64,000 nt of DNA from Oscillospiraceae bacterium (GCA_021771715.1 JAETOO010000012.1:54384-118383), one strand, 5' to 3'; shown: positions 1-64,000, counted from the stretch's first letter. Translations and numbers: made by a program. Notes: generated from the letters alone by a model not told the origin.

Positions 1-125
1 ATGCTTTCTGTATCAAACGCAATGTTCAACATCATATCTCTTATACTGTTCAAATCCATATCATTACATCTTTCTGCCGCTTTCTCGTACCTTCCTTGAA
101 ATAAATCCATTTTGAGCGTTTCCAT
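1..125 (-). CDS. Partial hypothetical protein (3-prime end outside the window)
   Basis: A reading frame runs off the left edge. It starts at an ATG on the minus strand and encodes about 41 residues beginning METLKMDLFQGRYEKAAERC. The start is chosen because an AGAGG ribosome binding site lies 7 bases upstream and the ATG five bases earlier hits a stop at once. The visible part is short, charged and Met-rich, with no motif I recognise. It was too short and truncated for the ORF track. The flanking AT-rich DNA and the nearby gene fragment suggest an accessory patch, but its function cannot be inferred. Confidence 0.55.
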   Translation of the reverse strand, partial: METLKMDLFQGRYEKAAERCNDMDLNSIRDMMLNIAFDTES

Positions 126-299
126 CACATTACCTCTTTTTCGTACTCGCCTGCCTATACTCTGAGAAAACTGTATTGGCTATTATGATCTTATTTTCAA
201 AAAATCGACTCCTTTTGCACTACTCGCTTCTATTTATTTAAAAAAACAGTACCGCTACAGACCAAATGTTCACTACCGAATTCAAAAAAACGCCATGAC

Positions 300-512
300 T
301 CATATTTCACCGCTTTTCAGGTAATAGCATTCTCCATCAATGTCCTCATGAGTCGTTATCAATGTCCACGACATCGTTTCATCAAAGATATAGATATCTT
401 CTGGCAGATACTCAGCCCCTTCCAGCAGGATTTTGAATGGTAAGCTGAGCACAGCAGTTTTACCAAATCTCCAGTAATTCTTAATAAATATTCTTTCACA
501 AGAATGAATATC
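300..512 (-). pseudogene. C-terminal fragment of an unrecognised protein
   Basis: An open frame of about 70 codons ends in TGA and contains a coherent stretch (YWRFGKTAVLSLPF, then LLEGAEYLPEDIYIFDETMS). It opens directly after an in-frame stop and has no ATG, GTG or TTG with a ribosome binding site at its 5-prime end. Amino-acid use looks protein-like rather than random, so I read it as the surviving C-terminus of a decayed gene. I do not recognise the family. It lies in AT-rich DNA between a partial unknown gene and the SRAP gene. Positions 126-299, between it and the left-edge gene, hold only AT-rich sequence with no feature I can name. Confidence 0.4.
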
Positions 513-549
513 TCAAAATACGAGGAATCCTACCCTCTTGGGCGATCGC

Positions 550-1134
550 TCAGAACAGGCTCAGCTGCTCATATTCCGTACTGCGCGCGAGCTCGGGCGG
601 TTCTTTTTTCAGAAGTGTTTCCACACATCCGTCATCCGACAGCCAGCGCTCGATCTCGCTTTTGTCCAGAATAAGCGGCATCCGTTCGTGCACCGGCGCC
701 ATAGACGAGTTGGCCTGTGTCGTCAGGATCACAAACCGGTTTTTGCCGTCGTACAGATTGTAACAGCCGGCCATAAAAAGCAACGGTGCGTGATCCGCCC
801 TCTGGAACGTGAATTTTTCTTTCTTCCGGTTCCATTCATAAAATCCGCTGGCCGGGATCACGCACCTGCGATGACGCACACTCTCCTGAAAGGTCCGTTT
901 CTCCAGGGCACTTTCTGCCCTTGCATTGATCAGGAGCCCTTTCCCCTCATGGCTCGGAAAGCCCCAGGTCATATCCATCGCTGTCCGTGCATTTTCCGGC
1001 TGCACCAGGACCGTTGCCGTGCGGGAAGGGCTGATATCGCCGGCGCAATACACGGCCATATGCCGATCCAGCTCCCGTACAAGCGTCTCCATTTCCCTTG
1101 CGGCATCAGCCAGTACATAGTAACGGCCACACAT
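550..1134 (-). CDS. SRAP (SOS response-associated peptidase, YedK/HMCES-like) protein
   Basis: A 194-residue SRAP-family protein. The family (E. coli YedK, human HMCES) covalently traps abasic sites in single-stranded DNA through Cys2 and protects them from cleavage. The expected residues are visible: Cys2 in MCGRYY, Asn70 in LINARAE, Glu100 in SGFYEW and His149 in APVHERMP. The start is moved 6 bases inward from the ORF-track TTG because catalysis requires Cys directly after the initiator Met, which is removed. An upstream GGGTGG can serve as ribosome binding site. It appears monocistronic. Family assignment is firm; involvement in an SOS response here is inference. Confidence 0.93.
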   Translation of the reverse strand: MCGRYYVLADAAREMETLVRELDRHMAVYCAGDISPSRTATVLVQPENARTAMDMTWGFPSHEGKGLLINARAESALEKRTFQESVRHRRCVIPASGFYEWNRKKEKFTFQRADHAPLLFMAGCYNLYDGKNRFVILTTQANSSMAPVHERMPLILDKSEIERWLSDDGCVETLLKKEPPELARSTEYEQLSLF

Positions 1135-1182
1135 AAGCAACCACCCTTCCCTTCATGCGTCTGTCTCTTCTATCATAATCGA

Positions 1183-2013
1183 TCAGAAGAACCGCGCGCC
1201 CATGTAGCCGACCATCCCGTCGATCTGCACCTTGTACCAGCCGCCGACGTCCTCGAGAAACTCGACTGTCGTGCCGTACATGTACTCCCCGATGATCTCC
1301 GCGTCCATGCTCGGGCCGCTGCGGATGTAGCAGGAGCCCTTTAGCGTCTTGTAGACAGGCGCAGGCTCCGTGGGCGGCTCGGTCTCCGTCGGCGCTTCCG
1401 TCTTTGGCTCAGTCTCTGTCTGCGGGTTGGTCTCGGCAGAGGTTCCAGCCTTCTGTGTTGCAGGTGCTTTTGTCTCCGGCTTCTGTGCAGAGGAGTTCTT
1501 CGATATTTCCGTCTCTCTCGTTGGCGTTTTGCTGTTCTGGATTCCGGCGGTGCCCGTATTCGTTCCCGCCGCTCCGCCTTCCTTCTCAGTCTGCGTCTCA
1601 GCGTTTGGCGCAGCCGGAGAATTTTTCTCGCCGTTCTGTGCTTCGGCTGCGGTTCTATCTGTGCGGTCAGTCTGCCCCTCGGCCGCAGTCCCATTTGTAC
1701 GGCCAATCTGTCCCTCGGCTGCCGTCCCGTTTGTGCGATCAGTCTGCTCCTCGGCTGCAGTCCCGTCTGCGCGGTCAGTCTGCCCTTCGGTTGCCGTCTC
1801 TCCTGTGCGCTCACTCTGCGCTTCCGTCTCTTCCGTCTGTCCCTTGCTGCTCTCGGCCTCCGTCAGAATCTCGATGACCTCCTTCGCCTCCGGCTGCCGG
1901 ACGCTCTGGTAGACGCGGACGCCGATCATGATCAGGGCGAACGCGAGAAGCGCCGCCAGCAGCAGAAGGAAATACCGCAGGTAATCGGACAGCCATTCCT
2001 TAAAATTGTGCAT
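1183..2013 (-). CDS. Membrane-anchored SH3-domain protein with repeat linker
   Basis: A 276-residue protein with three parts. An N-terminal membrane segment (roughly residues 11-33, YFLLLLAALLAFALIMIGV) is followed by a long hydrophilic linker rich in Thr, Glu, Ala and Gln. A C-terminal bacterial SH3 domain (about residues 210-276) contains CYIRSGPSMDAEIIGEY and ends VGYMGARFF. Such SH3 domains usually bind peptidoglycan, so an extracytoplasmic wall-binding role is inferred. The ATG at 2013 is preferred because AAAGGTGAG lies 8 bases upstream; the GTG in the ORF track overlaps that site. The linker includes a 36-bp tandem array annotated separately. No enzymatic domain is visible. Confidence 0.85.
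   Translation of the reverse strand: MHNFKEWLSDYLRYFLLLLAALLAFALIMIGVRVYQSVRQPEAKEVIEILTEAESSKGQTEETEAQSERTGETATEGQTDRADGTAAEEQTDRTNGTAAEGQIGRTNGTAAEGQTDRTDRTAAEAQNGEKNSPAAPNAETQTEKEGGAAGTNTGTAGIQNSKTPTRETEISKNSSAQKPETKAPATQKAGTSAETNPQTETEPKTEAPTETEPPTEPAPVYKTLKGSCYIRSGPSMDAEIIGEYMYGTTVEFLEDVGGWYKVQIDGMVGYMGARFF
1660..1839 (-). repeat. 36-bp in-frame tandem repeat (5 units)
   Basis: Units begin at 1660, 1696, 1732, 1768 and 1804, exactly 36 bp apart, and decay toward the last copy. Each encodes a 12-residue unit like GTAAEGQTDRTN in the linker of the SH3 protein. Divergence between copies is mostly single substitutions. Confidence 0.9.
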
Positions 2014-2130
2014 ATTCTCTCTCACCTTTCTGTATGTTCAATCGTTTTTTCGCAGAAAACACCGCAGACGTCAGCGCAGTCTCTGGCATCCGGCCAAGCG
2101 CACCTGCCTGCTCTCATTGCAGCGATATGC

Positions 2131-2176
2131 AAAAAGGCCATGCCGAAACCAGCTGCCCCGGGCGATGGCCTTTCTT
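2131..2176 (-). terminator. Rho-independent terminator after thrC
   Basis: The sequence holds a hairpin AAAGGCCAT...ATGGCCTTT with a GC-rich interior. Read on the minus strand, the stem is followed by TTT. It lies 100 bases past the thrC stop and before the SH3 gene. Confidence 0.75.
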
Positions 2177-2185
2177 TTGCCTTTA

Positions 2186-2276
2186 CAATTCAGCCACAGA
2201 CAGAAGCAGCAAAGCGGCGGATCGCTTGCACAGTGAGCAAGTCTGCGGTTTGCAGGACCGCTCTGGCTGAATTGTA
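2186..2276. repeat. Intergenic structured repeat, copy A (11-bp terminal inverted repeats)
   Basis: ACAATTCAGCC at the left and GGCTGAATTGT at the right form a perfect 11-bp inverted repeat enclosing about 70 bases. The interior contains GCAAAGCGGCGGATCGC, also present near 3838 and, diverged and inverted, near 11880. This resembles a small non-autonomous or REP-like element. No coding capacity. Confidence 0.6.
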
Positions 2277-2277
2277 G

Positions 2278-3774
2278 TCATAATGAATCAATTCCAAGAA
2301 ATTCCCGCACTGCCTGCTTCATCTCGCCGGCGTCGATCACTTTGTCGTGCAGCACAGGCGCTGTGCGGATCTCCTCGACTGCCTGCGGGATGGTAACGCC
2401 GGAGATGCGCGCGAGCTCATCGATCAGTGCAAAGTCGTCCATCGACGCGTACTTCCCGTCGATCGCGCCCATGACGCTGCGCGCGAACTTGAACGGGCTC
2501 GCAGTGGAGGCGATCACGGCCGGTGCAGACGGGCTGTTCTGCCGCTTCCACGTGTGGTAGACGTGGGAAGCCACCGCAGTGTGCGTATCCAGCACATACC
2601 CGGTCTCCCGATAGAGCGTCCGGATCTCGTCCGCTGTCTCCTCCTCGGTCGCATAGCCGCCCGCAAAATCCTCCATCGCCGCCCGCATGTCGTCTGTGAT
2701 GGTGTACGAGCCGGTCTGCACAAGCGACTGCATCAGAGCCGCGTTCTTCGCGGAGTCATTTCCGGCGAGGCGGTAGATCAGGCGCTCGAGGTTGCTCGAG
2801 ATCAGGATGTCCATCGACGGCGATGAGGTCAGCACGAACGGACGGTTCCGGTCGTAGACGCCGGTCTCAAAGAAGTCGTAGAGCACCTTATTTTCATTCG
2901 ACGCGCAGATCAGTTTCCCGACCGGAAGGCCCATCTGCTTCGCGTAGAACGCCGCGAGGATGTTTCCGAAATTGCCGGTCGGCACGACGACGTTCATCGG
3001 CTCGCCCGCGGCCAGTTCCTTCCGCTCGAGCAGCCGACCGTACGCGTAGACGTAGTAGACGATCTGCGGGACGAGACGGCCGATGTTGATCGAGTTGGCT
3101 GACGAGAAGCAAAATCCGTGCTGCGCCAGCTCTTCCTTGAGCGGCTCGTCGGAGAAAATGCGCTTCACACCGGACTGCGCGTCATCAAAATTCCCGTGAA
3201 TGCCGATGACGCAGGTGTTCGCCCCCTTCTGCGTCACCATCTGCTTCTCCTGCACCGCGCTGACGCCGTCCTTCGGATAGAAGACGATAATCCGCGTGCC
3301 CGGCACGTCGGCAAAGCCTGCGAGCGCCGCCTTCCCGGTGTCGCCGGAGGTCGCCGTCAGGATCACGATCTCCTTGTCCTCGTGATTCTTCCGCGCGGCC
3401 GTCGTCATCAGATAGGGAAGGATCGAGAGCGCCATATCCTTAAAGGCGATCGTCTTTCCGTGAAACAGCTCGAGATAAAAGGCATCGCCCACCTTGCGGA
3501 GCTGCGCAATCTCGGGCGTGTCAAACTTTTCATCGTATGCACTGCGGATGCAGCCGCGAAGCTCCTCTTCCGTGTAATCGGTCAGCAGCAGGCTCATGAC
3601 CGCGTACGCCGTCTCCTGGTAGCTCATGCCGGAGAGCTGCTCTAACGGGAAGTCAAAGCCCGGAAGTTCCTCCGGCACGTACAGCCCTCCGTCCTCGGCC
3701 AGTCCCTTCAGCACTGCCTGGGAAGCGGTGACTCTGTTATTCGCATCTCTTGTGCTTCTGTACATCCATTCCAT
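2278..3774 (-). CDS. thrC: Threonine synthase
   Basis: A 498-residue PLP-dependent fold-type II enzyme converting O-phosphohomoserine to threonine. Visible family features are the N-terminal MYRSTRDANNRV start region, the PLP-lysine segment FHGKTIAFKDMALS (Lys near residue 115), TATSGDTGKAAL, and the phosphate-binding PTGNFGNILAA. Length matches the long clostridial and E. coli type. The start is set at the ATG of MEWMYRST because a purine-rich AGAGGAAAAGG lies 8 bases upstream; the GTG in the ORF track is too close to it. No leader attenuator was recognised upstream. A terminator hairpin follows the stop. Confidence 0.96.
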   Translation of the reverse strand: MEWMYRSTRDANNRVTASQAVLKGLAEDGGLYVPEELPGFDFPLEQLSGMSYQETAYAVMSLLLTDYTEEELRGCIRSAYDEKFDTPEIAQLRKVGDAFYLELFHGKTIAFKDMALSILPYLMTTAARKNHEDKEIVILTATSGDTGKAALAGFADVPGTRIIVFYPKDGVSAVQEKQMVTQKGANTCVIGIHGNFDDAQSGVKRIFSDEPLKEELAQHGFCFSSANSINIGRLVPQIVYYVYAYGRLLERKELAAGEPMNVVVPTGNFGNILAAFYAKQMGLPVGKLICASNENKVLYDFFETGVYDRNRPFVLTSSPSMDILISSNLERLIYRLAGNDSAKNAALMQSLVQTGSYTITDDMRAAMEDFAGGYATEEETADEIRTLYRETGYVLDTHTAVASHVYHTWKRQNSPSAPAVIASTASPFKFARSVMGAIDGKYASMDDFALIDELARISGVTIPQAVEEIRTAPVLHDKVIDAGEMKQAVREFLGIDSL

Positions 3775-3825
3775 AATACGCACCTTTTCCTCTTTCCTTT
3801 ATGAATGGGCAAAACCGCCCGTCCG

Positions 3826-3870
3826 GCCACGGCAGGAGCTGCAAAGCGGCGGATCGCCTGCAGGACATTC
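3826..3870. repeat. Intergenic repeat fragment, copy B
   Basis: The block GCAGGAGCTGCAAAGCGGCGG and the following ATCGCCTGCAGG closely match the core of the element at 2186-2276 and the inverse of part of the 11.8-11.9 kb element. It lies between thrC and the SleB hydrolase gene. No ORF is supported here. Confidence 0.5.
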
Positions 3871-3908
3871 CGGCCCGGCCCTTTGATTTCCCCGTGAGTA
3901 TACCACAC

Positions 3909-3948
3909 GAAAAAGGCCATTGCAACTTCTGATTACAACGGCCTTTCG
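3909..3948 (-). terminator. Terminator hairpin downstream of the SleB-type gene
   Basis: AAAGGCC...GGCCTTT, with an inner TTGCAAC/GTTGTAA-like pairing, forms a stem-loop about 110 bases after the hydrolase stop (minus strand) and upstream of thrC. Minus-strand reading leaves a short T-run after the stem. Confidence 0.6.
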
Positions 3949-4059
3949 TATTCTGCTCCTGCCTGCTGCCCACAAACGGCAGATTCCCGTCTGCAAAATG
4001 CGGCTCTGGCGCAGCACTGCATCGATATTCGTTCGCGGTTCCGCCACGGTCCGGCGCTG

Positions 4060-4872
4060 CTATCCGTTCACGTATTCCTGATAGGTGTAATACTCATGGC
4101 CGCCGTACTCGAAAAGCTTCGCGAGCTTCGCGTCGAACCAGTCGGCATCCTGCGTCCTCGCACCGTCGCGCGCGAGAAAGAACAGTGCTCCCTCGGAATA
4201 GTCTTCTCCCTGCAGCACCCGCTCCACGGCCTCCACCGTCGAATCGGTCACAGAACAGGAGTAGATTCGTCCGTCTGACGTAGGCTGAAACTGGTCATCC
4301 TGCCAAACGACATCACAGATGGTATCGGGGAAATGCGAATCCCGGACCCGGTTCAGCACGACGCCTGCCACCATCATCTTACTGATGACATCCCCGCCTG
4401 TCGCCTCTGCCTCCACGATCTGCAGCAGTGTGTAGTACTCCTCAGACGACATCTGGTTCTCCAGAACCGCCTGCTGCGCATAGTATCCCAGCTCACTGGC
4501 CTTGTCCGTCCCGCTGCCGATCTGCGCGCGCCACAGCGCCCGCCGGTCGACGGCTGCCGCACCGGCCAGTGCGTCCTCTTTCGCTCCTCCCACGTTCACA
4601 AGCCTCGTAACCTTCGCGTATCGCTCCATGTCGGCAACACCTTCCATTACCCCCGTCAGGCCTGTCTGAATACGCTGCCCGCCCTCATTCAAAGCGGAGT
4701 TCACCGCATACACCCTTCCGCGACTGCCTGTCTCAAATTTTGAAATAGCAAGAGTAATGCCACTAATCATCAGTATGCCGAACAGTACAAATGCGATATC
4801 TCTGATATACCGGCAAATGATCCGTTCTGCGAAACCATCCTTTGACTCCTTTGTGTTTGTCAACAGCATCAT
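4060..4872 (-). CDS. Membrane-anchored SleB-type cell wall hydrolase
   Basis: A 270-residue protein with an N-terminal hydrophobic helix (about residues 26-44, IAFVLFGILMISGITLAI) and a C-terminal Hydrolase_2 (SleB) domain from about residue 140. Diagnostic stretches are LLQIVEAEATGGDVISKMMVAGVVLNR, containing the presumed catalytic Glu, and DDQFQPTSDGRI. In the family such domains act as spore-cortex or wall lytic enzymes. The anchor suggests an outward-facing enzyme. A consensus sigma-A promoter lies upstream, arguing for vegetative expression rather than strict sporulation control. A second SleB-domain gene with a different wall-attachment module sits at 62588-63820. Confidence 0.88.
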   Translation of the reverse strand: MMLLTNTKESKDGFAERIICRYIRDIAFVLFGILMISGITLAISKFETGSRGRVYAVNSALNEGGQRIQTGLTGVMEGVADMERYAKVTRLVNVGGAKEDALAGAAAVDRRALWRAQIGSGTDKASELGYYAQQAVLENQMSSEEYYTLLQIVEAEATGGDVISKMMVAGVVLNRVRDSHFPDTICDVVWQDDQFQPTSDGRIYSCSVTDSTVEAVERVLQGEDYSEGALFFLARDGARTQDADWFDAKLAKLFEYGGHEYYTYQEYVNG

Positions 4873-4961
4873 AAACTCTCCTGTAATCCTCGCCCGGCTG
4901 CTCCCCGCCCGGCTGTTCTTCCCCCCTATCGTTTATTTATACTGTTTTTGTAACGTATCTC

Positions 4962-4991
4962 ATTATAACCGATCTCTCTTCACACTGTCAA
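4962..4991 (-). promoter_or_regulatory. Sigma-A promoter for the SleB-type gene
   Basis: Minus-strand TTGACA, 18-bp spacer, TATAAT about 90 bases before the ATG. Both hexamers are perfect consensus. Confidence 0.8.
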
Positions 4992-5251
4992 TATATTTTT
5001 CATAATTTTGTAACATTTTATTTGATCGACAAATTTTTTATTACATTTCTGTTACTCTATAACAAATTTTCGCACCCATATGCGGTCAAATTCTGGTGCA
5101 TCTCACCATTGCCAATCCGTGCCTCCGGCACTTTAAACAACGCATTTTTACGCGGTTTTTCGAGTTTTTCTGCTCTTTCTCAGGGAAACTTGTCAGGATT
5201 GTAAGAAATATGTCGTCTTTGTAATATTTATGTAATAAATTTATTTCGCGG

Positions 5252-5280
5252 TTGTGACATGAATGCAGAGATGCTATACT
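5252..5280 (+). promoter_or_regulatory. Candidate promoter upstream of the repeat array and traX
   Basis: TTGTGA, 17-bp spacer, TATACT. If used, the transcript would run through the 34-bp array at 5308-5507 before reaching the traX start. The rest of 4992-5251 is AT-rich with no gene supported. Confidence 0.55.
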
Positions 5281-5307
5281 ATCTATTATTTTATAATTGA
5301 TACCAGG

Positions 5308-5507
5308 CCGCCGCTTAGCCGCGCTGCATTTTGCTGATATCATGCTGCTTAGCCGTGCTGCATTTTCTGATATCATGCTGCTCTGGCGCGCTGTATTGTT
5401 TTGATACTATGCTGTTTTGGCGCGCACTGCGTTTTGCCGATATCATACTGCTTTGGCGTGCTGCGTTTTGCTGGCATCATATTGTTTTGGCGCGCTGCAT
5501 TTTTATG
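5308..5507 (+). repeat. 34-bp tandem repeat array upstream of traX (6 units)
   Basis: The GCTGCATTTT-like anchor recurs at 5323, 5357, 5390, 5426, 5460 and 5494, giving spacings of 34, 33, 36, 34 and 34. Each unit carries a core like TGATATCATGCTGCTTTGGCG; three copies keep the palindrome GATATC. Units are contiguous with no unique spacers, so this is not CRISPR. The array ends a few bases before the traX ribosome binding site. Confidence 0.9.
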
Positions 5508-5527
5508 GAAACAAGGAGGATTCCGCA

Positions 5528-6292
5528 ATGTCACTTGAGCACCGTCCGTTTGCCCCAGCTGCCGACCGGCCTCTGAACCGGGATTGCATCAAATATCTTG
5601 CCGTGCTGGCCATGCTGCTCAATCATATCGCCTACGTCTTTTTGCCGCACAATGGACCTCTCTTTGAGATCCTCACGGATATCGGCTACTTCACGGCGAT
5701 CACGATGTGCTACTTTCTGGTGGAGGGATATGGCTACACGCGCTCCAAACGGGACTACGCCCGGCGGCTCCTTCTCTTTGCGCTGCTCTCCCAGCCGCCC
5801 TTCTGGCTCGCGTTCGGCACTCCGAGCCTGAACATGCTGTTCACGCTGCTGTGCTGCTTTTTGATTCTGGTCTGCAGGGAGCGGATTGCAGACAGACGGC
5901 GGCAAAGTGTGGTTGTCGCAGTGCTCATGCTGCTGACCGTCTTCGGCGACTGGGCTGTGTTCGCCGCGTGGTTCACGATTCAGTTTGACCAGGCGCGCGG
6001 AGACCGGGACGCGCAAAGGAGCGCCTATCTGCGAAGCTATCTGGTCTTCTCGCTGGTCAGTGTGATCCAGTACGCGTCGGAGTGCGCACTGTGGCTCGCC
6101 GTGCTGCGCGGTCTGGCAGCCGGGCTGGGAATCCTCGTCTCCGGCTTTGTGATTCTGCACCTGTACAACGGGCAGCGCGCCGCAAGGGGCCGCGCCTTCT
6201 CCAAGTGGTTTTTCTATCTGTTTTACCCGGTGCACCTGACGGCGCTGGTGGTGATCCGGCTATGCTGCAACGCGCTGATCGGCAAAATTTAA
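5528..6292 (+). CDS. TraX family membrane protein
   Basis: A 254-residue multi-pass membrane protein. The signature DCIKYLAVLAMLLNHIAYVF at residues 18-37, followed by about seven further hydrophobic segments, is that of the TraX/acyltransferase-like family; F-plasmid TraX N-acetylates pilin. The ATG at 5528 is selected because AAGGAGGA sits 7 bases upstream; the 291-residue ORF in the track extends into the tandem array and has no such site. No conjugation genes are nearby, so a chromosomal surface-modification role is likely but unknown. The transcript leader would contain the 34-bp repeats. Confidence 0.87.
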   Translation: MSLEHRPFAPAADRPLNRDCIKYLAVLAMLLNHIAYVFLPHNGPLFEILTDIGYFTAITMCYFLVEGYGYTRSKRDYARRLLLFALLSQPPFWLAFGTPSLNMLFTLLCCFLILVCRERIADRRRQSVVVAVLMLLTVFGDWAVFAAWFTIQFDQARGDRDAQRSAYLRSYLVFSLVSVIQYASECALWLAVLRGLAAGLGILVSGFVILHLYNGQRAARGRAFSKWFFYLFYPVHLTALVVIRLCCNALIGKI

Positions 6293-6435
6293 GCGGCACT
6301 GCAGTTTTGTAAAAAAGGCTGGCAGTTTTCGCCATTTTATGATAATATTTCTCATTAATGCAGCTGGTTGACGGCCCCGGTATCCAGGAGGATCTGTCCC
6401 GCTGTAGAATACATATTTCAGGAGATGATACATAT

Positions 6436-7605
6436 ATGATAGCTTTTTTAGCCCGGCTTTTTATTAAAGATCACACAAATTATCAGGAACCGTCGGTGCG
6501 CCAGGCGTACGGGACCTTGAGCGGTGCAGTCGGCATCGCGCTGAACATCCTGCTCTTCTTCGGCAAATGGCTCGCCGGGACCTTGAGCGGCTCGATCGCG
6601 ATCACGGCGGACGCCTTCAACAACCTCTCGGACGCGGGCTCCTCCGTGATCACACTGATTGGCTTTCGGCTCTCCGGGCAGAAGCCGGACCCGGAGCATC
6701 CGTTTGGGCACGGACGGATGGAGTACCTCTCCGGGGTCTTCGTCTCCGTCGCGATCCTGATCATGGGCTTCGAGCTGATCAAGTCCTCGATTGAGAAGAT
6801 CCTGCACCCGGAGGCGATCGAGGGAAGCCCCGTCATCCTGGCGATCCTCGCCGCGTCGATTCTCGTAAAGGTCTACATGTATCTGTACAACAGCCGGATC
6901 GGCAAAAAGATCGGCAGTGCGGCGATGCAGGCCACCGCGAACGACAGCCTCAGCGATACCGTCTCGACCACCCTGGTGCTCGCGGCGACGGTCATCAGCT
7001 CGCTCACCGGGCTGATATTGGACGGCTGGTTCGGCGTGCTGGTCGGCGTCTTCATCTTCTACACCGGGATCACCACGATGAAGGACACGATCGACCCGCT
7101 GCTCGGCCAGGCACCCGAGAAGGAGTTCGTCGACCAGATCGAGCAGATCGTGATGGCTTCGCCGATGGTATGCGGCATCCACGACCTGATCGTGCACGAC
7201 TACGGCCCCGGCAGAGTCATGATCTCCCTGCACGCGGAGGTGCCCGCGCACGGAGACCTGCTTGTCATCCACGATGAGATCGACAATATCGAGCGGGTGC
7301 TTCAGCACGAGCTGAACTGCCACGCCACGATCCACATGGACCCGATTGTGACCGACGATGCGGAGACCTCCCGGATGCACGAGGAGGTGCTCGCGCTCGC
7401 ACACTCCGTGCTGCCGGAGCTGAAAATCCACGATTTCCGCATGGTGAAGGGAAACACGCACACGAACCTGGTGTTTGACGTGCTCGTCCCGTACAAGGCG
7501 CCGCTCTCCGATGAAATGATCGAGGAGAAACTGAAGGAGAAGATTGCCGCGCTCCCGGGCGCCGTCTATTTTGCAGTGATCCAGATCGACCACGCATATT
7601 GCTGA
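6436..7605 (+). CDS. Cation diffusion facilitator family transporter
   Basis: A 389-residue CDF-family divalent cation exporter. Membrane segments start near residue 25. The metal-site signature ITADAFNNLSDAGSS, the intramembrane HPFGHGRMEYLSG, and the second ATANDSLSDTVST of helix V are visible, followed by a C-terminal cytoplasmic ferredoxin-like domain (VCGIHDLIVHDYGPG, SLHAEVPA). The start is set at MIAFLARLF because AGGAGA lies about 10 bases upstream; the ORF-track start 78 bases earlier has no ribosome binding site. Metal specificity (Zn, Mn, Fe or Co) is not determinable here. Its final codons and stop form the first unit of the following 34-bp tandem array. Confidence 0.92.
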   Translation: MIAFLARLFIKDHTNYQEPSVRQAYGTLSGAVGIALNILLFFGKWLAGTLSGSIAITADAFNNLSDAGSSVITLIGFRLSGQKPDPEHPFGHGRMEYLSGVFVSVAILIMGFELIKSSIEKILHPEAIEGSPVILAILAASILVKVYMYLYNSRIGKKIGSAAMQATANDSLSDTVSTTLVLAATVISSLTGLILDGWFGVLVGVFIFYTGITTMKDTIDPLLGQAPEKEFVDQIEQIVMASPMVCGIHDLIVHDYGPGRVMISLHAEVPAHGDLLVIHDEIDNIERVLQHELNCHATIHMDPIVTDDAETSRMHEEVLALAHSVLPELKIHDFRMVKGNTHTNLVFDVLVPYKAPLSDEMIEEKLKEKIAALPGAVYFAVIQIDHAYC

Positions 7606-7753
7606 CGGAGTTGATTTGATCGATCATGCGCACTGCTGACGGAGTTGATTTGATCAGCCGCGCATACTGCGGACAGAGCGATAGGAACCACGTATACTGC
7701 TGATAACCCCGATAGAAACGGACGTGCATATTACTGACTGAGCTGCCGTGACC
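7584..7753 (+). repeat. 34-bp tandem array derived from the transporter 3-prime end
   Basis: Units start at 7584, 7618, 7652, about 7685 and about 7720. Unit 1 encodes the last residues of the transporter (IDHAYC) plus its TGA; unit 2 repeats these almost exactly (IDHAHC then TGA). Units 3-5 are progressively diverged. The period is 34 bp, not a multiple of three. The remaining gap to leuA (7754-7953) holds only the terminator. Confidence 0.85.
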
Positions 7754-7794
7754 ATGACCAGACAGGCGATCTGCGTTGCTACCGATACTGTATA

Positions 7795-7860
7795 AAACAC
7801 CCCCATCTGACTCTCTTGCCTCTCTTTTCGAGAACAAGGGATACGGATGGGGGTTGTTTG
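7795..7860. terminator. Bidirectional terminator between the CDF gene and leuA
   Basis: AACACCCCCATC pairs with GATGGGGGTTGTT. T-rich tails follow on both strands, matching the two convergent genes. Confidence 0.85.
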
Positions 7861-7953
7861 GTTCACCGGCTTGTCAGAATGCGTTGAATTTCGGACTCAT
7901 CTGGTATAGTATATTGCAAATAATACGCAGCGTGGCCTGTATCGAACGCTATA

Positions 7954-9627
7954 TCAGTTGTTTGCGTAATGCTCTACCATGTGGTTGATCGCTGTCAGAA
8001 GCGCATCGATCGACGCCCGGATGATATCGACGTCGAGACCTGCACCCCAGTGCAGCTTGCCCTGCTTGTCCTTGATGCCGACATAGGCGATTGCCCTTGA
8101 GCTCGAGCTCTGCTCCAGCGCGTGCTCCTCGTAGGTCACAAGGTCGTACTCGAGGCGGAAATGCTTCTTCATCGCGTTGCTCACCGCGTTCAGACGGCCG
8201 TTTCCGGAAGCCACGACGACGTTTGTCTTGCCGCCGTAGGTCGCGGTCACCTCCGCGATGATGCCGTTGTGCTGCTTGAAGTGCACCTCGTCGATCCGGT
8301 ACGGCTCGTTGATGTTCTCAAACTTATCCTTGAAAATCTGGAAGATCTCATCGGGCTGCAGCTCCTTATGCAGCTGATCCGAGACGCCCTTCGCTGCGTA
8401 GCCCATAGCCTCCCGCATCTTCTTCGGCAGCCGGAGTCCGTAGTGCTGCTCCAGGATGTAGCCGACTCCGCCCTTGCCGGACTGGCTGTTGATCCGGATG
8501 ACGTCTGCGTCGTAGGAGCGGCCGATGTCGGTCGGGTCGATCGGGAGGTACGGCACCGTCCACAGCTCGCTGCTCTTCTCCTCGCGGTACTTCATGCCCT
8601 TCGCGATCGCGTCCTGGTGAGAGCCGGAGAACGCCGCAAACACGAGGCCGCCGCCGTACGGGCTCCGCTCGTCGACCTTCATGCCGGTGTACGACTCGTA
8701 GCACTCGGTGACGTACGGCATATCGGCAAAATCGAGCTCCGGGTCCACACCCATCGCGTACATGTTGAGCGCCAGCGTCACGATGTCCACGTTGCCGGTG
8801 CGCTCGCCGTTGCCGAAGAGCGTGCCCTCGATCCGGTCCGCGCCTGCGAGCATGCCCATCTCCGCGTCGGAGATGCCGCATCCCCGGTCGTTGTGCGGGT
8901 GCAGGGAGAGGACCACGTTCTCTCTGTATTTCAGGTGATCATTCATGTACTCAATCTGGCTCGCATAGACGTGCGGCATCGACATCTGCACGGTGCTCGG
9001 CAGGTTGATGATCGCCTTGCGCTCCGCGGTCGGCTGCCATACGTCGAGCACTGCATTGCAGACCTCGGCAGCGTAGTCGATCTCTGTGCCGGTGAAGCTC
9101 TCCGGGCTGTACTCAAACCGGTAATCGGCGTGCGCCTCCTCCGTCAGCTCCTTGAGCAGCTTCGCGCCGTCCACTGCGATCTGCAGGATCTCCTCCTTCG
9201 ACTTGCCGAACACCTGCTCGCGCTGTGCCAGGGAGGTCGAGTTGTAGACGTGCACGATGACATTCTTCGCGCCCCTGACGGCCTCAAACGTCTTGCGGAT
9301 GATGTGCTCTCTCGCCTGAGTGAGCACCTGGATCGTCACATCGTCCGGAATCAGATCCTGCTCGATCAGCGCGCGGAGGAACTGATACTCTGTGTCGGAC
9401 GCCGCCGGGAAACCGACCTCGATCTCCTTGAAGCCGACCTTGACGAGCAGCTTGAAGAAGTTGATCTTCTGCTCGAGCGACATCGGGACCACCAGCGCCT
9501 GGTTGCCGTCGCGCAGATCGACGCTGCACCAGATCGGCGCATGGTCGACATACTCCTTCTCGGCCCACTTCATGGAGCGGACAGGCGGCATAAAATACTG
9601 ACGGGTGTACTTTCTGTGATTCATCAT
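7954..9627 (-). CDS. leuA: 2-isopropylmalate synthase (LeuA type 2)
   Basis: A 557-residue enzyme joining acetyl-CoA and 2-ketoisovalerate, the first step of leucine synthesis. The catalytic TIM barrel carries SVDLRDGNQALV near residue 37 and the metal-binding SLHPHNDRGCG; the C-terminal regulatory domain starts near residue 430 and includes EVTATYGGKTNVVVASGNG. Length and the MKWAEKEYVDHAPIWCSVD region fit the long LeuA2 subclass. Ribosome binding site GGAGA lies 8 bases before the first of two adjacent ATGs. Expression is controlled by the T-box leader upstream. No other leu or ilv genes are in the window. Confidence 0.97.
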   Translation of the reverse strand: MMNHRKYTRQYFMPPVRSMKWAEKEYVDHAPIWCSVDLRDGNQALVVPMSLEQKINFFKLLVKVGFKEIEVGFPAASDTEYQFLRALIEQDLIPDDVTIQVLTQAREHIIRKTFEAVRGAKNVIVHVYNSTSLAQREQVFGKSKEEILQIAVDGAKLLKELTEEAHADYRFEYSPESFTGTEIDYAAEVCNAVLDVWQPTAERKAIINLPSTVQMSMPHVYASQIEYMNDHLKYRENVVLSLHPHNDRGCGISDAEMGMLAGADRIEGTLFGNGERTGNVDIVTLALNMYAMGVDPELDFADMPYVTECYESYTGMKVDERSPYGGGLVFAAFSGSHQDAIAKGMKYREEKSSELWTVPYLPIDPTDIGRSYDADVIRINSQSGKGGVGYILEQHYGLRLPKKMREAMGYAAKGVSDQLHKELQPDEIFQIFKDKFENINEPYRIDEVHFKQHNGIIAEVTATYGGKTNVVVASGNGRLNAVSNAMKKHFRLEYDLVTYEEHALEQSSSSRAIAYVGIKDKQGKLHWGAGLDVDIIRASIDALLTAINHMVEHYANN

Positions 9628-9752
9628 AATAACTGTCTCCTTTTCCTGTGATCTGTCTTGAAACCGGAAGCGGGGCCGCCGGACGGCCTGCCTCCATGAA
9701 AAAGCAGTGCGGCATTCAGAGTGTATCCGCGATCGTTCTGCGGTTGCTGCAA

Positions 9753-9798
9753 ATAAAAATCTCCTGTGATCCCTCTTTTTGGGGGAATCACAGGAGAC
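9753..9798 (-). terminator. T-box regulated terminator
   Basis: CTCCTGTGATTCCCCC pairs with the inverse across a loop of As, and the minus-strand stem is followed by ATTTTTATTT. Its 5-prime arm lies just after the T-box core, as required for competition with the antiterminator. Confidence 0.9.
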
Positions 9799-10058
9799 GG
9801 AAGATCATTCTTTCGCGGTACCACTCTCTTTTATGCTATGCATACACTCTGCGGATACGGGCAGCTGCTGCCTTATATCCATCCCGGGGTAACGGTCGGG
9901 GCTCCGTCTGTGTCTACTCTCCCGGATACGGGATTTCGGACAGCCGCTCAGGGGCGAGTTCCGCTCATCACTTCTGACGCCTCACACCGCCCGGCGCCTC
10001 TCTGAAAAAAATGAGTAAACGTACTATTCCCCGTCCTTGCATTTTTCATTTCGCTATG
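9757..10058 (-). promoter_or_regulatory. Leucine T-box leader of leuA
   Basis: On the minus strand the leader contains the T-box core AGAGTGGTACCGCG (9814-9827), a long upstream stem I region beginning GACGGGGAATAGTAC, and a downstream terminator. In stem I the segment GAACTCGCC presents CTC (9956-9958), a leucine codon, at the expected specifier position. T-box RNAs bind uncharged tRNA and then adopt an antiterminator, so leucine starvation should permit leuA transcription. The specifier assignment is inference from position; the T-box itself is clear. Confidence 0.93.
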
Positions 10059-10064
10059 TGAACC

Positions 10065-10093
10065 AATTTACCATCGAAATGAAGTTTTGTCAA
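10065..10093 (-). promoter_or_regulatory. Promoter of the T-box/leuA transcript
   Basis: Minus-strand TTGACA, 17-bp spacer, TAAATT, placing the start of transcription just upstream of stem I. Confidence 0.8.
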
Positions 10094-10101
10094 CCATTTT
10101 T

Positions 10102-11739
10102 TTAATCACCTTTCACGCGGAGCGCCGTGATATTTTTCGTCTCGGCGCCGCCTGTGCGCGACATCCAGTAGACGATGACGTACTTTCCTTCATAGAGCGC
10201 GTCCGCCATCTCGAGGTCACAGTCTGAGATGTCAAACGAGCGGTAGATCCCGTCATTGTCCAGGATCTTCATCGTGTCGGGCGTGAGCTGCGTGACGACA
10301 CCCTCTGCGCTCACGCTCTGCTCCTCGGGCGCATCCACGTGGCGCGTGTAGTCATTGACCACCGAGGCAGTGTACGGCGCGGCTGCTCCGGAATACGATA
10401 CCTCGACCCAGTCTCCGGTGCAGATGGTATCCTTCAGATTCAGCTTCGCGTACGTCGTGTTGAAGGAAATAGTTCCCTGCCCGTCGTCCCTGCGGATCGT
10501 GAGGGAGCCGAACGACGCGTCGGTCACGGTTCCGGACAGATAGCTCTCCTTCACCACGCTCTTGTCGACCGGCACATTCCAGGAGAGGTAGTCGGCGAAG
10601 ACGTAGCCGACGTTTCCGTTGTACTTCACGCGAACCCAGCCGTTGTCCGTCGTGCCTGTGATCTCGACGGAGCTTCCTCTCGCGAGCACCCCGTAGATCG
10701 CGCCGTCCGAGGACCAGGTGGTGCGCACGTTGACGTCCGCCGTCGCGTACATCGTGCCGCTGCCGTCCTTTGTGATCACCGGCTTCTTCGTCGTCACATA
10801 GTCGCCCCAGATGTACCCGGTCACGCCGTTGTACTGTACCTGGATCCAGCCGTCGCTCGTGTACCCGGTCTCCATGATGCCGCTGCCGGCGCTAAGGCCG
10901 CCGAGAATCACGGCCCCGAGGTCGCCCGCCGCACGGACATTCACGTCGGTTGTCACATAGACGGCCTGTGCCAGCGGAGTGATGGTCTCCACAGGCTCAT
11001 CCGCCGCCTGTTTTTTATACTCCGAGAGATCCGGCAGCGAGACATTGACCGCCTCGCCGACCCGGCGGAACTCCACGTCCGTCTTCGTCAGGAAGGTCTC
11101 GGACTGGTCGCCCTGCGTCGTCGTGTAGACGAGCTGAATGCTGCGGTTCGTCACGTGGCCGTCGCGGTCGACGAGCATCGTGCCCTGGAGCGAGTCGATC
11201 ACGAGTCCCTGATCCTCGCTCGCCCCGGCGAGCAGCTTCTTCGAGTAGTCGCCGAGCGTCTCCGGCGTCGCGGCGAACTGGTAGGTGACACTGCCGTCCG
11301 GCCCTGCCTCGGAGCAGAGCACCTTCAGATACTTGCTCGTCAGGTCAATGTACGTGTGTCCGTTGATGATATCCCAGATCTGGCTCCGGTCCATCTCCAG
11401 GCGGACCTTTCCGTCCGAGGTCGTCGTGTAATAAAAGCTGTCACGGTAATAGCTCTCCGTGCTGCTCTCCTCTGTCTTTACCTGGATATCTGCCTTGAGG
11501 TAATCCGTCTTGATTCCGGAGAGCATCAGGTCGACCTCTTTCTGGGCGGCGATATTGGTCGCGGAGGAGATCGTCTTCTCCAGCACGGACACATCGAGTC
11601 CCTCCAGCATATCCTGTCCCTGCACCGCCGTGTTGTACGCGGCCTCCAGCGACGGCTCAAACGCCGCCTCCGACCGGGTCCCGCCAAGGACCGACACAAG
11701 CGCCGCGCAGATGACACTTGCCAAACATAATTTTCTCAT
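10102..11739 (-). CDS. Secreted protein with tandem SH3 domains
   Basis: A 545-residue exported protein. A signal peptide (MRKLCLASVICAALVSVLGG, then TRSEA) is followed by a domain of unknown function (about residues 30-255) that resembles lipoprotein-type beta-rich folds. Two bacterial SH3 domains follow, each with the motif VNVR (VTTDVNVRAAGDLGA and YATADVNVRTTWSSD), ending GYIWGDYV and GYVFADYL. A C-terminal region of about 130 residues has OB-like strands (SFNTTYAKLNLKDTICTGDWVEVSY). The ATG is preferred over the in-frame GTGs because GGGAG is then 11 bases away. It is probably a wall-associated protein; no catalytic motif was found. Confidence 0.82.
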   Translation of the reverse strand: MRKLCLASVICAALVSVLGGTRSEAAFEPSLEAAYNTAVQGQDMLEGLDVSVLEKTISSATNIAAQKEVDLMLSGIKTDYLKADIQVKTEESSTESYYRDSFYYTTTSDGKVRLEMDRSQIWDIINGHTYIDLTSKYLKVLCSEAGPDGSVTYQFAATPETLGDYSKKLLAGASEDQGLVIDSLQGTMLVDRDGHVTNRSIQLVYTTTQGDQSETFLTKTDVEFRRVGEAVNVSLPDLSEYKKQAADEPVETITPLAQAVYVTTDVNVRAAGDLGAVILGGLSAGSGIMETGYTSDGWIQVQYNGVTGYIWGDYVTTKKPVITKDGSGTMYATADVNVRTTWSSDGAIYGVLARGSSVEITGTTDNGWVRVKYNGNVGYVFADYLSWNVPVDKSVVKESYLSGTVTDASFGSLTIRRDDGQGTISFNTTYAKLNLKDTICTGDWVEVSYSGAAAPYTASVVNDYTRHVDAPEEQSVSAEGVVTQLTPDTMKILDNDGIYRSFDISDCDLEMADALYEGKYVIVYWMSRTGGAETKNITALRVKGD

Positions 11740-11780
11740 AGAGCACACCACTCCCTTCCTCCCACATCAGTCTCTTACTA

Positions 11781-11809
11781 ATTATATTCATGATTCTGCC
11801 GGACGTTCA
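11781..11809 (-). promoter_or_regulatory. Candidate promoter of the tandem-SH3 gene
   Basis: Minus-strand TGAACG, 17-bp spacer, TATAAT. The -10 is perfect and the -35 weak; the -35 lies at the edge of the dispersed repeat. Confidence 0.45.
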
Positions 11810-11944
11810 CTACGCAGGCCGCAGGTCTTCGTTCCACTTCGGTCGGTGCTAAACGCGTGCCACTGGCACACAGCACCGCCCGCTTTGCGAGCTATCCGCT
11901 GCTATCGCAGCTCCTGTCTGTGGCTGATGGGCGTTCCGCCCATC
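11800..11944. repeat. Dispersed structured intergenic repeat, copy C
   Basis: CAGGTCTTCGTTCCACTTCG and the following GTCGGTGCTA match the block at 35290-35320 with only transitions. The inverse of 11870-11925 matches the element at 2186. It ends with the hairpin GATGGGCG-TTC-CGCCCATC (11926-11944). No gene is supported in 11740-12110. Confidence 0.65.
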
Positions 11945-11957
11945 CCAAAATGCAAAT

Positions 11958-11991
11958 ACAGTCTTACGCAAATAAATTTGCTCCAGACTGT
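11958..11991 (-). terminator. Hairpin after hisIE, possible his operon terminator
   Basis: Nested inverted repeats ACAGTCT...AGACTGT and GCAAAT...ATTTGC form a long stem-loop. On the minus strand it is followed by ATTTGCATTTTG, moderately T-rich. It could terminate the his transcript or be part of the dispersed repeat. Confidence 0.5.
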
Positions 11992-12110
11992 CTTCACATT
12001 TTGCTGGCGTGCTGAACTGTTACACATAAACATATTGGCACAGAAACCTGTATTCTGTCAAGAAGATTCCCGGCGAATGCTTCGTGCCTTCTGCCTGATT
12101 TCCGGCGCTC

Positions 12111-13604
12111 TTATCTCCTGGCCAGTTCCTTCGTGATGTCCTCCCAGGTGACCTGGCGCTCCGCCATCAGCACCATCACGTGGTAGAGGAAATCGGAGAT
12201 CTCGTACTTGATTTCCTCCGGGTCTGGATTCTTGGCCGCGATGATGATCTCCGTGGCCTCCTCGCCGACCTTCTTGAGGATTTTGTCGATTCCCTTGTCG
12301 AACAGATAGTTGGTGTAGGAGCCCTCCTTCGGATGAATCTTGCGGTCCTCAATCACACGGTAGACATCCTCGAAGACTTTCAGCGGATTCGTCTCGTCGT
12401 ACTCTTTTTTCAGGATCGTGCGGTAGAAGCAGCTGCGGTTGCCGGTATGGCAGGCAGCGCCAACCTGGTGCACCTTCGCGAGCAGCGTGTCCTTGTCGCA
12501 GTCGACCAGGAGCTCCTTGAGGTACTGAAAATGCCCGGAAGTCAGCCCCTTGACCCAGAGTTCCTGGCGGCTGCGGCTCCAGTAGGTCATGCGGCCGGTG
12601 CGCACGGTCATCTCGTACGCTTCCTGATTCATGTACGCGACCATCAGGACCTCCTGCGTCTTGTAGTCCTGGACGACGACCGGAACCAGACCGTCCGAAT
12701 TTTCCAGAAGATCCGGCCAGGCGACGGAGGTCTCGTACGTGTTGACCGGAATATCCGCCTCCTTCAGCGCGTGCTTCAGAGCCATGTAATCGTATTCCGG
12801 CGACATGAACGCGCGCGCGCACAGTCCGAAGACGGCCTCCTGTCTGAGCAGCGCGGCCACAGACGAAAAGAAAGACGATTTCTCCGATGCTTTCGGGGAC
12901 ACCGAAGACAACACGTCTTCCATCATCCCGGACACTCCCCGAGTCGAACCTTCCGGTGACTTCTCGGATGCTCCTTGAGTCGAGACTTCCGGTGATTTCT
13001 CAGATGCTCCCTGAGTCGAATCTTCCGGCGGCAGCTGCGTTGCCGCACTCTCGGCGATTGTTCCGTCCCAGCCCTGCACAACGAGCAGCTGCGGAATATC
13101 GCCGTCCTGCCTGGCTGCCATCTGCAGGGCGTCCGGCAGCAGTTCCTCCGTAAGCAGCACGATGCCGCAAAGCAGCGGGCCGTGGCTTGCGGCCTCCCCG
13201 AGCGCCTGTGCATCCTTCACACAGGCGAGCAGCTTCTCTTTCCCGAATCTGGAGGAGGCCTCGTGGGTCAGCTCGATGTTCGTTTCCTTTGCATAGTTCA
13301 GGAACACCTTCTGGCAGCCGGCGTAGAGGAGCTTCTTGACATCCTCCAGCCTGCGCACATTTCCGCCGCCGTAGATCGGGATATCGACCGTGCGCGCCAT
13401 CTCCTTGATCACGCCGATGGCCGCATCGTGCTCCGCATCCCCGTCGGAAAAATCAAACAGCAAAATCGCGTCCGCGCCGCAGTTGCCGTAGCGCTCCGCA
13501 AGCGCTGACGCAGTTCCGCCTTCATACGCAGTAAAATCATGCGGTCCGCTGACCGCTCTCCCGTTCTTCAGATAGACCGGGACGATTATTTCTTTTTTGG
13601 TCAT
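12111..13604 (-). CDS. hisIE: HisIE with N-terminal HisA/HisF-like half-barrel
   Basis: A 497-residue protein. Residues 1-160 resemble half of a HisA/HisF TIM barrel ([33 protein letters not shown]). A repeat-bearing insert follows (about residues 190-224), then a diverged segment to about 300. The PRA-cyclohydrolase (HisI) domain runs about 305-405 with zinc ligands in VDCDKD and [11 protein letters not shown], and the PRA-ATP pyrophosphatase (HisE) domain runs from about 412 ([13 protein letters not shown]). HisI and HisE catalyse steps 2 and 3 of histidine synthesis. The N-terminal domain lacks an obvious second phosphate-binding half, so it is probably not a full isomerase. It is the last gene of the his cluster; AAAGGA lies 6 bases before the ATG. 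Confidence 0.92.
12931..13035 (-). repeat. 36-bp in-frame tandem repeat inside hisIE (3 units)
   Basis: The GAGTCGA anchor recurs at 12941, 12977 and 13013, exactly 36 bp apart. Units encode the 12-mer [12 protein letters not shown]. The array lies between the HisA/F-like domain and the HisI domain. Confidence 0.9.
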
Positions 13605-13636
13605 ACGTTTTCCTTTCTCTCTGTCCGGCGTTTTCT

Positions 13637-14227
13637 CTACAGGCTTCCCTTCGTGGAGAGCACGTCGGTGATGCGCGGATCATAGCCGGTCGCCTCATCG
13701 AGCGCCTTCGCAAACGCCTTAAACATTCCCTCGGCCATATGGTGATTGTTGCCGGGGCTGATCATCTTGAAGTGCAGGTTCATGGCCGCGGCGTAGGACA
13801 CCGCGTAGAAGAACTCCCGCACCAGCTCCGTGTCCAGCCCTCCGATCCGCTCCACCGTGAATTCCGCGTCTGAGCGGTAGTACGGGCGGCCGCACAGATC
13901 GACCGCGCACAGCACGAGCACCTCGTCCATCGGCAGGATCCGGCTCCCGTAGCGGCGGATGCCCTTCTTCTCTCCAACCGCCTGCCGGATCGCCTCGCCC
14001 AGCACGATCCCGGTATCCTCGACCGTGTGATGGCCGTCCACCTCCAGATCTCCGCAGACCTTCACCTCCAGGTCAAACAGCCCGTGCCGCGCAAACCCGT
14101 TCAGCATATGGTCAAAAAAACCGATTCCCGTCTCGATCTGCGCCTTCCCCGTGCCGTCCAGATCCAGGCGGACTCTGATTTTCGTCTCCTTTGTATTCCG
14201 TTCCACTTCCGCAATGCGATGTTCCAT
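13637..14227 (-). CDS. hisB: Imidazoleglycerol-phosphate dehydratase
   Basis: A 196-residue monofunctional HisB, the sixth pathway step, converting IGP to imidazole acetol phosphate. The manganese-binding motifs [11 protein letters not shown] (near residue 63) and [15 protein letters not shown] (near residue 159) are both present. The start region [16 protein letters not shown] matches the family N-terminus. AAGGAG sits 10 bases before the ATG. It lies 33 bases upstream of hisIE on the same strand. Confidence 0.97.
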
Positions 14228-14377
14228 AGCTCTGCCGCTCCTTCCCCTGACCGAATTTTTTGCCGGCCGTCCGCACTTTGCCTGCTCAATCAGACTCCAT
14301 CATTCTCCGGCGCTCTTTCTTCTTGCTCGAATCCCATCCTCCGCAAGCGCCTTTTCTTTCCCGGACCCGAGTGTCTG

Positions 14378-15679
14378 TCAGCTCTCTTCCTGCTCAAACC
14401 GCACCCGGATCGAGTTCGCGTGTGCGGTCAGCTTCTCCGCCTCGGCGAACGCGATGATGTCCTCGTGGATCGGCGCAAGCGCTTCCCTGGAATAATAGAC
14501 AATGCTCGATTTTTTGATGAAATCATCGACGGAGAGCGCGGAGAAAAACTTCGCCGTGCCGTTCGTCGGCAGCACGTGGTTCGGCCCTGCGAAATAGTCG
14601 CCGAGCGGCTCGCTGCTGTACTCCCCGATGAAGATGGCGCCCGCATTCCGGATCTTCGTCAGAACCTCAAACGGGTTCCTGGTGACGAGCTCGAGATGCT
14701 CCGATGCGATCTCATTCACCGCGTCAACTGCGTCCTCCAGCGTGTCGGCGAGCAGGATAAAGCCGTACTGGTCAAGCGATTTCTGAATGATCTCTGTCCT
14801 GGAGAGCGTCTTCAGAAAGCCCTCGATCTCCTCCTGCACCTGCTTCGCGAGCGTCTCGCTCGTGGTCACAAGGATCGCGGAGGCCATCTCATCATGCTCC
14901 GCCTGGGAGAGCAGGTCCGCCGCCACGTAGCGCGGATTCGCCGAGTCATCTGCGAGCACGAGGATCTCACTCGGCCCGGCCACCGAGTCGATGCTGACGT
15001 GGCCGTAGACGGCGCGCTTCGCGAGCGCAACGTAAATGTTGCCGGGGCCGGTGATCTTGTCCGCCTTCGGGATGCTCTTCGTGCCGTACGCGAGCGCGGC
15101 GATCGCCTGCGCACCGCCGACCTTGTAGATCTCGTCGGTCCCGGCCTCGTGCGCCGCCACCAGCGTCGACGCCGGAATCCGCCCGTCCCTTCCCGGCGGG
15201 GTCGTCATCACGATCCGCCCGACGCCCGCCACCTTCGCCGGCACGACGTTCATCAGGACAGAGGACGGATAGACGGCCTTTCCGCCCGGAACATACACAC
15301 CGACAGTGCCAAGCGGCGTGATCTTCTGTCCGAGAATCGTCCCGTTCTCCGTCGAGTCGAACCAGCTGTATTTTTTTTGCTTCTCGTGATAGCTTCGGAT
15401 GTTCACGAGGGCCTTGCGGATCACGTCGAGCAGGACGGGATCAACCTCCTCATACGCCTCCTGAATCTCCTCCGGTGTGACGCGAATCGTGTCAGCCGTG
15501 ATCACCGCGCCGTCAAAGCGCTCCGTATACTCGAACAGCGCCTCGTCCCCGCGCGCCCGTACCTCCTCGACAATCGCCTTCACCCGCTCCTCATAGTCCC
15601 CGTAATTGTCCGGGCTGCGCTTGAGCAAGTGATTCAAAATGTCCTGCTTTGTCTCCTGTGTCAATTTTACAATCTGCAT
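14378..15679 (-). CDS. hisD: Histidinol dehydrogenase
   Basis: A 433-residue zinc- and NAD-dependent enzyme catalysing the last two oxidations of histidine synthesis. Recognisable regions are PGGKAVYPSSVLMNVVPAKVAG, GPGNIYVALAKR, DSVAGPSEILVLADD, and GPNHVLPTNGTAKFFSALSVDDF, which holds the catalytic His residues. The start is moved to MQIVKLTQE because AGGAGGAGAG lies 6 bases upstream; the ORF-track start adds 23 unlikely residues. A 150-base gap separates it from hisB, which contains no gene. Same strand as the other his genes. Confidence 0.97.
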   Translation of the reverse strand: MQIVKLTQETKQDILNHLLKRSPDNYGDYEERVKAIVEEVRARGDEALFEYTERFDGAVITADTIRVTPEEIQEAYEEVDPVLLDVIRKALVNIRSYHEKQKKYSWFDSTENGTILGQKITPLGTVGVYVPGGKAVYPSSVLMNVVPAKVAGVGRIVMTTPPGRDGRIPASTLVAAHEAGTDEIYKVGGAQAIAALAYGTKSIPKADKITGPGNIYVALAKRAVYGHVSIDSVAGPSEILVLADDSANPRYVAADLLSQAEHDEMASAILVTTSETLAKQVQEEIEGFLKTLSRTEIIQKSLDQYGFILLADTLEDAVDAVNEIASEHLELVTRNPFEVLTKIRNAGAIFIGEYSSEPLGDYFAGPNHVLPTNGTAKFFSALSVDDFIKKSSIVYYSREALAPIHEDIIAFAEAEKLTAHANSIRVRFEQEES

Positions 15680-15809
15680 TTGCTCTCTCCTCCTGCCTTT
15701 CTGGTGTGTACCTCGCATGACTGCCGCCCGCAGCGGTCTGGCACCCAATGTATCTACCCACGCAGTTCTCCCGCGATCACCGTATTTTCTCCTGCCGCTG
15801 ATCGCTGTC

Positions 15810-16475
15810 TTACTTCTGCTGCTGTCCCGTGATCACTGAATTCAGCGCGTCCAGCAGCTGCGTGATCCGCTCATTCTCCATCCGCATGCTGACCGGGTTC
15901 ACGACGACGCGCGCCGACAGCGGACAGACCTCCTCGAGCACCACCAGCCCGTTCTCCCGCAGCGTCGACCCGGTCTCGACGATGTCGACGATGACCTCCG
16001 AGAGCCCGACGATCGGGGCGAGCTCGATGGAGCCGTTCAGCTTGATGATCTCCACGGTCTGGTTCCGCTGGTTGTAGAAATAGTCCTTTGCAATCCTCGG
16101 ATATTTCGTCGCGACGCGGATCAGCTCCTGCCCGTTCAGCAGATTTCCCGCCTCCTTTGGGCCGCAGACGCACATCCGGCATTTTCCAAAGCCGAGGTCG
16201 AGCACTTCGTAGATCTTGCGCCCCTCCTCGAGAATCGTGTCCTTTCCGACGACGCCGATATCCGCCGCCCCGTACTCCACGTAGGTCGGCACATCCGGCC
16301 CCTTCGCGAGGAAAAAGCGCAGCTTCCGCTCCTCATTTACAAAGATCAGCTTCCGCGATGCGGGATCCTTCATCTCCTCACAGGTGATCCCGACCTGCTC
16401 CAGAAGCTGCAGTGTCTTATTTGCCAGACGCCCCTTCGTCAGGGCAAACGTCAGGTAACGTGTCTCCTTTTCCAT
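15810..16475 (-). CDS. hisG: ATP phosphoribosyltransferase, short form
   Basis: A 221-residue short-form HisG, the first committed step (ATP plus PRPP). It shows the N-terminal [33 protein letters not shown], and the PRPP loop region [15 protein letters not shown]. The short form lacks the C-terminal allosteric domain and needs HisZ, which is encoded immediately upstream. A purine-rich GAAGAGGGA precedes the ATG. Confidence 0.97.
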
Positions 16476-16542
16476 AGCTATCCCTCTTCCTCTATTCCCG
16501 CGGGCAACGACCCAGGCGGCCCTGCCTGCGGCTCCTGCTCCC

Positions 16543-17721
16543 CTACAATTCGACCACCAGCATGCACTTTGCCGCCTCCGCGTAGCTTTTGCAGTCCGCG
16601 CGGGACCGGCTCTCGGTGATGCGCACCAGCTCCACGTCGATGCCGCGGCCGCGCAGCTCGAGCGCCCGGCGAATCGCCTCCTCCTGCTTGTCCTGCTCGT
16701 AGAGGATCATGCAGTGGCTCGAGGTGAGCGGCTGCTCGATCTTCTGCCTTGTCAGCGCGTTCATGAGCTGGTCGATCACCGCCACGAACCCGACGGCAGG
16801 CGCATCTTTCCCGAAATGCGCCAGCAGGCTGTCATACCGCCCGCCCTTGATCACGGCGTCCCCGGTCCCGAACGTGTAGCCGCGGAACACGATCCCCGTG
16901 TAGTACATATACCGGCTCAGCATCCCCAGGTCGAAGGAGACGTACTGCTCCACGCCGTACAGCTTCAGGATCCGCCAGATCTCCCGCAGTCTTGCGAGCG
17001 CAGCGAGCGCGTCTGTGTTTCCGGTCAGGGATTCCGCGCGCTCCAGTACCTTTTCCGTGCCGAACAGGCCGGTCAGAGACGCGAACAGCCGCCTCTGATT
17101 TTCCCCGATCTCCTGGGAGGCGAGCAGCTTCTCGACGCCGAAGGTATTCTTGTTCTTGATCAGCTCTTTGAGCTCCTCCTCGGTCTGACGGTCGAGGCCG
17201 GCCTCGCGGACGAGCGATTGGAAAAATCCAGCGTGCCCGAGGCTGATCTGAAATTCCTTCAGCCCGGAGGCCAGCAGAAGCTGCACGACGAGCGCGATGA
17301 TCTCCGCGTCCGCGTCCGCGCTGTCATCCCCGATCAGCTCCCCGCCGATCTGCGTCGTCTCCTTCATCCGGCCCTGATAGCTCGAATTGTTGATGAATGC
17401 ATTTCCGAGGTACGTCAGGCGGATCGCCATGTTCTCATTTAAAAAATACTTTGCCGCGGCGCGCGCGATCGACGGCGTGAAGTCCGGCCGGAGCACCAGC
17501 GTGTTGCCCTCCCGGTCGAAAAACTTGTACAGTTCCCGCGACGGGATCGTGCCGACCTCCTTGCCGAAGACGTCAAAAAACTCGAACGTCGGGGTCTCGA
17601 TATCCCGGTAGCCGTAGGATTTGATCACCGTGTGCAGTCGCTCCTGCAGCGCGAGCTTCTGCTCGCATTCCCGATTGTAGATATCGCGCACACCCTCCGG
17701 GGTATGGATCATATTCTGCAT
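16543..17721 (-). CDS. hisZ: ATP phosphoribosyltransferase regulatory subunit
   Basis: A 392-residue paralogue of histidyl-tRNA synthetase. Class II synthetase motifs are visible ([56 protein letters not shown]). The protein lacks a convincing C-terminal anticodon-binding domain, as expected of HisZ, and pairs with the short HisG just downstream. AAAGGA lies 9 bases before the ATG. It is the first visible gene of the cluster; hisC, hisH, hisA and hisF are not in the window. The 240-base region upstream (17722-17963) has no clear T-box or promoter that I could assign with confidence. Confidence 0.95.
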
Positions 17722-17963
17722 GACACAAATTCCTTTCCTGACCGCAGCCGCGCCCCGCCGGATCTCCGGGCGGACCTGCGCGTGCGGATGCCTTATGTTG
17801 ATGCGTTATCGTTTACACATTGTGCTTTTCTACTCTGCACGTTTTCTATTCTGTATCTCTGTCTGCGCGGTACATTGACTGCTGTTTGCTTTCGCGCATT
17901 GCAGTGCTAATTTATTACCACATGAAACAGCCCACGAAATTATACGAGATTCCGGGCGAAATG

Positions 17964-18497
17964 TCAATCTCTGGATTCCAGATCCCGCTTCAGTCCTTCG
18001 AGATAAGGGACGAGAATCCCGTTTTTCGGCTCCAGATAGTAATCCTGATCCAGCTCCATGTACCGGAAGCTCTTTCGCCCACCCTGCTCGGCGCGGCGCC
18101 AGAACGCCATCATATCCTTGTAGGGCAGGTAAAACAGCTCGTTGCGCATGCTGAAGAACAGGACCAGAAACGAGATCCCCCCCTGCTTCTCAAAGTCTGT
18201 CATGAACTGCACCTGATGTGCGTGGATGTTCTGGAGCGCGAAGGTGTCCGAAGTGCACTCCTTCGCGTCAAAGCAGACCGGGACCCCCTGCACTGCCCCG
18301 ATATAGTCTACGGTACTCTTCTGCTCAAAATACGCCAGCGTGATGTGCCGGTGCTCCTTGTCGATTTTCAAGGGCGTGATCGGCGTCGGTATCTTCTGGA
18401 TCAGGGCCAGCCCTTTTTCCAGATACAGCTCGTTTGTCCGGTTGATCAGCTCCTCCAGCGTGGAGCCTCTCAGGCCCCGTGTGTTCCAGGTTGCCAT
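17964..18497 (-). CDS. recU: Holliday junction resolvase RecU
   Basis: A 177-residue RecU-type nuclease that resolves Holliday junctions during recombination and segregation in Firmicutes. Family features include N-terminal NTRGLRGSTLEELINRTNELY, STVDYIGAVQG and FDAKECTSDTFAL (the D and E-x-K of the PD-(D/E)XK site), and HQVQFMTDFEKQGGISFLVLFF. AAAGAGG lies 5 bases before the ATG. The start is 18 bases after the upstream pseudouridine synthase stop, suggesting cotranscription. Confidence 0.95.
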   Translation of the reverse strand: MATWNTRGLRGSTLEELINRTNELYLEKGLALIQKIPTPITPLKIDKEHRHITLAYFEQKSTVDYIGAVQGVPVCFDAKECTSDTFALQNIHAHQVQFMTDFEKQGGISFLVLFFSMRNELFYLPYKDMMAFWRRAEQGGRKSFRYMELDQDYYLEPKNGILVPYLEGLKRDLESRD

Positions 18498-18515
18498 AGT
18501 ATCCTCTTTCTGTTT

Positions 18516-19544
18516 CTAACTCTCTATGTGTAACAGACCGGTCTGCATTCCCGGAAAGACGCGGTCGAACACCTCCGGTACATCGGCCGCATACTCCCTG
18601 CCGGAGAGGTACGAGAGCGCCCCGTCGATCTGCGGAAAGACGAGCCGCCACGCGTGGAGCAGCTGGCCGGTGACGCCGCAGCCGGCGCGGTAGCGGCGGT
18701 TCAGGGCTTCGTCCCCGTACTTCGGATCGCCGACGATCGGATGACTGATGGACGCGAGATGCGCGCGGATCTGATGGCTGCGGCCGGTCACCAGCAGCAC
18801 CTCCAGAAGCGTCAGCCCATTCTGGTTCTGCAGCGCGCGGTATTTTGTCTCAATCGCAAGCGCCTCCCCGCCGCCCGGTTCCTCTCGGATCGTGACCGTA
18901 TTGGTCCGCGGATCCTTCACAAGATAGCCTTTCAGGTGCTGACTCCCGGTCATCGTCCCCTTCACGATGCACAGATAGTATTTGTGGACGGTGCGGTCGC
19001 GCAGCAGCGCGCTCATGGTCTGCAGGCCGATGAGGCTCTTTCCCGCGACCAGGATTCCGCTCGTGTTGCGGTCGAGGCGGTTGCACACGGACGGGCGGAA
19101 GGTGCGCAGCTCCCCGGCCGTGATGCTCCCGGAGGCGAGCAGATACGCGAGCAGATACTCCACCGCCGAGACGTCCTGCGGCTGCGCCTTCTGCGAGAGG
19201 ACGCCCGCGGGCTTGTTCAGGAGCAGGATGTGCTCGTCCTCGTAGATCACCGGGAGACGGCTGACCGCGTGACTATCGGCGCGTGAACCGGTTGTTGCGT
19301 CCGCCTGAAACTTCTCGATCGTCTCATCTGAGAGGAACAGCTTCACCTCGTCCCCCTCCGCGAGAATCTCATTGCCCTGCATCTTCTTCCCGTTCAGGGT
19401 AATGTTCTTCTTGCGCATCATTTTATATAGAAAGCTTTTCGGCGCCCTGTTCAGATATTTTGCGAGCAGCTTGTCGGCGCGCTGCCCTGCCTCATTTTTC
19501 GATATTTTGATCTGTCTCATCTCTTGGTACCTGTGCTCTTTCAC
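18516..19544 (-). CDS. RluA-family pseudouridine synthase with S4 domain
   Basis: A 342-residue RNA pseudouridine synthase of the RluC/RluD type. An N-terminal S4 RNA-binding domain (AGQRADKLLAKYLNRAPKSFLYKMM and GDEVKLFL) is followed by the catalytic domain with CNRLDRNTSGILVAGKS, whose Asp is the nucleophile, and TGRSHQIRAHLASIGHP-like sequence. The GTG at 19544 is chosen because GGGAG lies 8 bases upstream; the ATG at 19520 (MRQIKISK) lacks a clear site but cannot be excluded. A near-consensus promoter lies upstream. It is probably the first gene of a unit with recU. Confidence 0.92.
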   Translation of the reverse strand: MKEHRYQEMRQIKISKNEAGQRADKLLAKYLNRAPKSFLYKMMRKKNITLNGKKMQGNEILAEGDEVKLFLSDETIEKFQADATTGSRADSHAVSRLPVIYEDEHILLLNKPAGVLSQKAQPQDVSAVEYLLAYLLASGSITAGELRTFRPSVCNRLDRNTSGILVAGKSLIGLQTMSALLRDRTVHKYYLCIVKGTMTGSQHLKGYLVKDPRTNTVTIREEPGGGEALAIETKYRALQNQNGLTLLEVLLVTGRSHQIRAHLASISHPIVGDPKYGDEALNRRYRAGCGVTGQLLHAWRLVFPQIDGALSYLSGREYAADVPEVFDRVFPGMQTGLLHIES

Positions 19545-19626
19545 ATTTGCCGCTCCCACCGTCCGGGGAACCGCACGCGCCACGGACGCGCCGTCTTTCC
19601 CTCGCCATTCGAGCGGCTGTAACGGT

Positions 19627-19655
19627 ATTATACGCTGATCTGGCAAAAACAGCAA
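19627..19655 (-). promoter_or_regulatory. Promoter of the pseudouridine synthase-recU unit
   Basis: Minus-strand TTGCTG, 17-bp spacer, TATAAT. Confidence 0.7.
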
Positions 19656-19669
19656 GGAAAAGTCACCGG

Positions 19670-19699
19670 TAGACAAAGCGGCCCGGGATACGCTATAAT
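19670..19699 (+). promoter_or_regulatory. Promoter of the ABC-F gene
   Basis: TAGACA, 18-bp spacer, TATAAT, about 50 bases before the ATG. It is back to back with the divergent promoter at 19627-19655. Confidence 0.7.
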
Positions 19700-19750
19700 A
19701 GGAGGGCTGTGCACCGAAAACTGAACCAGACAGAACAAGGAGTTTATTTT

Positions 19751-21301
19751 ATGATACTGAATGTGAAAAATCTCAGCCACGGCTTCGGCGACCGCGCCAT
19801 CTTTGAGAACGTCTCCTTCCGGCTCCTCAAGGGGGAGCACATCGGCCTGATCGGGGCAAACGGCGAGGGAAAATCTACTTTTATGAATATCATCACCGGG
19901 AAGCTGATGCCGGACGAGGGGACGGTCGAGTGGGCAAAAAATGTGCGGGTCGGCTACCTGGACCAGCACACCGTGCTCACGCCGGGCATGACGATCCGAG
20001 ACGTGCTGAAATCCGCCTTTGCATTTCTCTTCGAGCTGGAGACCTCGATGAATCAGATGTTCGACCGGATGGCCGTGGCCGACGAGGAGGAGATGACGCG
20101 GCTGCTCGAGGAGACCGCGACGATCCAGGAACTGCTGGAGCACCACGATTTCTATATGATCGACGCGAAGGTCGAGGAGGTCGGGCGCGCGCTGGGACTC
20201 TCAGACATCGGCCTTGACCGCGACGTCGCAGAGCTCTCCGGCGGACAGCGCACGAAGGTGCTGATGGCGAAGCTGCTGCTCGAGAAGCCGGATATCCTGC
20301 TGCTCGACGAGCCGACCAACTATCTCGACGAGGGACACATCGAGTGGCTGAAGCGCTATCTGAACGACTACGAGAATGCGTTCATCCTGATCTCCCACGA
20401 CATCCCGTTCCTGAACAGTGTCGTGAACCTGATCTACCATATGGAAAACAGAGCGCTCGACCGCTACCCAGGGGATTACGACCATTTCCAGGAAGTCTAT
20501 GCGATGAAGAAGTCACAGCTCGAGGCTGCCTACAACCGCCAGCAGCAGGAAATCAGCGCACTCAAGGATTTCGTCGCCCGCAACAAGGCGCGCGTCGCGA
20601 CCCGGAACATGGCGATGGCGCGCCAGAAAAAGCTGGACAAGATGGACGTGATCGAGCTGGGCCGCGAGAAGCCGAAGCCGGAGTTTCTGTTCCGCACGGC
20701 GCGCACCTCGGGAAAGCTGATCTTTGAGACGGACGACCTCGTCATCGGCTACGATGAGCCGCTCTCCCGCCCGCTGAACCTCCGCATGGAGCGCGGCGAG
20801 AAGATCGCGCTCATCGGCGCAAACGGAATCGGAAAGACGACGCTGCTGAAGAGCATCCTGGGGCTGATCGAGCCGTATTCCGGGACCGTCACGCGCGGCG
20901 ACTACCAGGAGATCGGCTATTTTGAGCAGGAGGCGGATCAGAACAACACGACCACCTGCATTGAGGAGCTCTGGAGCCTGTTCCCCTCCTGGACGCAGTA
21001 TGAGGTGCGCTCCGCGCTCGCAAAATGCGGTCTGACGACCCAGCACATCGAGAGCCAGGTCCGCGTCCTGAGCGGCGGCGAGCAGGCAAAGGTCCGCCTG
21101 TGCAAGATCCTGAACCGCGAGACGAACATCCTGCTTCTCGACGAGCCGACCAACCACCTCGACGTCGACGCCAAGGCCGAGCTGAAGCGCGCGCTGATCG
21201 AGTACAAGGGCAGCATTCTGCTCATCTGCCACGAGCCGGAATTTTACCGGGAGGTCGCGACGCAGGTGTGGAACTGTCAGGAGTGGTCGACAAAGCTCTG
21301 A
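19751..21301 (+). CDS. ABC-F family ATPase
   Basis: A 516-residue soluble protein with two ABC domains and no membrane segments. Walker A motifs are GANGEGKST and GANGIGKTT; signatures are LSGGQRTKV and LSGGEQAKV; both Walker B segments read LLLDEPTN. The two halves are joined by a charged linker, as in ribosome-acting ABC-F factors. Members either protect ribosomes from antibiotics or act as translation factors; which applies here cannot be told from sequence alone. The start at 19751 has AAGGAG 8 bases upstream, while the ORF-track start does not. The 3-prime end overlaps the convergent LysR gene by 25 bases. Confidence 0.93.
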   Translation: MILNVKNLSHGFGDRAIFENVSFRLLKGEHIGLIGANGEGKSTFMNIITGKLMPDEGTVEWAKNVRVGYLDQHTVLTPGMTIRDVLKSAFAFLFELETSMNQMFDRMAVADEEEMTRLLEETATIQELLEHHDFYMIDAKVEEVGRALGLSDIGLDRDVAELSGGQRTKVLMAKLLLEKPDILLLDEPTNYLDEGHIEWLKRYLNDYENAFILISHDIPFLNSVVNLIYHMENRALDRYPGDYDHFQEVYAMKKSQLEAAYNRQQQEISALKDFVARNKARVATRNMAMARQKKLDKMDVIELGREKPKPEFLFRTARTSGKLIFETDDLVIGYDEPLSRPLNLRMERGEKIALIGANGIGKTTLLKSILGLIEPYSGTVTRGDYQEIGYFEQEADQNNTTTCIEELWSLFPSWTQYEVRSALAKCGLTTQHIESQVRVLSGGEQAKVRLCKILNRETNILLLDEPTNHLDVDAKAELKRALIEYKGSILLICHEPEFYREVATQVWNCQEWSTKL

Positions 21302-22197
21302 GCACTCCGTTCCGAGAGCAGCATCCGTTTCAGCGCGTTCGCCGCGATGTTCAGATTCTGCGTCTTATCTTCCAGAAGGATCAGCTTTCTCTCGGGGCGC
21401 AGCGGAGGGATCGGAATCTCCCGGATGCCGCCCTGGCGAAGCTCCTGCCGCGCCATAAATTCCGGGAGGAAGCCGATTCCAAGCCCCGCCTTTATCATCG
21501 GCAGAATCTGATCCGCGGTCGCAACGTCAATGTCCGGCTTCCACTCCACGCCGTACGGCAGAAACATGCCGGAGTAAAATTCAAACGTCTTGGAGTGGCC
21601 GCCCAGGCCGATGACGGGGTAGGCAGCAATCTCCTGCGGCGCGATGCACGCGATGTCGGAAAATGCGGTGTCGGCCGCCGCGACCAGCAACTCCCGGAAC
21701 GAGGCGAGCGGTGTCTCGCGGAAATTGGCCGGGGTCACAAAGGGGGACGTCACCACCGCGAAGTCAATCAGCCCTTTTCCGAGCGCGGAGATGGCCCTTG
21801 GGGTCGACCCGTTCGTGATCAGAAGCCGCACCTTCGGAAACTGTTTTCTGAATTTGGCGAGCGACTGCAGAAGGACGCCGTGAAGTGCCGTCTCGGTGGC
21901 CCCGATCCGGATCGTCCCGGCAGTCAGCTGCCCCGCCTCGATCAGCTCATCCTCCGCCTCTCTTAACTCCTGGTAGGCTACGGCCACATGGCCGAAGAGC
22001 TTCTCCCCCTCGGGCGTGAGGGAAATCCCCTTGTTCGAGCGGATCATCAGACGGCAACCCAGCTGCGCTTCCAGCTTGTTCATGAACTTTGAGAGGTTCG
22101 GCTGATTGCTGTGCAGGACCTCGGCCGCGACCGACAGGCTTCTGTATTTTGCCACATAGTAGAAAATTCTGTAATAATCGTATGTGATGTGATCCAT
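21277..22197 (-). CDS. LysR family transcriptional regulator
   Basis: A 306-residue LysR-type regulator. The winged HTH occupies residues 1-62 (YDYYRIFYYVAKYRSLSVAA, NQPNLSKFMNKLEAQLGCRL) and the effector-binding domain follows from about 90 (IRIGATETALHGVLL). The start is placed at MDHITYDYY because GAAGG precedes it by 8 bases; the ORF-track N-terminal extension is not LysR-like. It is divergent from a MATE exporter gene, with a palindromic candidate operator between, so it probably regulates that exporter. The ligand is unknown. Confidence 0.93.
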   Translation of the reverse strand: MDHITYDYYRIFYYVAKYRSLSVAAEVLHSNQPNLSKFMNKLEAQLGCRLMIRSNKGISLTPEGEKLFGHVAVAYQELREAEDELIEAGQLTAGTIRIGATETALHGVLLQSLAKFRKQFPKVRLLITNGSTPRAISALGKGLIDFAVVTSPFVTPANFRETPLASFRELLVAAADTAFSDIACIAPQEIAAYPVIGLGGHSKTFEFYSGMFLPYGVEWKPDIDVATADQILPMIKAGLGIGFLPEFMARQELRQGGIREIPIPPLRPERKLILLEDKTQNLNIAANALKRMLLSERSAQSFVDHS

Positions 22198-22305
22198 ATA
22201 GGGTACCTTCTCTCTCTTCTTCTTTTGGGTTCCACTCCCGGAAACTGCAAACCAGCAGCGCATCTGAGTCCCCGCGACCTGCCATATCCAAAATACATAG
22301 CAGAT

Positions 22306-22327
22306 ACGTAATATATGTATTTTACGT
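22306..22327. promoter_or_regulatory. Candidate LysR operator between lysR and MATE genes
   Basis: Perfect dyad ACGTAA-N10-TTACGT in the divergent intergenic region. Its right half overlaps the -35 of the MATE promoter. Confidence 0.55.
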
Positions 22328-22349
22328 CTTGTGAAAAAGAGTATATACT
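22321..22349 (+). promoter_or_regulatory. Candidate promoter of the MATE gene
   Basis: TTTACG, 17-bp spacer, TATACT. The weak -35 overlapping an operator half-site is typical of an activated promoter. Confidence 0.5.
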
Positions 22350-22385
22350 GGTTTCTCGAAAAATACAATACGAGGAGTGAACGAT

Positions 22386-23723
22386 ATGAATCAGGATTTG
22401 ACGGTCGGGAATCCGGAGAAGGTGCTCTGGAAATTTTGTCTGCCGCTGTTTGGAAGCATTCTCTTTCAGCAGATTTACAACATCGCGGACAGCCTTGTCG
22501 CCGGGAAATTTATAGGAGAAAACGCGCTGGCGGCTGTCGGGAACAGCTATGAGATCACGCTGATCTTTCTGGCCTTCGCATTCGGCTGCAACATCAGCTG
22601 CTCCGTGATCGTCTCGCAGCTGTTCGGGGCAAAAAATTATGCGGAGCTGAAGACAGCCGTCCGGACGGCCATGCTCGCGAGTGGTGTGCTCTGCTTGGCA
22701 TTGATGGCGGCCGGGATTTTGAGGAGCGGCCTTCTGCTGCGGCTGATCCGCACGCCGGACGAGATCTTCGCGGATTCCAGGCTCTACCTGGATATCTACG
22801 TGTGGGGACTGCCGTTCGTCTTCTTTTACAATATCTCTACCGGAATCTTCTCCGCTCTGGGCGATTCCAGGACGCCCTTCTGGTTTCTCGCCGCGTCCTC
22901 CACGGCCAACATTTTCATGGATATCCTGTTCGTGAAGAGCTTTCGGATGGGTGTGGCCGGCGTCGCGTGGGCGACCTTCCTCTGCCAGGGCGTCAGCTGT
23001 GTGCTCGCTGTGTCCTTTGTCTTTGCGCGGCTGCGGGGCATCCGGACGGATCAGAAGGGAAAGCTGTTTTCTCTTCGGCTGCTGCGCAAGCTTGCCGTGA
23101 TCGCCATCCCGAGCATCCTGCAGCAGAGCTTCATATCGGTGGGAAATATCCTGATCCAGGGAATGATCAACGGCTTTGGAGCCGGCGTGATCGCAGGCTA
23201 CGCTGCGGCGATCAAGCTGAACAACCTCGTGATCACTTCATTCACGACGCTCGCCAACGGGATCTCGAACTTTACTGCGCAGAATATCGGCGCACAGAAG
23301 CTGCACCGGATCAAAGAGGGCTTCCGGGCGGGCACGAAGATGGTCTGGCTGCTCAGTCTCCCTCTCTGCCTGCTGTATCTGATCTGCGGCCGTTATCTCG
23401 TGACCTTTTTCATGGATCAGCCGTCCGCGGCTGCACTGCAGACCGGCGTCCAGATCCTGCGGATTCTCTCCCCGTTTTACTTTGTCGTCTCTCTGAAGCT
23501 GGTCGCAGACGGCATCCTGCGCGGCAGCGAGCGGATGGCACAGTTCATGGTCTCTACGTTTACCGACCTGATCCTGCGCGTCATGCTCGCCTTCCTGCTC
23601 TCCGGCACCACCCTTGGCTCGACCGGAATCTGGCTCGCCTGGCCGATCGGCTGGAGCGTCGCGTGCGCCTGCTCCGTGCTCTTCTACCGGAAGGCCGTCA
23701 GGACAGATCTGGCACAGAGTTAA
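22386..23723 (+). CDS. MATE family efflux transporter
   Basis: A 445-residue, twelve-segment MATE exporter, which expels drugs or metabolites using a cation gradient. The N-terminal PLFGSILFQQIYNIADSLVA with GKFIGENALAAVGNSYEIT, and the second-half equivalent LQQSFISVGNILIQGMINGFG, are characteristic. The ATG at 22386 is preferred since GAGGAG is 8 bases upstream. It is divergent from a LysR gene that is its likely regulator. A strong hairpin follows about 70 bases after the stop. Confidence 0.95.
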   Translation: MNQDLTVGNPEKVLWKFCLPLFGSILFQQIYNIADSLVAGKFIGENALAAVGNSYEITLIFLAFAFGCNISCSVIVSQLFGAKNYAELKTAVRTAMLASGVLCLALMAAGILRSGLLLRLIRTPDEIFADSRLYLDIYVWGLPFVFFYNISTGIFSALGDSRTPFWFLAASSTANIFMDILFVKSFRMGVAGVAWATFLCQGVSCVLAVSFVFARLRGIRTDQKGKLFSLRLLRKLAVIAIPSILQQSFISVGNILIQGMINGFGAGVIAGYAAAIKLNNLVITSFTTLANGISNFTAQNIGAQKLHRIKEGFRAGTKMVWLLSLPLCLLYLICGRYLVTFFMDQPSAAALQTGVQILRILSPFYFVVSLKLVADGILRGSERMAQFMVSTFTDLILRVMLAFLLSGTTLGSTGIWLAWPIGWSVACACSVLFYRKAVRTDLAQS

Positions 23724-23792
23724 ACGGATCTTGAGACAGATCTGGCGCAGTGCCAAGACAAGTACTGATTTTGCGGAACACTACGAAAAAAC

Positions 23793-23834
23793 AGGAGAAT
23801 GTTGCAAAACACAGCAAATCTGCAACATTCTCCT
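23793..23834. terminator. Strong hairpin between MATE and Rpn-fragment genes
   Basis: AGGAGAATGTTGCA pairs perfectly with TGCAACATTCTCCT. On the minus strand a T-rich tract follows directly; on the plus strand the tail is weaker. Confidence 0.8.
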
Positions 23835-23863
23835 ATTCATACCGTATTTCATGAATCGTTTAA

Positions 23864-24097
23864 TTACGCCAACTGCATTGCTTGTTTCTCCAGTTCCTTC
23901 ACTACAGAAAACGACAGCCCCGTATAACTAACGATATCCTCTAACGGCATTTTGCCCGTTCTGATCATACAAAGCGCTATCTTTTTTGCTTGATCCTGTG
24001 CCGCTTCCCGTGCCGCTTCCATCCGCATATCTTCCAGAATTTTAGACATGGTACGCACTCCTTTCTCATCCTGCTCGTAGTACCTTGCATGATCCAT
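23864..24097 (-). pseudogene. C-terminal remnant of an Rpn-family nuclease/transposase
   Basis: A 77-residue frame (MDHARYYEQDEKGVRTMSKILEDMR...) resembles the end of Rpn family PD-(D/E)XK recombination-promoting nucleases, which typically finish in an E/K/A-rich helix after GVRTMSKILED. No catalytic PD-(D/E)XK core is present and no good ribosome binding site precedes the ATG, so it is most likely the surviving 3-prime end of a degraded gene. Assignment to Rpn is from pattern memory, not a search. A terminator hairpin follows. Confidence 0.55.
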
Positions 24098-24144
24098 CGG
24101 TTAATCCCTTTTGAAAACTAAATTTTCCGTAAACTCTTCTCACG

Positions 24145-24711
24145 TCAATTCCTTTGTCCCATCCCAACGCGCCAATACCCGCTCTCGCTGCGGTCCAGCA
24201 ATCGTTCGTCGACCATAGCTCTGCGGATCGCACAGAAGTCATCATGGAAATCCGCAATGATGAGATTCACCTCCCGCTCAGAATAGATGCGGTCAAATTC
24301 AAACGACCGGACGAGCTCCTCCAAAACAATGCGCTTCTTTTTTTTCTGGGCAGGGATGGCCTTCAATTTGCCGTATTCAAAGAAGGTGTCAATCACTTTC
24401 TTCCGGTATTCGGCATCCCGCTGTGCCTGAACTTCTGCCTCGTCAGACTTCTCCTGCAGAATTTCCAGTATGCTCGTCTCAAAGATCTCTCTTTTGAGGG
24501 AGTACATCATGTAATACTGGCTCTTGTAGGAAGTGACCGCTCCGGCGTCTGTCAGCTTTTTGAGGTGAAAAGACACCGTCGGCGCAGTGATGCCAAGCCG
24601 TTCCGCCAGCCGCTCCACATACATATCCTCGATGGCAAGCGATTTCAGGATCTGCAGCCGCGACTTATCGGACAAACATTTGAACAGGCGGATTGCCTCG
24701 GTCTCTGTCAT
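24145..24711 (-). CDS. ArsR-type HTH regulator fused to a DUF2087 domain
   Basis: A 188-residue protein. Residues 1-85 form an ArsR-like winged HTH (RLFKCLSDKSRLQILKSLA, TAPTVSFHLKKLTDAGAV). Residues about 110-185 match DUF2087 (TFFEYGKLKAIPAQKKKKRIVLEELV, YSEREVNLIIADFHDDFCAIRRAMVDERLLDR). No metal-binding cysteine cluster typical of ArsR/SmtB is visible. The ATG at 24711 overlaps the upstream TGA as ATGA, indicating translational coupling to the 123-residue gene before it. It is probably autoregulatory; a dyad sits at the operon promoter. Confidence 0.88.
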   Translation of the reverse strand: MTETEAIRLFKCLSDKSRLQILKSLAIEDMYVERLAERLGITAPTVSFHLKKLTDAGAVTSYKSQYYMMYSLKREIFETSILEILQEKSDEAEVQAQRDAEYRKKVIDTFFEYGKLKAIPAQKKKKRIVLEELVRSFEFDRIYSEREVNLIIADFHDDFCAIRRAMVDERLLDRSESGYWRVGMGQRN

Positions 24712-25079
24712 ACCTCTCCCTCCCAAATCTTTGTGAACGTCTCCCGGATCTCCTTGATCGTGTCGAGCTTGATCTGCTCAATCCGCATGTCAACCGCGTT
24801 GTCGTGCCGTTTCGCCTTTTGATAGGCGGCCTCCCAGCTGGACGGAATCTGCTCGGCTTTCAGCAGGAAGAAGCGCTTTACCGCTTCGGAATCATCCTTT
24901 CCCGTCTCCACCGCGACAGACAGAATTGTGCGGAAGATATCATAGACATTTGCCTTTATCTTTTCAAAAGTTGCCTCATCGGTACGGTCGTCAGCCAGCA
25001 AGGTCTGATTGCGCTGTCCGCACAACGAAATTTGGTTGTCAAAATAGTGGTTCAGTTTCGCTATTCTCTGCGTGCTCAT
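24708..25079 (-). CDS. Conserved hypothetical protein coupled to the ArsR-DUF2087 gene
   Basis: A 123-residue, mostly helical, charged protein with no signal peptide, membrane segment or cysteine motif (one Cys). I do not recognise a family. AGGAGG lies 7 bases before the ATG, and the stop overlaps the start of the ArsR-DUF2087 regulator as ATGA. Such coupling suggests a partner or target of the regulator, possibly a small protein modulating its activity, but this is inference only. Confidence 0.8.
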   Translation of the reverse strand: MSTQRIAKLNHYFDNQISLCGQRNQTLLADDRTDEATFEKIKANVYDIFRTILSVAVETGKDDSEAVKRFFLLKAEQIPSSWEAAYQKAKRHDNAVDMRIEQIKLDTIKEIRETFTKIWEGEV

Positions 25080-25148
25080 ACAATAACCTCCTCGTCTCTG
25101 CGTCCGATAGCTCCCGCGTCATCGGATCTTCGGCTTGTTACTGTATTG

Positions 25149-25177
25149 ATTTTACTACTATATTCTCAAAAATTCAA
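25149..25177 (-). promoter_or_regulatory. Promoter of the ArsR-DUF2087 operon
   Basis: Minus-strand TTGAAT, 17-bp spacer, TAAAAT. Confidence 0.65.
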
Positions 25178-25193
25178 TATCTAATTTGATATT
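25176..25193. promoter_or_regulatory. Candidate autoregulatory operator
   Basis: Perfect dyad AATATC-N6-GATATT abutting the -35 element of the ArsR-DUF2087 operon. Position and size suit an ArsR-type dimer. Confidence 0.5.
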
Positions 25194-25295
25194 AATAAAA
25201 TTAAATTGTTTTTGCATTGCTTATGAACCATTCGCGTTCGCGTAAATCTCGCATTGCTCACGGGAGAAAACAGGAGGCTGATCAGTCCTGATCAT

Positions 25296-25324
25296 TTGAC
25301 AAGTATTCGCACATCGATTATAAC
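25296..25324 (+). promoter_or_regulatory. Promoter of the GNAT gene
   Basis: TTGACA, 17-bp spacer, TATAAC, about 100 bases before the ATG. The region 25080-25423 otherwise holds the divergent operon promoter and operator only. Confidence 0.7.
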
Positions 25325-25423
25325 TATACTTGATTGTCTCGGCCTGCTGTCACCAAAAGCGTGACGGATCGGCAGGGAAAGAATAAGAACTGTATGAATG
25401 ACAGATGCGAAAGGAGGATTCAC

Positions 25424-25876
25424 ATGGTAACGATTGAGCCGTATTCCGCTCAGTATTGGGAGGAGATTCAGGCTGCCCACGATGAGGCGCGTATGCAGGA
25501 GTTGTCCCTCGCGGGACTGGAAGAGGCGTTTTTGCCGCTGGCCGTGGCTGCCAAGCGGGAAGATCTGTTTGCGTATCAAATCTATGTGGCGCTGGAGGAA
25601 GGCAAGGCGGCAGGCTTTGTGGCGTTCACGGAAGATGAGCTGGCCTGGCTGTATGTACACCCGCAGTTTCAGAAGCGGGGAATCGGCAGGGCGCTGGCAA
25701 CCTTTGCGCTCGAAAAAATGGAGCCCGGCGCCAAAGCGGTGGAGGTTCTGGTGGGAAATGAACCCGCGCGGAAGCTGTACCGAAGCCTCGGTTTTACCGA
25801 GGAAGAACTTCTTCACGGCCATATGCCCGGAAACGAGGACTATGAGGTTTCCGTCTGGCTGATGCATATGGCGTGA
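25424..25876 (+). CDS. GNAT family N-acetyltransferase
   Basis: A 150-residue GNAT acetyltransferase. The acetyl-CoA site is in LYVHPQFQKRGIGRALATFAL (the Q-x-x-G-x-G/A motif), followed by VLVGNEPARKLYRSLGFTEEE. The start at MVTIEPYSAQ is fixed by AAAGGAGG 6 bases upstream; the ORF-track extension is not needed. The acceptor substrate is unknown. It converges with the SpoU gene with only 5 bases between stops. Confidence 0.93.
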   Translation: MVTIEPYSAQYWEEIQAAHDEARMQELSLAGLEEAFLPLAVAAKREDLFAYQIYVALEEGKAAGFVAFTEDELAWLYVHPQFQKRGIGRALATFALEKMEPGAKAVEVLVGNEPARKLYRSLGFTEEELLHGHMPGNEDYEVSVWLMHMA

Positions 25877-25881
25877 AAAGA

Positions 25882-26712
25882 TCAGCTCTGCATCCCGAGC
25901 TGCCAGAAGGCCACGGCGCTCGCGGCGGCTACGTTCAGTGAGTCGACACCGTGCGTCATCGGGATCCGGACGGTGTAGTCGCAGTCCGCGATCGTGGAGG
26001 CGGCGAGCCCGTCCCCCTCTGTGCCAAGCACAATCGCGAGCCGCTCCTCCCGGCAAAGGCGCGGATCATCCATGCGCACGGAATCCTCCCGCAGCGCCAT
26101 CGCCGCAGTGCGAAAGCCCTGCGCCCGCAAAAACCGCAGTCCGTCCTCCGGCCAGGCGCAGTGCTTCGGGAAGAACGTCCAGGGGATCTGGAAGACCGTC
26201 CCCATGCTCACCCGGATCGCGCGGCGATACAGCGGGTTGCTGCAGCCGTTCGTGAGCAGCACCGCATCCATGCCAAGTGCAGCCGCCGACCGGAAGATCG
26301 CCCCGACATTCGTCGGATTCACAATGTTCTCCAGCACCGCGATCCGCCGCCTGCCCGCACAGATCTCCTCCGGTGCTCCAAGCCTCGGTCGGAGCATCGC
26401 GCAGAGCATACCGCGCGTCATCGGGAACCCTGTGAGCTGGCGGAACACCGGCTCGTCCGCCACAAAGACCGGGACGTCCCCGATTTTCCCCAGAATCTCC
26501 AGCGCCTCCCGGCTCTGCGCCTGCTTCCGCTCTGAGAGCACGGAGAACGGTTCGCAGCCCGCCTCGAGTGCGCGTGCGATGACCTTCGGGCTCTCCGCGA
26601 TGAAAATGCCCTTCTCCGGATCCGCCCGGTTCAGAAGCTGCACCTCGGAAACGCGCGCGTAGACATCCAGCTCCGGCGCGTCAAACGATGTGATCTCCAC
26701 GAACCTTGCCAT
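25882..26712 (-). CDS. TrmH/SpoU family RNA methyltransferase
   Basis: A 276-residue SPOUT-fold 2-prime-O-methyltransferase acting on tRNA or rRNA. The three family motifs are present: NIVNPTNVGAIFRSAAALG, IVLGTEGDGL and IPMTHGVDSLNVAAASAVAFW, which build the knotted SAM site. An N-terminal substrate-binding domain (about residues 1-110) precedes them. The target nucleotide cannot be deduced. Confidence 0.94.
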   Translation of the reverse strand: MARFVEITSFDAPELDVYARVSEVQLLNRADPEKGIFIAESPKVIARALEAGCEPFSVLSERKQAQSREALEILGKIGDVPVFVADEPVFRQLTGFPMTRGMLCAMLRPRLGAPEEICAGRRRIAVLENIVNPTNVGAIFRSAAALGMDAVLLTNGCSNPLYRRAIRVSMGTVFQIPWTFFPKHCAWPEDGLRFLRAQGFRTAAMALREDSVRMDDPRLCREERLAIVLGTEGDGLAASTIADCDYTVRIPMTHGVDSLNVAAASAVAFWQLGMQS

Positions 26713-26740
26713 GACAATCTCCTCTCTTCCGTAAATTACT

Positions 26741-26806
26741 ATAAAAGCCCAGTCTCGGTGCCTAGACAGATGGGCGCACAGCGCGGAGCAATCCGTGGGC
26801 TTTTAT
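26741..26806. terminator. Long inverted repeat between the NSS and SpoU genes
   Basis: ATAAAAGCCCA and TGGGCTTTTAT pair perfectly over 11 bp around a 44-base GC-rich loop. T-runs flank it on both strands. It probably terminates the NSS transcript; the large loop leaves room for an alternative structured RNA. Confidence 0.65.
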
Positions 26807-26837
26807 GCGCGGTGGTGCGCCGTCAGGCACCTGCAAG

Positions 26838-28211
26838 TTACTGTACAAATTTCTGATAGTATCCCATCCCAAAGATAAACAGCACGATCAGCGGCAGGAT
26901 CCACGTCACGTAGAACCGCGCCCACTGCGGGAATTTCATACCGCTGCCCGCGTCGGCCTCGGCGAGGAACTGCTTCCAGCCCCAGCCCGATTTTCTTGTA
27001 CAGAACAGCAGATAGACCATGCTTCCGAGCGGCAGCAGGTTGTTCGACACGATGAAATCCTCGAGATCCTGAATCGTGGAACCAGCTCCCAGCGGAGCAA
27101 AGCCCGACCAGGCGTTAAATCCGAGGACGCACGGAAGCGACAGAACCACGATGGCCGCCGCGTTCGTCCACACTGCCTTTTTGCGCGTCACACCGAACAG
27201 GTCCATCGAAAAGCTGATGATGTTTTCGAAGACTGCGACGATCGTGGACAGCGCGGCAAAGGTCATGAACACGAAAAACAGAGTCCCGAAGATGCGCCCG
27301 CCGCTCATCTGGTTAAAGACATTCGGGAGCGTGACGAACACGAGTCCCGGCCCCTGACCCGGATCGACGCCGAAGGCAGAGCAGGACGGAAAAATGATCA
27401 GTCCGGCGAGGAATGCCACAAGCGTGTCGAGCGCACAGATGCTGACCGACTCACCGGTCAGGGAGCGCTCCCTGCTGATATAGCTTCCAAAGATCGCCAT
27501 CGCCCCGATCCCGAGGCTCAACGTAAAGAACGCCTGCCCCATCGCGGCGAAGACCGCCTCGCCGATCCCGTTCTCTACCATCTTCCCGAAATCCGGCACG
27601 AGATAAAAGCGAATCCCCTCCATTGCGCCCGGCAGCGTCACACTGCGGACACACAGCACGACGAGGATGACAAACAGACAGCTCATCATCAGCTTTGTGA
27701 TCCGCTCCACGCCGTTTTTCAGCCCGAGGCTGCAGATGAAAAAGCTCAGCAGCACGACGACGATCATCCACGCCGTCATATAGCCCGGCTGTCCGAGCAT
27801 GTCGTTGAACACCGTGCCCACCGCGTCCGCGGAGAGCCCTTCAAACTCTCCGAACAGCATTTTGAAGACGTAGGCCAGCATCCAGCCGCCCACCGTCGTG
27901 TAAAACATCATGAGCAGATAATTGCCCGCCATGCAGGCATAGCCCTGCAGATGCCACTTCGTCCCTGCCGGCTCCAGCACGTGGAACGAGCGCGCCGCCG
28001 ACTTCTGGCTCGCCCGGCCGACCGAAAACTCCATCACCATGATCGGCAGTCCAAGCACGACCAGAAACAGCAGATAGATCAGCACGAATGCCGCGCCGCC
28101 GTACTGCCCCGTGATATACGGGAAACGCCACACATTTCCGAGCCCGACTGCGCAGCCCGCGGAAATCAAAATAAACCCTAGTCTCGATGAAAAATGTTCT
28201 CTCTTCTCCAT
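26838..28211 (-). CDS. Sodium-dependent transporter (NSS/SNF family)
   Basis: A 457-residue neurotransmitter:sodium symporter-family protein with about eleven or twelve membrane helices. The helix 1 signature SRLGFILISAGCAVGLGNVWRFPY provides the unwound Na+ and substrate site. Prokaryotic relatives (LeuT, TnaT, MhsT) import amino acids, so that is the likely substrate class. It lies just downstream of a small membrane-protein gene on the same strand, 50 bases away, possibly cotranscribed with it. Confidence 0.95.
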   Translation of the reverse strand: MEKREHFSSRLGFILISAGCAVGLGNVWRFPYITGQYGGAAFVLIYLLFLVVLGLPIMVMEFSVGRASQKSAARSFHVLEPAGTKWHLQGYACMAGNYLLMMFYTTVGGWMLAYVFKMLFGEFEGLSADAVGTVFNDMLGQPGYMTAWMIVVVLLSFFICSLGLKNGVERITKLMMSCLFVILVVLCVRSVTLPGAMEGIRFYLVPDFGKMVENGIGEAVFAAMGQAFFTLSLGIGAMAIFGSYISRERSLTGESVSICALDTLVAFLAGLIIFPSCSAFGVDPGQGPGLVFVTLPNVFNQMSGGRIFGTLFFVFMTFAALSTIVAVFENIISFSMDLFGVTRKKAVWTNAAAIVVLSLPCVLGFNAWSGFAPLGAGSTIQDLEDFIVSNNLLPLGSMVYLLFCTRKSGWGWKQFLAEADAGSGMKFPQWARFYVTWILPLIVLFIFGMGYYQKFVQ

Positions 28212-28264
28212 TGCCCTCTTTCCTTATCCTATCCTTTTCTTTCCTGTATATTTGATTCTGCAGC

Positions 28265-28873
28265 TTACAGGCAGATCGCGAGCAGCGTGTGGTAGATGAC
28301 CTCATCTCTCGACAGCTGCGGATACCGCTCGTCCGGCGTGAAATGCAGTCCCTCTCGCAGATGATCCTGCTTGTTCCGGATGTCCGTGACGCGCTGCAGA
28401 TAGTTTTTAAACTCCTTCATCACCTTCACCTGCACATCGGGAAATCCGTTTGCAGCCAGGATTTTGGTGATGTGCTTCTCCAGGTGCGCCGGCTCTGTCT
28501 TTGCGTCCGGCGTGTAGCAGACGACGTGATCCCCGCAGACGATCAGCGCGCTGACCGGCGAGGTGTGCTCATACGTCGTGAAGACCAGCTCATAGCCCGC
28601 CGTCAAGTCGCCGGCGGCCTTTTTCGCCGCCTCGTACGTGTCAGCCGGCACCGGCCTCTGCATAAAGATCATAATCAGTCCGACCAGCGACTTGCACGCC
28701 GGAAGGCAGCCGAGGATCGCCACAAAGGTGAACAGATTCAGCCGCGTCTTCGTCTGCAGATAGCCGGTCACATAGATCACAAGCGGAATCACAAACAGCA
28801 CCGTCGTCACGAGAAGCCGCTTGACGCGCTCATACTTAATGTAGCCATAATGTCCTTTTGTCACTTTTTTCAT
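28265..28873 (-). CDS. Conserved membrane protein, function unknown
   Basis: A 202-residue protein with two hydrophobic segments near the N-terminus (VKRLLVTTVLFVIPLVIYVTG and LNLFTFVAILGCLPACKSLV) and a soluble C-terminal part of about 130 residues (YELVFTTYEHTSPVSALIVCGDHVVCYT). It resembles proteins often found in Lachnospiraceae but I know no function. Its start is 15 bases downstream of the YgiQ-type gene stop, so cotranscription is likely. Confidence 0.8.
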   Translation of the reverse strand: MKKVTKGHYGYIKYERVKRLLVTTVLFVIPLVIYVTGYLQTKTRLNLFTFVAILGCLPACKSLVGLIMIFMQRPVPADTYEAAKKAAGDLTAGYELVFTTYEHTSPVSALIVCGDHVVCYTPDAKTEPAHLEKHITKILAANGFPDVQVKVMKEFKNYLQRVTDIRNKQDHLREGLHFTPDERYPQLSRDEVIYHTLLAICL

Positions 28874-28888
28874 GCGAATCGCCTTCCC

Positions 28889-30943
28889 TCACTTCTTCTT
28901 GTGCACGTTTCGGATCGTCTTTTTCTTTCCGGCCTTCCGACTCTGTGCAATCGCCCCCGTCCTCTTTGTCCGGTCGGTCGTCTCTGCTTTCTGGCTCTGC
29001 GCAATCGCCCCCGCCCTCTTTGTCCGATCGGTCGTCTCTGTCTTCTGGCTCTGCGCAATCGCCCCCGCCCTCTTTGTCCGGTCGGTCGTCTCTGTCCTCT
29101 GTCCCCGTGTGGTTCTCTCCGCTTTCTGGCTGCACGCCTCTGCCTTCATCTGGCGCGGGCGGATCAGACACTCCGGGCCGAAGCCGATCAGGTCCGTCCG
29201 CCCGGCGAGCTGCAGGGCCTCGCGCACCAGTTCGTAATTCTCCGGCCTGCGGTACTGCATCAACGCGCGCTGCAGCTTCTTGCGGTGCGGGTTCTTCTCG
29301 ACGTAGACCGGCTCCATCGTGCGCGGATCCAGGCCCGTATAGTACATGCAGGTCGACACCGTCGCGGGAGTCGGGTAGAAATCCTGTACCTGCTCCGGCA
29401 TATAGTGCAGGTCGCGCAGGAAGCACGCCAGCTCCACCGCATCCTGCATCGTGCAGCCGGGGTGCGAGGACATCAGATACGGCACGAGAAACTGCTTCTG
29501 ACCGCACGATTCGTTCATCTTCTGATACTGCTTGGTAAAGCGCTCATACACTGCGTGCCGCGGCTTCCCCATCATCGCGAGCACATTGTCTGAAACGTGC
29601 TCCGGCGCTACTTTCAGCTGCCCGCTCACATGGTACTGCACCAGCTCCCGGAAAAAGGCGTCCGAGCGGTCCGCGAGCAGGTAGTCGAAGCGGATTCCGG
29701 AGCGGATGAAGACCTTCTTCACGCCCGGCACACGGCGCAGCGCGCGCAGAAGCTCCACGTAATCCCTGTGGTCCGCGTCCAGATTCGGGCACGGCTCCGG
29801 GAACAGACACTGCCGGTTCTGGCAGACGCCCTTTGTGAGCTGCTTCTTGCAGGAGGGGTGGCGGAAATTGGCCGTCGGCCCGCCCACGTCATGGATATAC
29901 CCCTTGAACTCCGGATCGCGCGTCATCTCCTGCGCCTCCGCGAGCAGCGACGCATGGCTCCTCGTCTGCACGATCCGGCCCTGGTGCATCGTCAGCGCGC
30001 AGAAATTGCAGCCGCCAAAGCAGCCGCGGTTGCTCACAAGGCTGAACCGCACCTCCGCAATCGCCGGGATGCCGCCTGCCTCATCGTACATCGGGTGCCA
30101 TGTCCTGCAGTACGGGAGCGCGTACACGTCATCCATCTCCTGCTGTGTCAGCGGCTTCGCAGGTGGATTCTGCACGACGTACACCGTGCCGTACGGCTCG
30201 ATCAGCCGTCTGGCCGAGAACGGATCCGTGTTTTTGTACTGCATCGCAAAGCTCTCGGCATACGCGCGCCGGTCGCGGCAGATCTCCTCGTAGGACGGCA
30301 GGACGATGCCGTCGTAGACCTCCTCGGGGTGCTTCGTCTTGTAGCAGGTGCCGCTGATAAAGGTCAGATCCCGCACCGACAGCCCGGCGTTTAAGGCGTC
30401 CGCGATCTCGACGATCGAGTGCTCTCCCATCCCGTAGGAGATCAGATCCGCGCCGCAGTCCATCAGCACCGACCGCTTCACCTTGTCAGACCAGTAATCA
30501 TAGTGCGCCAGCCGCCGCAGGCTCGCCTCGATGCCGCCCACAATGATCGGCACATCCTTGTACGCCTGCCGGATCAGGTTGCTGTAGACGATCACCGCGT
30601 AGTCCGGCCGGCACCCCATCCGGCCCCCGGGCGTGTAGGCGTCCGTCTGGCGGTGCTTTTTGGACACCGAATAGTGGTTGACCATCGAGTCCATGTTGCC
30701 CGCCGTCACGAGAAAGCCAAGCCGCGGCCTGCCAAGCGCCATCACGCTCTCTTTGTTTCGCCAGTCCGGCTGCGGGATGATCCCGACCGTGTAGCCGCGT
30801 GACTCCAGCAGCCGGCCGATGATCGCATGGCCGAAGGAGGGATGATCGACGTACGCATCCCCCGTCACATATACAAAATCAAGCTGTTCGATTCCCCGCT
30901 CCCGCAGATCCTCTGCGCAGACCGGAAGGAAACTTTTCTCCAT
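28889..30943 (-). CDS. YgiQ family radical SAM protein with repeat tail
   Basis: A 684-residue radical SAM protein. The N-terminal part contains DFVYVTGDAYVDHPSFGHAI and NMDSMVNHYSVSKKHR, typical of YgiQ. The Fe-S motif is GCFGGCNFCAL (Cx3Cx2C), near residue 320. The reaction is unknown. The start is set to MEKSFLPVC because AGAGG lies 7 bases upstream; the ORF-track start adds 22 residues. Beyond the conserved end (PRQMKAEA) a tail of about 70 residues carries an 18-residue tandem repeat and ends in KKK. Confidence 0.93.
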   Translation of the reverse strand: MEKSFLPVCAEDLRERGIEQLDFVYVTGDAYVDHPSFGHAIIGRLLESRGYTVGIIPQPDWRNKESVMALGRPRLGFLVTAGNMDSMVNHYSVSKKHRQTDAYTPGGRMGCRPDYAVIVYSNLIRQAYKDVPIIVGGIEASLRRLAHYDYWSDKVKRSVLMDCGADLISYGMGEHSIVEIADALNAGLSVRDLTFISGTCYKTKHPEEVYDGIVLPSYEEICRDRRAYAESFAMQYKNTDPFSARRLIEPYGTVYVVQNPPAKPLTQQEMDDVYALPYCRTWHPMYDEAGGIPAIAEVRFSLVSNRGCFGGCNFCALTMHQGRIVQTRSHASLLAEAQEMTRDPEFKGYIHDVGGPTANFRHPSCKKQLTKGVCQNRQCLFPEPCPNLDADHRDYVELLRALRRVPGVKKVFIRSGIRFDYLLADRSDAFFRELVQYHVSGQLKVAPEHVSDNVLAMMGKPRHAVYERFTKQYQKMNESCGQKQFLVPYLMSSHPGCTMQDAVELACFLRDLHYMPEQVQDFYPTPATVSTCMYYTGLDPRTMEPVYVEKNPHRKKLQRALMQYRRPENYELVREALQLAGRTDLIGFGPECLIRPRQMKAEACSQKAERTTRGQRTETTDRTKRAGAIAQSQKTETTDRTKRAGAIAQSQKAETTDRTKRTGAIAQSRKAGKKKTIRNVHKKK
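28941..29102 (-). repeat. 54-bp in-frame tandem repeat at the YgiQ C-terminus (3 units)
   Basis: The CTCTGYGCAATCGCC anchor recurs at 28941, 28995 and 29049, exactly 54 bp apart. Units encode TETTDRTKRAGAIAQSQK and differ at a few bases. Confidence 0.92.
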
Positions 30944-31130
30944 TTTCATTCCTCTCTCTGTCCAAGGACAGACCCTGTCTTCTTTCGAATTCAATCCAGA
31001 ACATGCCATTCGTGAAACACAATCTGCAACGTGTCATCGACAACACGCATGAATGTAATTCTGTCTGCGAAACACAATCCTGAAACGCAAGTATCGCTCA
31101 ATATACTTCAGAAAGCGTTTCGGCTATAAA

Positions 31131-31802
31131 TCATCCCTTCAGACGCTCATAGGACCCGTCCAATATCTGATCGTATGAGGTGATATAATAGTCCGCCAGC
31201 TCCCGGATCGCCTCCGTCTGCTCTTTTGAAAAGTCGTCCTTTACGGCACAGACCTTCATCCCAGCATTCTTTCCTGCGAGAATCCCCATCGGGACATCCT
31301 CAAAGACGAGGCAGAACTCCGGCGCGACGCCGAGCGAGGATGCGACACTCAGGTAGACGTCCGGCGCCGGCTTTCCCTTCGCCACGTCACACGAGGTCGT
31401 GATGCAGTCAAAGCAGTCGAGGACTCCGTTCGACGCGAGGCAGGCGCGGATCAGCGCGTGGCTGTTGCTGCTCGCGATGCCGGTCTTCAGTCCGCGCGCG
31501 CGGATCTCGCGCAGAAATGCCCCGGCTCCCGGCTTCAGTCCGACCTCGTGCGTGTACTTGTCCTGCGACATCTCCAGCCACACGGACTTGATCTCCTCCA
31601 CAGAGCTAGGGAGCGCAAAGCGGCGCTTAAAGTACTCGGCGGTCTCCGTGAAGCTCATTCCCTCAATCTCCCGCTCCAGCCCCTCCGGCGGCGTGAAGCC
31701 AAACTGGCCGAGGTACTCGATGTCGATATCGCGCCACATCCACATCGAATCCATCAGCGTGCCGTCCAGGTCAAAAATCACTGCCTTTATCTTCTCTAGC
31801 AT
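31131..31802 (-). CDS. HAD family phosphatase (beta-phosphoglucomutase-like)
   Basis: A 223-residue HAD-superfamily hydrolase. Motif I is VIFDLDGTLMDS at residues 7-18; motif II is the Ser in TGIASSNSH; motif III/IV are the KGKPAPDVY lysine and VFEDVPMGILAG. The helical cap between motifs I and II places it in subfamily IA, usually sugar-phosphate phosphatases or phosphoglucomutases. The start at MLEKIKAV overlaps the stop of the upstream RsuA gene (ATGCTAG), so it is translationally coupled. The intergenic region 30944-31130 upstream of the YgiQ gene holds a direct repeat of GAAACACAATC but no gene. Confidence 0.92.
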   Translation of the reverse strand: MLEKIKAVIFDLDGTLMDSMWMWRDIDIEYLGQFGFTPPEGLEREIEGMSFTETAEYFKRRFALPSSVEEIKSVWLEMSQDKYTHEVGLKPGAGAFLREIRARGLKTGIASSNSHALIRACLASNGVLDCFDCITTSCDVAKGKPAPDVYLSVASSLGVAPEFCLVFEDVPMGILAGKNAGMKVCAVKDDFSKEQTEAIRELADYYITSYDQILDGSYERLKG

Positions 31803-32671
31803 AATGTCTGTAATCGCTCCATTTCTTCCTTTGTGAGCTCCCGCCACTGGCCGGGCGCCAGAGCGTCATCCAGCCCAAGCCCCGCCATCGAGATCCGCTT
31901 CAGATACAGAACCTTCTTCCCGCGCGCCTCGAACATGCGCTTGACCTGGTGGAATTTTCCCTCACAGATCGTCAGTGTCACCTCTGAGATCGCTCCGTCC
32001 TGCGAAAGCCCTGCACCGCACTTGCAATCCTCGCAGTGCGTACCGTGCGTCCGCTCCTCCTCGGGATTCCGCTCCTCTTCGCGGTTCGATTGCTCACGAT
32101 TTATCTCAGACTCGCTACAATCAGCTTCCGATCTCTTTGTATGCGCATCCGTCACCCGCAGGATTGAGAGCTTTGCGGGGAGCGTCAGCTCCTTCTCCCC
32201 GATATCGACACCCAGGCGGAATGCCTCAACATCCTCCCCGGTGACTTCCCCTGCAACGCGGGCAAAATACGTCTTCTCGACATGGTGCTTAGGGGAAAGC
32301 ATCCGGTGCGCGAGCGCCCCGTCGTTCATCAGCAGGAGCAGCCCTTCCGTGTCCAGGTCGAGCCTGCCGACCGGAAACAGTTCTTTTTTTCTCGGGTGGT
32401 CGATCAGGTCCATCACCGTCTGCTGGCGCCGGTCCTCCGTCGCCGTGATGCAGCCCGCAGGCTTGTGGAGCATCAGGCAGACAAACGGCTGCCACAGAAG
32501 CTCCCGGCCGTCCAGCGTGATCCGGTCATTCCCCGGCTCTACCTTGCGCTCCGGGCGCGTCTCGACGACGCCGCTCACCGCCACGCGGCCGCTTCTCAGT
32601 ATCTTTTTCACTTCGCTCCGCGTCCCCGCGCCATGCTCCGCGAGAAAGCGATCCAGGCGTATCTGTGCCAT
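31796..32671 (-). CDS. RsuA/RluB family pseudouridine synthase
   Basis: A 291-residue rRNA pseudouridine synthase with an N-terminal S4 domain (MAQIRLDRFLAEHGAGTRSE) and catalytic core FPVGRLDLDTEGLLLLMNDG, whose first Asp after GRL is the nucleophile. C-terminal ICEGKFHQVKRMFEARGKKV is typical. An insert of about 50 residues (from DAHTKRSEADCSES to GLSQDG) interrupts the conserved end of the domain and is rich in Glu and Arg, with short RNPEEER-like repeats. The start at 32671 has GAGG 9 bases upstream. Its stop overlaps the HAD gene. Confidence 0.93.
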   Translation of the reverse strand: MAQIRLDRFLAEHGAGTRSEVKKILRSGRVAVSGVVETRPERKVEPGNDRITLDGRELLWQPFVCLMLHKPAGCITATEDRRQQTVMDLIDHPRKKELFPVGRLDLDTEGLLLLMNDGALAHRMLSPKHHVEKTYFARVAGEVTGEDVEAFRLGVDIGEKELTLPAKLSILRVTDAHTKRSEADCSESEINREQSNREEERNPEEERTHGTHCEDCKCGAGLSQDGAISEVTLTICEGKFHQVKRMFEARGKKVLYLKRISMAGLGLDDALAPGQWRELTKEEMERLQTLC

Positions 32672-32796
32672 AACATCCGTCCTCATCCATATTCCAAACC
32701 GACGCGCTCCGCCAGCGACTTTTTCCCGCAAGCAGCAAGCTTGCATGGATATTTGGCGGTACTGTAGTCCTGCCGGAACAGCCATCCACAGCGCGC

Positions 32797-34185
32797 CTAC
32801 TGAAGCCTCCAGCCGGGATAATACTTGTTCTTGATCGTCTCTCCGGCAGCCTTGCCCCAGCCGAGCGGGAACCCGTCGACGCAGATCAGCGCCCAGCCCT
32901 TCCCGATCTCCTCACCTGGACGCAGCTCCAGCGTCTCGCCCTTCAGATAGCGAAGCACCCGGTCATCCCCGGACGTCAGCCTCAGCACGTTCGGCCAGCC
33001 ATCGCCGTCCAGCGCCATCGCCAAAGCCTGGGACGGCTCAAACCGTCCTTTTTTGCATGTCCCCAGCAAAAGTCCAGTGCGCAGATAGCGCAGCTTCGCC
33101 GGGAGTGTCACACCTGCGGGCAGCAGACAGCACTGCTCCCCGATCTGGCGGTACACCCCGTTTTGCAGAAGTCTCTGCGGCAGCCGCGCCATGAAGCTCT
33201 GAACCTCATCGGGCCGCCGATTCTGCTTGTCTCGGGTCTCAGACCTTTGCTGCATCTGCAGGAAGGCCGCATCGGCGCTGTCCCTCTCCTCGGCCCCCGC
33301 CTTTCGCAACAGTGCCAGAAAATGTCCCTCGCCTCTCGCCCTGTGCGGCCAGACGCGGATCGCCTTCTCACACGGCGGATTGCCGCGCGAGAGCCCTTCC
33401 GCCTGCTCAGCCTGCTCCAACGAGAGCTCCGGGTGACGATCCAGAATCCACTCGATCACCTGCTCGTCCTCCTCCGGGGAGAAGGTGCACGTCGAGTACA
33501 GCACCATGCCACCCGGCCGCAGCATCTGCACCGCGCAGTCGAGAATCTCCTTCTGGAGCGCCGCGTACTCGCCGGGGCCGCGCGTCTTCCAGCTCTCGAT
33601 CAGCCCGCCGTCCTTGCGGAACATGCCCTCCCCGGAGCACGGCGCGTCGACCAGAATCTTGTCGAAAAAGCAGCCGAACGCGGCCAGCAGCCGCTCCGGC
33701 GTCTCCCCCGTGATACAGCAATTTGTGCAGCCCCAGAGCGCCAGATTTTTGACGAGCGCCTTTGCCCGGCTCGCGCTCACATCATTGGCGACCAACAGCC
33801 CGGTGCCGCGCAAGCGCGAAGCGAGCTCTGTCGCCTTCCCGCCCGGCGCCGCACACAGATCCAGCACCCGGTCTCCCTCCGAAATCGGAAGGCGCGATGC
33901 CGGAAGCATCGCGCTCGGTTCCTGGATGTAGTACAAGCCGGCGTAGTAATACGGATGCTTCGTGACCTGCTCCGCTTTGCCGGTATAAAATCCGTTTTCC
34001 GTCCACGGAATCGGTTCGAGTGCAAACGGCGCGATCTCGCAGAAACGCCCGGGCGCAATCTTGCCCGTGTTCACGCGCAGCCCCGTCTGGCTCTCCCCCT
34101 CCGCAAAGCAGGCCAGGAACGCTTCATACTCCGCCCCCAGCTGCTCCTTCATGCGCTCCTTAAAGCGCTCCGGTAATTCTCTCAT
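32797..34185 (-). CDS. rRNA (cytosine-C5) methyltransferase, RsmF/RsmB-like
   Basis: A 462-residue SAM-dependent 5-methylcytosine methyltransferase of the NOL1/NOP2/Sun family. SAM binding is by VLDLCAAPGGKATELASRL; catalytic cysteines lie in DAPCSGEGMFRKD and YSTCTFSPEEDEQV. The C-terminal 170 residues include a PUA-like RNA-binding module as in RsmF (ALICVDGFPLGWGK near the end). The start is placed at MRELPERFKERM, the typical family N-terminus; the ATG 30 bases upstream is also possible, as neither has a strong ribosome binding site. Confidence 0.93.
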   Translation of the reverse strand: MRELPERFKERMKEQLGAEYEAFLACFAEGESQTGLRVNTGKIAPGRFCEIAPFALEPIPWTENGFYTGKAEQVTKHPYYYAGLYYIQEPSAMLPASRLPISEGDRVLDLCAAPGGKATELASRLRGTGLLVANDVSASRAKALVKNLALWGCTNCCITGETPERLLAAFGCFFDKILVDAPCSGEGMFRKDGGLIESWKTRGPGEYAALQKEILDCAVQMLRPGGMVLYSTCTFSPEEDEQVIEWILDRHPELSLEQAEQAEGLSRGNPPCEKAIRVWPHRARGEGHFLALLRKAGAEERDSADAAFLQMQQRSETRDKQNRRPDEVQSFMARLPQRLLQNGVYRQIGEQCCLLPAGVTLPAKLRYLRTGLLLGTCKKGRFEPSQALAMALDGDGWPNVLRLTSGDDRVLRYLKGETLELRPGEEIGKGWALICVDGFPLGWGKAAGETIKNKYYPGWRLQ

Positions 34186-34281
34186 ATGTACTGTCCGCTT
34201 CCTGCTCTGCCTCATTTTCCTGCACAGCTGCCCTCCGCTCTGCCTGGCCGGGCATCCCTGCGCATCTGTCTCCTGCTTGGC

Positions 34282-35118
34282 TCAGTCTCCCTGCATATCC
34301 ACGTCCGCCTCGCTGCTTGGCACCGACTGCGCGCGGTAGCCCTCCGCGATAACGTCCAGCTCCCCGCTGAACCGCTTGAGCTGATCGATGTCATTCAGCT
34401 CATAGATCCGGTAAAACTCATCCTGGATCTTCGCGACCTCCCGCTTGTTCGCAATGCGGTAGAGATTCTGGATATTGTTCAGGATATCGGCGACAATCCG
34501 GCTGTGCAGCTGCGACGAATTCTGCGCGTCCATAATCTCACTGCGCACCGACGACATCTCATTGTCCAGGGAGATAATCGCGTTTGCCGCGTTCGTCAGC
34601 TTCTCGCGGATGTGATCCGGTATATTTTTCTTGTACTTATACTGAAGGGAGTGCTCGATCGTGGACCAGAAATTCATCGCGAGTGTCCGGATCTGGATCT
34701 CGACCTTGATCCGCCTGCCGCCCTCGAGCGTCTGCACCTCGTACCAGACGATAATGTGGTAGCTGCGGTAGCCGCTGTCCTTCATGTGATTGATGTAATC
34801 CCGCTCGCGGATGATCTCCATATCTGTGCGCCTGCGGATGATCTCCACAACCTTCTGGATATCCTCGACGAACTGACAGATAATCCGCACGCCCGCGATA
34901 TCGACCAGCCGATCCTCAATCTCGTCAAGCGGAATATTTTTCTTCTGTGCCTTATCCAGAATACTCGCAACCGTCTTCACACGCCCCGTCACCTGTTCGA
35001 TCGGGGAGTACAGCCCGCGGCTGCGGTGTTCGTAGATCAGATGTTCAAACTTCACAATGAGTTCCCGAACTGCCAGATCATATGGTGTCAGTATCTCACG
35101 CCATAATTGTATTTCCAT
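34282..35118 (-). CDS. Small alarmone synthetase (RelA/SpoT synthetase domain)
   Basis: A 278-residue GTP pyrophosphokinase-domain protein without hydrolase, TGS or ACT domains. The synthetase signatures EIEDRLVDIAGVRIICQFVEDI and DYINHMKDSGYRSYHIIVWY, together with VEIQIRTLAMNFWSTIEHSL, match RelQ/YjbM-type enzymes that make (p)ppGpp. It is somewhat longer than the roughly 210-residue RelQ, with a helical C-terminal extension likely used for oligomerisation. A good promoter lies about 90 bases upstream. Confidence 0.93.
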   Translation of the reverse strand: MEIQLWREILTPYDLAVRELIVKFEHLIYEHRSRGLYSPIEQVTGRVKTVASILDKAQKKNIPLDEIEDRLVDIAGVRIICQFVEDIQKVVEIIRRRTDMEIIRERDYINHMKDSGYRSYHIIVWYEVQTLEGGRRIKVEIQIRTLAMNFWSTIEHSLQYKYKKNIPDHIREKLTNAANAIISLDNEMSSVRSEIMDAQNSSQLHSRIVADILNNIQNLYRIANKREVAKIQDEFYRIYELNDIDQLKRFSGELDVIAEGYRAQSVPSSEADVDMQGD

Positions 35119-35201
35119 TTATATTCTCCTACCGCAGAAAACTGCGCTGCCTCACGCAGCGCACTCCTGCTTTTCTTACCTGATAAAATTTGCTCGTTTA
35201 G

Positions 35202-35230
35202 ATATTAACATACTTATGTAAAACATGCAA
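35202..35230 (-). promoter_or_regulatory. Promoter of the small alarmone synthetase gene
   Basis: Minus-strand TTGCAT, 17-bp spacer, TAATAT. Confidence 0.65.
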
Positions 35231-35267
35231 CGGATGGATTTCGTCATTTTCGCTGCGGTTACTGTTT

Positions 35268-35335
35268 CGCCAGACGCCATGTAAGCCACAGGTCTCCGCT
35301 CCGCTTCGGTCGGCGCTATGCGTGGCTGAATGGCT
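35268..35335. repeat. Dispersed intergenic repeat, copy D
   Basis: CAGGTCTCCGCTCCGCTTCG and the following GTCGGCGCTA match the 11820 region (copy C) with only transitions, and the preceding GCCAGACG matches GCCGGACG. It lies between the M23 peptidase gene and the alarmone synthetase promoter. Confidence 0.6.
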
Positions 35336-35338
35336 GAA

Positions 35339-36157
35339 CTATTGATCCACGTACCGCAGCACCCAGTAGGGGTTTACGCTGAGTTCCTCCGTGTGCTCTG
35401 TCCGCACGTAGATTCCCAGGTGCAGATGCACGGCGAACTTGCCGCGCGTTCCCTGCTCGCCGTAGCCGGTGTCCCCCATTCGGCCGAGCAGCTCGCCGGC
35501 CGTCACGGTCTCCCCCACCGCAAAATCCCGCGCGTAGGAGTCCAGGTGCGCATAGTAGAAGTATCCGCCTGACGGGCTCCGGATTCCGATGCGCCATCCG
35601 CCCTTGGGGAGCCAGCCGATCTGCTCGACGACCCCGTCGGTCATGCTCACGACCGGGTAGTAGCCCGGAAGATTCTCCGGCGGCATCAGATCCGTCCCCT
35701 CATGCCCGCGCAGTCCGCCGTAGGTCCGCTCAAACATCCACGAATTCTCGTACCGGATGCCCTTCGCCGCGACCGGCATACACTGCACGTCGTCCCAGAT
35801 AGCCGCATACAGGCCGCTCACCCGCTCGAACCCGCTGTGGTTGTAGCGCAGCAGCAGCTCCTTCCACCGGATCAGATCGTCCGGCGAGAATCCCCCCGAC
35901 CCGAGATAGCGGAAGCGCTGAAACGGCAGCAGCACCGTGAGCAGCTCGCCCACGGGCAGGGACGTCTCCTCCGAGAGCGGCCGCAGCTGCACGGTCAGCT
36001 CCTGTGAGAGCTGCAGAGCGCGGAACGCATCGCCCTCCAGATCCGCCGCCGAGAGATACTCCGCCGACGCCTTCTGGTACAGATGCGCGGAGAACAGCGT
36101 CGTCACGGACAGCAAAAAAAGTAAAAAGCAGCAGTCCGCTGCAAGCGACTTGATCAT
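35339..36157 (-). CDS. Membrane-anchored M23 family metallopeptidase
   Basis: A 272-residue protein with an N-terminal hydrophobic segment (about residues 9-26) and a C-terminal LytM/M23 domain from about residue 150. Zinc ligands are in GLRGHEGTDLMPP (H-x3-D) and KFAVHLHLGIYV (H-x-H). M23 enzymes are peptidoglycan endopeptidases. The central helical part (residues 30-130) may be a regulatory or partner-binding region. No sporulation promoter was recognised. Confidence 0.92.
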   Translation of the reverse strand: MIKSLAADCCFLLFLLSVTTLFSAHLYQKASAEYLSAADLEGDAFRALQLSQELTVQLRPLSEETSLPVGELLTVLLPFQRFRYLGSGGFSPDDLIRWKELLLRYNHSGFERVSGLYAAIWDDVQCMPVAAKGIRYENSWMFERTYGGLRGHEGTDLMPPENLPGYYPVVSMTDGVVEQIGWLPKGGWRIGIRSPSGGYFYYAHLDSYARDFAVGETVTAGELLGRMGDTGYGEQGTRGKFAVHLHLGIYVRTEHTEELSVNPYWVLRYVDQ

Positions 36158-36269
36158 CTGCTATTTCGCTTTTTGTTTTATTCTATGCGCCTGGGTACAC
36201 AAAATAGAACCGGGAGTGCAGAAGCTGTCAGAAGACACTTTACTGGGCGACCGTCCTCACAGAGCTGTT

Positions 36270-38270
36270 CTACGCGCCCTCTTCTTCTCCCTGCGCAGAG
36301 TCAATTTCCGGGTTCCATTCCTCTTCTCCCGCGGAATCCTGCTCAGCTGTGCTCTGTTCTGGCATGCTCTGCTCTGCCGCAGCGATCACCTTCCTGCCGT
36401 ACACGACCGGCTCGATCGTCTCCTCCATGAGCCGGTGCAGCAGATTCTCCATGAGCTCCCGGTCTTTCAGCATGCCGAACAGCAGGCTGCCCGACATATC
36501 CTCAGCCACCGAGCCGAGTCCCTCCAGGATCATCCGCTTGCCCGGGGACTCGTACCAGCGCAGCTGCACCTCGTCCTCGTGGAAGAAAAAGTGCACGCTG
36601 CGGCGCGCCGCCTCCTCCAGAAACGCGAGCTCCAGCTTCAGGACCGGCCAGCCGCGCTCGTCCTGCGCCACCTCCCCGCCCGCGGCCACGAGGTAGGGCT
36701 CGTCGTGCAGCGTCAGCTCGTTCCGGCACATGTTGCCTCCGAAGCCGACCCGTAGCGGATGCCAGCTACCGTTTTCCTCAAACCGGACATAGAAGCCGTC
36801 CGCCTCCCTCGAAAACGCAACCCGGGTGATCCCTCCGGTCAGATTGTTGTGGAACACCTGCATCAGAAGCGGGAACAGGCCGACATTTTTCTGCGTCAGC
36901 TCGTAGCAGCTGCCGTCCAGCATACGGATCAGGCTCTCCTTCGACGGGACGCGCGCCCGCCGCCTCGAAGCGCCGCCCCGCTTCCGCCACCCGCCTGCGC
37001 GGATCTCCGTCCGCCAAAGGTTCATTCCGCTGCCAGCACGGATCCCCGTCTGACAAGGGCTCATCTCACCGCCTGTGCAGATCCTGGTCTGCTCCGGCTC
37101 CATCCCGCCGCAGCTGTCCGCCTGAGCACCGCGGCTCATCCGTGCGCAGACACGCCTGAGCTTCCGGCAGGCGACCGGGTCCTCCGCGAGCGGCCCTTCC
37201 TCCGGCACGTACTCCAGCGGGAAGTGCGCCCGGATGATGTTCAGCATCACGCAGTCCTGAAACAGCTCCTTGTTCGCGGCATTCGTCACGAGCACCATAT
37301 CCATGTCCGGGTAGACGATCACATTCTGCCCGAGCATCCCGTTAAATTCATAGCTTCCGGGTCTTGCCTCCATCCAGAGCTGATAGCCGTAGCCGTACGT
37401 GTCCCCACCCGTCTCGACGTGCTTTGCCGTGGAACTTGCGACCCAGTGCTCCGGCACGATCTGTCTGCCGTTCCAGCTGCCGTGCTGCAGGTACAGCTGC
37501 CCGAGCTTCGCCATGTCCTCCGCGGTCAGAAACAGCCCCCAGCCGCCCTTTGTGATACCCTGCGGGCACGTCTCCCAGAAATACTTTGTGATGCCGAGCG
37601 GCTCGAACAGCCGCGGCTTCAGGTACTCGTCGAGGCGAAGCCCCGTCTTTTTCTGGACAATCGCGGACAGAACGTACGTGTTCAGGCTGTTATAGTGAAA
37701 GACGGTGCCCGGCCGCTCGATCACCGGCGCATTCAGATACGCGGACAGCCAGTCATTTCCGGATATGACGCCGCTCTCGTTAAACTGCACGCCGCTCGTC
37801 ATCGTCAGCAGCTGCTCCACTGTGACCTCCGAGCGGAACAGCTTCAAGAGCGAGTTCAGCTTGTTCTCAAAAATGCGGTGAACCGACTCGTCGAGCGAGA
37901 GCAGTCCCTCGTCCACCAGCATCCCGATCGCCATGCCCGTGATCGTCTTGCACATGGAATGCGTGACATGCCAGATGCCGTCCTGGTACGGCGCAAAGCT
38001 GCACTCACAGATCACCTTTCCGTGCCGCAGCACCATCAAATGATGCATGTCAGTCTGCTTCGACGCATGCAGATCCTCGATCAGCGCGGCCAGTTTCCCG
38101 GAAGGGATCCCCTGGCTCTCCGGCGTCGCGCGCGCAAAGGGCTGCTCATACGGCTGATCAAACGGAAAGCGCTTTTTCTGCGGGAAGAAATCCACCCTGC
38201 TGATTCCCTCCGTCTTTCCTAAAATGAGATTCATCACCATCTCCGCGACGGCCAGACGTTCTTTTGCCAT
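36270..38270 (-). CDS. Serine hydrolase, class C beta-lactamase family, with C-terminal extension
   Basis: A 666-residue protein. Residues about 45-345 form a beta-lactamase/PBP4*-like domain with the nucleophile in VTHSMCKTITGMAIG (S-x-x-K) and the second motif in VFHYNSLNTYVLSA (Y-x-N). No signal peptide is evident, so it is probably cytoplasmic. A repeat-rich segment follows (about residues 390-430), then a C-terminal domain with about 230 residues of beta-strand-like sequence ending in an acidic Glu/Ser tail. The ATG at 38270 is chosen because AGGAGG lies 8 bases upstream. It is divergent from the YlbJ-like gene. Confidence 0.88.
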   Translation of the reverse strand: MAKERLAVAEMVMNLILGKTEGISRVDFFPQKKRFPFDQPYEQPFARATPESQGIPSGKLAALIEDLHASKQTDMHHLMVLRHGKVICECSFAPYQDGIWHVTHSMCKTITGMAIGMLVDEGLLSLDESVHRIFENKLNSLLKLFRSEVTVEQLLTMTSGVQFNESGVISGNDWLSAYLNAPVIERPGTVFHYNSLNTYVLSAIVQKKTGLRLDEYLKPRLFEPLGITKYFWETCPQGITKGGWGLFLTAEDMAKLGQLYLQHGSWNGRQIVPEHWVASSTAKHVETGGDTYGYGYQLWMEARPGSYEFNGMLGQNVIVYPDMDMVLVTNAANKELFQDCVMLNIIRAHFPLEYVPEEGPLAEDPVACRKLRRVCARMSRGAQADSCGGMEPEQTRICTGGEMSPCQTGIRAGSGMNLWRTEIRAGGWRKRGGASRRRARVPSKESLIRMLDGSCYELTQKNVGLFPLLMQVFHNNLTGGITRVAFSREADGFYVRFEENGSWHPLRVGFGGNMCRNELTLHDEPYLVAAGGEVAQDERGWPVLKLELAFLEEAARRSVHFFFHEDEVQLRWYESPGKRMILEGLGSVAEDMSGSLLFGMLKDRELMENLLHRLMEETIEPVVYGRKVIAAAEQSMPEQSTAEQDSAGEEEWNPEIDSAQGEEEGA
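36985..37118 (-). repeat. 39-bp in-frame tandem repeat in the serine hydrolase gene
   Basis: The GGATCYCCGT-like anchor recurs at 37001, 37040 and 37079, exactly 39 bp apart. Units encode 13-mers such as GEMSPCQTGIRAG. Copies are more diverged than in the other arrays. Confidence 0.75.
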
Positions 38271-38379
38271 TCCACATTCCTCCTGGATCTTTGCCTCTGA
38301 CGGCAAACGATAAATACCACCGCATACCCGGACCTGTTCTCTCATAGAATAAGACGACCTTATTTCCGGGAGCCTGCCT

Positions 38380-39462
38380 ATGAAAAAGAGAATCCTGTGC
38401 GTGTTTCTGCTTCTGTTTTCCTACCTTCTGTTCTTTCCGGAGGCCGCCCTCGCCTCCGCGCGCGAGGGGCTGCTGCTCTGGTACCGCTCGATCATCCCGA
38501 CCCTGTTTCCGTTTATGCTGCTGTGCACGCTCGCCGTCCGCCTGAATTTGGCCGGCTCCCTCCTGGGCCTCTTCGCGCGCCCCGTCTGCCGGATCTTCGG
38601 GTGCTCCCGGCACGGCGCCTTCGCTGTACTGACCGGCTTCCTCTGCGGGTTCCCGATGGGGGCGAAGGTCACAGCCGACCTCGCGCGCCAGCAGCTGATC
38701 TCCGGGCGCGAAGCGCGCTTCCTCTACGGCTTCGTGAACAACGTAAGCCCCGCCTTCCTGCTCTCCTACCTCGCCTCTGACCAGATGCGGCGGCCGGATC
38801 TCAAGGTGGTATTTCTCGGGACGATCCTTGGCTCCTCCCTGTTGTACGGCATCCTCAGCTCCCTGCGCTACCGGAAACCCGCACCCACGCGGAGCTTCCC
38901 TCCGCGCACGAACCGATCTCCGCACGAACAGAGTTCCTCCACACACCCGAACGGATCTTCGAATACACAGGTGTTTTCCACACGCCCGAACAAATCCTCA
39001 GACAAACAGGATTTCTCCTCGCGTCCGAACGACTCCTCGGACGAACAGGATCTCTCCGCGTTCTCGGCCGCCCCACACCGCCCGCTCTCCTTCGCGCTCC
39101 TGGACGAGTGCATCACCGACACCTGCCAGAACACCGTGCGGCTGGGCGCCTACATCATGCTGTTCTCCATCCTGACCGGCGCGGCGCAGCGTTTCTTCCC
39201 CACCGACCACCCGGCCGCGCTCTTCCTCGTCTCCTCGATCGAGATCACGAACGGCGTCCGGCTGCTCGCGTCCAGCACGCTCCCGTTTCCCGTCAAGTAC
39301 GTCCTCCTGAACGCCGTCTGCACGTTCGGCGGGCTCTCTGCCTTCGTGCAGTCCGTCGGCATCGCCGGGATGGATGGCGCGCAGGCCCGATCCTACATAA
39401 AAAGCAGGGTATGTGCTACCCTGCTCTGTGTCATGCTCTCTGTCGGCGCCCTGCTTCTCTGA
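38380..39462 (+). CDS. YlbJ-like sporulation integral membrane protein
   Basis: A 360-residue polytopic protein of the nucleoside-recognition/gate family, similar to YlbJ/SpoVV, which in Bacillus is needed for dipicolinic acid transport into the forespore. Landmarks are SIIPTLFPFMLLCTLAVRLN, GFLCGFPMGAKVTADLARQ and FVNNVSPAFLLSYL. GGGAG lies 7 bases before the ATG. A Ser/Arg/Asn-rich loop of about 55 residues (around 170-228) holds a 39-bp tandem array and is unlikely to be membrane-embedded. It converges with the coiled-coil gene. Confidence 0.85.
   Translation: MKKRILCVFLLLFSYLLFFPEAALASAREGLLLWYRSIIPTLFPFMLLCTLAVRLNLAGSLLGLFARPVCRIFGCSRHGAFAVLTGFLCGFPMGAKVTADLARQQLISGREARFLYGFVNNVSPAFLLSYLASDQMRRPDLKVVFLGTILGSSLLYGILSSLRYRKPAPTRSFPPRTNRSPHEQSSSTHPNGSSNTQVFSTRPNKSSDKQDFSSRPNDSSDEQDLSAFSAAPHRPLSFALLDECITDTCQNTVRLGAYIMLFSILTGAAQRFFPTDHPAALFLVSSIEITNGVRLLASSTLPFPVKYVLLNAVCTFGGLSAFVQSVGIAGMDGAQARSYIKSRVCATLLCVMLSVGALLL
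38896..39051 (+). repeat. 39-bp in-frame tandem repeat in the YlbJ-like gene (4 units)
   Basis: The CGAAC anchor recurs at 38909, 38948, 38987 and 39026, exactly 39 bp apart. Units encode 13-mers like FSTRPNKSSDKQD. Confidence 0.9.
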
Positions 39463-39476
39463 ACTCCTCCCGGAGA

Positions 39477-40076
39477 CTACTCCTCATCCGGCTCGCTCGC
39501 CGATGCATCCGGAACCTGCGTATAGCTCGACGGCTCAGCCTGCGGAGACAGCTCCATGCGGTTCTTGTTGACAATGTCGTAGCAGGACTGGATCGAGTTG
39601 ATGAAATTGCTGTACTTCGTGCCGGCGGTGTCAATCATATGGCTCATGATTTTTTCAAGGTTCTCCAGCATCTCGTCCGTGTAGCGGATCGCACTCATGC
39701 GGATCTCATTCGAATCCTGCGTCGCCTTGTCGACGATCTCCTGCGCCTGTGCGTTCGTCTCCTCAATCAGCTGGTGAGACTGCTGCATCGCCGCCTGCAT
39801 CACCTCGCTCTCGCTGACGATCTTCTGCGCCTGCGCGTTCGCGTCCGCGATAATCGCATCTGCCTTCGTCTGCGCATCCTCGAGAATCGCGTCCTTGTTG
39901 CTGATAATCTTCTGGTAGCGCTTGATCTCGTCCGGCGTCTTCATGCGAAGCTCGCGCAGAAGCTCCTCGAGCTCCTCTTTATTTACAACAATCTTTGTCG
40001 AGGACAACGGCTGAAACTTACAGCTGTCCACAAACTCCTCGATCTCCTCAATAATCTGCTCAATTCTGCTGCTCAT
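39477..40076 (-). CDS. Coiled-coil protein, DivIVA/V-ATPase subunit-like, function unknown
   Basis: A 199-residue soluble protein dominated by coiled coil from about residues 30-160 (repeating ADAIIADANAQAQKIVSESEV pattern) with an acidic, Ser-rich C-terminal tail. Such proteins are often annotated as ATPase subunit-like, but no functional motif is present. AAGGAGAG sits 6 bases before the ATG. It follows coaD on the same strand by 112 bases, a common clostridial order rsmD-coaD-this gene. Confidence 0.82.
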   Translation of the reverse strand: MSSRIEQIIEEIEEFVDSCKFQPLSSTKIVVNKEELEELLRELRMKTPDEIKRYQKIISNKDAILEDAQTKADAIIADANAQAQKIVSESEVMQAAMQQSHQLIEETNAQAQEIVDKATQDSNEIRMSAIRYTDEMLENLEKIMSHMIDTAGTKYSNFINSIQSCYDIVNKNRMELSPQAEPSSYTQVPDASASEPDEE

Positions 40077-40188
40077 AGTGCTCTCTCCTTATGTGTTATT
40101 CATACATTCCCACGCATCTGCCTCAAATCCCCGCAGACACAGCCAAAACCAGGCCCCGCGACCGCATGTAAAAGGTCCGCCTGCTCCT

Positions 40189-40677
40189 CTATCCCCTCAC
40201 GGAAGCAAGCTTCTCGTACACCTTCTCCGCAATCTGCGGCGGCACAAACCCGGAAATATCCCCCCCGTAGGAGGCGACCTCCTTCACAATCGTCGAGCTG
40301 ATATACGCATACCTCAGCTCAGTGGCAAAAAACAACGTGTCAATCTCCGGCCGGATGCTGCGGTTCGTCTGCGCCATCTGCAGCTCATACTCGAAATCCG
40401 TCACAGCCCTCAGCCCTCTGACGATGAACTTTGCACCGGATTCCCGTGCAAACTCGACGGACAAGCCGCCGAACGACTCGACGCGGACATTCGGTATATG
40501 CCCGGTTACATCCTTTAACATATTAACACGTTCTTCGGTAGAAAACAACGGTGTTTTTGCATTATTCTTCAGTACCGCAACGACCAGCTCGTCCACGAGA
40601 GAGGATGCGCGCTCGATGATATCGAGATGCCCCTTCGTCACCGGATCAAAGCTGCCCGGATAAACTGCCGTAGCCAT
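40189..40677 (-). CDS. coaD: Pantetheine-phosphate adenylyltransferase
   Basis: A 162-residue CoaD, which transfers AMP from ATP to 4-phosphopantetheine in coenzyme A synthesis. The nucleotidyltransferase motif [16 protein letters not shown] and the C-terminal [15 protein letters not shown] (ISSTxVR-type) are both present. AAGGAC lies 7 bases before the ATG. It lies 42 bases downstream of rsmD. Confidence 0.97.
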
Positions 40678-40719
40678 ATTTCTTGTCCTTCCTGCGCAAA
40701 CGGATCCGCCGACCAGCCG

Positions 40720-41280
40720 TCATGCGCTCCTCTGCAGAAACACATGCATATTTGTCTTGTATTCCTTCACGCGCGTAATCTCAAAGCCGAGCTCCCGAAC
40801 ATAGGAAAAATCGGTGCCGAGCTTCGCCTCCACAATCAGTACCGTGTCCTCGGTCACATAAGACAGCGCATGCGAGGAGAGGTACTCCAGCACCTCGCGC
40901 TCCAGCCCCTTCCCGTAGGGCGGGTCCATGAAGACGATCTGGAAAGGCTTCTCCCCCTCCAGCCTCGAGAGTGCGGCGAGCACGTCGTACGGCAGCACGG
41001 CCGCCTGCCCCTCCAGCTTCGTGAATTTCAGGTTCTCCCGGATGCAGGCCACCGCCGTGCGGTCATGCTCCACAAAGCACGCAAAGGACGCACCGCGGCT
41101 GAGCGCCTCGATGCCGATCCCGCCGCTCCCGGCAAACAGATCCAGAAACCGGATCTCATACAGATCATTCTGCAATATATTAAAAAGAGTCTCCTTGATC
41201 CGGTCCGTCGTCGGCCGCGTGTCCAGCCCCTCGACCGTCCGGAGCGGAAGTCTCCGCGCTTTTCCTGCTATTACTCTCAT
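40720..41280 (-). CDS. rsmD: 16S rRNA (guanine-966-N2)-methyltransferase
   Basis: A 186-residue RsmD. MRVIAGKARRLPLRTVEGLDTRPTTDRIKETLFNIL is the family N-terminus; SAM binding is by FLDLFAGSGGIGIEALSRGA; the catalytic motif is FMDPPYGKG (DPPY). It modifies G966 in the small subunit. It is the first gene downstream of a perfect sigma-A promoter. Confidence 0.96.
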   Translation of the reverse strand: MRVIAGKARRLPLRTVEGLDTRPTTDRIKETLFNILQNDLYEIRFLDLFAGSGGIGIEALSRGASFACFVEHDRTAVACIRENLKFTKLEGQAAVLPYDVLAALSRLEGEKPFQIVFMDPPYGKGLEREVLEYLSSHALSYVTEDTVLIVEAKLGTDFSYVRELGFEITRVKEYKTNMHVFLQRSA

Positions 41281-41327
41281 GCACTGTCTCCATAAACGAT
41301 CTCTGATTGATTCCCATAATCTTATTT

Positions 41328-41356
41328 ATTATAATTTTTTCACGCCCCACTGTCAA
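41328..41356 (-). promoter_or_regulatory. Sigma-A promoter of the rsmD-coaD unit
   Basis: Minus-strand TTGACA, 17-bp spacer, TATAAT, perfect consensus, about 50 bases before the rsmD ATG. Confidence 0.88.
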
Positions 41357-41496
41357 TACGGAACAGATATTCTCTTCTGCCGGCGCTATTTTTCTCTGTT
41401 TTTTTGAAAAATAGGCATAGCATTTGCGCAGATTTTATCGTATACTGTAAACGATTTTGTGCGTATGACAGAATTTCCACAAGAAAGGACATTACT

Positions 41497-42966
41497 ATGA
41501 AAAAAGGGTTCGATAACCAAAAATACCTGCACATGCAGTCAGAGCGGATCAGAGAGCGGATCGCGTGCTTCGACAACAAGCTTTATCTTGAATTTGGCGG
41601 CAAGCTTTTCGATGATTTCCATGCATCGCGTGTATTGCCGGGCTTTGAACCGTCCAGTAAGCTCCAGATGCTGCTGCAGCTCGCGGATCAGGCTGAGGTG
41701 ATTATCGTCATCAACGCGGAGGACATCGAGAAAAACAAGGTGCGCGCCGATCTCGGCATCACCTACGACCTCGACGTCCTGCGTCTGATCGACGTCTACC
41801 GCAGCAAGGGGCTGTATGTCGGCAGCGTCGTCCTGACGCGCTATCAGGATCAGGCCGGCGCGCGCGCCTTCCGCCAGAAGCTCGCGGGCCAGGGCATCCC
41901 GGTCTACTGCCACTACAAGATCGAGGGCTACCCCAAAAATATCCCTCTGATCGTCAGCGACGACGGCTACGGAAAGAATGACTACATCGAGACGACCCGT
42001 CCGCTCGTCATCGTGACGGCCCCGGGGCCCGGGAGCGGAAAGATGGCGACCTGCCTCTCCCAGCTCTACCACGAGCACAAGCGCGGGGTGCGCGCAGGCT
42101 ACGCCAAATTTGAGACCTTCCCGATCTGGAACCTGCCGCTCGAGCACCCGGTGAACCTCGCCTACGAGGCGGCGACGGCCGATCTGAACGATGTCAACAT
42201 GATCGACTCGTTCCACCTGAGCGCCTACGGCATCCCGACGGTCAACTACAACCGCGACATCGAGATCTTCCCGGTGCTCAACGAGATGTTCCGTCAGATC
42301 TTCGGCGAGAGCCCCTACAAATCGCCCACCGACATGGGCGTCAACATGGCCGGCTACTGCATCACGGATGACGAGGTGTGCCGCGAGGCGTCCAGACAGG
42401 AGATCATCCGCCGCTATTACGAGTCTCTGGTGCGGCGCGCGGACCAGGACGCGACCGAGGACGAGCTGTTCAAGATCGAGTTTCTCATGCGCCAGCTCGG
42501 GATCACGCCTGCGACCAGACCGTGCGCCGCGGCCGCGAACGCGGCGGCGAAGAGGCGCGGCGTCAGCTGTGCGGCAATCGAGCTCGACGACAGCCGCATC
42601 GTGACCGGAAAGACCTCTGATCTGCTGGGGCCCTGCTCGGCTGTGATCTTAAATGCCCTCAAGGAGCTCGCCGGGATCGACCATGAGCTGCAGCTGATCT
42701 CGCCGTCCGCGCTCGCGCCGATCCAGAAGCTCAAGACGCAGTGCTTTGGCAGCAGGAACCCGCGGCTCCACACGGACGAGACGCTGATCGCGCTGTCCAT
42801 CAGCGCCTCCGAGAATCCCGTTGCACAGAAGGCATTTGACAGCATGTCAAAGCTGCGCGGCTGCCAGCTGCACTGCTCCTCCCGCCTCTCGAATGTCGAT
42901 CTCGCCACGCTGCGCAAGCTCGGGCTGCAGGTGACGATGGATCCGCTGCGGGAGCACCTCTCCTGA
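41497..42966 (+). CDS. DUF1846 family protein
   Basis: A 489-residue protein matching DUF1846 throughout (GFDNQKYLHMQSERIRERI, LYLEFGGKLFDDFHASRVLPG, VIVTAPGPGSGKMATCLSQLYHEH). The Pro-Gly-Ser-Gly-Lys stretch is P-loop-like. The family structure is known but its reaction, as far as I know, is not firmly defined. The ATG at 41497 has AAAGGAC 7 bases upstream; the ORF-track start is unsupported. A weak promoter (TAGCAT-N17-TATACT, 41418-41446) precedes it and a strong terminator follows. Confidence 0.92.
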   Translation: MKKGFDNQKYLHMQSERIRERIACFDNKLYLEFGGKLFDDFHASRVLPGFEPSSKLQMLLQLADQAEVIIVINAEDIEKNKVRADLGITYDLDVLRLIDVYRSKGLYVGSVVLTRYQDQAGARAFRQKLAGQGIPVYCHYKIEGYPKNIPLIVSDDGYGKNDYIETTRPLVIVTAPGPGSGKMATCLSQLYHEHKRGVRAGYAKFETFPIWNLPLEHPVNLAYEAATADLNDVNMIDSFHLSAYGIPTVNYNRDIEIFPVLNEMFRQIFGESPYKSPTDMGVNMAGYCITDDEVCREASRQEIIRRYYESLVRRADQDATEDELFKIEFLMRQLGITPATRPCAAAANAAAKRRGVSCAAIELDDSRIVTGKTSDLLGPCSAVILNALKELAGIDHELQLISPSALAPIQKLKTQCFGSRNPRLHTDETLIALSISASENPVAQKAFDSMSKLRGCQLHCSSRLSNVDLATLRKLGLQVTMDPLREHLS

Positions 42967-43013
42967 CCGGCTGTTTTTCTATAAAAAAGAATGCGCGCAG
43001 GTTCCTATGAGAC

Positions 43014-43065
43014 AAAGAAGCAAGGGTATTCGCTTACACATACCCTTGCTTCTTTTGCTTTTTCT
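43014..43065. terminator. Bidirectional terminator between DUF1846 and mgsA genes
   Basis: AAAGAAGCAAGGGTA pairs with TACCCTTGCTTCTTT over 15 bp with a 12-base loop. A T-run follows on the plus strand. Confidence 0.92.
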
Positions 43066-43117
43066 TTCTGCACTTCATTTCCGTCCCCCAAGGCACAGCC
43101 CTCTTGTCCGCGCCAAT

Positions 43118-43528
43118 TCAGCCCATGTCATTCGATCTGATATTCAGCCGCCAGTCCAGATCGCCGCGCGAGAGCCCGAGAATCAGGGACTCCGCCGTCG
43201 CAATATTCGTCGCGATCGGAATATTGTACTGGTCACAGCAACGGGAGATCGCTGAGATATCCGCGGTATTCGGACTCGTCTCAAGCGGGTTGTAAAAAAA
43301 GATCACCATGTCCATACAGTTCCGCTCTATCATATCCATAAATTGCTTGTCACCGCCGACGCTGCCCGGTAAGAACTTGTATACCTTCAGATTCGTGACC
43401 TCCTCAATCCTTCGGCCCGTGATCCCGGTCGCATATAAGCTGTGCTTCGACAGGATATATTTATAAGCCAGACAGAAATTCTCCATCAGCGTCTTTTTAC
43501 TGTTGTGCGCGATAAATCCGATGTTCAT
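43118..43528 (-). CDS. mgsA: Methylglyoxal synthase
   Basis: A 136-residue MgsA, converting dihydroxyacetone phosphate to methylglyoxal in a glycolytic bypass. Phosphate-binding and catalytic regions are visible: FIAHNSKK at the N-terminus, ATGITG, and LPGSVGGDKQ with the catalytic Asp, followed by IFFYNPLETSPNTADISAI. Length fits the family. A good promoter is upstream. Confidence 0.93.
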   Translation of the reverse strand: MNIGFIAHNSKKTLMENFCLAYKYILSKHSLYATGITGRRIEEVTNLKVYKFLPGSVGGDKQFMDMIERNCMDMVIFFYNPLETSPNTADISAISRCCDQYNIPIATNIATAESLILGLSRGDLDWRLNIRSNDMG

Positions 43529-43570
43529 CTTTTCACCATCCTTTCCGAATGTCCTATCACGTCATTATCC

Positions 43571-43598
43571 ATTATAGCAAATATTTCCAAAAAATCAA
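43571..43598 (-). promoter_or_regulatory. Promoter of mgsA
   Basis: Minus-strand TTGATT, 16-bp spacer, TATAAT, about 45 bases before the ATG. Confidence 0.7.
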
Positions 43599-43635
43599 TC
43601 CTTTTTTTTGTATTTTTATAAATAATGCTAAAACC

Positions 43636-44472
43636 TCACCTCTCATGATTCACCCGGACGCGATTGTACGCAAATGCGACTCCCGGTGTCTCCTGGATGC
43701 GCCTTGCGATGGACTTGCGCACATCGCTGCAGGCGGCGAAATTTTCCTCGATCGTGTTTGTCACCATGAATGCGCGCAGTGCGACGCCGCGCTCATTCAG
43801 CTCGCGCGCCATGACCGGAACCATCTCCGACGCGGACCGCTCGGGGTCTTTCTTGCAAAAAAGCGGATGGGAGCTGATCTCCTCCGAGATAATCCGGCAG
43901 GCCAGGTCGATGTCCGATTTGTAGGTGACGCAGACGTCGATGAAGTTGGTGCTCTCGTTTTTCTCCGAGTAAGTGCTGTTCTCAATGATGGCCAGATCCA
44001 TCTTCGCGTTCGGCACGATGACCAGCGCGGAGCTGACCACGTTCCGGATCACGGTATTGCGCAGCGTGATCGCCTCCACGTACCCGGTAATCTCCTGCCC
44101 GTCCACGAGCACGCGGATCCGGTCTCCCAGCTCGAACGGCTTGAAGACGGAGATGATGAAGCCGTGCACGATGTTGGAGATCCCCTCCTGCATCACAAAC
44201 CCAAGCACGACGACGATCAGCGAGGAGGACATCAGAATACTCGAGTAGAACTTCTCCACGACCGCGTACTGGCTGCCGATCTGCAGGATCGCGATGATCA
44301 CAAACAGCGCCTTCAGGCACGCCTTCAGAAAATTGACATGGATGGCCGGACCCCGCTTCGTCTTTTTTCCATAAAAGCGAAACCCGAAATCCAGAAGCCG
44401 CAGCGCCGCCACCAGGACGACGACCACGAGCAACGCGTAAATTAAATGATATTTTTGCAGAAATTCCAACAC
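43636..44472 (-). CDS. MscS family mechanosensitive ion channel
   Basis: A 278-residue small-conductance channel protein. Two or three N-terminal helices (residues 9-90) lead into the pore helix and beta domain: SLIVVVLGFVMQEGISNIVHGF, then FELGDRIRVLVDGQEITGYVEAITLRNTVIR and the C-terminal alpha/beta domain. It releases osmolytes on hypoosmotic shock. The GTG start has GAGGG 8 bases upstream. Confidence 0.94.
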   Translation of the reverse strand: MLEFLQKYHLIYALLVVVVLVAALRLLDFGFRFYGKKTKRGPAIHVNFLKACLKALFVIIAILQIGSQYAVVEKFYSSILMSSSLIVVVLGFVMQEGISNIVHGFIISVFKPFELGDRIRVLVDGQEITGYVEAITLRNTVIRNVVSSALVIVPNAKMDLAIIENSTYSEKNESTNFIDVCVTYKSDIDLACRIISEEISSHPLFCKKDPERSASEMVPVMARELNERGVALRAFMVTNTIEENFAACSDVRKSIARRIQETPGVAFAYNRVRVNHER

Positions 44473-44586
44473 GCAGTCTGCCCTCTCTTTCTCAGATGCG
44501 CCACCCGGCGCAAAGCAACGTTTTCATAGATAACAAAATACAACAAAATCGTCCGCAACGCAAACCTTCATTATCAAAAATTTCCT

Positions 44587-44615
44587 GTTTATATCTTTTC
44601 AACTTGCACATAATA
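44587..44615 (+). promoter_or_regulatory. Candidate sigma-G promoter of the SASP gene
   Basis: GTTTA, 17-bp spacer, CATAATA, about 90 bases before the SASP ATG. The -10 fits the sigma-G form well and the -35 only partly. The rest of 44473-44703 shows nothing else. Confidence 0.35.
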
Positions 44616-44703
44616 GGAGTGCGGCAGGAAAAACCGCAAAACAAAAACAGACAGATAAGAAGATCGTAAAAGGATCAAATCAAAAACAAAGGAGGCGTTT
44701 TGA

Positions 44704-44964
44704 ATGTCTAATCGTTCATCTAACACAGCAGCAGTACCGGAGGCAAAGGGAGCACTCGACCGTTTCAAGTATGAGGTGGCAAGCGAGCTGGGCGTACCGC
44801 TCACAGACGGGTACAACGGCAACCTGACCTCCAAGCAGAACGGTTCTGTCGGCGGCTATATGGTCAAGAAAATGATCGAGGCGCAGGAGCGCCAGATGTC
44901 CGGCGCACAGGCGGGCATGGGCCAGACGGCAGGTATGGGTCAGACCACGGGCACGCAGTTCTAA
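44704..44964 (+). CDS. Alpha/beta-type small acid-soluble spore protein
   Basis: An 86-residue SASP that coats and protects spore DNA. The germination-protease site DRFKYEVASELGVPL and the second family block NGNLTSKQNGSVGGYMVKKMIE are intact. The C-terminal end is Met/Gly/Gln-rich (AGMGQTAGMGQTTG), a short in-frame repeat. AAAGGAGG lies 7 bases before the ATG. Presence of this gene is the best evidence that the organism forms spores. Confidence 0.96.
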   Translation: MSNRSSNTAAVPEAKGALDRFKYEVASELGVPLTDGYNGNLTSKQNGSVGGYMVKKMIEAQERQMSGAQAGMGQTAGMGQTTGTQF

Positions 44965-45052
44965 CTGAGACCTAGGTCCCGGTGCAGGCTGCAGCACTCT
45001 GCCACAGCTGACAGAGCGCACTGCACAAAAACAGGAGACATTCTGTAGAAAA

Positions 45053-45096
45053 AATGGGCGGCTGCCGGATCAAACCGGGATGCCGCCCATTCTCTT
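45053..45096. terminator. Terminator between SASP and DUF6465 genes
   Basis: AATGGGCGGC pairs with GCCGCCCATT with CCGG/CCGG pairing inside the loop; TCTCTTT follows on the plus strand and an A/T tract lies on the other side for the convergent gene. Confidence 0.85.
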
Positions 45097-45109
45097 TGCG
45101 ACGGGAAGC

Positions 45110-45601
45110 TTACAGGTCAACGCTGCCTGTAACCTCGTCGTTGATTACGTAGTAAGCCTTGTTCTCCTCCGGCTTCAGGTACAGCGTCACAGACTTCATT
45201 TCGCCGACCTTCCGCTTTAACTGCTTCGTCCAGATCTCCTTCACCTGCTTCAACACGTCGTCCTTGTTGATCTCCTTGCCAAGGTACTGCAGGTACACGG
45301 TCTCAGCGGCTGCGCTTCTCGTCGTCCGCTTCGCGGGGGTCTTCGCAGCTGCCTCCTTCGTCGCCTTCTCCGCCTTCTTGACTGCGGCCTTCGTCTTGCC
45401 GACTGCCTCTGCGACCTTCTCCGCCGCCATCTTCGGTGCTTCCTTCACTGCCTCTACTGCTTCCTCGGCTGCTGCCTTCGGCGCTTTTCTGGGTCTTCCC
45501 ACTGCCTTGGCTGCCATCTTCGGCGCTTCCTTGGCTGCCTCCAGAATCTCATCCGTGGCTGTCTCTGCCGCCTTTACTGTCTTTGTTGTAGTCTTTCTCA
45601 T
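45110..45601 (-). CDS. DUF6465 family protein with histone-H1-like Lys/Ala-rich region
   Basis: A 163-residue protein. Residues 1-95 are Lys/Ala-rich with repeats such as AVEAVKEAPKMAA and an AT-hook-like VGRPRKAP, resembling bacterial histone H1-like proteins. The C-terminal 65 residues (VYLQYLGKEINKDDVLKQVKEIW) form the compact DUF6465 domain seen in Lachnospiraceae. DNA or nucleoid association is inferred from charge only. Strong promoter upstream. Confidence 0.85.
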   Translation of the reverse strand: MRKTTTKTVKAAETATDEILEAAKEAPKMAAKAVGRPRKAPKAAAEEAVEAVKEAPKMAAEKVAEAVGKTKAAVKKAEKATKEAAAKTPAKRTTRSAAAETVYLQYLGKEINKDDVLKQVKEIWTKQLKRKVGEMKSVTLYLKPEENKAYYVINDEVTGSVDL

Positions 45602-45694
45602 AATCGTTCCTCCTCATAGCCTGTTTTGATTATTCTATGATCAAACAAACTGTCCTGCACCAATTCTTATCAGCACTTTTATCAGGTCTTCTGC

Positions 45695-45723
45695 ATAATA
45701 TACCAAATCACAAAAGATTGCAA
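45695..45723 (-). promoter_or_regulatory. Promoter of the DUF6465 gene
   Basis: Minus-strand TTGCAA, 17-bp spacer, TATTAT, about 95 bases before the ATG. Confidence 0.7.
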
Positions 45724-45815
45724 GCCAAAAATTCCGCGCAAACCGCCTCGTTTCGGGCGATTCTGACCATGCCGGATGGGACAGGTGCGGGGACTTTCAC
45801 CGAAAAAGGGAGGAA

Positions 45816-47873
45816 TTACAGACTGATTTGTCCGTTTTGCCGAAGCAGCAGACGCTCATATTTTTTCTTCAGCGCCTGGTGTCCCGGCGCCAGAAGCTTC
45901 GGATCCTCCTTAAGGAGCGTGCCGACCGCCTCGTTTGCCTGCTGCAGCGTGTCGGCATCCGTGTAGATGTCCGCGAGCGCGAAGTCCAGCAGGCCGCTCT
46001 GGCGCACGCCGAAGAGATCGCCCGGCCCGCGCAGCTGCATGTCCCGGTTGGCAATCTCGAAGCCGTCGTTCGACTTGCAGAGGATGTCGAGCCGCTCCCG
46101 GATCTGCTTTCCGTCATTCGTGTGCATGAAGATGCAGTATGACTGCGCGTCCCCGCGCCCGACGCGCCCGCGCAGCTGATGCAGCTGGGCGAGTCCGAAC
46201 CGCTCTGAATTTTCAATCAGCATCACCGTGGCGTTCGGCACGTTGACTCCGACCTCGATCACCGTCGTCGAGACCAGCACCTGGATCTCGTTCGCGAGAA
46301 AGCGCTCCATGATCTCATTCTTTTCCCGCGGCTTCATCTTGCCGTGCAGGTACTCGATCGAGAAGGACAGCGGCAGCTCGCCGCGCAGCGCTTCTGTGTA
46401 GGCGATCACATTCTCGGCGTCGATCGCCTCGCTCTCCTCCACCATCGGGCAGATCACGTACGCCTGGTGCCCGGCCTCGACCTCCTTTCGGATAAATTCA
46501 TACGCCTTTTTGCGGAATCCCGTGTTCACGACGCAGTTCTTGATCGGAAGACGGTTCGCGGGCATTTCGTTGATCACCGAGATGTCGAGGTCGCCGTACA
46601 GGATCACGGCGAGCGTCCTGGGGATCGGGGTCGCACTCATGACGATCGTGTGCGGCAGCTCGCCCTTCTGGGAGAGCGTCTCCCTCTGCCGCACGCCGAA
46701 GCGGTGCTGCTCATCGGTGATCACAAGCGCAAGGCTGTGGTAGACGACCTTCTCCTGGATCAGCGCGTGCGTCCCGATGACCACCGACGCCTCGCCGGAC
46801 TCGATCAGCGCGTACGCCTCCCGCTTCTGCTTTGCCGTCATGGAGCCGGTCAGAAGCACCGCGCCAAACGGGAACCCATTTTGCTCCATCAGCGCCGTGA
46901 AAGCGGCAAAGTGCTGGCGCGCCAACACCTCCGTGGGCGCCATCAGAGCGCTCTGCAGCCCGTTTGCCGCCACCTGGACCATCGCCAGAAAGGAGACGAT
47001 CGTCTTGCCGGAGCCGACATCTCCCTGGATCAGCCGCGCCATCACCGAGTGCCCGGTAAGCTCCTGCCCGATCGCGCGCCACACGCGCTGCTGTGCGCCT
47101 GTCAGCTTGTAGGGAAGGCTCCCGAGCAGCTGTTCCGGCTCCGGGCGTTCACAGATGGCAAAGCGGTTCTCGGCCTTCTCGCGCACCTCCTTGAGTCCGC
47201 GCAGCTGCAGCAGGAAGTAGAAGAACTCGTCAAACACCAGCCTCCTGCGCGCGGCCTGCAGCGACTGCTCATCCCTGGGGAAATGGATCTGCTCGATGGA
47301 AAAATTGTACTCCGCAAGGCTGTAGCGCGCACGGATCTCCTCCGGCAGCGCGTCCGACAGCAGCTGCTTATCGCTCAGCACCTGCCTCACGGCCTTGCTG
47401 ATCATCTGGCTCGTCATCCCCTTTACGAGCGTGTACACAGGGACCATTGTCCCGAGCAGCCCCTGATACTGCTCCACGCGGAAGACGGATGGCTGCTCCA
47501 TCGTGATTCGCGCGCCCTTGGCCCGGATGCGGCCGCGGAAAATGTACGGGACGCCGCTTTTTAAGGAGTTGCGCAGATACGGCATGTTGAACCACGACAG
47601 CTGCAGACTCTCCAGCCCGTCGCTCACGATCCCGGTCGAGATCGAGAGCCCGCGGATGTACCGCGTCTCCAGCGGCCCCAACAGCCGCCCGCACACGGAC
47701 ACAAAGTCGCCCTCCCGGACTGCCGCGACCGCGACAGGCTCCTCGTACCGCTCGTACGTGCGCGGATAGTAGCCGATCAGCTCCTCCAGCGTCGAAATCC
47801 CCGCCTTCTCAAACAGCGCGCATGTTTTGCTGCCGATCCCCTTCAGGGTATCCAGTGATGCATTCAGATCCAT
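45816..47873 (-). CDS. recG: ATP-dependent DNA helicase RecG
   Basis: A 685-residue RecG, which remodels stalled forks and Holliday junctions. An N-terminal wedge/OB domain (SVCGRLLGPLETRYI) precedes the helicase: Walker A RLIQGDVGSGKTIVS, motif II VITDEQHRFGVRQ, motif III MSATPIPRTLA and motif VI QLRGRVGRGDAQSYC. The start is set at MDLNASLDTLKGIGSKT, the usual family N-terminus, with AGGA close upstream; the ORF-track extension runs into the upstream terminator. Confidence 0.96.
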   Translation of the reverse strand: MDLNASLDTLKGIGSKTCALFEKAGISTLEELIGYYPRTYERYEEPVAVAAVREGDFVSVCGRLLGPLETRYIRGLSISTGIVSDGLESLQLSWFNMPYLRNSLKSGVPYIFRGRIRAKGARITMEQPSVFRVEQYQGLLGTMVPVYTLVKGMTSQMISKAVRQVLSDKQLLSDALPEEIRARYSLAEYNFSIEQIHFPRDEQSLQAARRRLVFDEFFYFLLQLRGLKEVREKAENRFAICERPEPEQLLGSLPYKLTGAQQRVWRAIGQELTGHSVMARLIQGDVGSGKTIVSFLAMVQVAANGLQSALMAPTEVLARQHFAAFTALMEQNGFPFGAVLLTGSMTAKQKREAYALIESGEASVVIGTHALIQEKVVYHSLALVITDEQHRFGVRQRETLSQKGELPHTIVMSATPIPRTLAVILYGDLDISVINEMPANRLPIKNCVVNTGFRKKAYEFIRKEVEAGHQAYVICPMVEESEAIDAENVIAYTEALRGELPLSFSIEYLHGKMKPREKNEIMERFLANEIQVLVSTTVIEVGVNVPNATVMLIENSERFGLAQLHQLRGRVGRGDAQSYCIFMHTNDGKQIRERLDILCKSNDGFEIANRDMQLRGPGDLFGVRQSGLLDFALADIYTDADTLQQANEAVGTLLKEDPKLLAPGHQALKKKYERLLLRQNGQISL

Positions 47874-47895
47874 AGTTCCTGCTTCCTCCGCCATA

Positions 47896-47946
47896 AAAAA
47901 GCGGGCGCTGCAAATGTGGTTTGGACACGCTTGCAGCCCCGCCTTA
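47896..47946 (-). terminator. Terminator between the fakA-like gene and recG
   Basis: On the minus strand AAGGCGGGGCTGCAA pairs with TTGCAGCGCCCGCTT (one bulge), followed by TTTTT. It probably separates recG expression from the asp23-fakA transcript, at least partly. Confidence 0.75.
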
Positions 47947-47974
47947 ACGTTCTGTGTTTCCTTACAGCCAGGCT

Positions 47975-49669
47975 TTACTCCACGCTGACAATGTAGTAGT
48001 AGATCGGCTGGCCGCCGTAGTTCAGCTCCACGTCGCACTCCGGATACTGCTCTTCCACCTTGGTGCGGAGCGCGGTTGCCTCCTCCTCGTTCATATCCTC
48101 GCCGTAGTAGATGCTGATCAGCTCAGCCTCGTCCGTCATCATCTCGCGAATCGTCTCGAGCGCGACCGGGTCAACCTCCTTGCCGACGGCCAGAATTGCG
48201 TGGTCGCCGACTCCCATGATATCCCCTGCCTGGATGGTCTTGTCGTCGATGTGCGTGTCACGGACCGCGTACGTCAGCTGGCCGGTCCGCACGCGGCTGA
48301 TCTCCTCGGTCATCGCCTCCGCATTTTCCTCGGGCGTCTTCTCCGGGACGTAATTGATCACCGCCGTGATCCCCTGCGGGATCGTCTTCGTCGGAATCAC
48401 GATAATCTGCTTGTCCTCGGTCAGATCGCGCGCCTGGTTCGCCGCCATAATGATGTTCTTATTGTTCGGGAGGATGAAGATCGTGTCTGCGTTCACCTGG
48501 TCGATCGCATTGAGCATATCCTCCGTCGACGGGTTCATCGTCTGCCCGCCCTCGATCAGATAGTCGACGCCGAGATCGTGGAAAATCTCTTTGATTCCCT
48601 CGCCGATCGACACGGAGATGAAGCCGACCGGCTTGTGCTCCTTAGGCTGCTGCGCCTCCTTTGCCGCCTTCTCCTCGGCCGCCTTGCGCTCTGCCTCCTT
48701 CTTCTCGGACTCCTTGAAGAGCTTCTCCTGGTGCTCCTCGCGCATATTGTCGATCTTCATGCGGGTCAGGGATCCGTACGTCAGTGCGCGCTGGATCGCA
48801 AGTCCCGGGTCGTTCGTGTGGACGTGCACCTTGACGATCCCATCGTCCGACACGACGACGATCGAGTCCCCGATCGACTCCAGGTACGCTTTGAACTCCA
48901 GCTCGGTCTCCTCGGTGTACTCCTTCTCGAGCAGGATGATAAACTCGGTGCAGTAGCCGTAGCGGATCTCCGCCGGCGCCTGTGCCTGTGTATCCGCCGC
49001 CGGGGCCTCCCCGGTCTGGGCTGCGTCGAGGCTGTAGTCAACCTCCTTGCCGAGAAACGCGTCGTACGCGCCCTTCAGTACCTGCAGCAAGCCCTCTCCG
49101 CCGGAATCCACGACGCCTGCCTCCTTGAGCACCGGAAGCATCTCCGGCGTCTGGTCCAGGACCTCCTCGCTGCGGCGAACGATCTCCCCGAGCATCGCCT
49201 CCAGCTCGATATCCGGATTCTCCTCCAGAAGCTCAACCGCACGGTCTGCCGCGCCGCGCGCCACTGTCAGAATTGTGCCCTCCTTCGGCTTCATGACCGC
49301 CTTGTACGCGGTCTCGACTGCCTTCTGGAATGCGGAGGCGAGCGTGGCGGTGTCGACCTCCTGCTCACTCTTGATCACCTTTGTAAATCCGCGCAGCAGC
49401 TGGGAGAGGATCACGCCGGAATTTCCCCGCGCGCCGCGCAACGATCCGGAGGAGACCGCCTTCGCGAAGGTCTCCATCGTCACCTGCTCCATCGCAGCGA
49501 CTTCTTTCGCAGCCGACATAATCGTCAGCGTCATATTGGTACCCGTATCCCCGTCCGGAACGGGAAATACGTTCAGTTCATTGATCCACTCTTTTTTTGC
49601 TTCCAGATTCTTTGCGCCGGAGAGAAACATTTTCGCCATCAGGGACGCATCAATCGTTGTTGTATTCAC
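47975..49669 (-). CDS. DAK2/DegV-type fatty acid kinase subunit (FakA/YloV-like)
   Basis: A 564-residue protein with an N-terminal DhaL/DAK2 domain (ELNVFPVPDGDTGTNMTLTIM; GSLRGARGNSGVILSQLLRGF) that binds ATP-Mg, a middle domain (VVDSGGEGLLQVLKGA) and a C-terminal EDD-like region. FakA phosphorylates fatty acids bound to FakB partners. A Glu/Lys/Ala-rich coiled segment (ESEKKEAERKAAEEKAAKEA) is inserted near residue 320. The GTG start is fixed by AAGGAGG 8 bases upstream. It lies 13 bases after the Asp23 gene, a conserved pairing. Confidence 0.93.
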   Translation of the reverse strand: MNTTTIDASLMAKMFLSGAKNLEAKKEWINELNVFPVPDGDTGTNMTLTIMSAAKEVAAMEQVTMETFAKAVSSGSLRGARGNSGVILSQLLRGFTKVIKSEQEVDTATLASAFQKAVETAYKAVMKPKEGTILTVARGAADRAVELLEENPDIELEAMLGEIVRRSEEVLDQTPEMLPVLKEAGVVDSGGEGLLQVLKGAYDAFLGKEVDYSLDAAQTGEAPAADTQAQAPAEIRYGYCTEFIILLEKEYTEETELEFKAYLESIGDSIVVVSDDGIVKVHVHTNDPGLAIQRALTYGSLTRMKIDNMREEHQEKLFKESEKKEAERKAAEEKAAKEAQQPKEHKPVGFISVSIGEGIKEIFHDLGVDYLIEGGQTMNPSTEDMLNAIDQVNADTIFILPNNKNIIMAANQARDLTEDKQIIVIPTKTIPQGITAVINYVPEKTPEENAEAMTEEISRVRTGQLTYAVRDTHIDDKTIQAGDIMGVGDHAILAVGKEVDPVALETIREMMTDEAELISIYYGEDMNEEEATALRTKVEEQYPECDVELNYGGQPIYYYIVSVE

Positions 49670-49682
49670 TGGTACATCCTCC

Positions 49683-50039
49683 TTAATCAATCACCCGTAC
49701 GCCCTCGACGTACATATTGATTTTTTCTACTTCCATCCCGGTAAACTCCTCCACGCGGTACTTTACATTGCCGAACAGGTTGTCCGCAACCGCAGAGATG
49801 CTCACACCGTAGGATACGATGACATGAAAATCAATCGTGATTTTATTCTCCTCTATCTTTACATTGAGGCCACGCTCGAGACTGTCCCTCTTGAGGAGAC
49901 GCACCAGACCGTCCTTCATGCTGACAATCGCCATACCGACAATACCGAAGCACTCGACTGCCACGCTGCCGGCATACGTTGCAATTACGTTCGGATCAAT
50001 TACGATCGAGCCAAGCTCGTTACTCATACGTCCTTTCAT
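49683..50039 (-). CDS. Asp23/Gls24 family envelope stress protein
   Basis: A 118-residue Asp23-family protein (GSIVIDPNVIATYAGSVAVECFGIVGM; IDFHVIVSYGVSISAVADNLFGNVKYRVEEFTGM). Members form membrane-associated filaments or influence envelope stress and are commonly next to fakA. The start MKGRMSNELG is supported by GGAGG 9 bases upstream; the ORF-track start at 50330 lies beyond the promoter region of this gene. Confidence 0.93.
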   Translation of the reverse strand: MKGRMSNELGSIVIDPNVIATYAGSVAVECFGIVGMAIVSMKDGLVRLLKRDSLERGLNVKIEENKITIDFHVIVSYGVSISAVADNLFGNVKYRVEEFTGMEVEKINMYVEGVRVID

Positions 50040-50106
50040 AAAAAGAAACCTCCATCTTAACTCATTTCTGAGTTTTCTGTTCCAAAAAGTCATGAACCCA
50101 CCTGAT

Positions 50107-50134
50107 ATTGTACCAGAAATCCCTGTAAATGCAA
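50107..50134 (-). promoter_or_regulatory. Promoter of asp23-fakA
   Basis: Minus-strand TTGCAT, 16-bp spacer, TACAAT. Confidence 0.65.
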
Positions 50135-50182
50135 AGCAATATTTACCTGTTTTAAAAATTTTCCTGAATCGCAAAATTTCTC

Positions 50183-50211
50183 TTGCAAAATAATGTTGTA
50201 TCTGGTAGAAT
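50183..50211 (+). promoter_or_regulatory. Promoter of rpmB
   Basis: TTGCAA, 17-bp spacer, TAGAAT, about 60 bases before the rpmB ATG; divergent from the asp23 promoter. Confidence 0.75.
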
Positions 50212-50273
50212 ATTTTTGCTGTGAGTCTGCAAGTGTATTTTGTGGGCTTAATACATGTCAAGGAGGTGTTATC

Positions 50274-50462
50274 ATGGCGAAGTGTGCTATTTGTGATAAA
50301 GCTGTTCATTTCGGAAACAACGTAAGCCATTCACACAGAAGAAGCAACAAGATCTGGAAGTCCAACATCCAGCATGTCAAAGTAAAGACAGGAAATGGAG
50401 CTGCAAAGAGAATGTACGTTTGTACTTCTTGCCTCAGATCCGGAAAAGTGGAAAGAGCTTAA
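50274..50462 (+). CDS. rpmB: 50S ribosomal protein L28 (zinc-binding form)
   Basis: A 62-residue L28. It has the two CxxC pairs of the zinc-ribbon form (CAIC near residue 4 and CTSC near residue 52) and HFGNNVSHSHRRSNKIWKSN. AAGGAGGTG sits 7 bases before the ATG. Monocistronic between a clear promoter and terminator; the longer ORF in the track is not needed. Confidence 0.98.
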   Translation: MAKCAICDKAVHFGNNVSHSHRRSNKIWKSNIQHVKVKTGNGAAKRMYVCTSCLRSGKVERA

Positions 50463-50480
50463 TCAGTCTGAAAGATAATG

Positions 50481-50513
50481 AGACAGGTCATCGAAAGGTG
50501 CCTGTCTTTTTTC
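50481..50513 (+). terminator. rpmB terminator
   Basis: AGACAGG...CCTGTCT stem followed by a run of six Ts. Confidence 0.88.
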
Positions 50514-50545
50514 TTTCCGGCAAAACATTTCCCATCCTCTGCGCT

Positions 50546-50683
50546 TCAGCAGCAGAACAGGTTGTAGCTGATCAGCAAAAAGAGCAGGATCAGGACGACA
50601 CACCAGAAGATGTCCGAGATGATCAGGCCGATCAGAATGCCGATGGAGATGCAGAACAGGGTGTAGCCGATCAGTTTGCGCAT
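50546..50683 (-). CDS. Small two-helix membrane protein (45 aa)
   Basis: This ORF is below the size cut-off of the supplied track. It encodes 45 residues starting MRKLIGYTLFCISIGILIGL and ending SYNLFCC. Two hydrophobic stretches (about residues 5-22 and 25-43) are joined by SDIFW, predicting a helical hairpin in the membrane. An AGGA lies 5 bases before the ATG. Codon use is clean and it lies on the same strand just after the ytfJ gene. No function is known to me. The gap 50514-50777 holds nothing else. Confidence 0.75.
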   Translation of the reverse strand: MRKLIGYTLFCISIGILIGLIISDIFWCVVLILLFLLISYNLFCC

Positions 50684-50777
50684 GGGGATCCTGCCGGGGC
50701 TTTTCTATAATGTATGCAGGCAGAGGCCGGATGATTCCGCACCTCTGCCCTGCATATCCTGCGCACAGCGCGTGAGA

Positions 50778-51185
50778 TCAGAATGTCTCCTCCTCGTTGG
50801 CCGCACTGTGAATCGCCTCGTCGACTTCCGGGTCCGGGGCATCCTTCTTCGCGGACGAGCCCGGGACGAATTTGTTCACAAAGTCGGGCACCATGTCGAG
50901 GATCTTGGTGACGCTGTCCTGATTCTTGACGTTGACCAGTTTCGTCGTCCCGTCGCGGATCACGAGCACGGCACTTGGCGAGATCTTGCCTCCCATGCCG
51001 CCGCCTCCGTTGTTCTTCTTGTCCTCGGACTTTGCAGAGGCCGCCACCCCGAAGGAGACGTCGACCAGCGGAAGGATGATCGTATCTCCCACCGTAATCG
51101 CATCGCCCACCACCGTCTTGGTCGTGATAAAATTCTCCATTCCTCTGAATAAGGATTCTACCGTGTTCTGAAAATTATCTGCCAT
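50778..51185 (-). CDS. ytfJ: GerW family sporulation protein (YtfJ-like)
   Basis: A 135-residue YtfJ/GerW-type protein: ENFITTKTVVGDAITVGDTIILPLVDVSFGVA, then a Gly-rich NNGGGGMGGKISPSAVLVI and a short C-terminal VPDFVNKF. In Bacillus the family is needed for spore germination. It overlaps the 3-prime end of the DUF2953 gene by 11 bases, a conserved pairing in clostridia, so the two are translationally coupled. Confidence 0.93.
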   Translation of the reverse strand: MADNFQNTVESLFRGMENFITTKTVVGDAITVGDTIILPLVDVSFGVAASAKSEDKKNNGGGGMGGKISPSAVLVIRDGTTKLVNVKNQDSVTKILDMVPDFVNKFVPGSSAKKDAPDPEVDEAIHSAANEEETF

Positions 51186-52503
51186 CGCGTGAATCTCCTT
51201 TCTCTCTGACCTTTCGGATCAATCGCCTCAGTTTCTTATTTCGAAACAGCCGCCACCCGGTGCGCAGCAAGTGGATCGCCCGGATGTGTCCCGCAGCCGT
51301 TATCTCACCTTCCAGTACCGCCTCATTAAAATCCGGCTCCACAGCCAGCTCTGACGACGCGGGGAGCAGCAGATAGAGTACCCCCGCAAGCTTTCCGGTC
51401 GCCGCAGGGTCCCCCGTGCCAAACCGCAGACTGCCCCGGATCCGCCGCGGCCGGTAATGCCGCAGCAGTCCAAACAGTTCCCCCTTCAGCTCCAGAAGCA
51501 GCTCCTTCGCCGCATAGTCCTCGAGGAACTGCAGCAGCTCCTCAAACCGCTCCAGCAGCGCCGCGATCCGTCCCGGAATCGCCGCAGCTTTCCCGGCCAG
51601 CGCCTCAGCCTTCCCCGCCAGCGCCGAGACAGAGCGAACCAGACCGCGCAGCCGCTCCTTACTATCGCACAATGTCTTTTTGATTGTACCACAACAGGCG
51701 CGGATTTTATACCAGAGAATTCGGATTTTTTCTGCGAGGCTGCGCTTTTCGGGGGCGGTGTCGGAGTGTACTGATTCCTGCTCTTCCTCCTGCAGGATCG
51801 TCTCCGCACGGTCATTCTGCGCTATTTCCGCACCGCATTGCTCTTGCTGCCCTTGTTGCTCTTGTTGGTCTGGATCTGTGCGGTTGTCCTGCGCTGCCTC
51901 TTCTACACCTTCCAGCCTCAGCAGCTGCTCTGGCCCCGGCCTATCTTCCGGCTCCGCTGATCCCTGCTTTTCCTCCTGCAGCCTTGTCTCCGCACGGCCA
52001 TTCTGCACTATTTCCGCACCGCATTGTTCTTGTTGCTCTGGATCTGTGCGGTCGTCCTGCGTGATTTCTCTTTCGCGCTGTGCATCCTCTTGCTGTTCTC
52101 GCTCTGTGCGGTCGCTCTCCACTGTTTCCTCTTGTTCTGTTTTCTGCTGCTCCGGCTCCGGGTGTCCGCTTTCCTGCGGTTTCCTGCGTCTCCCCTTCGC
52201 GCGCCGCTTTCTCCCGCTTGCGCCTGCCAGCAGCCGCTTCAGCGACGACAGCGAGATCCCGAAGATCCGGATCTCCATCTGCGCCCGGCGCGTCGCGCCG
52301 TCGATTCCCAACCGCACGCTGATCAGTCTCAGCAGCCAGGATACCTGCAGCCCTGCCGAGAGCTCCTGCTCGTTCTTCACCGCATGCCCTCTGTACCGCA
52401 CCGGCACGAACACGACTGCCAGAACGACCAGCAGAAGCAGCAGCAAAAGTGCCGCGAGGAGAATCCCTGTAAGTTTTAGTATGCCCAGAATGATGTGCAG
52501 CAT
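51175..52503 (-). CDS. DUF2953 domain protein with long repeat insert
   Basis: A 442-residue protein with an N-terminal hydrophobic helix (about residues 7-33), a first DUF2953-like block (FVPVRYRGHAVKNEQELSAGLQVSWLLRLISVR), and a C-terminal block (GTGDPAATGKLAGVLYLLLPASSELAVEPDFNEAVLEGEITAAGHI). Between them, residues about 95-270 form a Gln/Glu/Asp-rich insert with two long internal repeats. Family members often accompany ytfJ; a spore-related role is inferred from that association. Overlaps ytfJ. Confidence 0.88.
   Translation of the reverse strand: MLHIILGILKLTGILLAALLLLLLLVVLAVVFVPVRYRGHAVKNEQELSAGLQVSWLLRLISVRLGIDGATRRAQMEIRIFGISLSSLKRLLAGASGRKRRAKGRRRKPQESGHPEPEQQKTEQEETVESDRTEREQQEDAQREREITQDDRTDPEQQEQCGAEIVQNGRAETRLQEEKQGSAEPEDRPGPEQLLRLEGVEEAAQDNRTDPDQQEQQGQQEQCGAEIAQNDRAETILQEEEQESVHSDTAPEKRSLAEKIRILWYKIRACCGTIKKTLCDSKERLRGLVRSVSALAGKAEALAGKAAAIPGRIAALLERFEELLQFLEDYAAKELLLELKGELFGLLRHYRPRRIRGSLRFGTGDPAATGKLAGVLYLLLPASSELAVEPDFNEAVLEGEITAAGHIRAIHLLRTGWRLFRNKKLRRLIRKVREKGDSRDGR
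51774..52070 (-). repeat. About 186-bp in-frame direct repeat in the DUF2953 gene (2 copies)
   Basis: CCTCCTGCA...TCTCCGCACGG starts at 51786 and again at 51972, 186 bp (62 codons) apart. Both copies continue through ATTTCCGCACCGCATTG and a GGATCTGTGCGGT block. Shorter CTTGTTGCT repeats are nested within. Confidence 0.85.
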
Positions 52504-52551
52504 ATACCTCTCCCGATTTTCTCAAAAAGCGCTCCGCGATGCTTACTCGCG

Positions 52552-52680
52552 CCCACCGGCAACTGTCGACTCGCCCGACTTTGCAAATTACTCCCGGTCG
52601 TTCGACGTCCTGTCCGACTCCGTGAAATGCTCCCGGACATTCGTCGACTCATCTGACTTCGCGAAATACTCCCGGACATT
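52552..52680 (-). repeat. 39-bp tandem repeat spanning the 3-prime end of the unknown gene
   Basis: The CTCCCGG anchor recurs at 52591, 52630 and 52669, exactly 39 bp apart. The distal unit lies beyond the TAA at 52588 but keeps the same frame. Confidence 0.9.
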
Positions 52681-52962
52681 TGCTGTCCCGGTCTGCCGGT
52701 ACACGTCGCCGACGATCTGCTCAACCAGCCGCTTCGCCTCCCGCATTCCGACGGCGGCCCCGACGATCAGCGTCTCGCCCTTTCGCGCTGCCTGCCTCCT
52801 GTAATTGCCTGGCGAGAGGATCTCGAGCTGATTCTCCTTCGTCGCCGGCAGCGTGATCAGCAGCAGAAACGGCCAGCCGCTCTCCTCCTCGAGCTTTCGC
52901 ATAATACGCTCCCTGCTTTTTTCTGCAGTTTTCCCAAAATACGGATTTCGATACCAAATCAT
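52588..52962 (-). CDS. Hypothetical protein with 39-bp repeats, truncated by a stop in a repeat
   Basis: A 124-residue protein I do not recognise. Residues 1-95 are compact and charged (WYRNPYFGKTAEKSRERIMRKLEEE; GWPFLLLITLPATKENQLEILS; GETLIVGAAVGMREAKRLVEQIVGDVYRQ) and could be a small alpha/beta domain. The C-terminus is a 13-residue tandem repeat (VREYFAKSDESTN). The next unit continues in frame past the stop: RE-TAA-FAKSGEST, where the equivalent codon in the first unit is TAT. It lies between the DUF2953 and Nudix genes on the same strand. Confidence 0.72.
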   Translation of the reverse strand: MIWYRNPYFGKTAEKSRERIMRKLEEESGWPFLLLITLPATKENQLEILSPGNYRRQAARKGETLIVGAAVGMREAKRLVEQIVGDVYRQTGTANVREYFAKSDESTNVREHFTESDRTSNDRE

Positions 52963-52987
52963 GGAAACTTCCTCTCAGACAAATGGC

Positions 52988-53025
52988 CAAAATGCCGACA
53001 TTCCGCACTTACGGAATCCCGGCAT
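52988..53025 (-). terminator. Hairpin after the Nudix gene
   Basis: GATGCCGGGATTCCG pairs with CGGAATGTCGGCAT across a short loop; minus-strand reading continues TTTTGG. Confidence 0.7.
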
Positions 53026-53032
53026 CTGGTGG

Positions 53033-53485
53033 CTAAAAGTATTTTCGGTTTCCCCAAAGATTATTTTTTTTCAAATTCAGATACTCACTGTAAGCCTTCT
53101 CCAGAATCATCTTCTCATTCGAAAACTTCAGCAGATGGTATGCCTCATGAAATTTGTAATATCCCGAGTCTACAAAATACTCCTCTCGTTGTGGCTTGCT
53201 GTAATAGCTGTCCGCCATCATCAGGTACCAGTGAACATCCTTTGACACCGTATCCTCCGGGACATTGAATGTATACTGGCTCTTGCCGATATACTTGATA
53301 ATCGACGCCCGGACACCTGTCTCCTCCAGCACCTCACGGGCAGCAGTCTCCTTGAAATCCTCTCCGGCCTCCACGGTTCCCTTTGGAAGAACCCAGCCTT
53401 CATACTTGTTCTTGTAGCTCTTGTACAGGACAAGTATCTTCCCCCTGAATATCACCACACCGCCACAGCTTGTTGCTTCAATCAT
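53033..53485 (-). CDS. NUDIX hydrolase
   Basis: A 150-residue Nudix protein. The Nudix box GTVEAGEDFKETAAREVLEETGV (residues about 36-58) matches GX5EX7REUXEEXGU fully. N-terminal SCGGVVIFRGKILVLYKSYKNKYEGWVLPKG is typical of the diadenosine-polyphosphate or NTP-hydrolysing groups. The substrate is unknown. A good promoter is about 50 bases upstream and a hairpin follows the gene. Confidence 0.95.
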   Translation of the reverse strand: MIEATSCGGVVIFRGKILVLYKSYKNKYEGWVLPKGTVEAGEDFKETAAREVLEETGVRASIIKYIGKSQYTFNVPEDTVSKDVHWYLMMADSYYSKPQREEYFVDSGYYKFHEAYHLLKFSNEKMILEKAYSEYLNLKKNNLWGNRKYF

Positions 53486-53532
53486 TGCAAGTCCTCCTGT
53501 TCGCGCAGTGAAACTGTATCATCACTGCTGAC

Positions 53533-53561
53533 AGTATAACTCTTTTTCCAGGTGTAAGCAA
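53533..53561 (-). promoter_or_regulatory. Promoter of the Nudix gene
   Basis: Minus-strand TTGCTT, 17-bp spacer, TATACT. Confidence 0.7.
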
Positions 53562-53577
53562 GTACCAAAATTCCCGG

Positions 53578-55143
53578 TTACTGCCGGATGCTGTAGTACG
53601 CCTGAAAAATCTCCGACGCAATCGGCACCGCCGTCTGGCTCCCGGTGCCCCCGTCCTCTGCAATGACCGCCACCACCAGGTCCGGGTCATCCACGTTGGA
53701 AAACCCGACGAACCAGGAATGCGTTCCCTCATTTCCGTTTGCCCCGTACTCGGCGGAGCCTGTCTTTCCCGCCGCCGTGTAATTGTACCAGCTAAGCGCT
53801 GTGGCCGTTCCCGTGGCCACCGTCTCCTTCATATCCTCGGTGAGCAGTCTGGCCTCCTCCGTCGTCATCAGCCGCTTGTACTTCGAGGGGCTGTTTTTGG
53901 ACACCATCGTGCCGTCGAACGCCTCGATGTGATCGATCAGATACGGCTTCATCAGGATGCCCCCGTTCGCCACCGTCGAAGTGATCAGCGCCATGTGCAG
54001 CGGAGTCACAAGCGTGTTGCCCTGCCCGATCGCAGTCGTCATCTGCTCTCCAAGGGACGAATCCTTGTCGAGCACGAACTGCGACGTGCTGTGCTGCATC
54101 GAGGCCGGGAGCGCCTTGTTGAACAGAAAGTCCTCGCAGAGCGCGTGAAACTCCTCATTGTCCAGATCCAGGCCGATCTGCGCGAACGCGGTGTTGCAGG
54201 AATGCGCAAACGCACCCTTCAGGTCCTCCTCCCCGTGCGCCGTCTGGTTGTAGCAGTTGATCGTCACATCCTCGACGGTCAGCCTGGCGTTGCAGTTGAA
54301 CTGGAACTGCGTGTACGCGTTCGGCTGCTGTCGCATGAACGCGAGCGTCGTCAGAATCTTGAACGTCGAGCCCGGAGGGTACAGCCCCTGCGTCGCGCGG
54401 TTGAGCAACACGCTGCTCGAGCTGTCTGTCACGACACTCTCCCAGATCTCCTCGATGGCGTTCGGGTCATAGTCCGGCTTGGAAACCATCGCAAGGATCT
54501 TGCCCGTCTTCGGCTCCAGCGCGACGACAGCGCCGTTGTAGCCGCCAAGTGCTTGGTACGCCGCATTCTGCAGCGTCGCGTTCAAGGTCACGACGACGGA
54601 ATCGCCCATCTGTTTTTCCTCGTCCGACTCCTTGAGCTGTGTTAGCACCGACGCGTGCGACGCGAGCAGGTCATAGTTGCTCGTCGCCTCGAGCCCGGAT
54701 TTGCCGTTCGTCGCATAGCCAATCACATGCGCAAACACATTCGCGTACGGGTACACGCGGGTCTCTGTGCCATCCTCCCCCACCCGCGTCTCCGCCAGCA
54801 CGCTGCCGTCCGCGGACAGAATCGGCCCACGGATGTACTTGTCGGTGTTGGCGTCCTGCTTGGTGTTGTAGACATTTGAATTCAGGTCGTCGGCCTTCAC
54901 CGCATTCAGATAGACGACGTACCCGATCATCAGCAGGAACAAGAACACGAAGGTGTAGGTCACGATGCCCAGCTCCGTGTTGCGCTCTTTTCCGCCCAGC
55001 GGCTCCGGCTCCTGCTCAAAGCGAACCTCGCGGACTTTTACCGGAATCTTACCGTTTCTTTTTCCACCTGCGCTTTTTCTTTCCTGTGGACCCGTACCCG
55101 TCCTCGTATCCGCCGTCGTACCGGTAATCTTCTTCCTGCCCAT
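53578..55143 (-). CDS. Class B penicillin-binding protein
   Basis: A 521-residue transpeptidase. A basic N-terminal stretch of about 60 residues precedes one membrane helix (VTYTFVFLFLLMIGYVVYL). The active-site motifs are LYPPGSTFKILTT (SxxK), FAHSCNTAFAQ (SxN) and AAGKTGSAEYG (KTG). It cross-links peptidoglycan, most likely paired with the FtsW/RodA-type polymerase encoded just upstream. The start is uncertain: the ATG at 55143 (MGRKKITG) has GGAGG 5 bases upstream but lies 95 bases inside the end of the ftsW-like gene; a GTG just before the membrane helix is an alternative. Confidence 0.92.
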   Translation of the reverse strand: MGRKKITGTTADTRTGTGPQERKSAGGKRNGKIPVKVREVRFEQEPEPLGGKERNTELGIVTYTFVFLFLLMIGYVVYLNAVKADDLNSNVYNTKQDANTDKYIRGPILSADGSVLAETRVGEDGTETRVYPYANVFAHVIGYATNGKSGLEATSNYDLLASHASVLTQLKESDEEKQMGDSVVVTLNATLQNAAYQALGGYNGAVVALEPKTGKILAMVSKPDYDPNAIEEIWESVVTDSSSSVLLNRATQGLYPPGSTFKILTTLAFMRQQPNAYTQFQFNCNARLTVEDVTINCYNQTAHGEEDLKGAFAHSCNTAFAQIGLDLDNEEFHALCEDFLFNKALPASMQHSTSQFVLDKDSSLGEQMTTAIGQGNTLVTPLHMALITSTVANGGILMKPYLIDHIEAFDGTMVSKNSPSKYKRLMTTEEARLLTEDMKETVATGTATALSWYNYTAAGKTGSAEYGANGNEGTHSWFVGFSNVDDPDLVVAVIAEDGGTGSQTAVPIASEIFQAYYSIRQ

Positions 55144-57229
55144 AGCTGCCTCCGTCCTCATACGAATCGTCTGCTCCATATCCGCTTCCGCGGTATCCGT
55201 CACTCATCCCGCCGTCCGGCCCGTAGCCGCGATACCCATCGCCGTACTCCTCTCTCCCGCCGTAGCCGTCTTCGCCATAGTCATCTCCGCTGTAGCCGTC
55301 CCTGTAAGCGCCGTCCTCGCCGTAGCGTCCTCCATAGGAATCTTCTCCGTAGCCATTCCCATAGCCGCCGCTCATCCCGCCATCCGGCCCGTAGCCATCG
55401 CCGTAATGGTTTTCATAAGCACGATCTCTTCCGTAACCGCTTCCGTAAGAACCATCCCCGGCATAGTCATCCCCATAAGAGCTGTCCTCGCCGTAATCGT
55501 CTGCTCCATATCCGCTTCCGCGGTATCCGCCACTCATCCCGCTATCCGCCCCATAGCCATCGCCGTAATCGTCTTCATAAGCACGACCTCTGCCGTAACC
55601 GCTTCCGTAAGAGCCATTCTCGTCATAGCCGTCCCCATAGGAATCGCTGCCTCTGCCGTAACCATTTCCGTAGGAGCCGTTTTCGCCGTAGCCGTTCCCA
55701 TAAGACCCATCACCGCCGTAATTATGACCGCCGCCATTGGAGCCGCCACTATAAGAGCCGCCATCATAACCGCCATCCCGATAGCCGCCCGCATATCCGC
55801 CGTCATAACCGTACGCACCGCTTCCGCCGCGATAGGGCCCGCCGGCTCCCCCGTAGGAATCGCCGTAGCCTCCGCCCGCCGGTCCGACCGGCGCGCTCTG
55901 ACGCAGCAGCTTCTCCTGATTCTTCTTCTCCTCATCGCGCTGCAGCATATACAGGCCCTGGACAATCGCGAACATAATCAGCGTGCTCAGCATCGAGCTG
56001 CCCCCGTAGCTCACGAACGGCAGCGTCACTCCGGTCAGCGGAATCAGCTTGATACCGCCGCCGATTGTCAGAAAAATCTGCGTCGCGTACGTGCTTCCAA
56101 GCCCGACCGCCACCAGCCGGTAAAAGCGGTTTGAGAGCTGCATTGCGATATTGACGAACATGATAAAGCAGCTCATGCAGACCAGGATCAGACAGATCCC
56201 GAAAATCCCGCCAAGCTCCTCGGTAACCGCGGAAAACATCATATCCTGCTCCACGAACGGAATCGCGTTCGGCGATCCCTGGCAGAGCCCGGTGCCGAGC
56301 CAGCCGCCCGCGCTGATGGAGAACAAGGACTGGCAGATCTGGTAGCTTCCGCCCTGGTAATCCTTGAACGGATCCTTCCACGCCTCGACTCTGACGCGCA
56401 CATGCGCAAACAGAAAATAGGCCCCGACTGCCGCCAGGGAGCCGGACAGAATCCCCGTCAGCACAAGAAACGGATTCTTCGTCGCGACAAATAGCATGAC
56501 AAGGTAGGTGATAAAGAAGATCACCGCACTTCCCAGATCCTTCGACACCACCAGAATCAGCACATGGATCGCGGCGAGCACCGTCGCCACCACGATTTTC
56601 TTGAAATTGCGCGCGTTCGACAGCAGGCCTGCGATCGCGAACACATAGATAATCTTTACAAACTCTGACGGCTGCACCGAAATCCCTCCCACGGTAAAGG
56701 AGAGCTTCGCGCCGTATGTCACCCGCGCGGCGATCGCGACAAGCGCCAGCAGACCGATTCCCGCGAGCGTGTAGAACCAGTACATTTTCGTGATAAACCG
56801 GAGCTTCCGGATGATCACAGGGATCAGCAGCGCGACCACGGTGGAGAGCACCGCGATCTGGAACTGTTTGATACACTTATCATAGTTCAGGCGCGTCAGC
56901 ATGATGAAGCCGATGCAGATCAGCATGCACATATTGTTGATCAGCAGCTTGGAGGCCAGCGGGTACAGATTTCTGAACAGCACAAGCACGGCCACCAGAT
57001 AGATCATCTGTGCCCCGTAGAACATCAGCACCGTCAGCTCTGTCTTTTCCAGATACAGCACGGTAAATGCCACAAAGTGCATTGCAAACATCAGCATATT
57101 CTGGCGCAGAAACAGATACTCCCGCGCTTCGTCGTCCTTCTTGTGGAACACGGTAAAGCACTGGAAGGTGTACAGCGCCATCAGAATAATGATCAGGTAT
57201 TTCGAAACCTGTATGATGAGATTCGTCAT
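55049..57229 (-). CDS. FtsW/RodA/SpoVE family protein with long Gly/Tyr-rich tail
   Basis: A 726-residue SEDS-family glycan polymerase. Residues 1-440 contain about eleven membrane helices and the conserved QPSEFVKIIYVFAIAGLL, KDLGSAVIFFITYLVMLFVA, GIPFV-like and LPLTGVTLPFVSYGGSSMLS (here IPLTGVTLPFVSYGGSS) blocks. Residues about 448-726 are a low-complexity tail rich in Gly, Tyr, Asp and Ser (YGDGYGADSGMSGGY-like units) ending KKKRRWKKKR. SEDS proteins normally stop soon after the last helix. It starts 3 bases after the U32 gene stop and overlaps the PBP gene. Confidence 0.94.
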   Translation of the reverse strand: MTNLIIQVSKYLIIILMALYTFQCFTVFHKKDDEAREYLFLRQNMLMFAMHFVAFTVLYLEKTELTVLMFYGAQMIYLVAVLVLFRNLYPLASKLLINNMCMLICIGFIMLTRLNYDKCIKQFQIAVLSTVVALLIPVIIRKLRFITKMYWFYTLAGIGLLALVAIAARVTYGAKLSFTVGGISVQPSEFVKIIYVFAIAGLLSNARNFKKIVVATVLAAIHVLILVVSKDLGSAVIFFITYLVMLFVATKNPFLVLTGILSGSLAAVGAYFLFAHVRVRVEAWKDPFKDYQGGSYQICQSLFSISAGGWLGTGLCQGSPNAIPFVEQDMMFSAVTEELGGIFGICLILVCMSCFIMFVNIAMQLSNRFYRLVAVGLGSTYATQIFLTIGGGIKLIPLTGVTLPFVSYGGSSMLSTLIMFAIVQGLYMLQRDEEKKNQEKLLRQSAPVGPAGGGYGDSYGGAGGPYRGGSGAYGYDGGYAGGYRDGGYDGGSYSGGSNGGGHNYGGDGSYGNGYGENGSYGNGYGRGSDSYGDGYDENGSYGSGYGRGRAYEDDYGDGYGADSGMSGGYRGSGYGADDYGEDSSYGDDYAGDGSYGSGYGRDRAYENHYGDGYGPDGGMSGGYGNGYGEDSYGGRYGEDGAYRDGYSGDDYGEDGYGGREEYGDGYRGYGPDGGMSDGYRGSGYGADDSYEDGGSYGQEEDYRYDGGYEDGYGSTGKKKRRWKKKR
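55060..55890 (-). repeat. Repetitive DNA encoding the FtsW/RodA tail
   Basis: Many imperfect units with GGY codons (seen as ATAGCC, GTAGCC on the plus strand) fill the region. Larger direct repeats exist; for example the block starting TCTGCTCCATATCCGCTTCC occurs at about 55170 and about 55500, 330 bp (110 codons) apart, with about 35 identical bases. Confidence 0.85.
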
Positions 57230-57232
57230 AAC

Positions 57233-59887
57233 CTACTCTACCCCTCTTTTGAAATGTCCCCGCGTGCCGGTGTGCGTCGCTTCCTCTGCCACCTGCTTCC
57301 GGCTGTCCGAAAAGGCCCGCAGGTACCGCTCCAACACCTCCGCCGTCCCATCTCCCGTCTCTGTCGTGAACGAGAGACGCAGCGTCTGCGGATTCAGCCT
57401 GGCGATCTCCTCCCGGCAGTCCGCCAGCTCCAGCGGAACGGAATTGTAAATGGTATTGCAGCAGCTCGCGCAGCGGTTCCACACCGGAAACGCTGCATGT
57501 TTGCGGTCCCGCAGGGAAAGCACGCGCGGTCTCCCCGTGCAGCCCCCTGTATTGTTCGTCACACACTGTGCGGAGTGCATGAGTGCCTGATGCCCGTACA
57601 CGACCAGCTCATACTGACACTGCGGACATGCGATGCTGCGGCGCTCCGCCTCGAGCAGCTGCTTCAGCTCTTTGAAGTTCAGCTCCGCCGGAAGTGCCCT
57701 GCGGCCGATTCCCAGCTCCCGCAGGACCTCTGCCGCTCTGGAATTGTACGCGTAGCAGGTATCGTCCGCGGTCAGGAGGGCCCCACTTGGCCCATAAGCG
57801 CGCAGATAGGCGAGCTCATCGAGCGTATGCACCAGAAAACCGTCAAATAGATCCAGCAGCCCGGTCTGTCTCAGCTTCTCGAACAGCGCCCGGTCCTCTC
57901 CCCGGAACACCGGCGGGAGATTCAAAAAGCAGCGGAAACCGGCCTTCTTCACCCTGCCGGAGAGCTCGCGCAGCCTGTCCTCGTTCACGCGATATCGCCC
58001 TTCGCACGCCAGCATGAGATCCAGATAAACATCCGATAGCCGCTGATCGCCCAGGCGCAGAACCGCATCCAGCTGCTCCGCCGTCATAACAGAAGCAGAG
58101 AACTGCCATTCTCCTGCAGGCTGATTCTGATTCGTCCGATTATCTGCGGACTGTTCCATTCCGTCATTTGCAGATCGCTCTGCCTGGTCATCTGCTGACT
58201 GTTCCGTCCGGGCATCTACAGACCACTCCATTCGGTCATTTGCAGATCGCTCTGCCTGGGCATTTGCAGACTGTTCCGTCCGGGCGTCTGCAGACTGCTC
58301 CATTCCGTCATTTGCAGATCGCTCTGCCTGGGCATCTGCAGACTGCCGCGTCTGGCCGCATGCAGCGGGCTCGGACGTCCCGGCACCCCTGCGGCTTCCG
58401 CTCAGAATTTCAGTTTCCAGCTCCGCCAGGGCGCGCCTGCGCAGCTCATTCAGCTCGCGAACCGCCACAAACACGCCGTCCTCCATCCGGATGTCCAGCG
58501 TCTCAAATTCAAACGGCGTGTTGCCGGTCTTGCGCAGCTGCTTTTCGACCGCTTCCCTGGTCGTCGGCTGCGACTGCGCGGGCGAGATATCCTGCTCCGA
58601 ACACACCGTGACTGCATGCGAGTCGCAAATCACCTTGAGTATAGCAGGGCTCCCGGCCGAAATCTTTAACTCTCCCTTAATTTTTTCTTTGCAGTTCCTG
58701 TCGAGATACCGCTCCTTCAGCTCCGTAAGAAGGGCCTCGTTCCTCGTCCGATACCACGTGCCGCCGGCCTTTTGGCGCACTGCATTTTCCGGAAGCGGCA
58801 CGGTTGCGCCCTCCCGGACATCACTCCCCAGAGTAAAGGAAACGGGAGCGCTGTGCGATTCAATCACATCTCCCCGGTGCAGCGGCTCAAGCGCCGTTGC
58901 CCGCAGCCTGCCGTTTTTCCCTTTCTGGACGCGGATGGCTGCAGTCCCGAAATGGTTCGGGCGGTCCATCGACATCATGTCTGGCCCGTTATGACTGTAA
59001 TAGTAGCCCTCCGTGAACCCGCCGCGGTTGTACAGATCCAGCAGCGCCCGGTAATCCTCCGGGAGCACCTGACTGCTCTTTCGCCCGGACTCCAGACAAT
59101 CGTCGATATACCTCCGGTAGATGCTCACGACCCCCGCCGTGTACTCCGGCCGCTTCATCCTGCCCTCAATTTTCAGAGAGGCGATCCCGGCCTCCAATAG
59201 CTGCGGCAAAATCTCCAGCGTACAGAGATCCTTCATGCTGAGCATACATTTTGCCCCGCAAAGTGCCCTCCCGGACGCATCCTCCGTCTGGTATGGCAGG
59301 CGGCACGGCTGCGCACAGCGCCCGCGGTTCCCGCTTCGCCCGCCGATCATGCTGCTGAAGAGACACTGACCGGAGTAGGAGTAGCACAACGCGCCGTGGA
59401 TAAACGTCTCGACCTCGATGCCGGTCTGCTCGATGATCCGCCGGATCTCCGCCAAGGACAGCTCGCGCGCCGTCACGACCCGCGTCACACCCTGCTCTGC
59501 GAGCAGACGCGCCCCGTCGACTCCCGTCACAGTCATCTGCGTGCTCGCATGCACCGGAAGCTGCGGAAACATTTCCCGGATAAACTGCAGCACGCCCAGG
59601 TCCTGCACAATCACACCGTCCAGCCCTGCCTGATCGTACGGCAGCAGATACGCGTACAACGCTTCCTCCAGCTCCTGCTCCTTCAGCAGCGTGTTTACCG
59701 TCATATACAGCTTTTTCCCGTGGATATGGCAGTAGTCAATCCCCGCAAGCAACGCTTCCTGCTCCGGATTATCCGCATACGCACGGGCCCCGAATCTGCT
59801 GCCCCCGATATAGACCGCATCCGCCCCCGCATTCACCGCTGCCCGCAGACTGTCATACGACCCCGCCGGCGCCAATAATTCTACCAT
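57233..59887 (-). CDS. U32 family peptidase/collagenase-like protein
   Basis: An 884-residue U32 protein. The N-terminal barrel begins MVELLAPAGSYDSLRAAVNAG and carries GALCYSYSGQCLFSSMIGGRS, NRGRCAQPCRLPY and the U32 signature SLKIEGRMKRPEYTAGVVSIYRRYID. A C-terminal DUF3656-like region includes NRCASCCNTIYN. Some U32 proteins hydroxylate rRNA or tRNA rather than cleave proteins, and the clustered Cys are compatible with an Fe-S cofactor. Residues about 512-580 are a repeat insert. The start is fixed by GGAGG 5 bases upstream. First of a tight unit with ftsW-like and pbp genes. Confidence 0.93.
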   Translation of the reverse strand: MVELLAPAGSYDSLRAAVNAGADAVYIGGSRFGARAYADNPEQEALLAGIDYCHIHGKKLYMTVNTLLKEQELEEALYAYLLPYDQAGLDGVIVQDLGVLQFIREMFPQLPVHASTQMTVTGVDGARLLAEQGVTRVVTARELSLAEIRRIIEQTGIEVETFIHGALCYSYSGQCLFSSMIGGRSGNRGRCAQPCRLPYQTEDASGRALCGAKCMLSMKDLCTLEILPQLLEAGIASLKIEGRMKRPEYTAGVVSIYRRYIDDCLESGRKSSQVLPEDYRALLDLYNRGGFTEGYYYSHNGPDMMSMDRPNHFGTAAIRVQKGKNGRLRATALEPLHRGDVIESHSAPVSFTLGSDVREGATVPLPENAVRQKAGGTWYRTRNEALLTELKERYLDRNCKEKIKGELKISAGSPAILKVICDSHAVTVCSEQDISPAQSQPTTREAVEKQLRKTGNTPFEFETLDIRMEDGVFVAVRELNELRRRALAELETEILSGSRRGAGTSEPAACGQTRQSADAQAERSANDGMEQSADARTEQSANAQAERSANDRMEWSVDARTEQSADDQAERSANDGMEQSADNRTNQNQPAGEWQFSASVMTAEQLDAVLRLGDQRLSDVYLDLMLACEGRYRVNEDRLRELSGRVKKAGFRCFLNLPPVFRGEDRALFEKLRQTGLLDLFDGFLVHTLDELAYLRAYGPSGALLTADDTCYAYNSRAAEVLRELGIGRRALPAELNFKELKQLLEAERRSIACPQCQYELVVYGHQALMHSAQCVTNNTGGCTGRPRVLSLRDRKHAAFPVWNRCASCCNTIYNSVPLELADCREEIARLNPQTLRLSFTTETGDGTAEVLERYLRAFSDSRKQVAEEATHTGTRGHFKRGVE
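58149..58340 (-). repeat. 24-bp (72-bp higher-order) in-frame tandem repeat in the U32 gene
   Basis: Eight contiguous 24-bp units start at 58149 and every 24 bp to 58317, with a partial ninth at 58341. Three unit types recur in a fixed order, giving a 72-bp super-repeat. They encode SADARTEQ, SANAQAER and SANDGMEQ. Confidence 0.95.
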
Positions 59888-60080
59888 ACATTCCTCCGTA
59901 TCCATGCTATCTGGTCCGTACCATCGACTCTGCCCCGTACACTGCTTCCTCTGAACAGCTGCAGGGTCTTGCTTCATAACCCGAAAAAATAAAAGCTGCA
60001 ACCATCTCCATAACCTCTCTGTGAAAAATGAAAGTGTATGCAAATAATTGCAGCCATATAGTGCTTTGTGCGTCCTGTTT

Positions 60081-60488
60081 TCACTCACCCTTTTGCTTCA
60101 ACTGCGCCTCAAGCCGGACAAGCTCTTTCTGAAGCTCCGCATTTTTCTCCTCGAGTGTCTGGATTTCCTTCTCCGCATTCTCCAGTTTGATCTGTGCCGT
60201 AATCATCTCATGCTTAAAATCATAGATCTCACGGTCCTTCTCGGACAGCTCGTCCTCCAGCTCCTCCACTTTCCGCTTCACCTTAAAATAGTCATCTGCC
60301 GTGTTCAGATTCAGCAGAATCCCGCGCATCTCCGGCGAAAGCCTGTGGTATCCGTCCATCCCCCGGAACTCCGAAATCTTTCCGTTCAGATAAGTCGCCA
60401 CACGCTGCAGATACTCCTCGCTCTCATAGCCGCTCAACGTGTAAATTTTTCCCGCAATAATTACCTGTGTATTATTCTTGGCCGACAT
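60081..60488 (-). CDS. zapA: Cell division protein ZapA
   Basis: A 135-residue ZapA-like FtsZ-ring stabiliser. The N-terminal globular domain (NTQVIIAGKIYTLSGYESEEYLQRVATYLNGKI) is followed by a long coiled coil (VKRKVEELEDELSEKDREIYDFKHEMI) to the end. The ATG at 60488 has AAAGGA 10 bases upstream. It precedes the U32-ftsW-pbp genes on the same strand, linking division and wall synthesis. Confidence 0.92.
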   Translation of the reverse strand: MSAKNNTQVIIAGKIYTLSGYESEEYLQRVATYLNGKISEFRGMDGYHRLSPEMRGILLNLNTADDYFKVKRKVEELEDELSEKDREIYDFKHEMITAQIKLENAEKEIQTLEEKNAELQKELVRLEAQLKQKGE

Positions 60489-60555
60489 GTCAGTCCATTC
60501 CTTTCCCCTGTGCCCTGTATATCCCCTCACGCATCCGGATTCCTGCTATTTTAGA

Positions 60556-60584
60556 ATGCTAACACATTTCTTACGGAATTACAA
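60556..60584 (-). promoter_or_regulatory. Candidate promoter of zapA
   Basis: Minus-strand TTGTAA, 17-bp spacer, TAGCAT. Confidence 0.5.
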
Positions 60585-60659
60585 CCTTTTTCCCGGCCCA
60601 TCACGAAGCGATTTCATCTGCCGGATGCGCTACGGTACGACCGAGAGCCAGCTGTAACA

Positions 60660-60701
60660 GAATCTGCCTCTTTTAAGCTGCCTGCAGCGAGAGGCAGATT
60701 C
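60660..60701. terminator. Hairpin between ruvB and zapA
   Basis: GAATCTGCCTC and GAGGCAGATTC form a perfect 11-bp stem with a 20-base loop. No clear T-run follows, so it may be a terminator or an RNA processing/stability element. Confidence 0.55.
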
Positions 60702-60746
60702 TCGCCTGGTAAAATTCAGGTGTTCTCACGGACTTTGCAGCACTGT

Positions 60747-61745
60747 TCAGGCCTCTCTCGTCCGGCCGAGATGCGCGTATGTCAGGTCGGTCGCCACACG
60801 CCCCTTCGGCGTGCGGTTGATGAACCCGTTCTTAATCAGATACGGCTCATAGACATCCTCGATCGTCCCGGAGTCCTCCCCGATCGCCGCTGCCAGCGTG
60901 TCGAGTCCGACCGGACCTCCGCCAAACTTGTCCACCATCAGCTCCAGGATCGCCCGGTCCGTCGCATCCAGCCCGTACCGATCCACCTCGAGCAAATCGA
61001 GCGCCTCCGCCGCAATCGCAGCCGTGATCTTCCCGTCATAGCACACCTGCGCGTAGTCACGCACTCTCTTCAGCAGACGGTTGGCGAGCCGCGGCGTCCC
61101 CCGCGAGCGCCTCGCGATCTCGAGCGCCCCGCGGTTGTCGATCCCCGCATTCAGCACATTGGCCGACCGGATCACAATCGTCTGCAGCTCCTTCTCCGTG
61201 TAGAATTCCAGGTGATGCACAACACCAAACCGATCACGGAGCGGGGCCGTCAGCATCCCGGCGCGCGTCGTGGCGCCGATCAGGGTAAATTTCGGCAAAT
61301 CCAGCCGGATCGAGCGCGCGGCCGCCCCCTTTCCGATCACGATATCAATCGAGAAATCCTCCATCGCCGGGTACAATACCTCCTCCACCTGACGGTTCAG
61401 ACGGTGGATCTCGTCAACGAACAGGACGTCGCCCTCCTGCAGATTATTCAGGATCGCCGCCATCTCCCCCGGCTTCTCGATCGCCGGTCCAGATGTGATC
61501 TTGATATTGACGCCCATCTCGTTTGCCACAATCCCGGCCAGAGTCGTCTTTCCAAGTCCCGGAGGCCCATACAGCAGCACATGGTCCAGCGCATCATGCC
61601 GCTGCTTCGCCGCCTCTATAAAAATTTTCAGGGTGCCCTTCGCCTTCTCCTGACCGATATAATCCTCCAGCCGCTGCGGCCGCAGACCCGGCTCTATCCG
61701 GAAATCGTCCTCTGTCGCATCCGTGGTGATAATTCGCTTCGCCAT
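60747..61745 (-). CDS. ruvB: Holliday junction branch migration helicase RuvB
   Basis: A 332-residue AAA+ motor. Walker A is [15 protein letters not shown], Walker [11 protein letters not shown], sensor 1 [10 protein letters not shown], and the arginine-finger region [12 protein letters not shown]; the C-terminal winged helix includes [17 protein letters not shown]. RuvB drives branch migration with RuvA, encoded 41 bases upstream. Confidence 0.98.
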
Positions 61746-61786
61746 ACCTGTCCCTTATGTCCTTCCTGCCACATCATATTCCCGCG

Positions 61787-62404
61787 TCAAAGAAACGCAA
61801 TCTGCTTCAATGCCAGCTTCAAAACCGTCTCGGTGTCCATATCCTCCGTGATCTGTGCCTTGCGGACAGCCTTCAGTGCGTCGCTGCTCGCATAGCCAAG
61901 CGCCGTCAGCGCCTGCACCGCCTCGGACTTTGCATCTCCCTCCACAGGCTGCGCGGAAGCCGCAACGCCGCTCCGTGACAGCTTTTTCTCGAACGCATCC
62001 TCAATACTCAGCCGATCTTTCAGCTCCAGGATCAGCTTCTGCGCCGTCTTCGTCCCCACGCCCGGCGCCTTCGCGATGGCCTTCGCGTCATCCGAGAGCA
62101 CCGCAAACCGAAGATCCTCCGCCGTCAGCACCGACAAAATGCCGAGCGCCGCCTTCGGACCGATCCCGCTCACGTTCAGCAGCAGCTTGTAGAGCTCCAG
62201 GTCATCCTCCGACAAAAAGCCGAACAACTGCATGGCATCCTCTTTCACATTTAAATACGTGTGGATTTTGACCTCCTCGCCGCGCCCCGGCATGTCCGCC
62301 GCGTCGCGCCCCGAAATATAAATCTGGTACCCGACATCATTCACATCCAGCACAAGCCGGCTCTCCGTGACCTCAACCACAATCCCTTTTAAGTATGCGA
62401 TCAT
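61787..62404 (-). CDS. ruvA: Holliday junction branch migration protein RuvA
   Basis: A 205-residue RuvA. The N-terminal OB fold (MIAYLKGIVVEVTESRLVLDVNDVGY) is followed by helix-hairpin-helix motifs (LNVSGIGPKAALGIL and APGVGTKTAQKLILELKDRL) and a C-terminal RuvB-binding domain (EAVQALTALGYASSDA). The start at 62404 has GGAGA 7 bases upstream; the ORF-track extension is spurious. RuvC is not in the window, and RecU (17964-18497) is the likely resolvase in this organism. Confidence 0.97.
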   Translation of the reverse strand: MIAYLKGIVVEVTESRLVLDVNDVGYQIYISGRDAADMPGRGEEVKIHTYLNVKEDAMQLFGFLSEDDLELYKLLLNVSGIGPKAALGILSVLTAEDLRFAVLSDDAKAIAKAPGVGTKTAQKLILELKDRLSIEDAFEKKLSRSGVAASAQPVEGDAKSEAVQALTALGYASSDALKAVRKAQITEDMDTETVLKLALKQIAFL

Positions 62405-62489
62405 TTTCTTCTCTCCTGAATCCTGCCTCGTCCACATGCCCGCCTGGCCAGCCGGACTGCGGAACTCCTTTCTCCTCATTGTCAGATGC

Positions 62490-62518
62490 ATTCTAACATA
62501 AAAGGAGGATAAAATCAA
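62490..62518 (-). promoter_or_regulatory. Promoter of ruvAB, overlapping the upstream terminator
   Basis: Minus-strand TTGATT, 17-bp spacer, TAGAAT. The -35 and spacer lie inside the 3-prime arm of the terminator hairpin at 62500-62541. Confidence 0.6.
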
Positions 62519-62541
62519 TCATACGTTCGATTTTATCCTCC
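62500..62541 (-). terminator. Terminator of the cell-wall-binding hydrolase gene
   Basis: Perfect 13-bp stem GGAGGATAAAATC/GATTTTATCCTCC, followed on the minus strand by TTTTAT. Confidence 0.9.
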
Positions 62542-62587
62542 AAGATTCCACCGCGTCCTGACGCTTCAATTTTTTAGTATTACGTCC

Positions 62588-63820
62588 TCACGCCCACCTT
62601 GAGAAAAATACATGGTCTCCGATTTTCCGGAACTTCGCGGTCAGCCCCAGACGCTGGTACGACGATCTTGTCATAAAATAGAGTGCCGTGAACGTCGTCT
62701 TTTTCCCGTTGATGCTGAGCGTTACCTTTGAGCCTTTTTTATACTCCTTGATCCGCTTCATCACGGCAGCCGCCGCCTTCTCGCTCTCCGCATCGATCAG
62801 CGCCTGGTTTTTCAGGGCCTTTGTCAGACTTCCGTCCCTCGCCGGGGCGAACTGCTGCTTCTGGTACACGATCTCGCGAAGCTTCGACGGGAAACGGGAG
62901 CTGTTCATCCGGTTCATAATCACAAGCCCGACCGCCACCTTGCCGGTGTAAGATTGGTTGCCCGCCTCACAGTGAATGATTCCCGCAAGCAACGTCTCAT
63001 CGTCCACATACTTGTCCGAATAGTACGTACTCTCCACTGCGATCTTCGTCTTCGGCGCTTTCTGGAGCCCCGTCACCGGCGCGCGTCCCTTGCCGTCAAA
63101 CGCATACTCTGTCCCGTCGACGGTCATCGTCACATTGACAACCTTCTCATACGTCTCCGGGTCAAAATAGTAGTAGTAATTTCCGATCTTTTTCAGCCCG
63201 ATGATCGCCTTGCCATCCTTGCCGAGATAGCGGTTGCCCCGCCAGGTGCCCACGACTCTGGCTCCGGTCTTACCCACGTAGTAACGGCCAACCCACCGAT
63301 TCTTTGCAAGCACTCCGTCCTCTCCGTAGTAATACACCTTTTTCTTTTCGGTCACCCACTGCTTCACCAGCATCCGACCGGTCTTGTTCCCGAAATAGTA
63401 GGTCTTTCCGCTGTATGTACGCTTGCCGGTCAGCTTTGCACCCTTCTTATCGAATGCATAGTAGAAATCGCCCACCTGGTAACGTCCGTTCCGATAGACT
63501 GCGCCTGTCTCCGACGCGTAGTACATCTTCCCTTTCTGCTTGATCCACTTGCTCCGGATCACTTTGCCATTCTTGCCGAAATAGTATCGGTTTTTCTTCC
63601 AGGTCAGCCAGCCGGTCTTCCGGACGCCCTTCGCATCGACGTAGTAGTCCTGCCCGATCCATTTGTTCTTCTGCAGCTTCCCATTCTGATAATAAGAATA
63701 GGTGCCGTTCGAATTTTTCTTCCAGGCAGCAGACGCAGTTGATGACATTCCCAGAAACATTGCAAAGAAAATAATCACCGGGATCAGGAGCTGTTTTCTC
63801 GTTTTACAGTGTGCAGACAT
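62588..63820 (-). CDS. Secreted SleB-type hydrolase with cell wall-binding repeats
   Basis: A 410-residue exported protein. A signal peptide (LLIPVIIFFAMFLGMSSTASA) precedes about ten aromatic, Gly/Lys-rich wall-binding repeats (GTYSYYQNGKLQKNKWIGQDYY; NRYYFGKNGKVIRSKWI), typical of choline-binding-like modules, to about residue 235. A SleB/Hydrolase_2 domain follows from about residue 285 (LLAGIIHCEAGNQSYTGKVAVGLVIMNRM), with the catalytic Glu in HCEAGN. The start MSAHCKTRK has GGGAG 6 bases upstream. A perfect vegetative promoter precedes it and a strong terminator follows. Confidence 0.94.
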   Translation of the reverse strand: MSAHCKTRKQLLIPVIIFFAMFLGMSSTASAAWKKNSNGTYSYYQNGKLQKNKWIGQDYYVDAKGVRKTGWLTWKKNRYYFGKNGKVIRSKWIKQKGKMYYASETGAVYRNGRYQVGDFYYAFDKKGAKLTGKRTYSGKTYYFGNKTGRMLVKQWVTEKKKVYYYGEDGVLAKNRWVGRYYVGKTGARVVGTWRGNRYLGKDGKAIIGLKKIGNYYYYFDPETYEKVVNVTMTVDGTEYAFDGKGRAPVTGLQKAPKTKIAVESTYYSDKYVDDETLLAGIIHCEAGNQSYTGKVAVGLVIMNRMNSSRFPSKLREIVYQKQQFAPARDGSLTKALKNQALIDAESEKAAAAVMKRIKEYKKGSKVTLSINGKKTTFTALYFMTRSSYQRLGLTAKFRKIGDHVFFSRWA

Positions 63821-63884
63821 TTCTCTCTCCCTCATACTTCTAAAGAATGAATTCTGTTTAACTTTTTCGTAATAATTTATTCAT

Positions 63885-63913
63885 ATTATAAGACTCATAT
63901 TGTAATCTGTCAA
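63885..63913 (-). promoter_or_regulatory. Sigma-A promoter of the wall-binding hydrolase gene
   Basis: Minus-strand TTGACA, 17-bp spacer, TATAAT, perfect consensus. Beyond it (63914-64000) I see nothing supportable. Confidence 0.9.
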
Positions 63914-64000
63914 CAGGAAATCTTTCATACATGTTACACCCATATGAAATCCTGTTCTCAGCTACATGAATATCTTGCTTCTGTGATGAGGGCATTCATA

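Follow-up and report, generated by a model that had tools for sequence, protein, structure and literature searches.

A divergent SEDS glycan polymerase with a tyrosine- and glycine-rich C-terminal tail conserved throughout a Lachnospiraceae genus

The described systems closest to the locus reported here are the pairs of RodA and a class B PBP, represented by T. thermophilus RodA (6PL5) and E. coli RodA-PBP2 (8TJ3). In the actinobacterial version of this pair, RodA-PbpA, the operon also encodes FhaA, which contains an unstructured linker of about 300 residues (PMC11898655). Likewise, disordered regions have been tied to peptidoglycan polymerase function for B. subtilis PBP1 and RagB (PMC12457691). 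Outside cell-wall synthesis, prion-like low-complexity domains such as those of FUS and hnRNPA1 contain 15-20% aromatic residues at uniform spacing, and their composition and patterning are conserved as the sequence varies (PMC9748015).

We analysed a SEDS (FtsW/RodA/SpoVE-like) glycan polymerase gene located in a 64,000-nucleotide stretch of DNA, referred to as the window. The product resembles RodA in its fold, with TM scores of 0.82 against 6PL5 and 0.78 against 8TJ3 (AF2 model, Foldseek, normalised by target), in the conserved SEDS residues and in its genetic pairing with a class B PBP, but it differs from the RodA/PBP pairs in three extra N-terminal helices, a Tyr/Gly-rich tail of about 280 residues, and profile scores below the family cut-offs. 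The partner PBP shares its PBPA-type dimerisation domain with the actinobacterial pair, and a long disordered arm is found in both wall-synthesis operons, although the arm is part of the SEDS protein itself in the present case. In contrast to the regions of PBP1 and RagB, which are extracellular and K/S/D-rich (PMC12457691), the present tail is predicted to be cytoplasmic, is rich in Tyr and Gly, and is carried by the SEDS protein. The kind of enzyme is known and the tail is new: it is real, conserved in the genus, and the literature searched describes no prion-like tail on a SEDS polymerase. An FHA protein was also considered as a neighbour or partner and rejected, since the one FHA protein of the genome is on another contig. 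This protein, the sole FHA-domain match in the genome (L155, G000:C42:94333-94533), has a repetitive linker with ARYGTGR-like units.

The SEDS gene occupies 55049-57229 on the minus strand and encodes 726 residues. The first-pass annotation, which had called this open reading frame a SEDS protein with a Gly/Tyr-rich tail, was confirmed by the tail composition given below and by the Pfam profile PF01098 (FTSW_RODA_SPOVE), which matches residues 99-426 with an E-value of 3e-58 and 198 bits against a cut-off of 26.4; Foldseek matches to experimental structures of RodA and FtsW (6pl5, 8tj3 and 8bh1) place the model in the same superfamily. The core, residues 1-434 (55928-57229, minus strand), was modelled by AF2 from a 33-row alignment with pLDDT of about 90 across most of its length. 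The annotation had described the core as normal, and it is indeed RodA/FtsW-like, but its ten usual SEDS helices follow an N-terminal stretch of about 95 residues in which three additional helices are predicted. Asp329 and the flanking VEQDMMF motif are invariant in the alignment of 33 relatives, and we take Asp329 to be the probable equivalent of the SEDS catalytic Asp. The conserved acidic residue and the class B PBP gene directly downstream are both as expected for a SEDS member. All NCBIfam equivalog cut-offs were missed, with 188.8 of 337.5 bits for FtsW, 173.6 of 336.7 for RodA and 136.1 of 448.8 for SpoVE. The same genome contains three other SEDS genes, all without a tail, which we read as lying after murD, near gltX and after minD, respectively. 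With these three genes and the low scores, the tailed protein is the fourth, divergent SEDS of the genome. The best explanation for the gene product is therefore a fourth, non-canonical SEDS glycosyltransferase partnered by the PBPA-type class B PBP of 521 residues encoded next to it (53578-55143, minus strand), whose transpeptidase (PF00905) and dimerisation (PF21922) domains were matched on the longer open reading frame 53578-55203.

The tail, residues 447-726 (55052-55891, minus strand), consists of 35% Gly and 18% Tyr, and the final 279 residues contain 98 Gly, 50 Tyr, 36 Asp and 26 Ser. The pLDDT of about 35 at residues 466-717 in the AF2 model predicts disorder. Neighbouring tyrosines mostly lie at intervals of 4, 5 or 6 residues, and the net charge is -36 upstream of a basic C-terminal patch, GKKKRRWKKKR (55052-55084, minus strand), which lies within the stretch overlapping the PBP gene. 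The DNA of the tail is repetitive: the best 75-nt self-matches reach 0.91 and 0.87, compared with a mean of 0.60 and a maximum of 0.68 for a codon-shuffle null. Direct repeats of 330 bp had been proposed; direct repeats are present, but their units are 75 nt (55154-55228 and 55484-55558, 87% identical) and 119 nt (55362-55480 and 55524-55642, 87% identical), and 330 nt is the spacing of the former pair, the latter being spaced by 162 nt. The genome is repeat-prone also elsewhere. An in-frame tandem array at 58142-58355 inside a U32 peptidase gene comprises 8 units of 24 nt (or 2.8 units of 72 nt) and encodes repeats like SADARTEQSANAQAER, and further arrays, with periods mostly multiples of 3, are found in the window at 1635-1819, 5313-5503, 12935-13028, 28932-29101, 38927-39057 and 52575-52680.

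We aligned the protein with its relatives, as the first-pass annotation had proposed. The genus is a Lachnospiraceae genus, from which one genome per species was sampled, and among the named relatives are bacterium 1XD42-54, whose tail of 169 residues has 25 Tyr, Candidatus Choladousia and Lachnospiraceae UBA7160. The SEDS gene was found in all same-genus species searched (n = 35) except for one 65%-complete genome, and in one species it is split across contigs. Within the genus, the tail is present wherever the gene is usable, and all the tails that were read are Tyr-rich. Among 42 distinct same-genus tails, the length ranges from 82 to 292 residues and the number of tyrosines from 8 to 50, the two being correlated (r = 0.75), and the window tail is the longest; the suspected variability in tail length was thus borne out between species. 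The mean contents are 14.5% Tyr, 1.0% Phe and 0.5% Trp. In most of the other Lachnospiraceae genera sampled, the tails are short, rich in K/R and poor in Tyr (4.1% Tyr against 14.5% in the genus). A quick core tree places the long Tyr-rich tail at the base of the genus. Other genera have separate Tyr-rich tails, namely L136 with an Asp/Glu spacer, L138 with an Asn spacer, and the L039/L041 group (with Pro in L041); in this tree L136 and L138 have long branches, whose placement is of little certainty.

We then compared codons between seven independent close species pairs, aligned as DNA. The approximate Nei-Gojobori omega was 0.026 for the core, 0.034 for the Tyr codons of the tail and 0.30 for the other tail codons, so that the constraint on Tyr codons is about ninefold that on the remaining tail codons; the Tyr value counts stop-producing sites as nonsynonymous and would be slightly higher without them. 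The Asp and Asn codons of the same tails, which have the xAY form in common with Tyr, served for comparison. Aligned Tyr codons showed 27 synonymous and 11 nonsynonymous differences, against 17 and 51 for Asp/Asn (Fisher p = 5e-6), and the contrast persisted after removal of the codons lying 15 nt or less from an alignment gap (p = 1e-5). The size of this effect is less certain than its direction, since an aligner may prefer Tyr-Tyr pairing in tandem-repeat stretches. Aromatic residues are also spaced more evenly than in shuffled tails, falling below the shuffle mean in 40 of the 42 tails (z = -4.2 for the window), and even Tyr spacing was observed in 20 of 20 tails lacking DNA self-repeats. 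Taken together, the genus-wide tail of variable length and predicted disorder is under protein-level selection with a Tyr-specific constraint, which shows that it is translated. We therefore rejected a frameshift or sequencing error concealing a true end near residue 445, and the absence of the tail from relatives, which would have pointed the same way, did not occur.

RodA-type proteins have their C-terminus in the cytoplasm. In another Lachnospiraceae genus, a SEDS protein runs in-frame into a PBP as a single 927-residue frame (L135, G153:C5), and a second SEDS-PBP fusion, broken at 742 residues, was found in another family of the order (L143, G038:C42). If the transpeptidase is outside, the C-terminus of the fused SEDS and the N-terminus of the PBP must be inside. 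The SEDS fold and the natural fusion in another genus thus make the cytoplasmic side the likely location of the tail, in agreement with the first-pass annotation.

The annotation had also likened the tail to eukaryotic low-complexity domains, and the comparison holds in several respects. With 50 Tyr and one Trp in the 279-292 residues counted as the window tail, its aromatic content is 17-18%, the aromatic residues are evenly spaced, and the composition is kept despite sequence divergence. Together with the disorder and the variable length, this pattern of retained tyrosines and drifting spacers is the one described as typical of prion-like domains of the sticker-and-spacer type (PMC9748015). 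We estimate the probability at about 0.5 that the tail is a cytoplasmic multivalent domain of Tyr stickers, which would cluster the SEDS-PBP pair or bind a partner. According to this model, the cytoplasmic C-terminus of the SEDS protein would have expanded in the genus into a disordered domain with regular Tyr stickers and a freely evolving spacer of Gly, Asp, Ser and Asn. Contacts between tyrosines would then most probably mediate multivalent, low-affinity association, homotypic between SEDS-PBP complexes and possibly also heterotypic with a cytoplasmic partner, by which the polymerase may be concentrated into membrane patches. Clustering by the tail is a well-motivated hypothesis, and we infer the stickiness of the tail and any effect on wall synthesis, like its cytoplasmic side, from the features above. 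More tentatively, membrane-tethered condensates formed by the Tyr stickers might set where or how densely the wall is made, with the sticker number tuned between species by the gain and loss of repeats and with Tyr-rich tails acquired separately in a few other genera; we regard this extended version as possible but doubtful.

Several features do not fit the sticker reading so well. A phosphorylated or partner-binding tail would also show constrained tyrosines. About 48% of the window tail is G/S/N/Q/T and 26% is charged, compared with a prion-like norm of about 60-70% polar and few charged residues; relative to the classic examples, the tail is richer in acidic and poorer in uncharged polar residues, and it offers few Arg residues as partner stickers. 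Unlike FUS and hnRNPA1, the tail is bacterial, membrane-tethered, provided with an acidic spacer and attached to a protein other than a nucleic-acid-binding one, and its condensation is putative. The tandem arrays in other genes of the region suggest that part of the growth in tail length may be mutational. A search of the genome with the tail matched only the SEDS gene and revealed no second Tyr/Gly-rich protein that could co-condense with it. Some 40 natural orthologues with 8 to 50 stickers make the clustering of wall enzymes by disordered tails directly testable. The case would also bring sticker-and-spacer evolution, so far investigated mainly for RNA-binding proteins of eukaryotes, to a membrane-bound enzyme in gut bacteria.

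The strongest rival to the sticker reading is that the tail is a flexible arm that recruits, through repeated Tyr motifs and without condensates, a heterotypic partner in the cytoplasm, for example a regulator or a protein of the cytoskeleton or of cell division. Short conserved motifs at the ends of SEDS tails in other Lachnospiraceae, TLEEKI.EQTEKSLNW-like in nine cases (L157, L159, L164, L168, L173, L194, L137, L139 and L142) and FEEVPKQRVR-like in six (L047, L049, L050, L053, L056 and L057), point to a candidate partner-binding site at the C-terminus in this SEDS clade, and a GPRYEYY.DD-like motif is common to part of the focal genus. However, no single motif is kept in the window tail, whereas the number and the even spacing of tyrosines are kept over a 3.5-fold variation in length, and our analysis found no partner. 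We consider recruitment without condensates somewhat unlikely.

The tyrosines could also be substrates of a BY-kinase, and the tail a phospho-switch. In the tail, many tyrosines stand in acidic surroundings, and the genome encodes a BY-kinase (L217, G000:C41:229614-230228) with its own C-terminal YGKYGKYGKYG cluster (YGKYGKYGKYGKYGKYG). The BY-kinase model was, however, unmatched at E 1e-30 in 11 of 40 same-genus genomes, including 7 of the 22 with a completeness of 90% or more and a contamination of 5% or less. Two genomes without a match, G025 and G012, are both 99% complete and have Tyr-rich tails. The retention of the tail in species without a detectable BY-kinase weakens the phospho-switch, for which dozens of evenly spaced sites would also be unusual, and we consider it quite improbable.

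An even less probable explanation is neutral or nearly neutral growth of the tail through the expansion of tandem repeats, to which the genome is prone. The many arrays elsewhere in the window, mostly with periods in multiples of 3, and the gaps that distinguish the aligned tails of close species are consistent with such growth, but the Tyr-specific constraint contradicts it, as do the even Tyr spacing in tails without DNA repeats and the retention of the tail in every same-genus species with a usable gene.

The end of the tail overlaps the partner gene, a feature that had escaped the first-pass annotation. The most likely start of the PBP in the window is the ATG at 55143, preceded by GGAGG at 55153-55149, both of which lie inside the SEDS tail and create a 95-nt overlap. 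The PBP start is apparently inside the SEDS tail also in close relatives, with the exception of L076, whereas in a more distant clade of the genus the PBP starts 12-89 nt past the SEDS stop without overlap. This difference suggests that the SEDS end was extended into the PBP start. A programmed frameshift that would join SEDS and PBP in the A-rich sequence closing the tail was considered and dropped, since the PBP frame is +1 and the usual A-rich slippery sites are -1. That the tail DNA is kept mainly for the ribosome-binding site and start of the PBP, with Gly-Gly-Ser-Tyr-Gly codons doubling as GGAGGCAGCTATG, would accord with the overlap in the window and most close relatives but is hardly credible, because the non-overlapping clade still has Tyr-rich tails and only the last 95 nt of the window tail overlap. 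Over the final 140 nt in the overlapping clade, moreover, the differences fall mainly at the third SEDS codon position (22, 25 and 62 at positions 1, 2 and 3, respectively), indicating that the SEDS frame is real and is the constrained one in the overlap.
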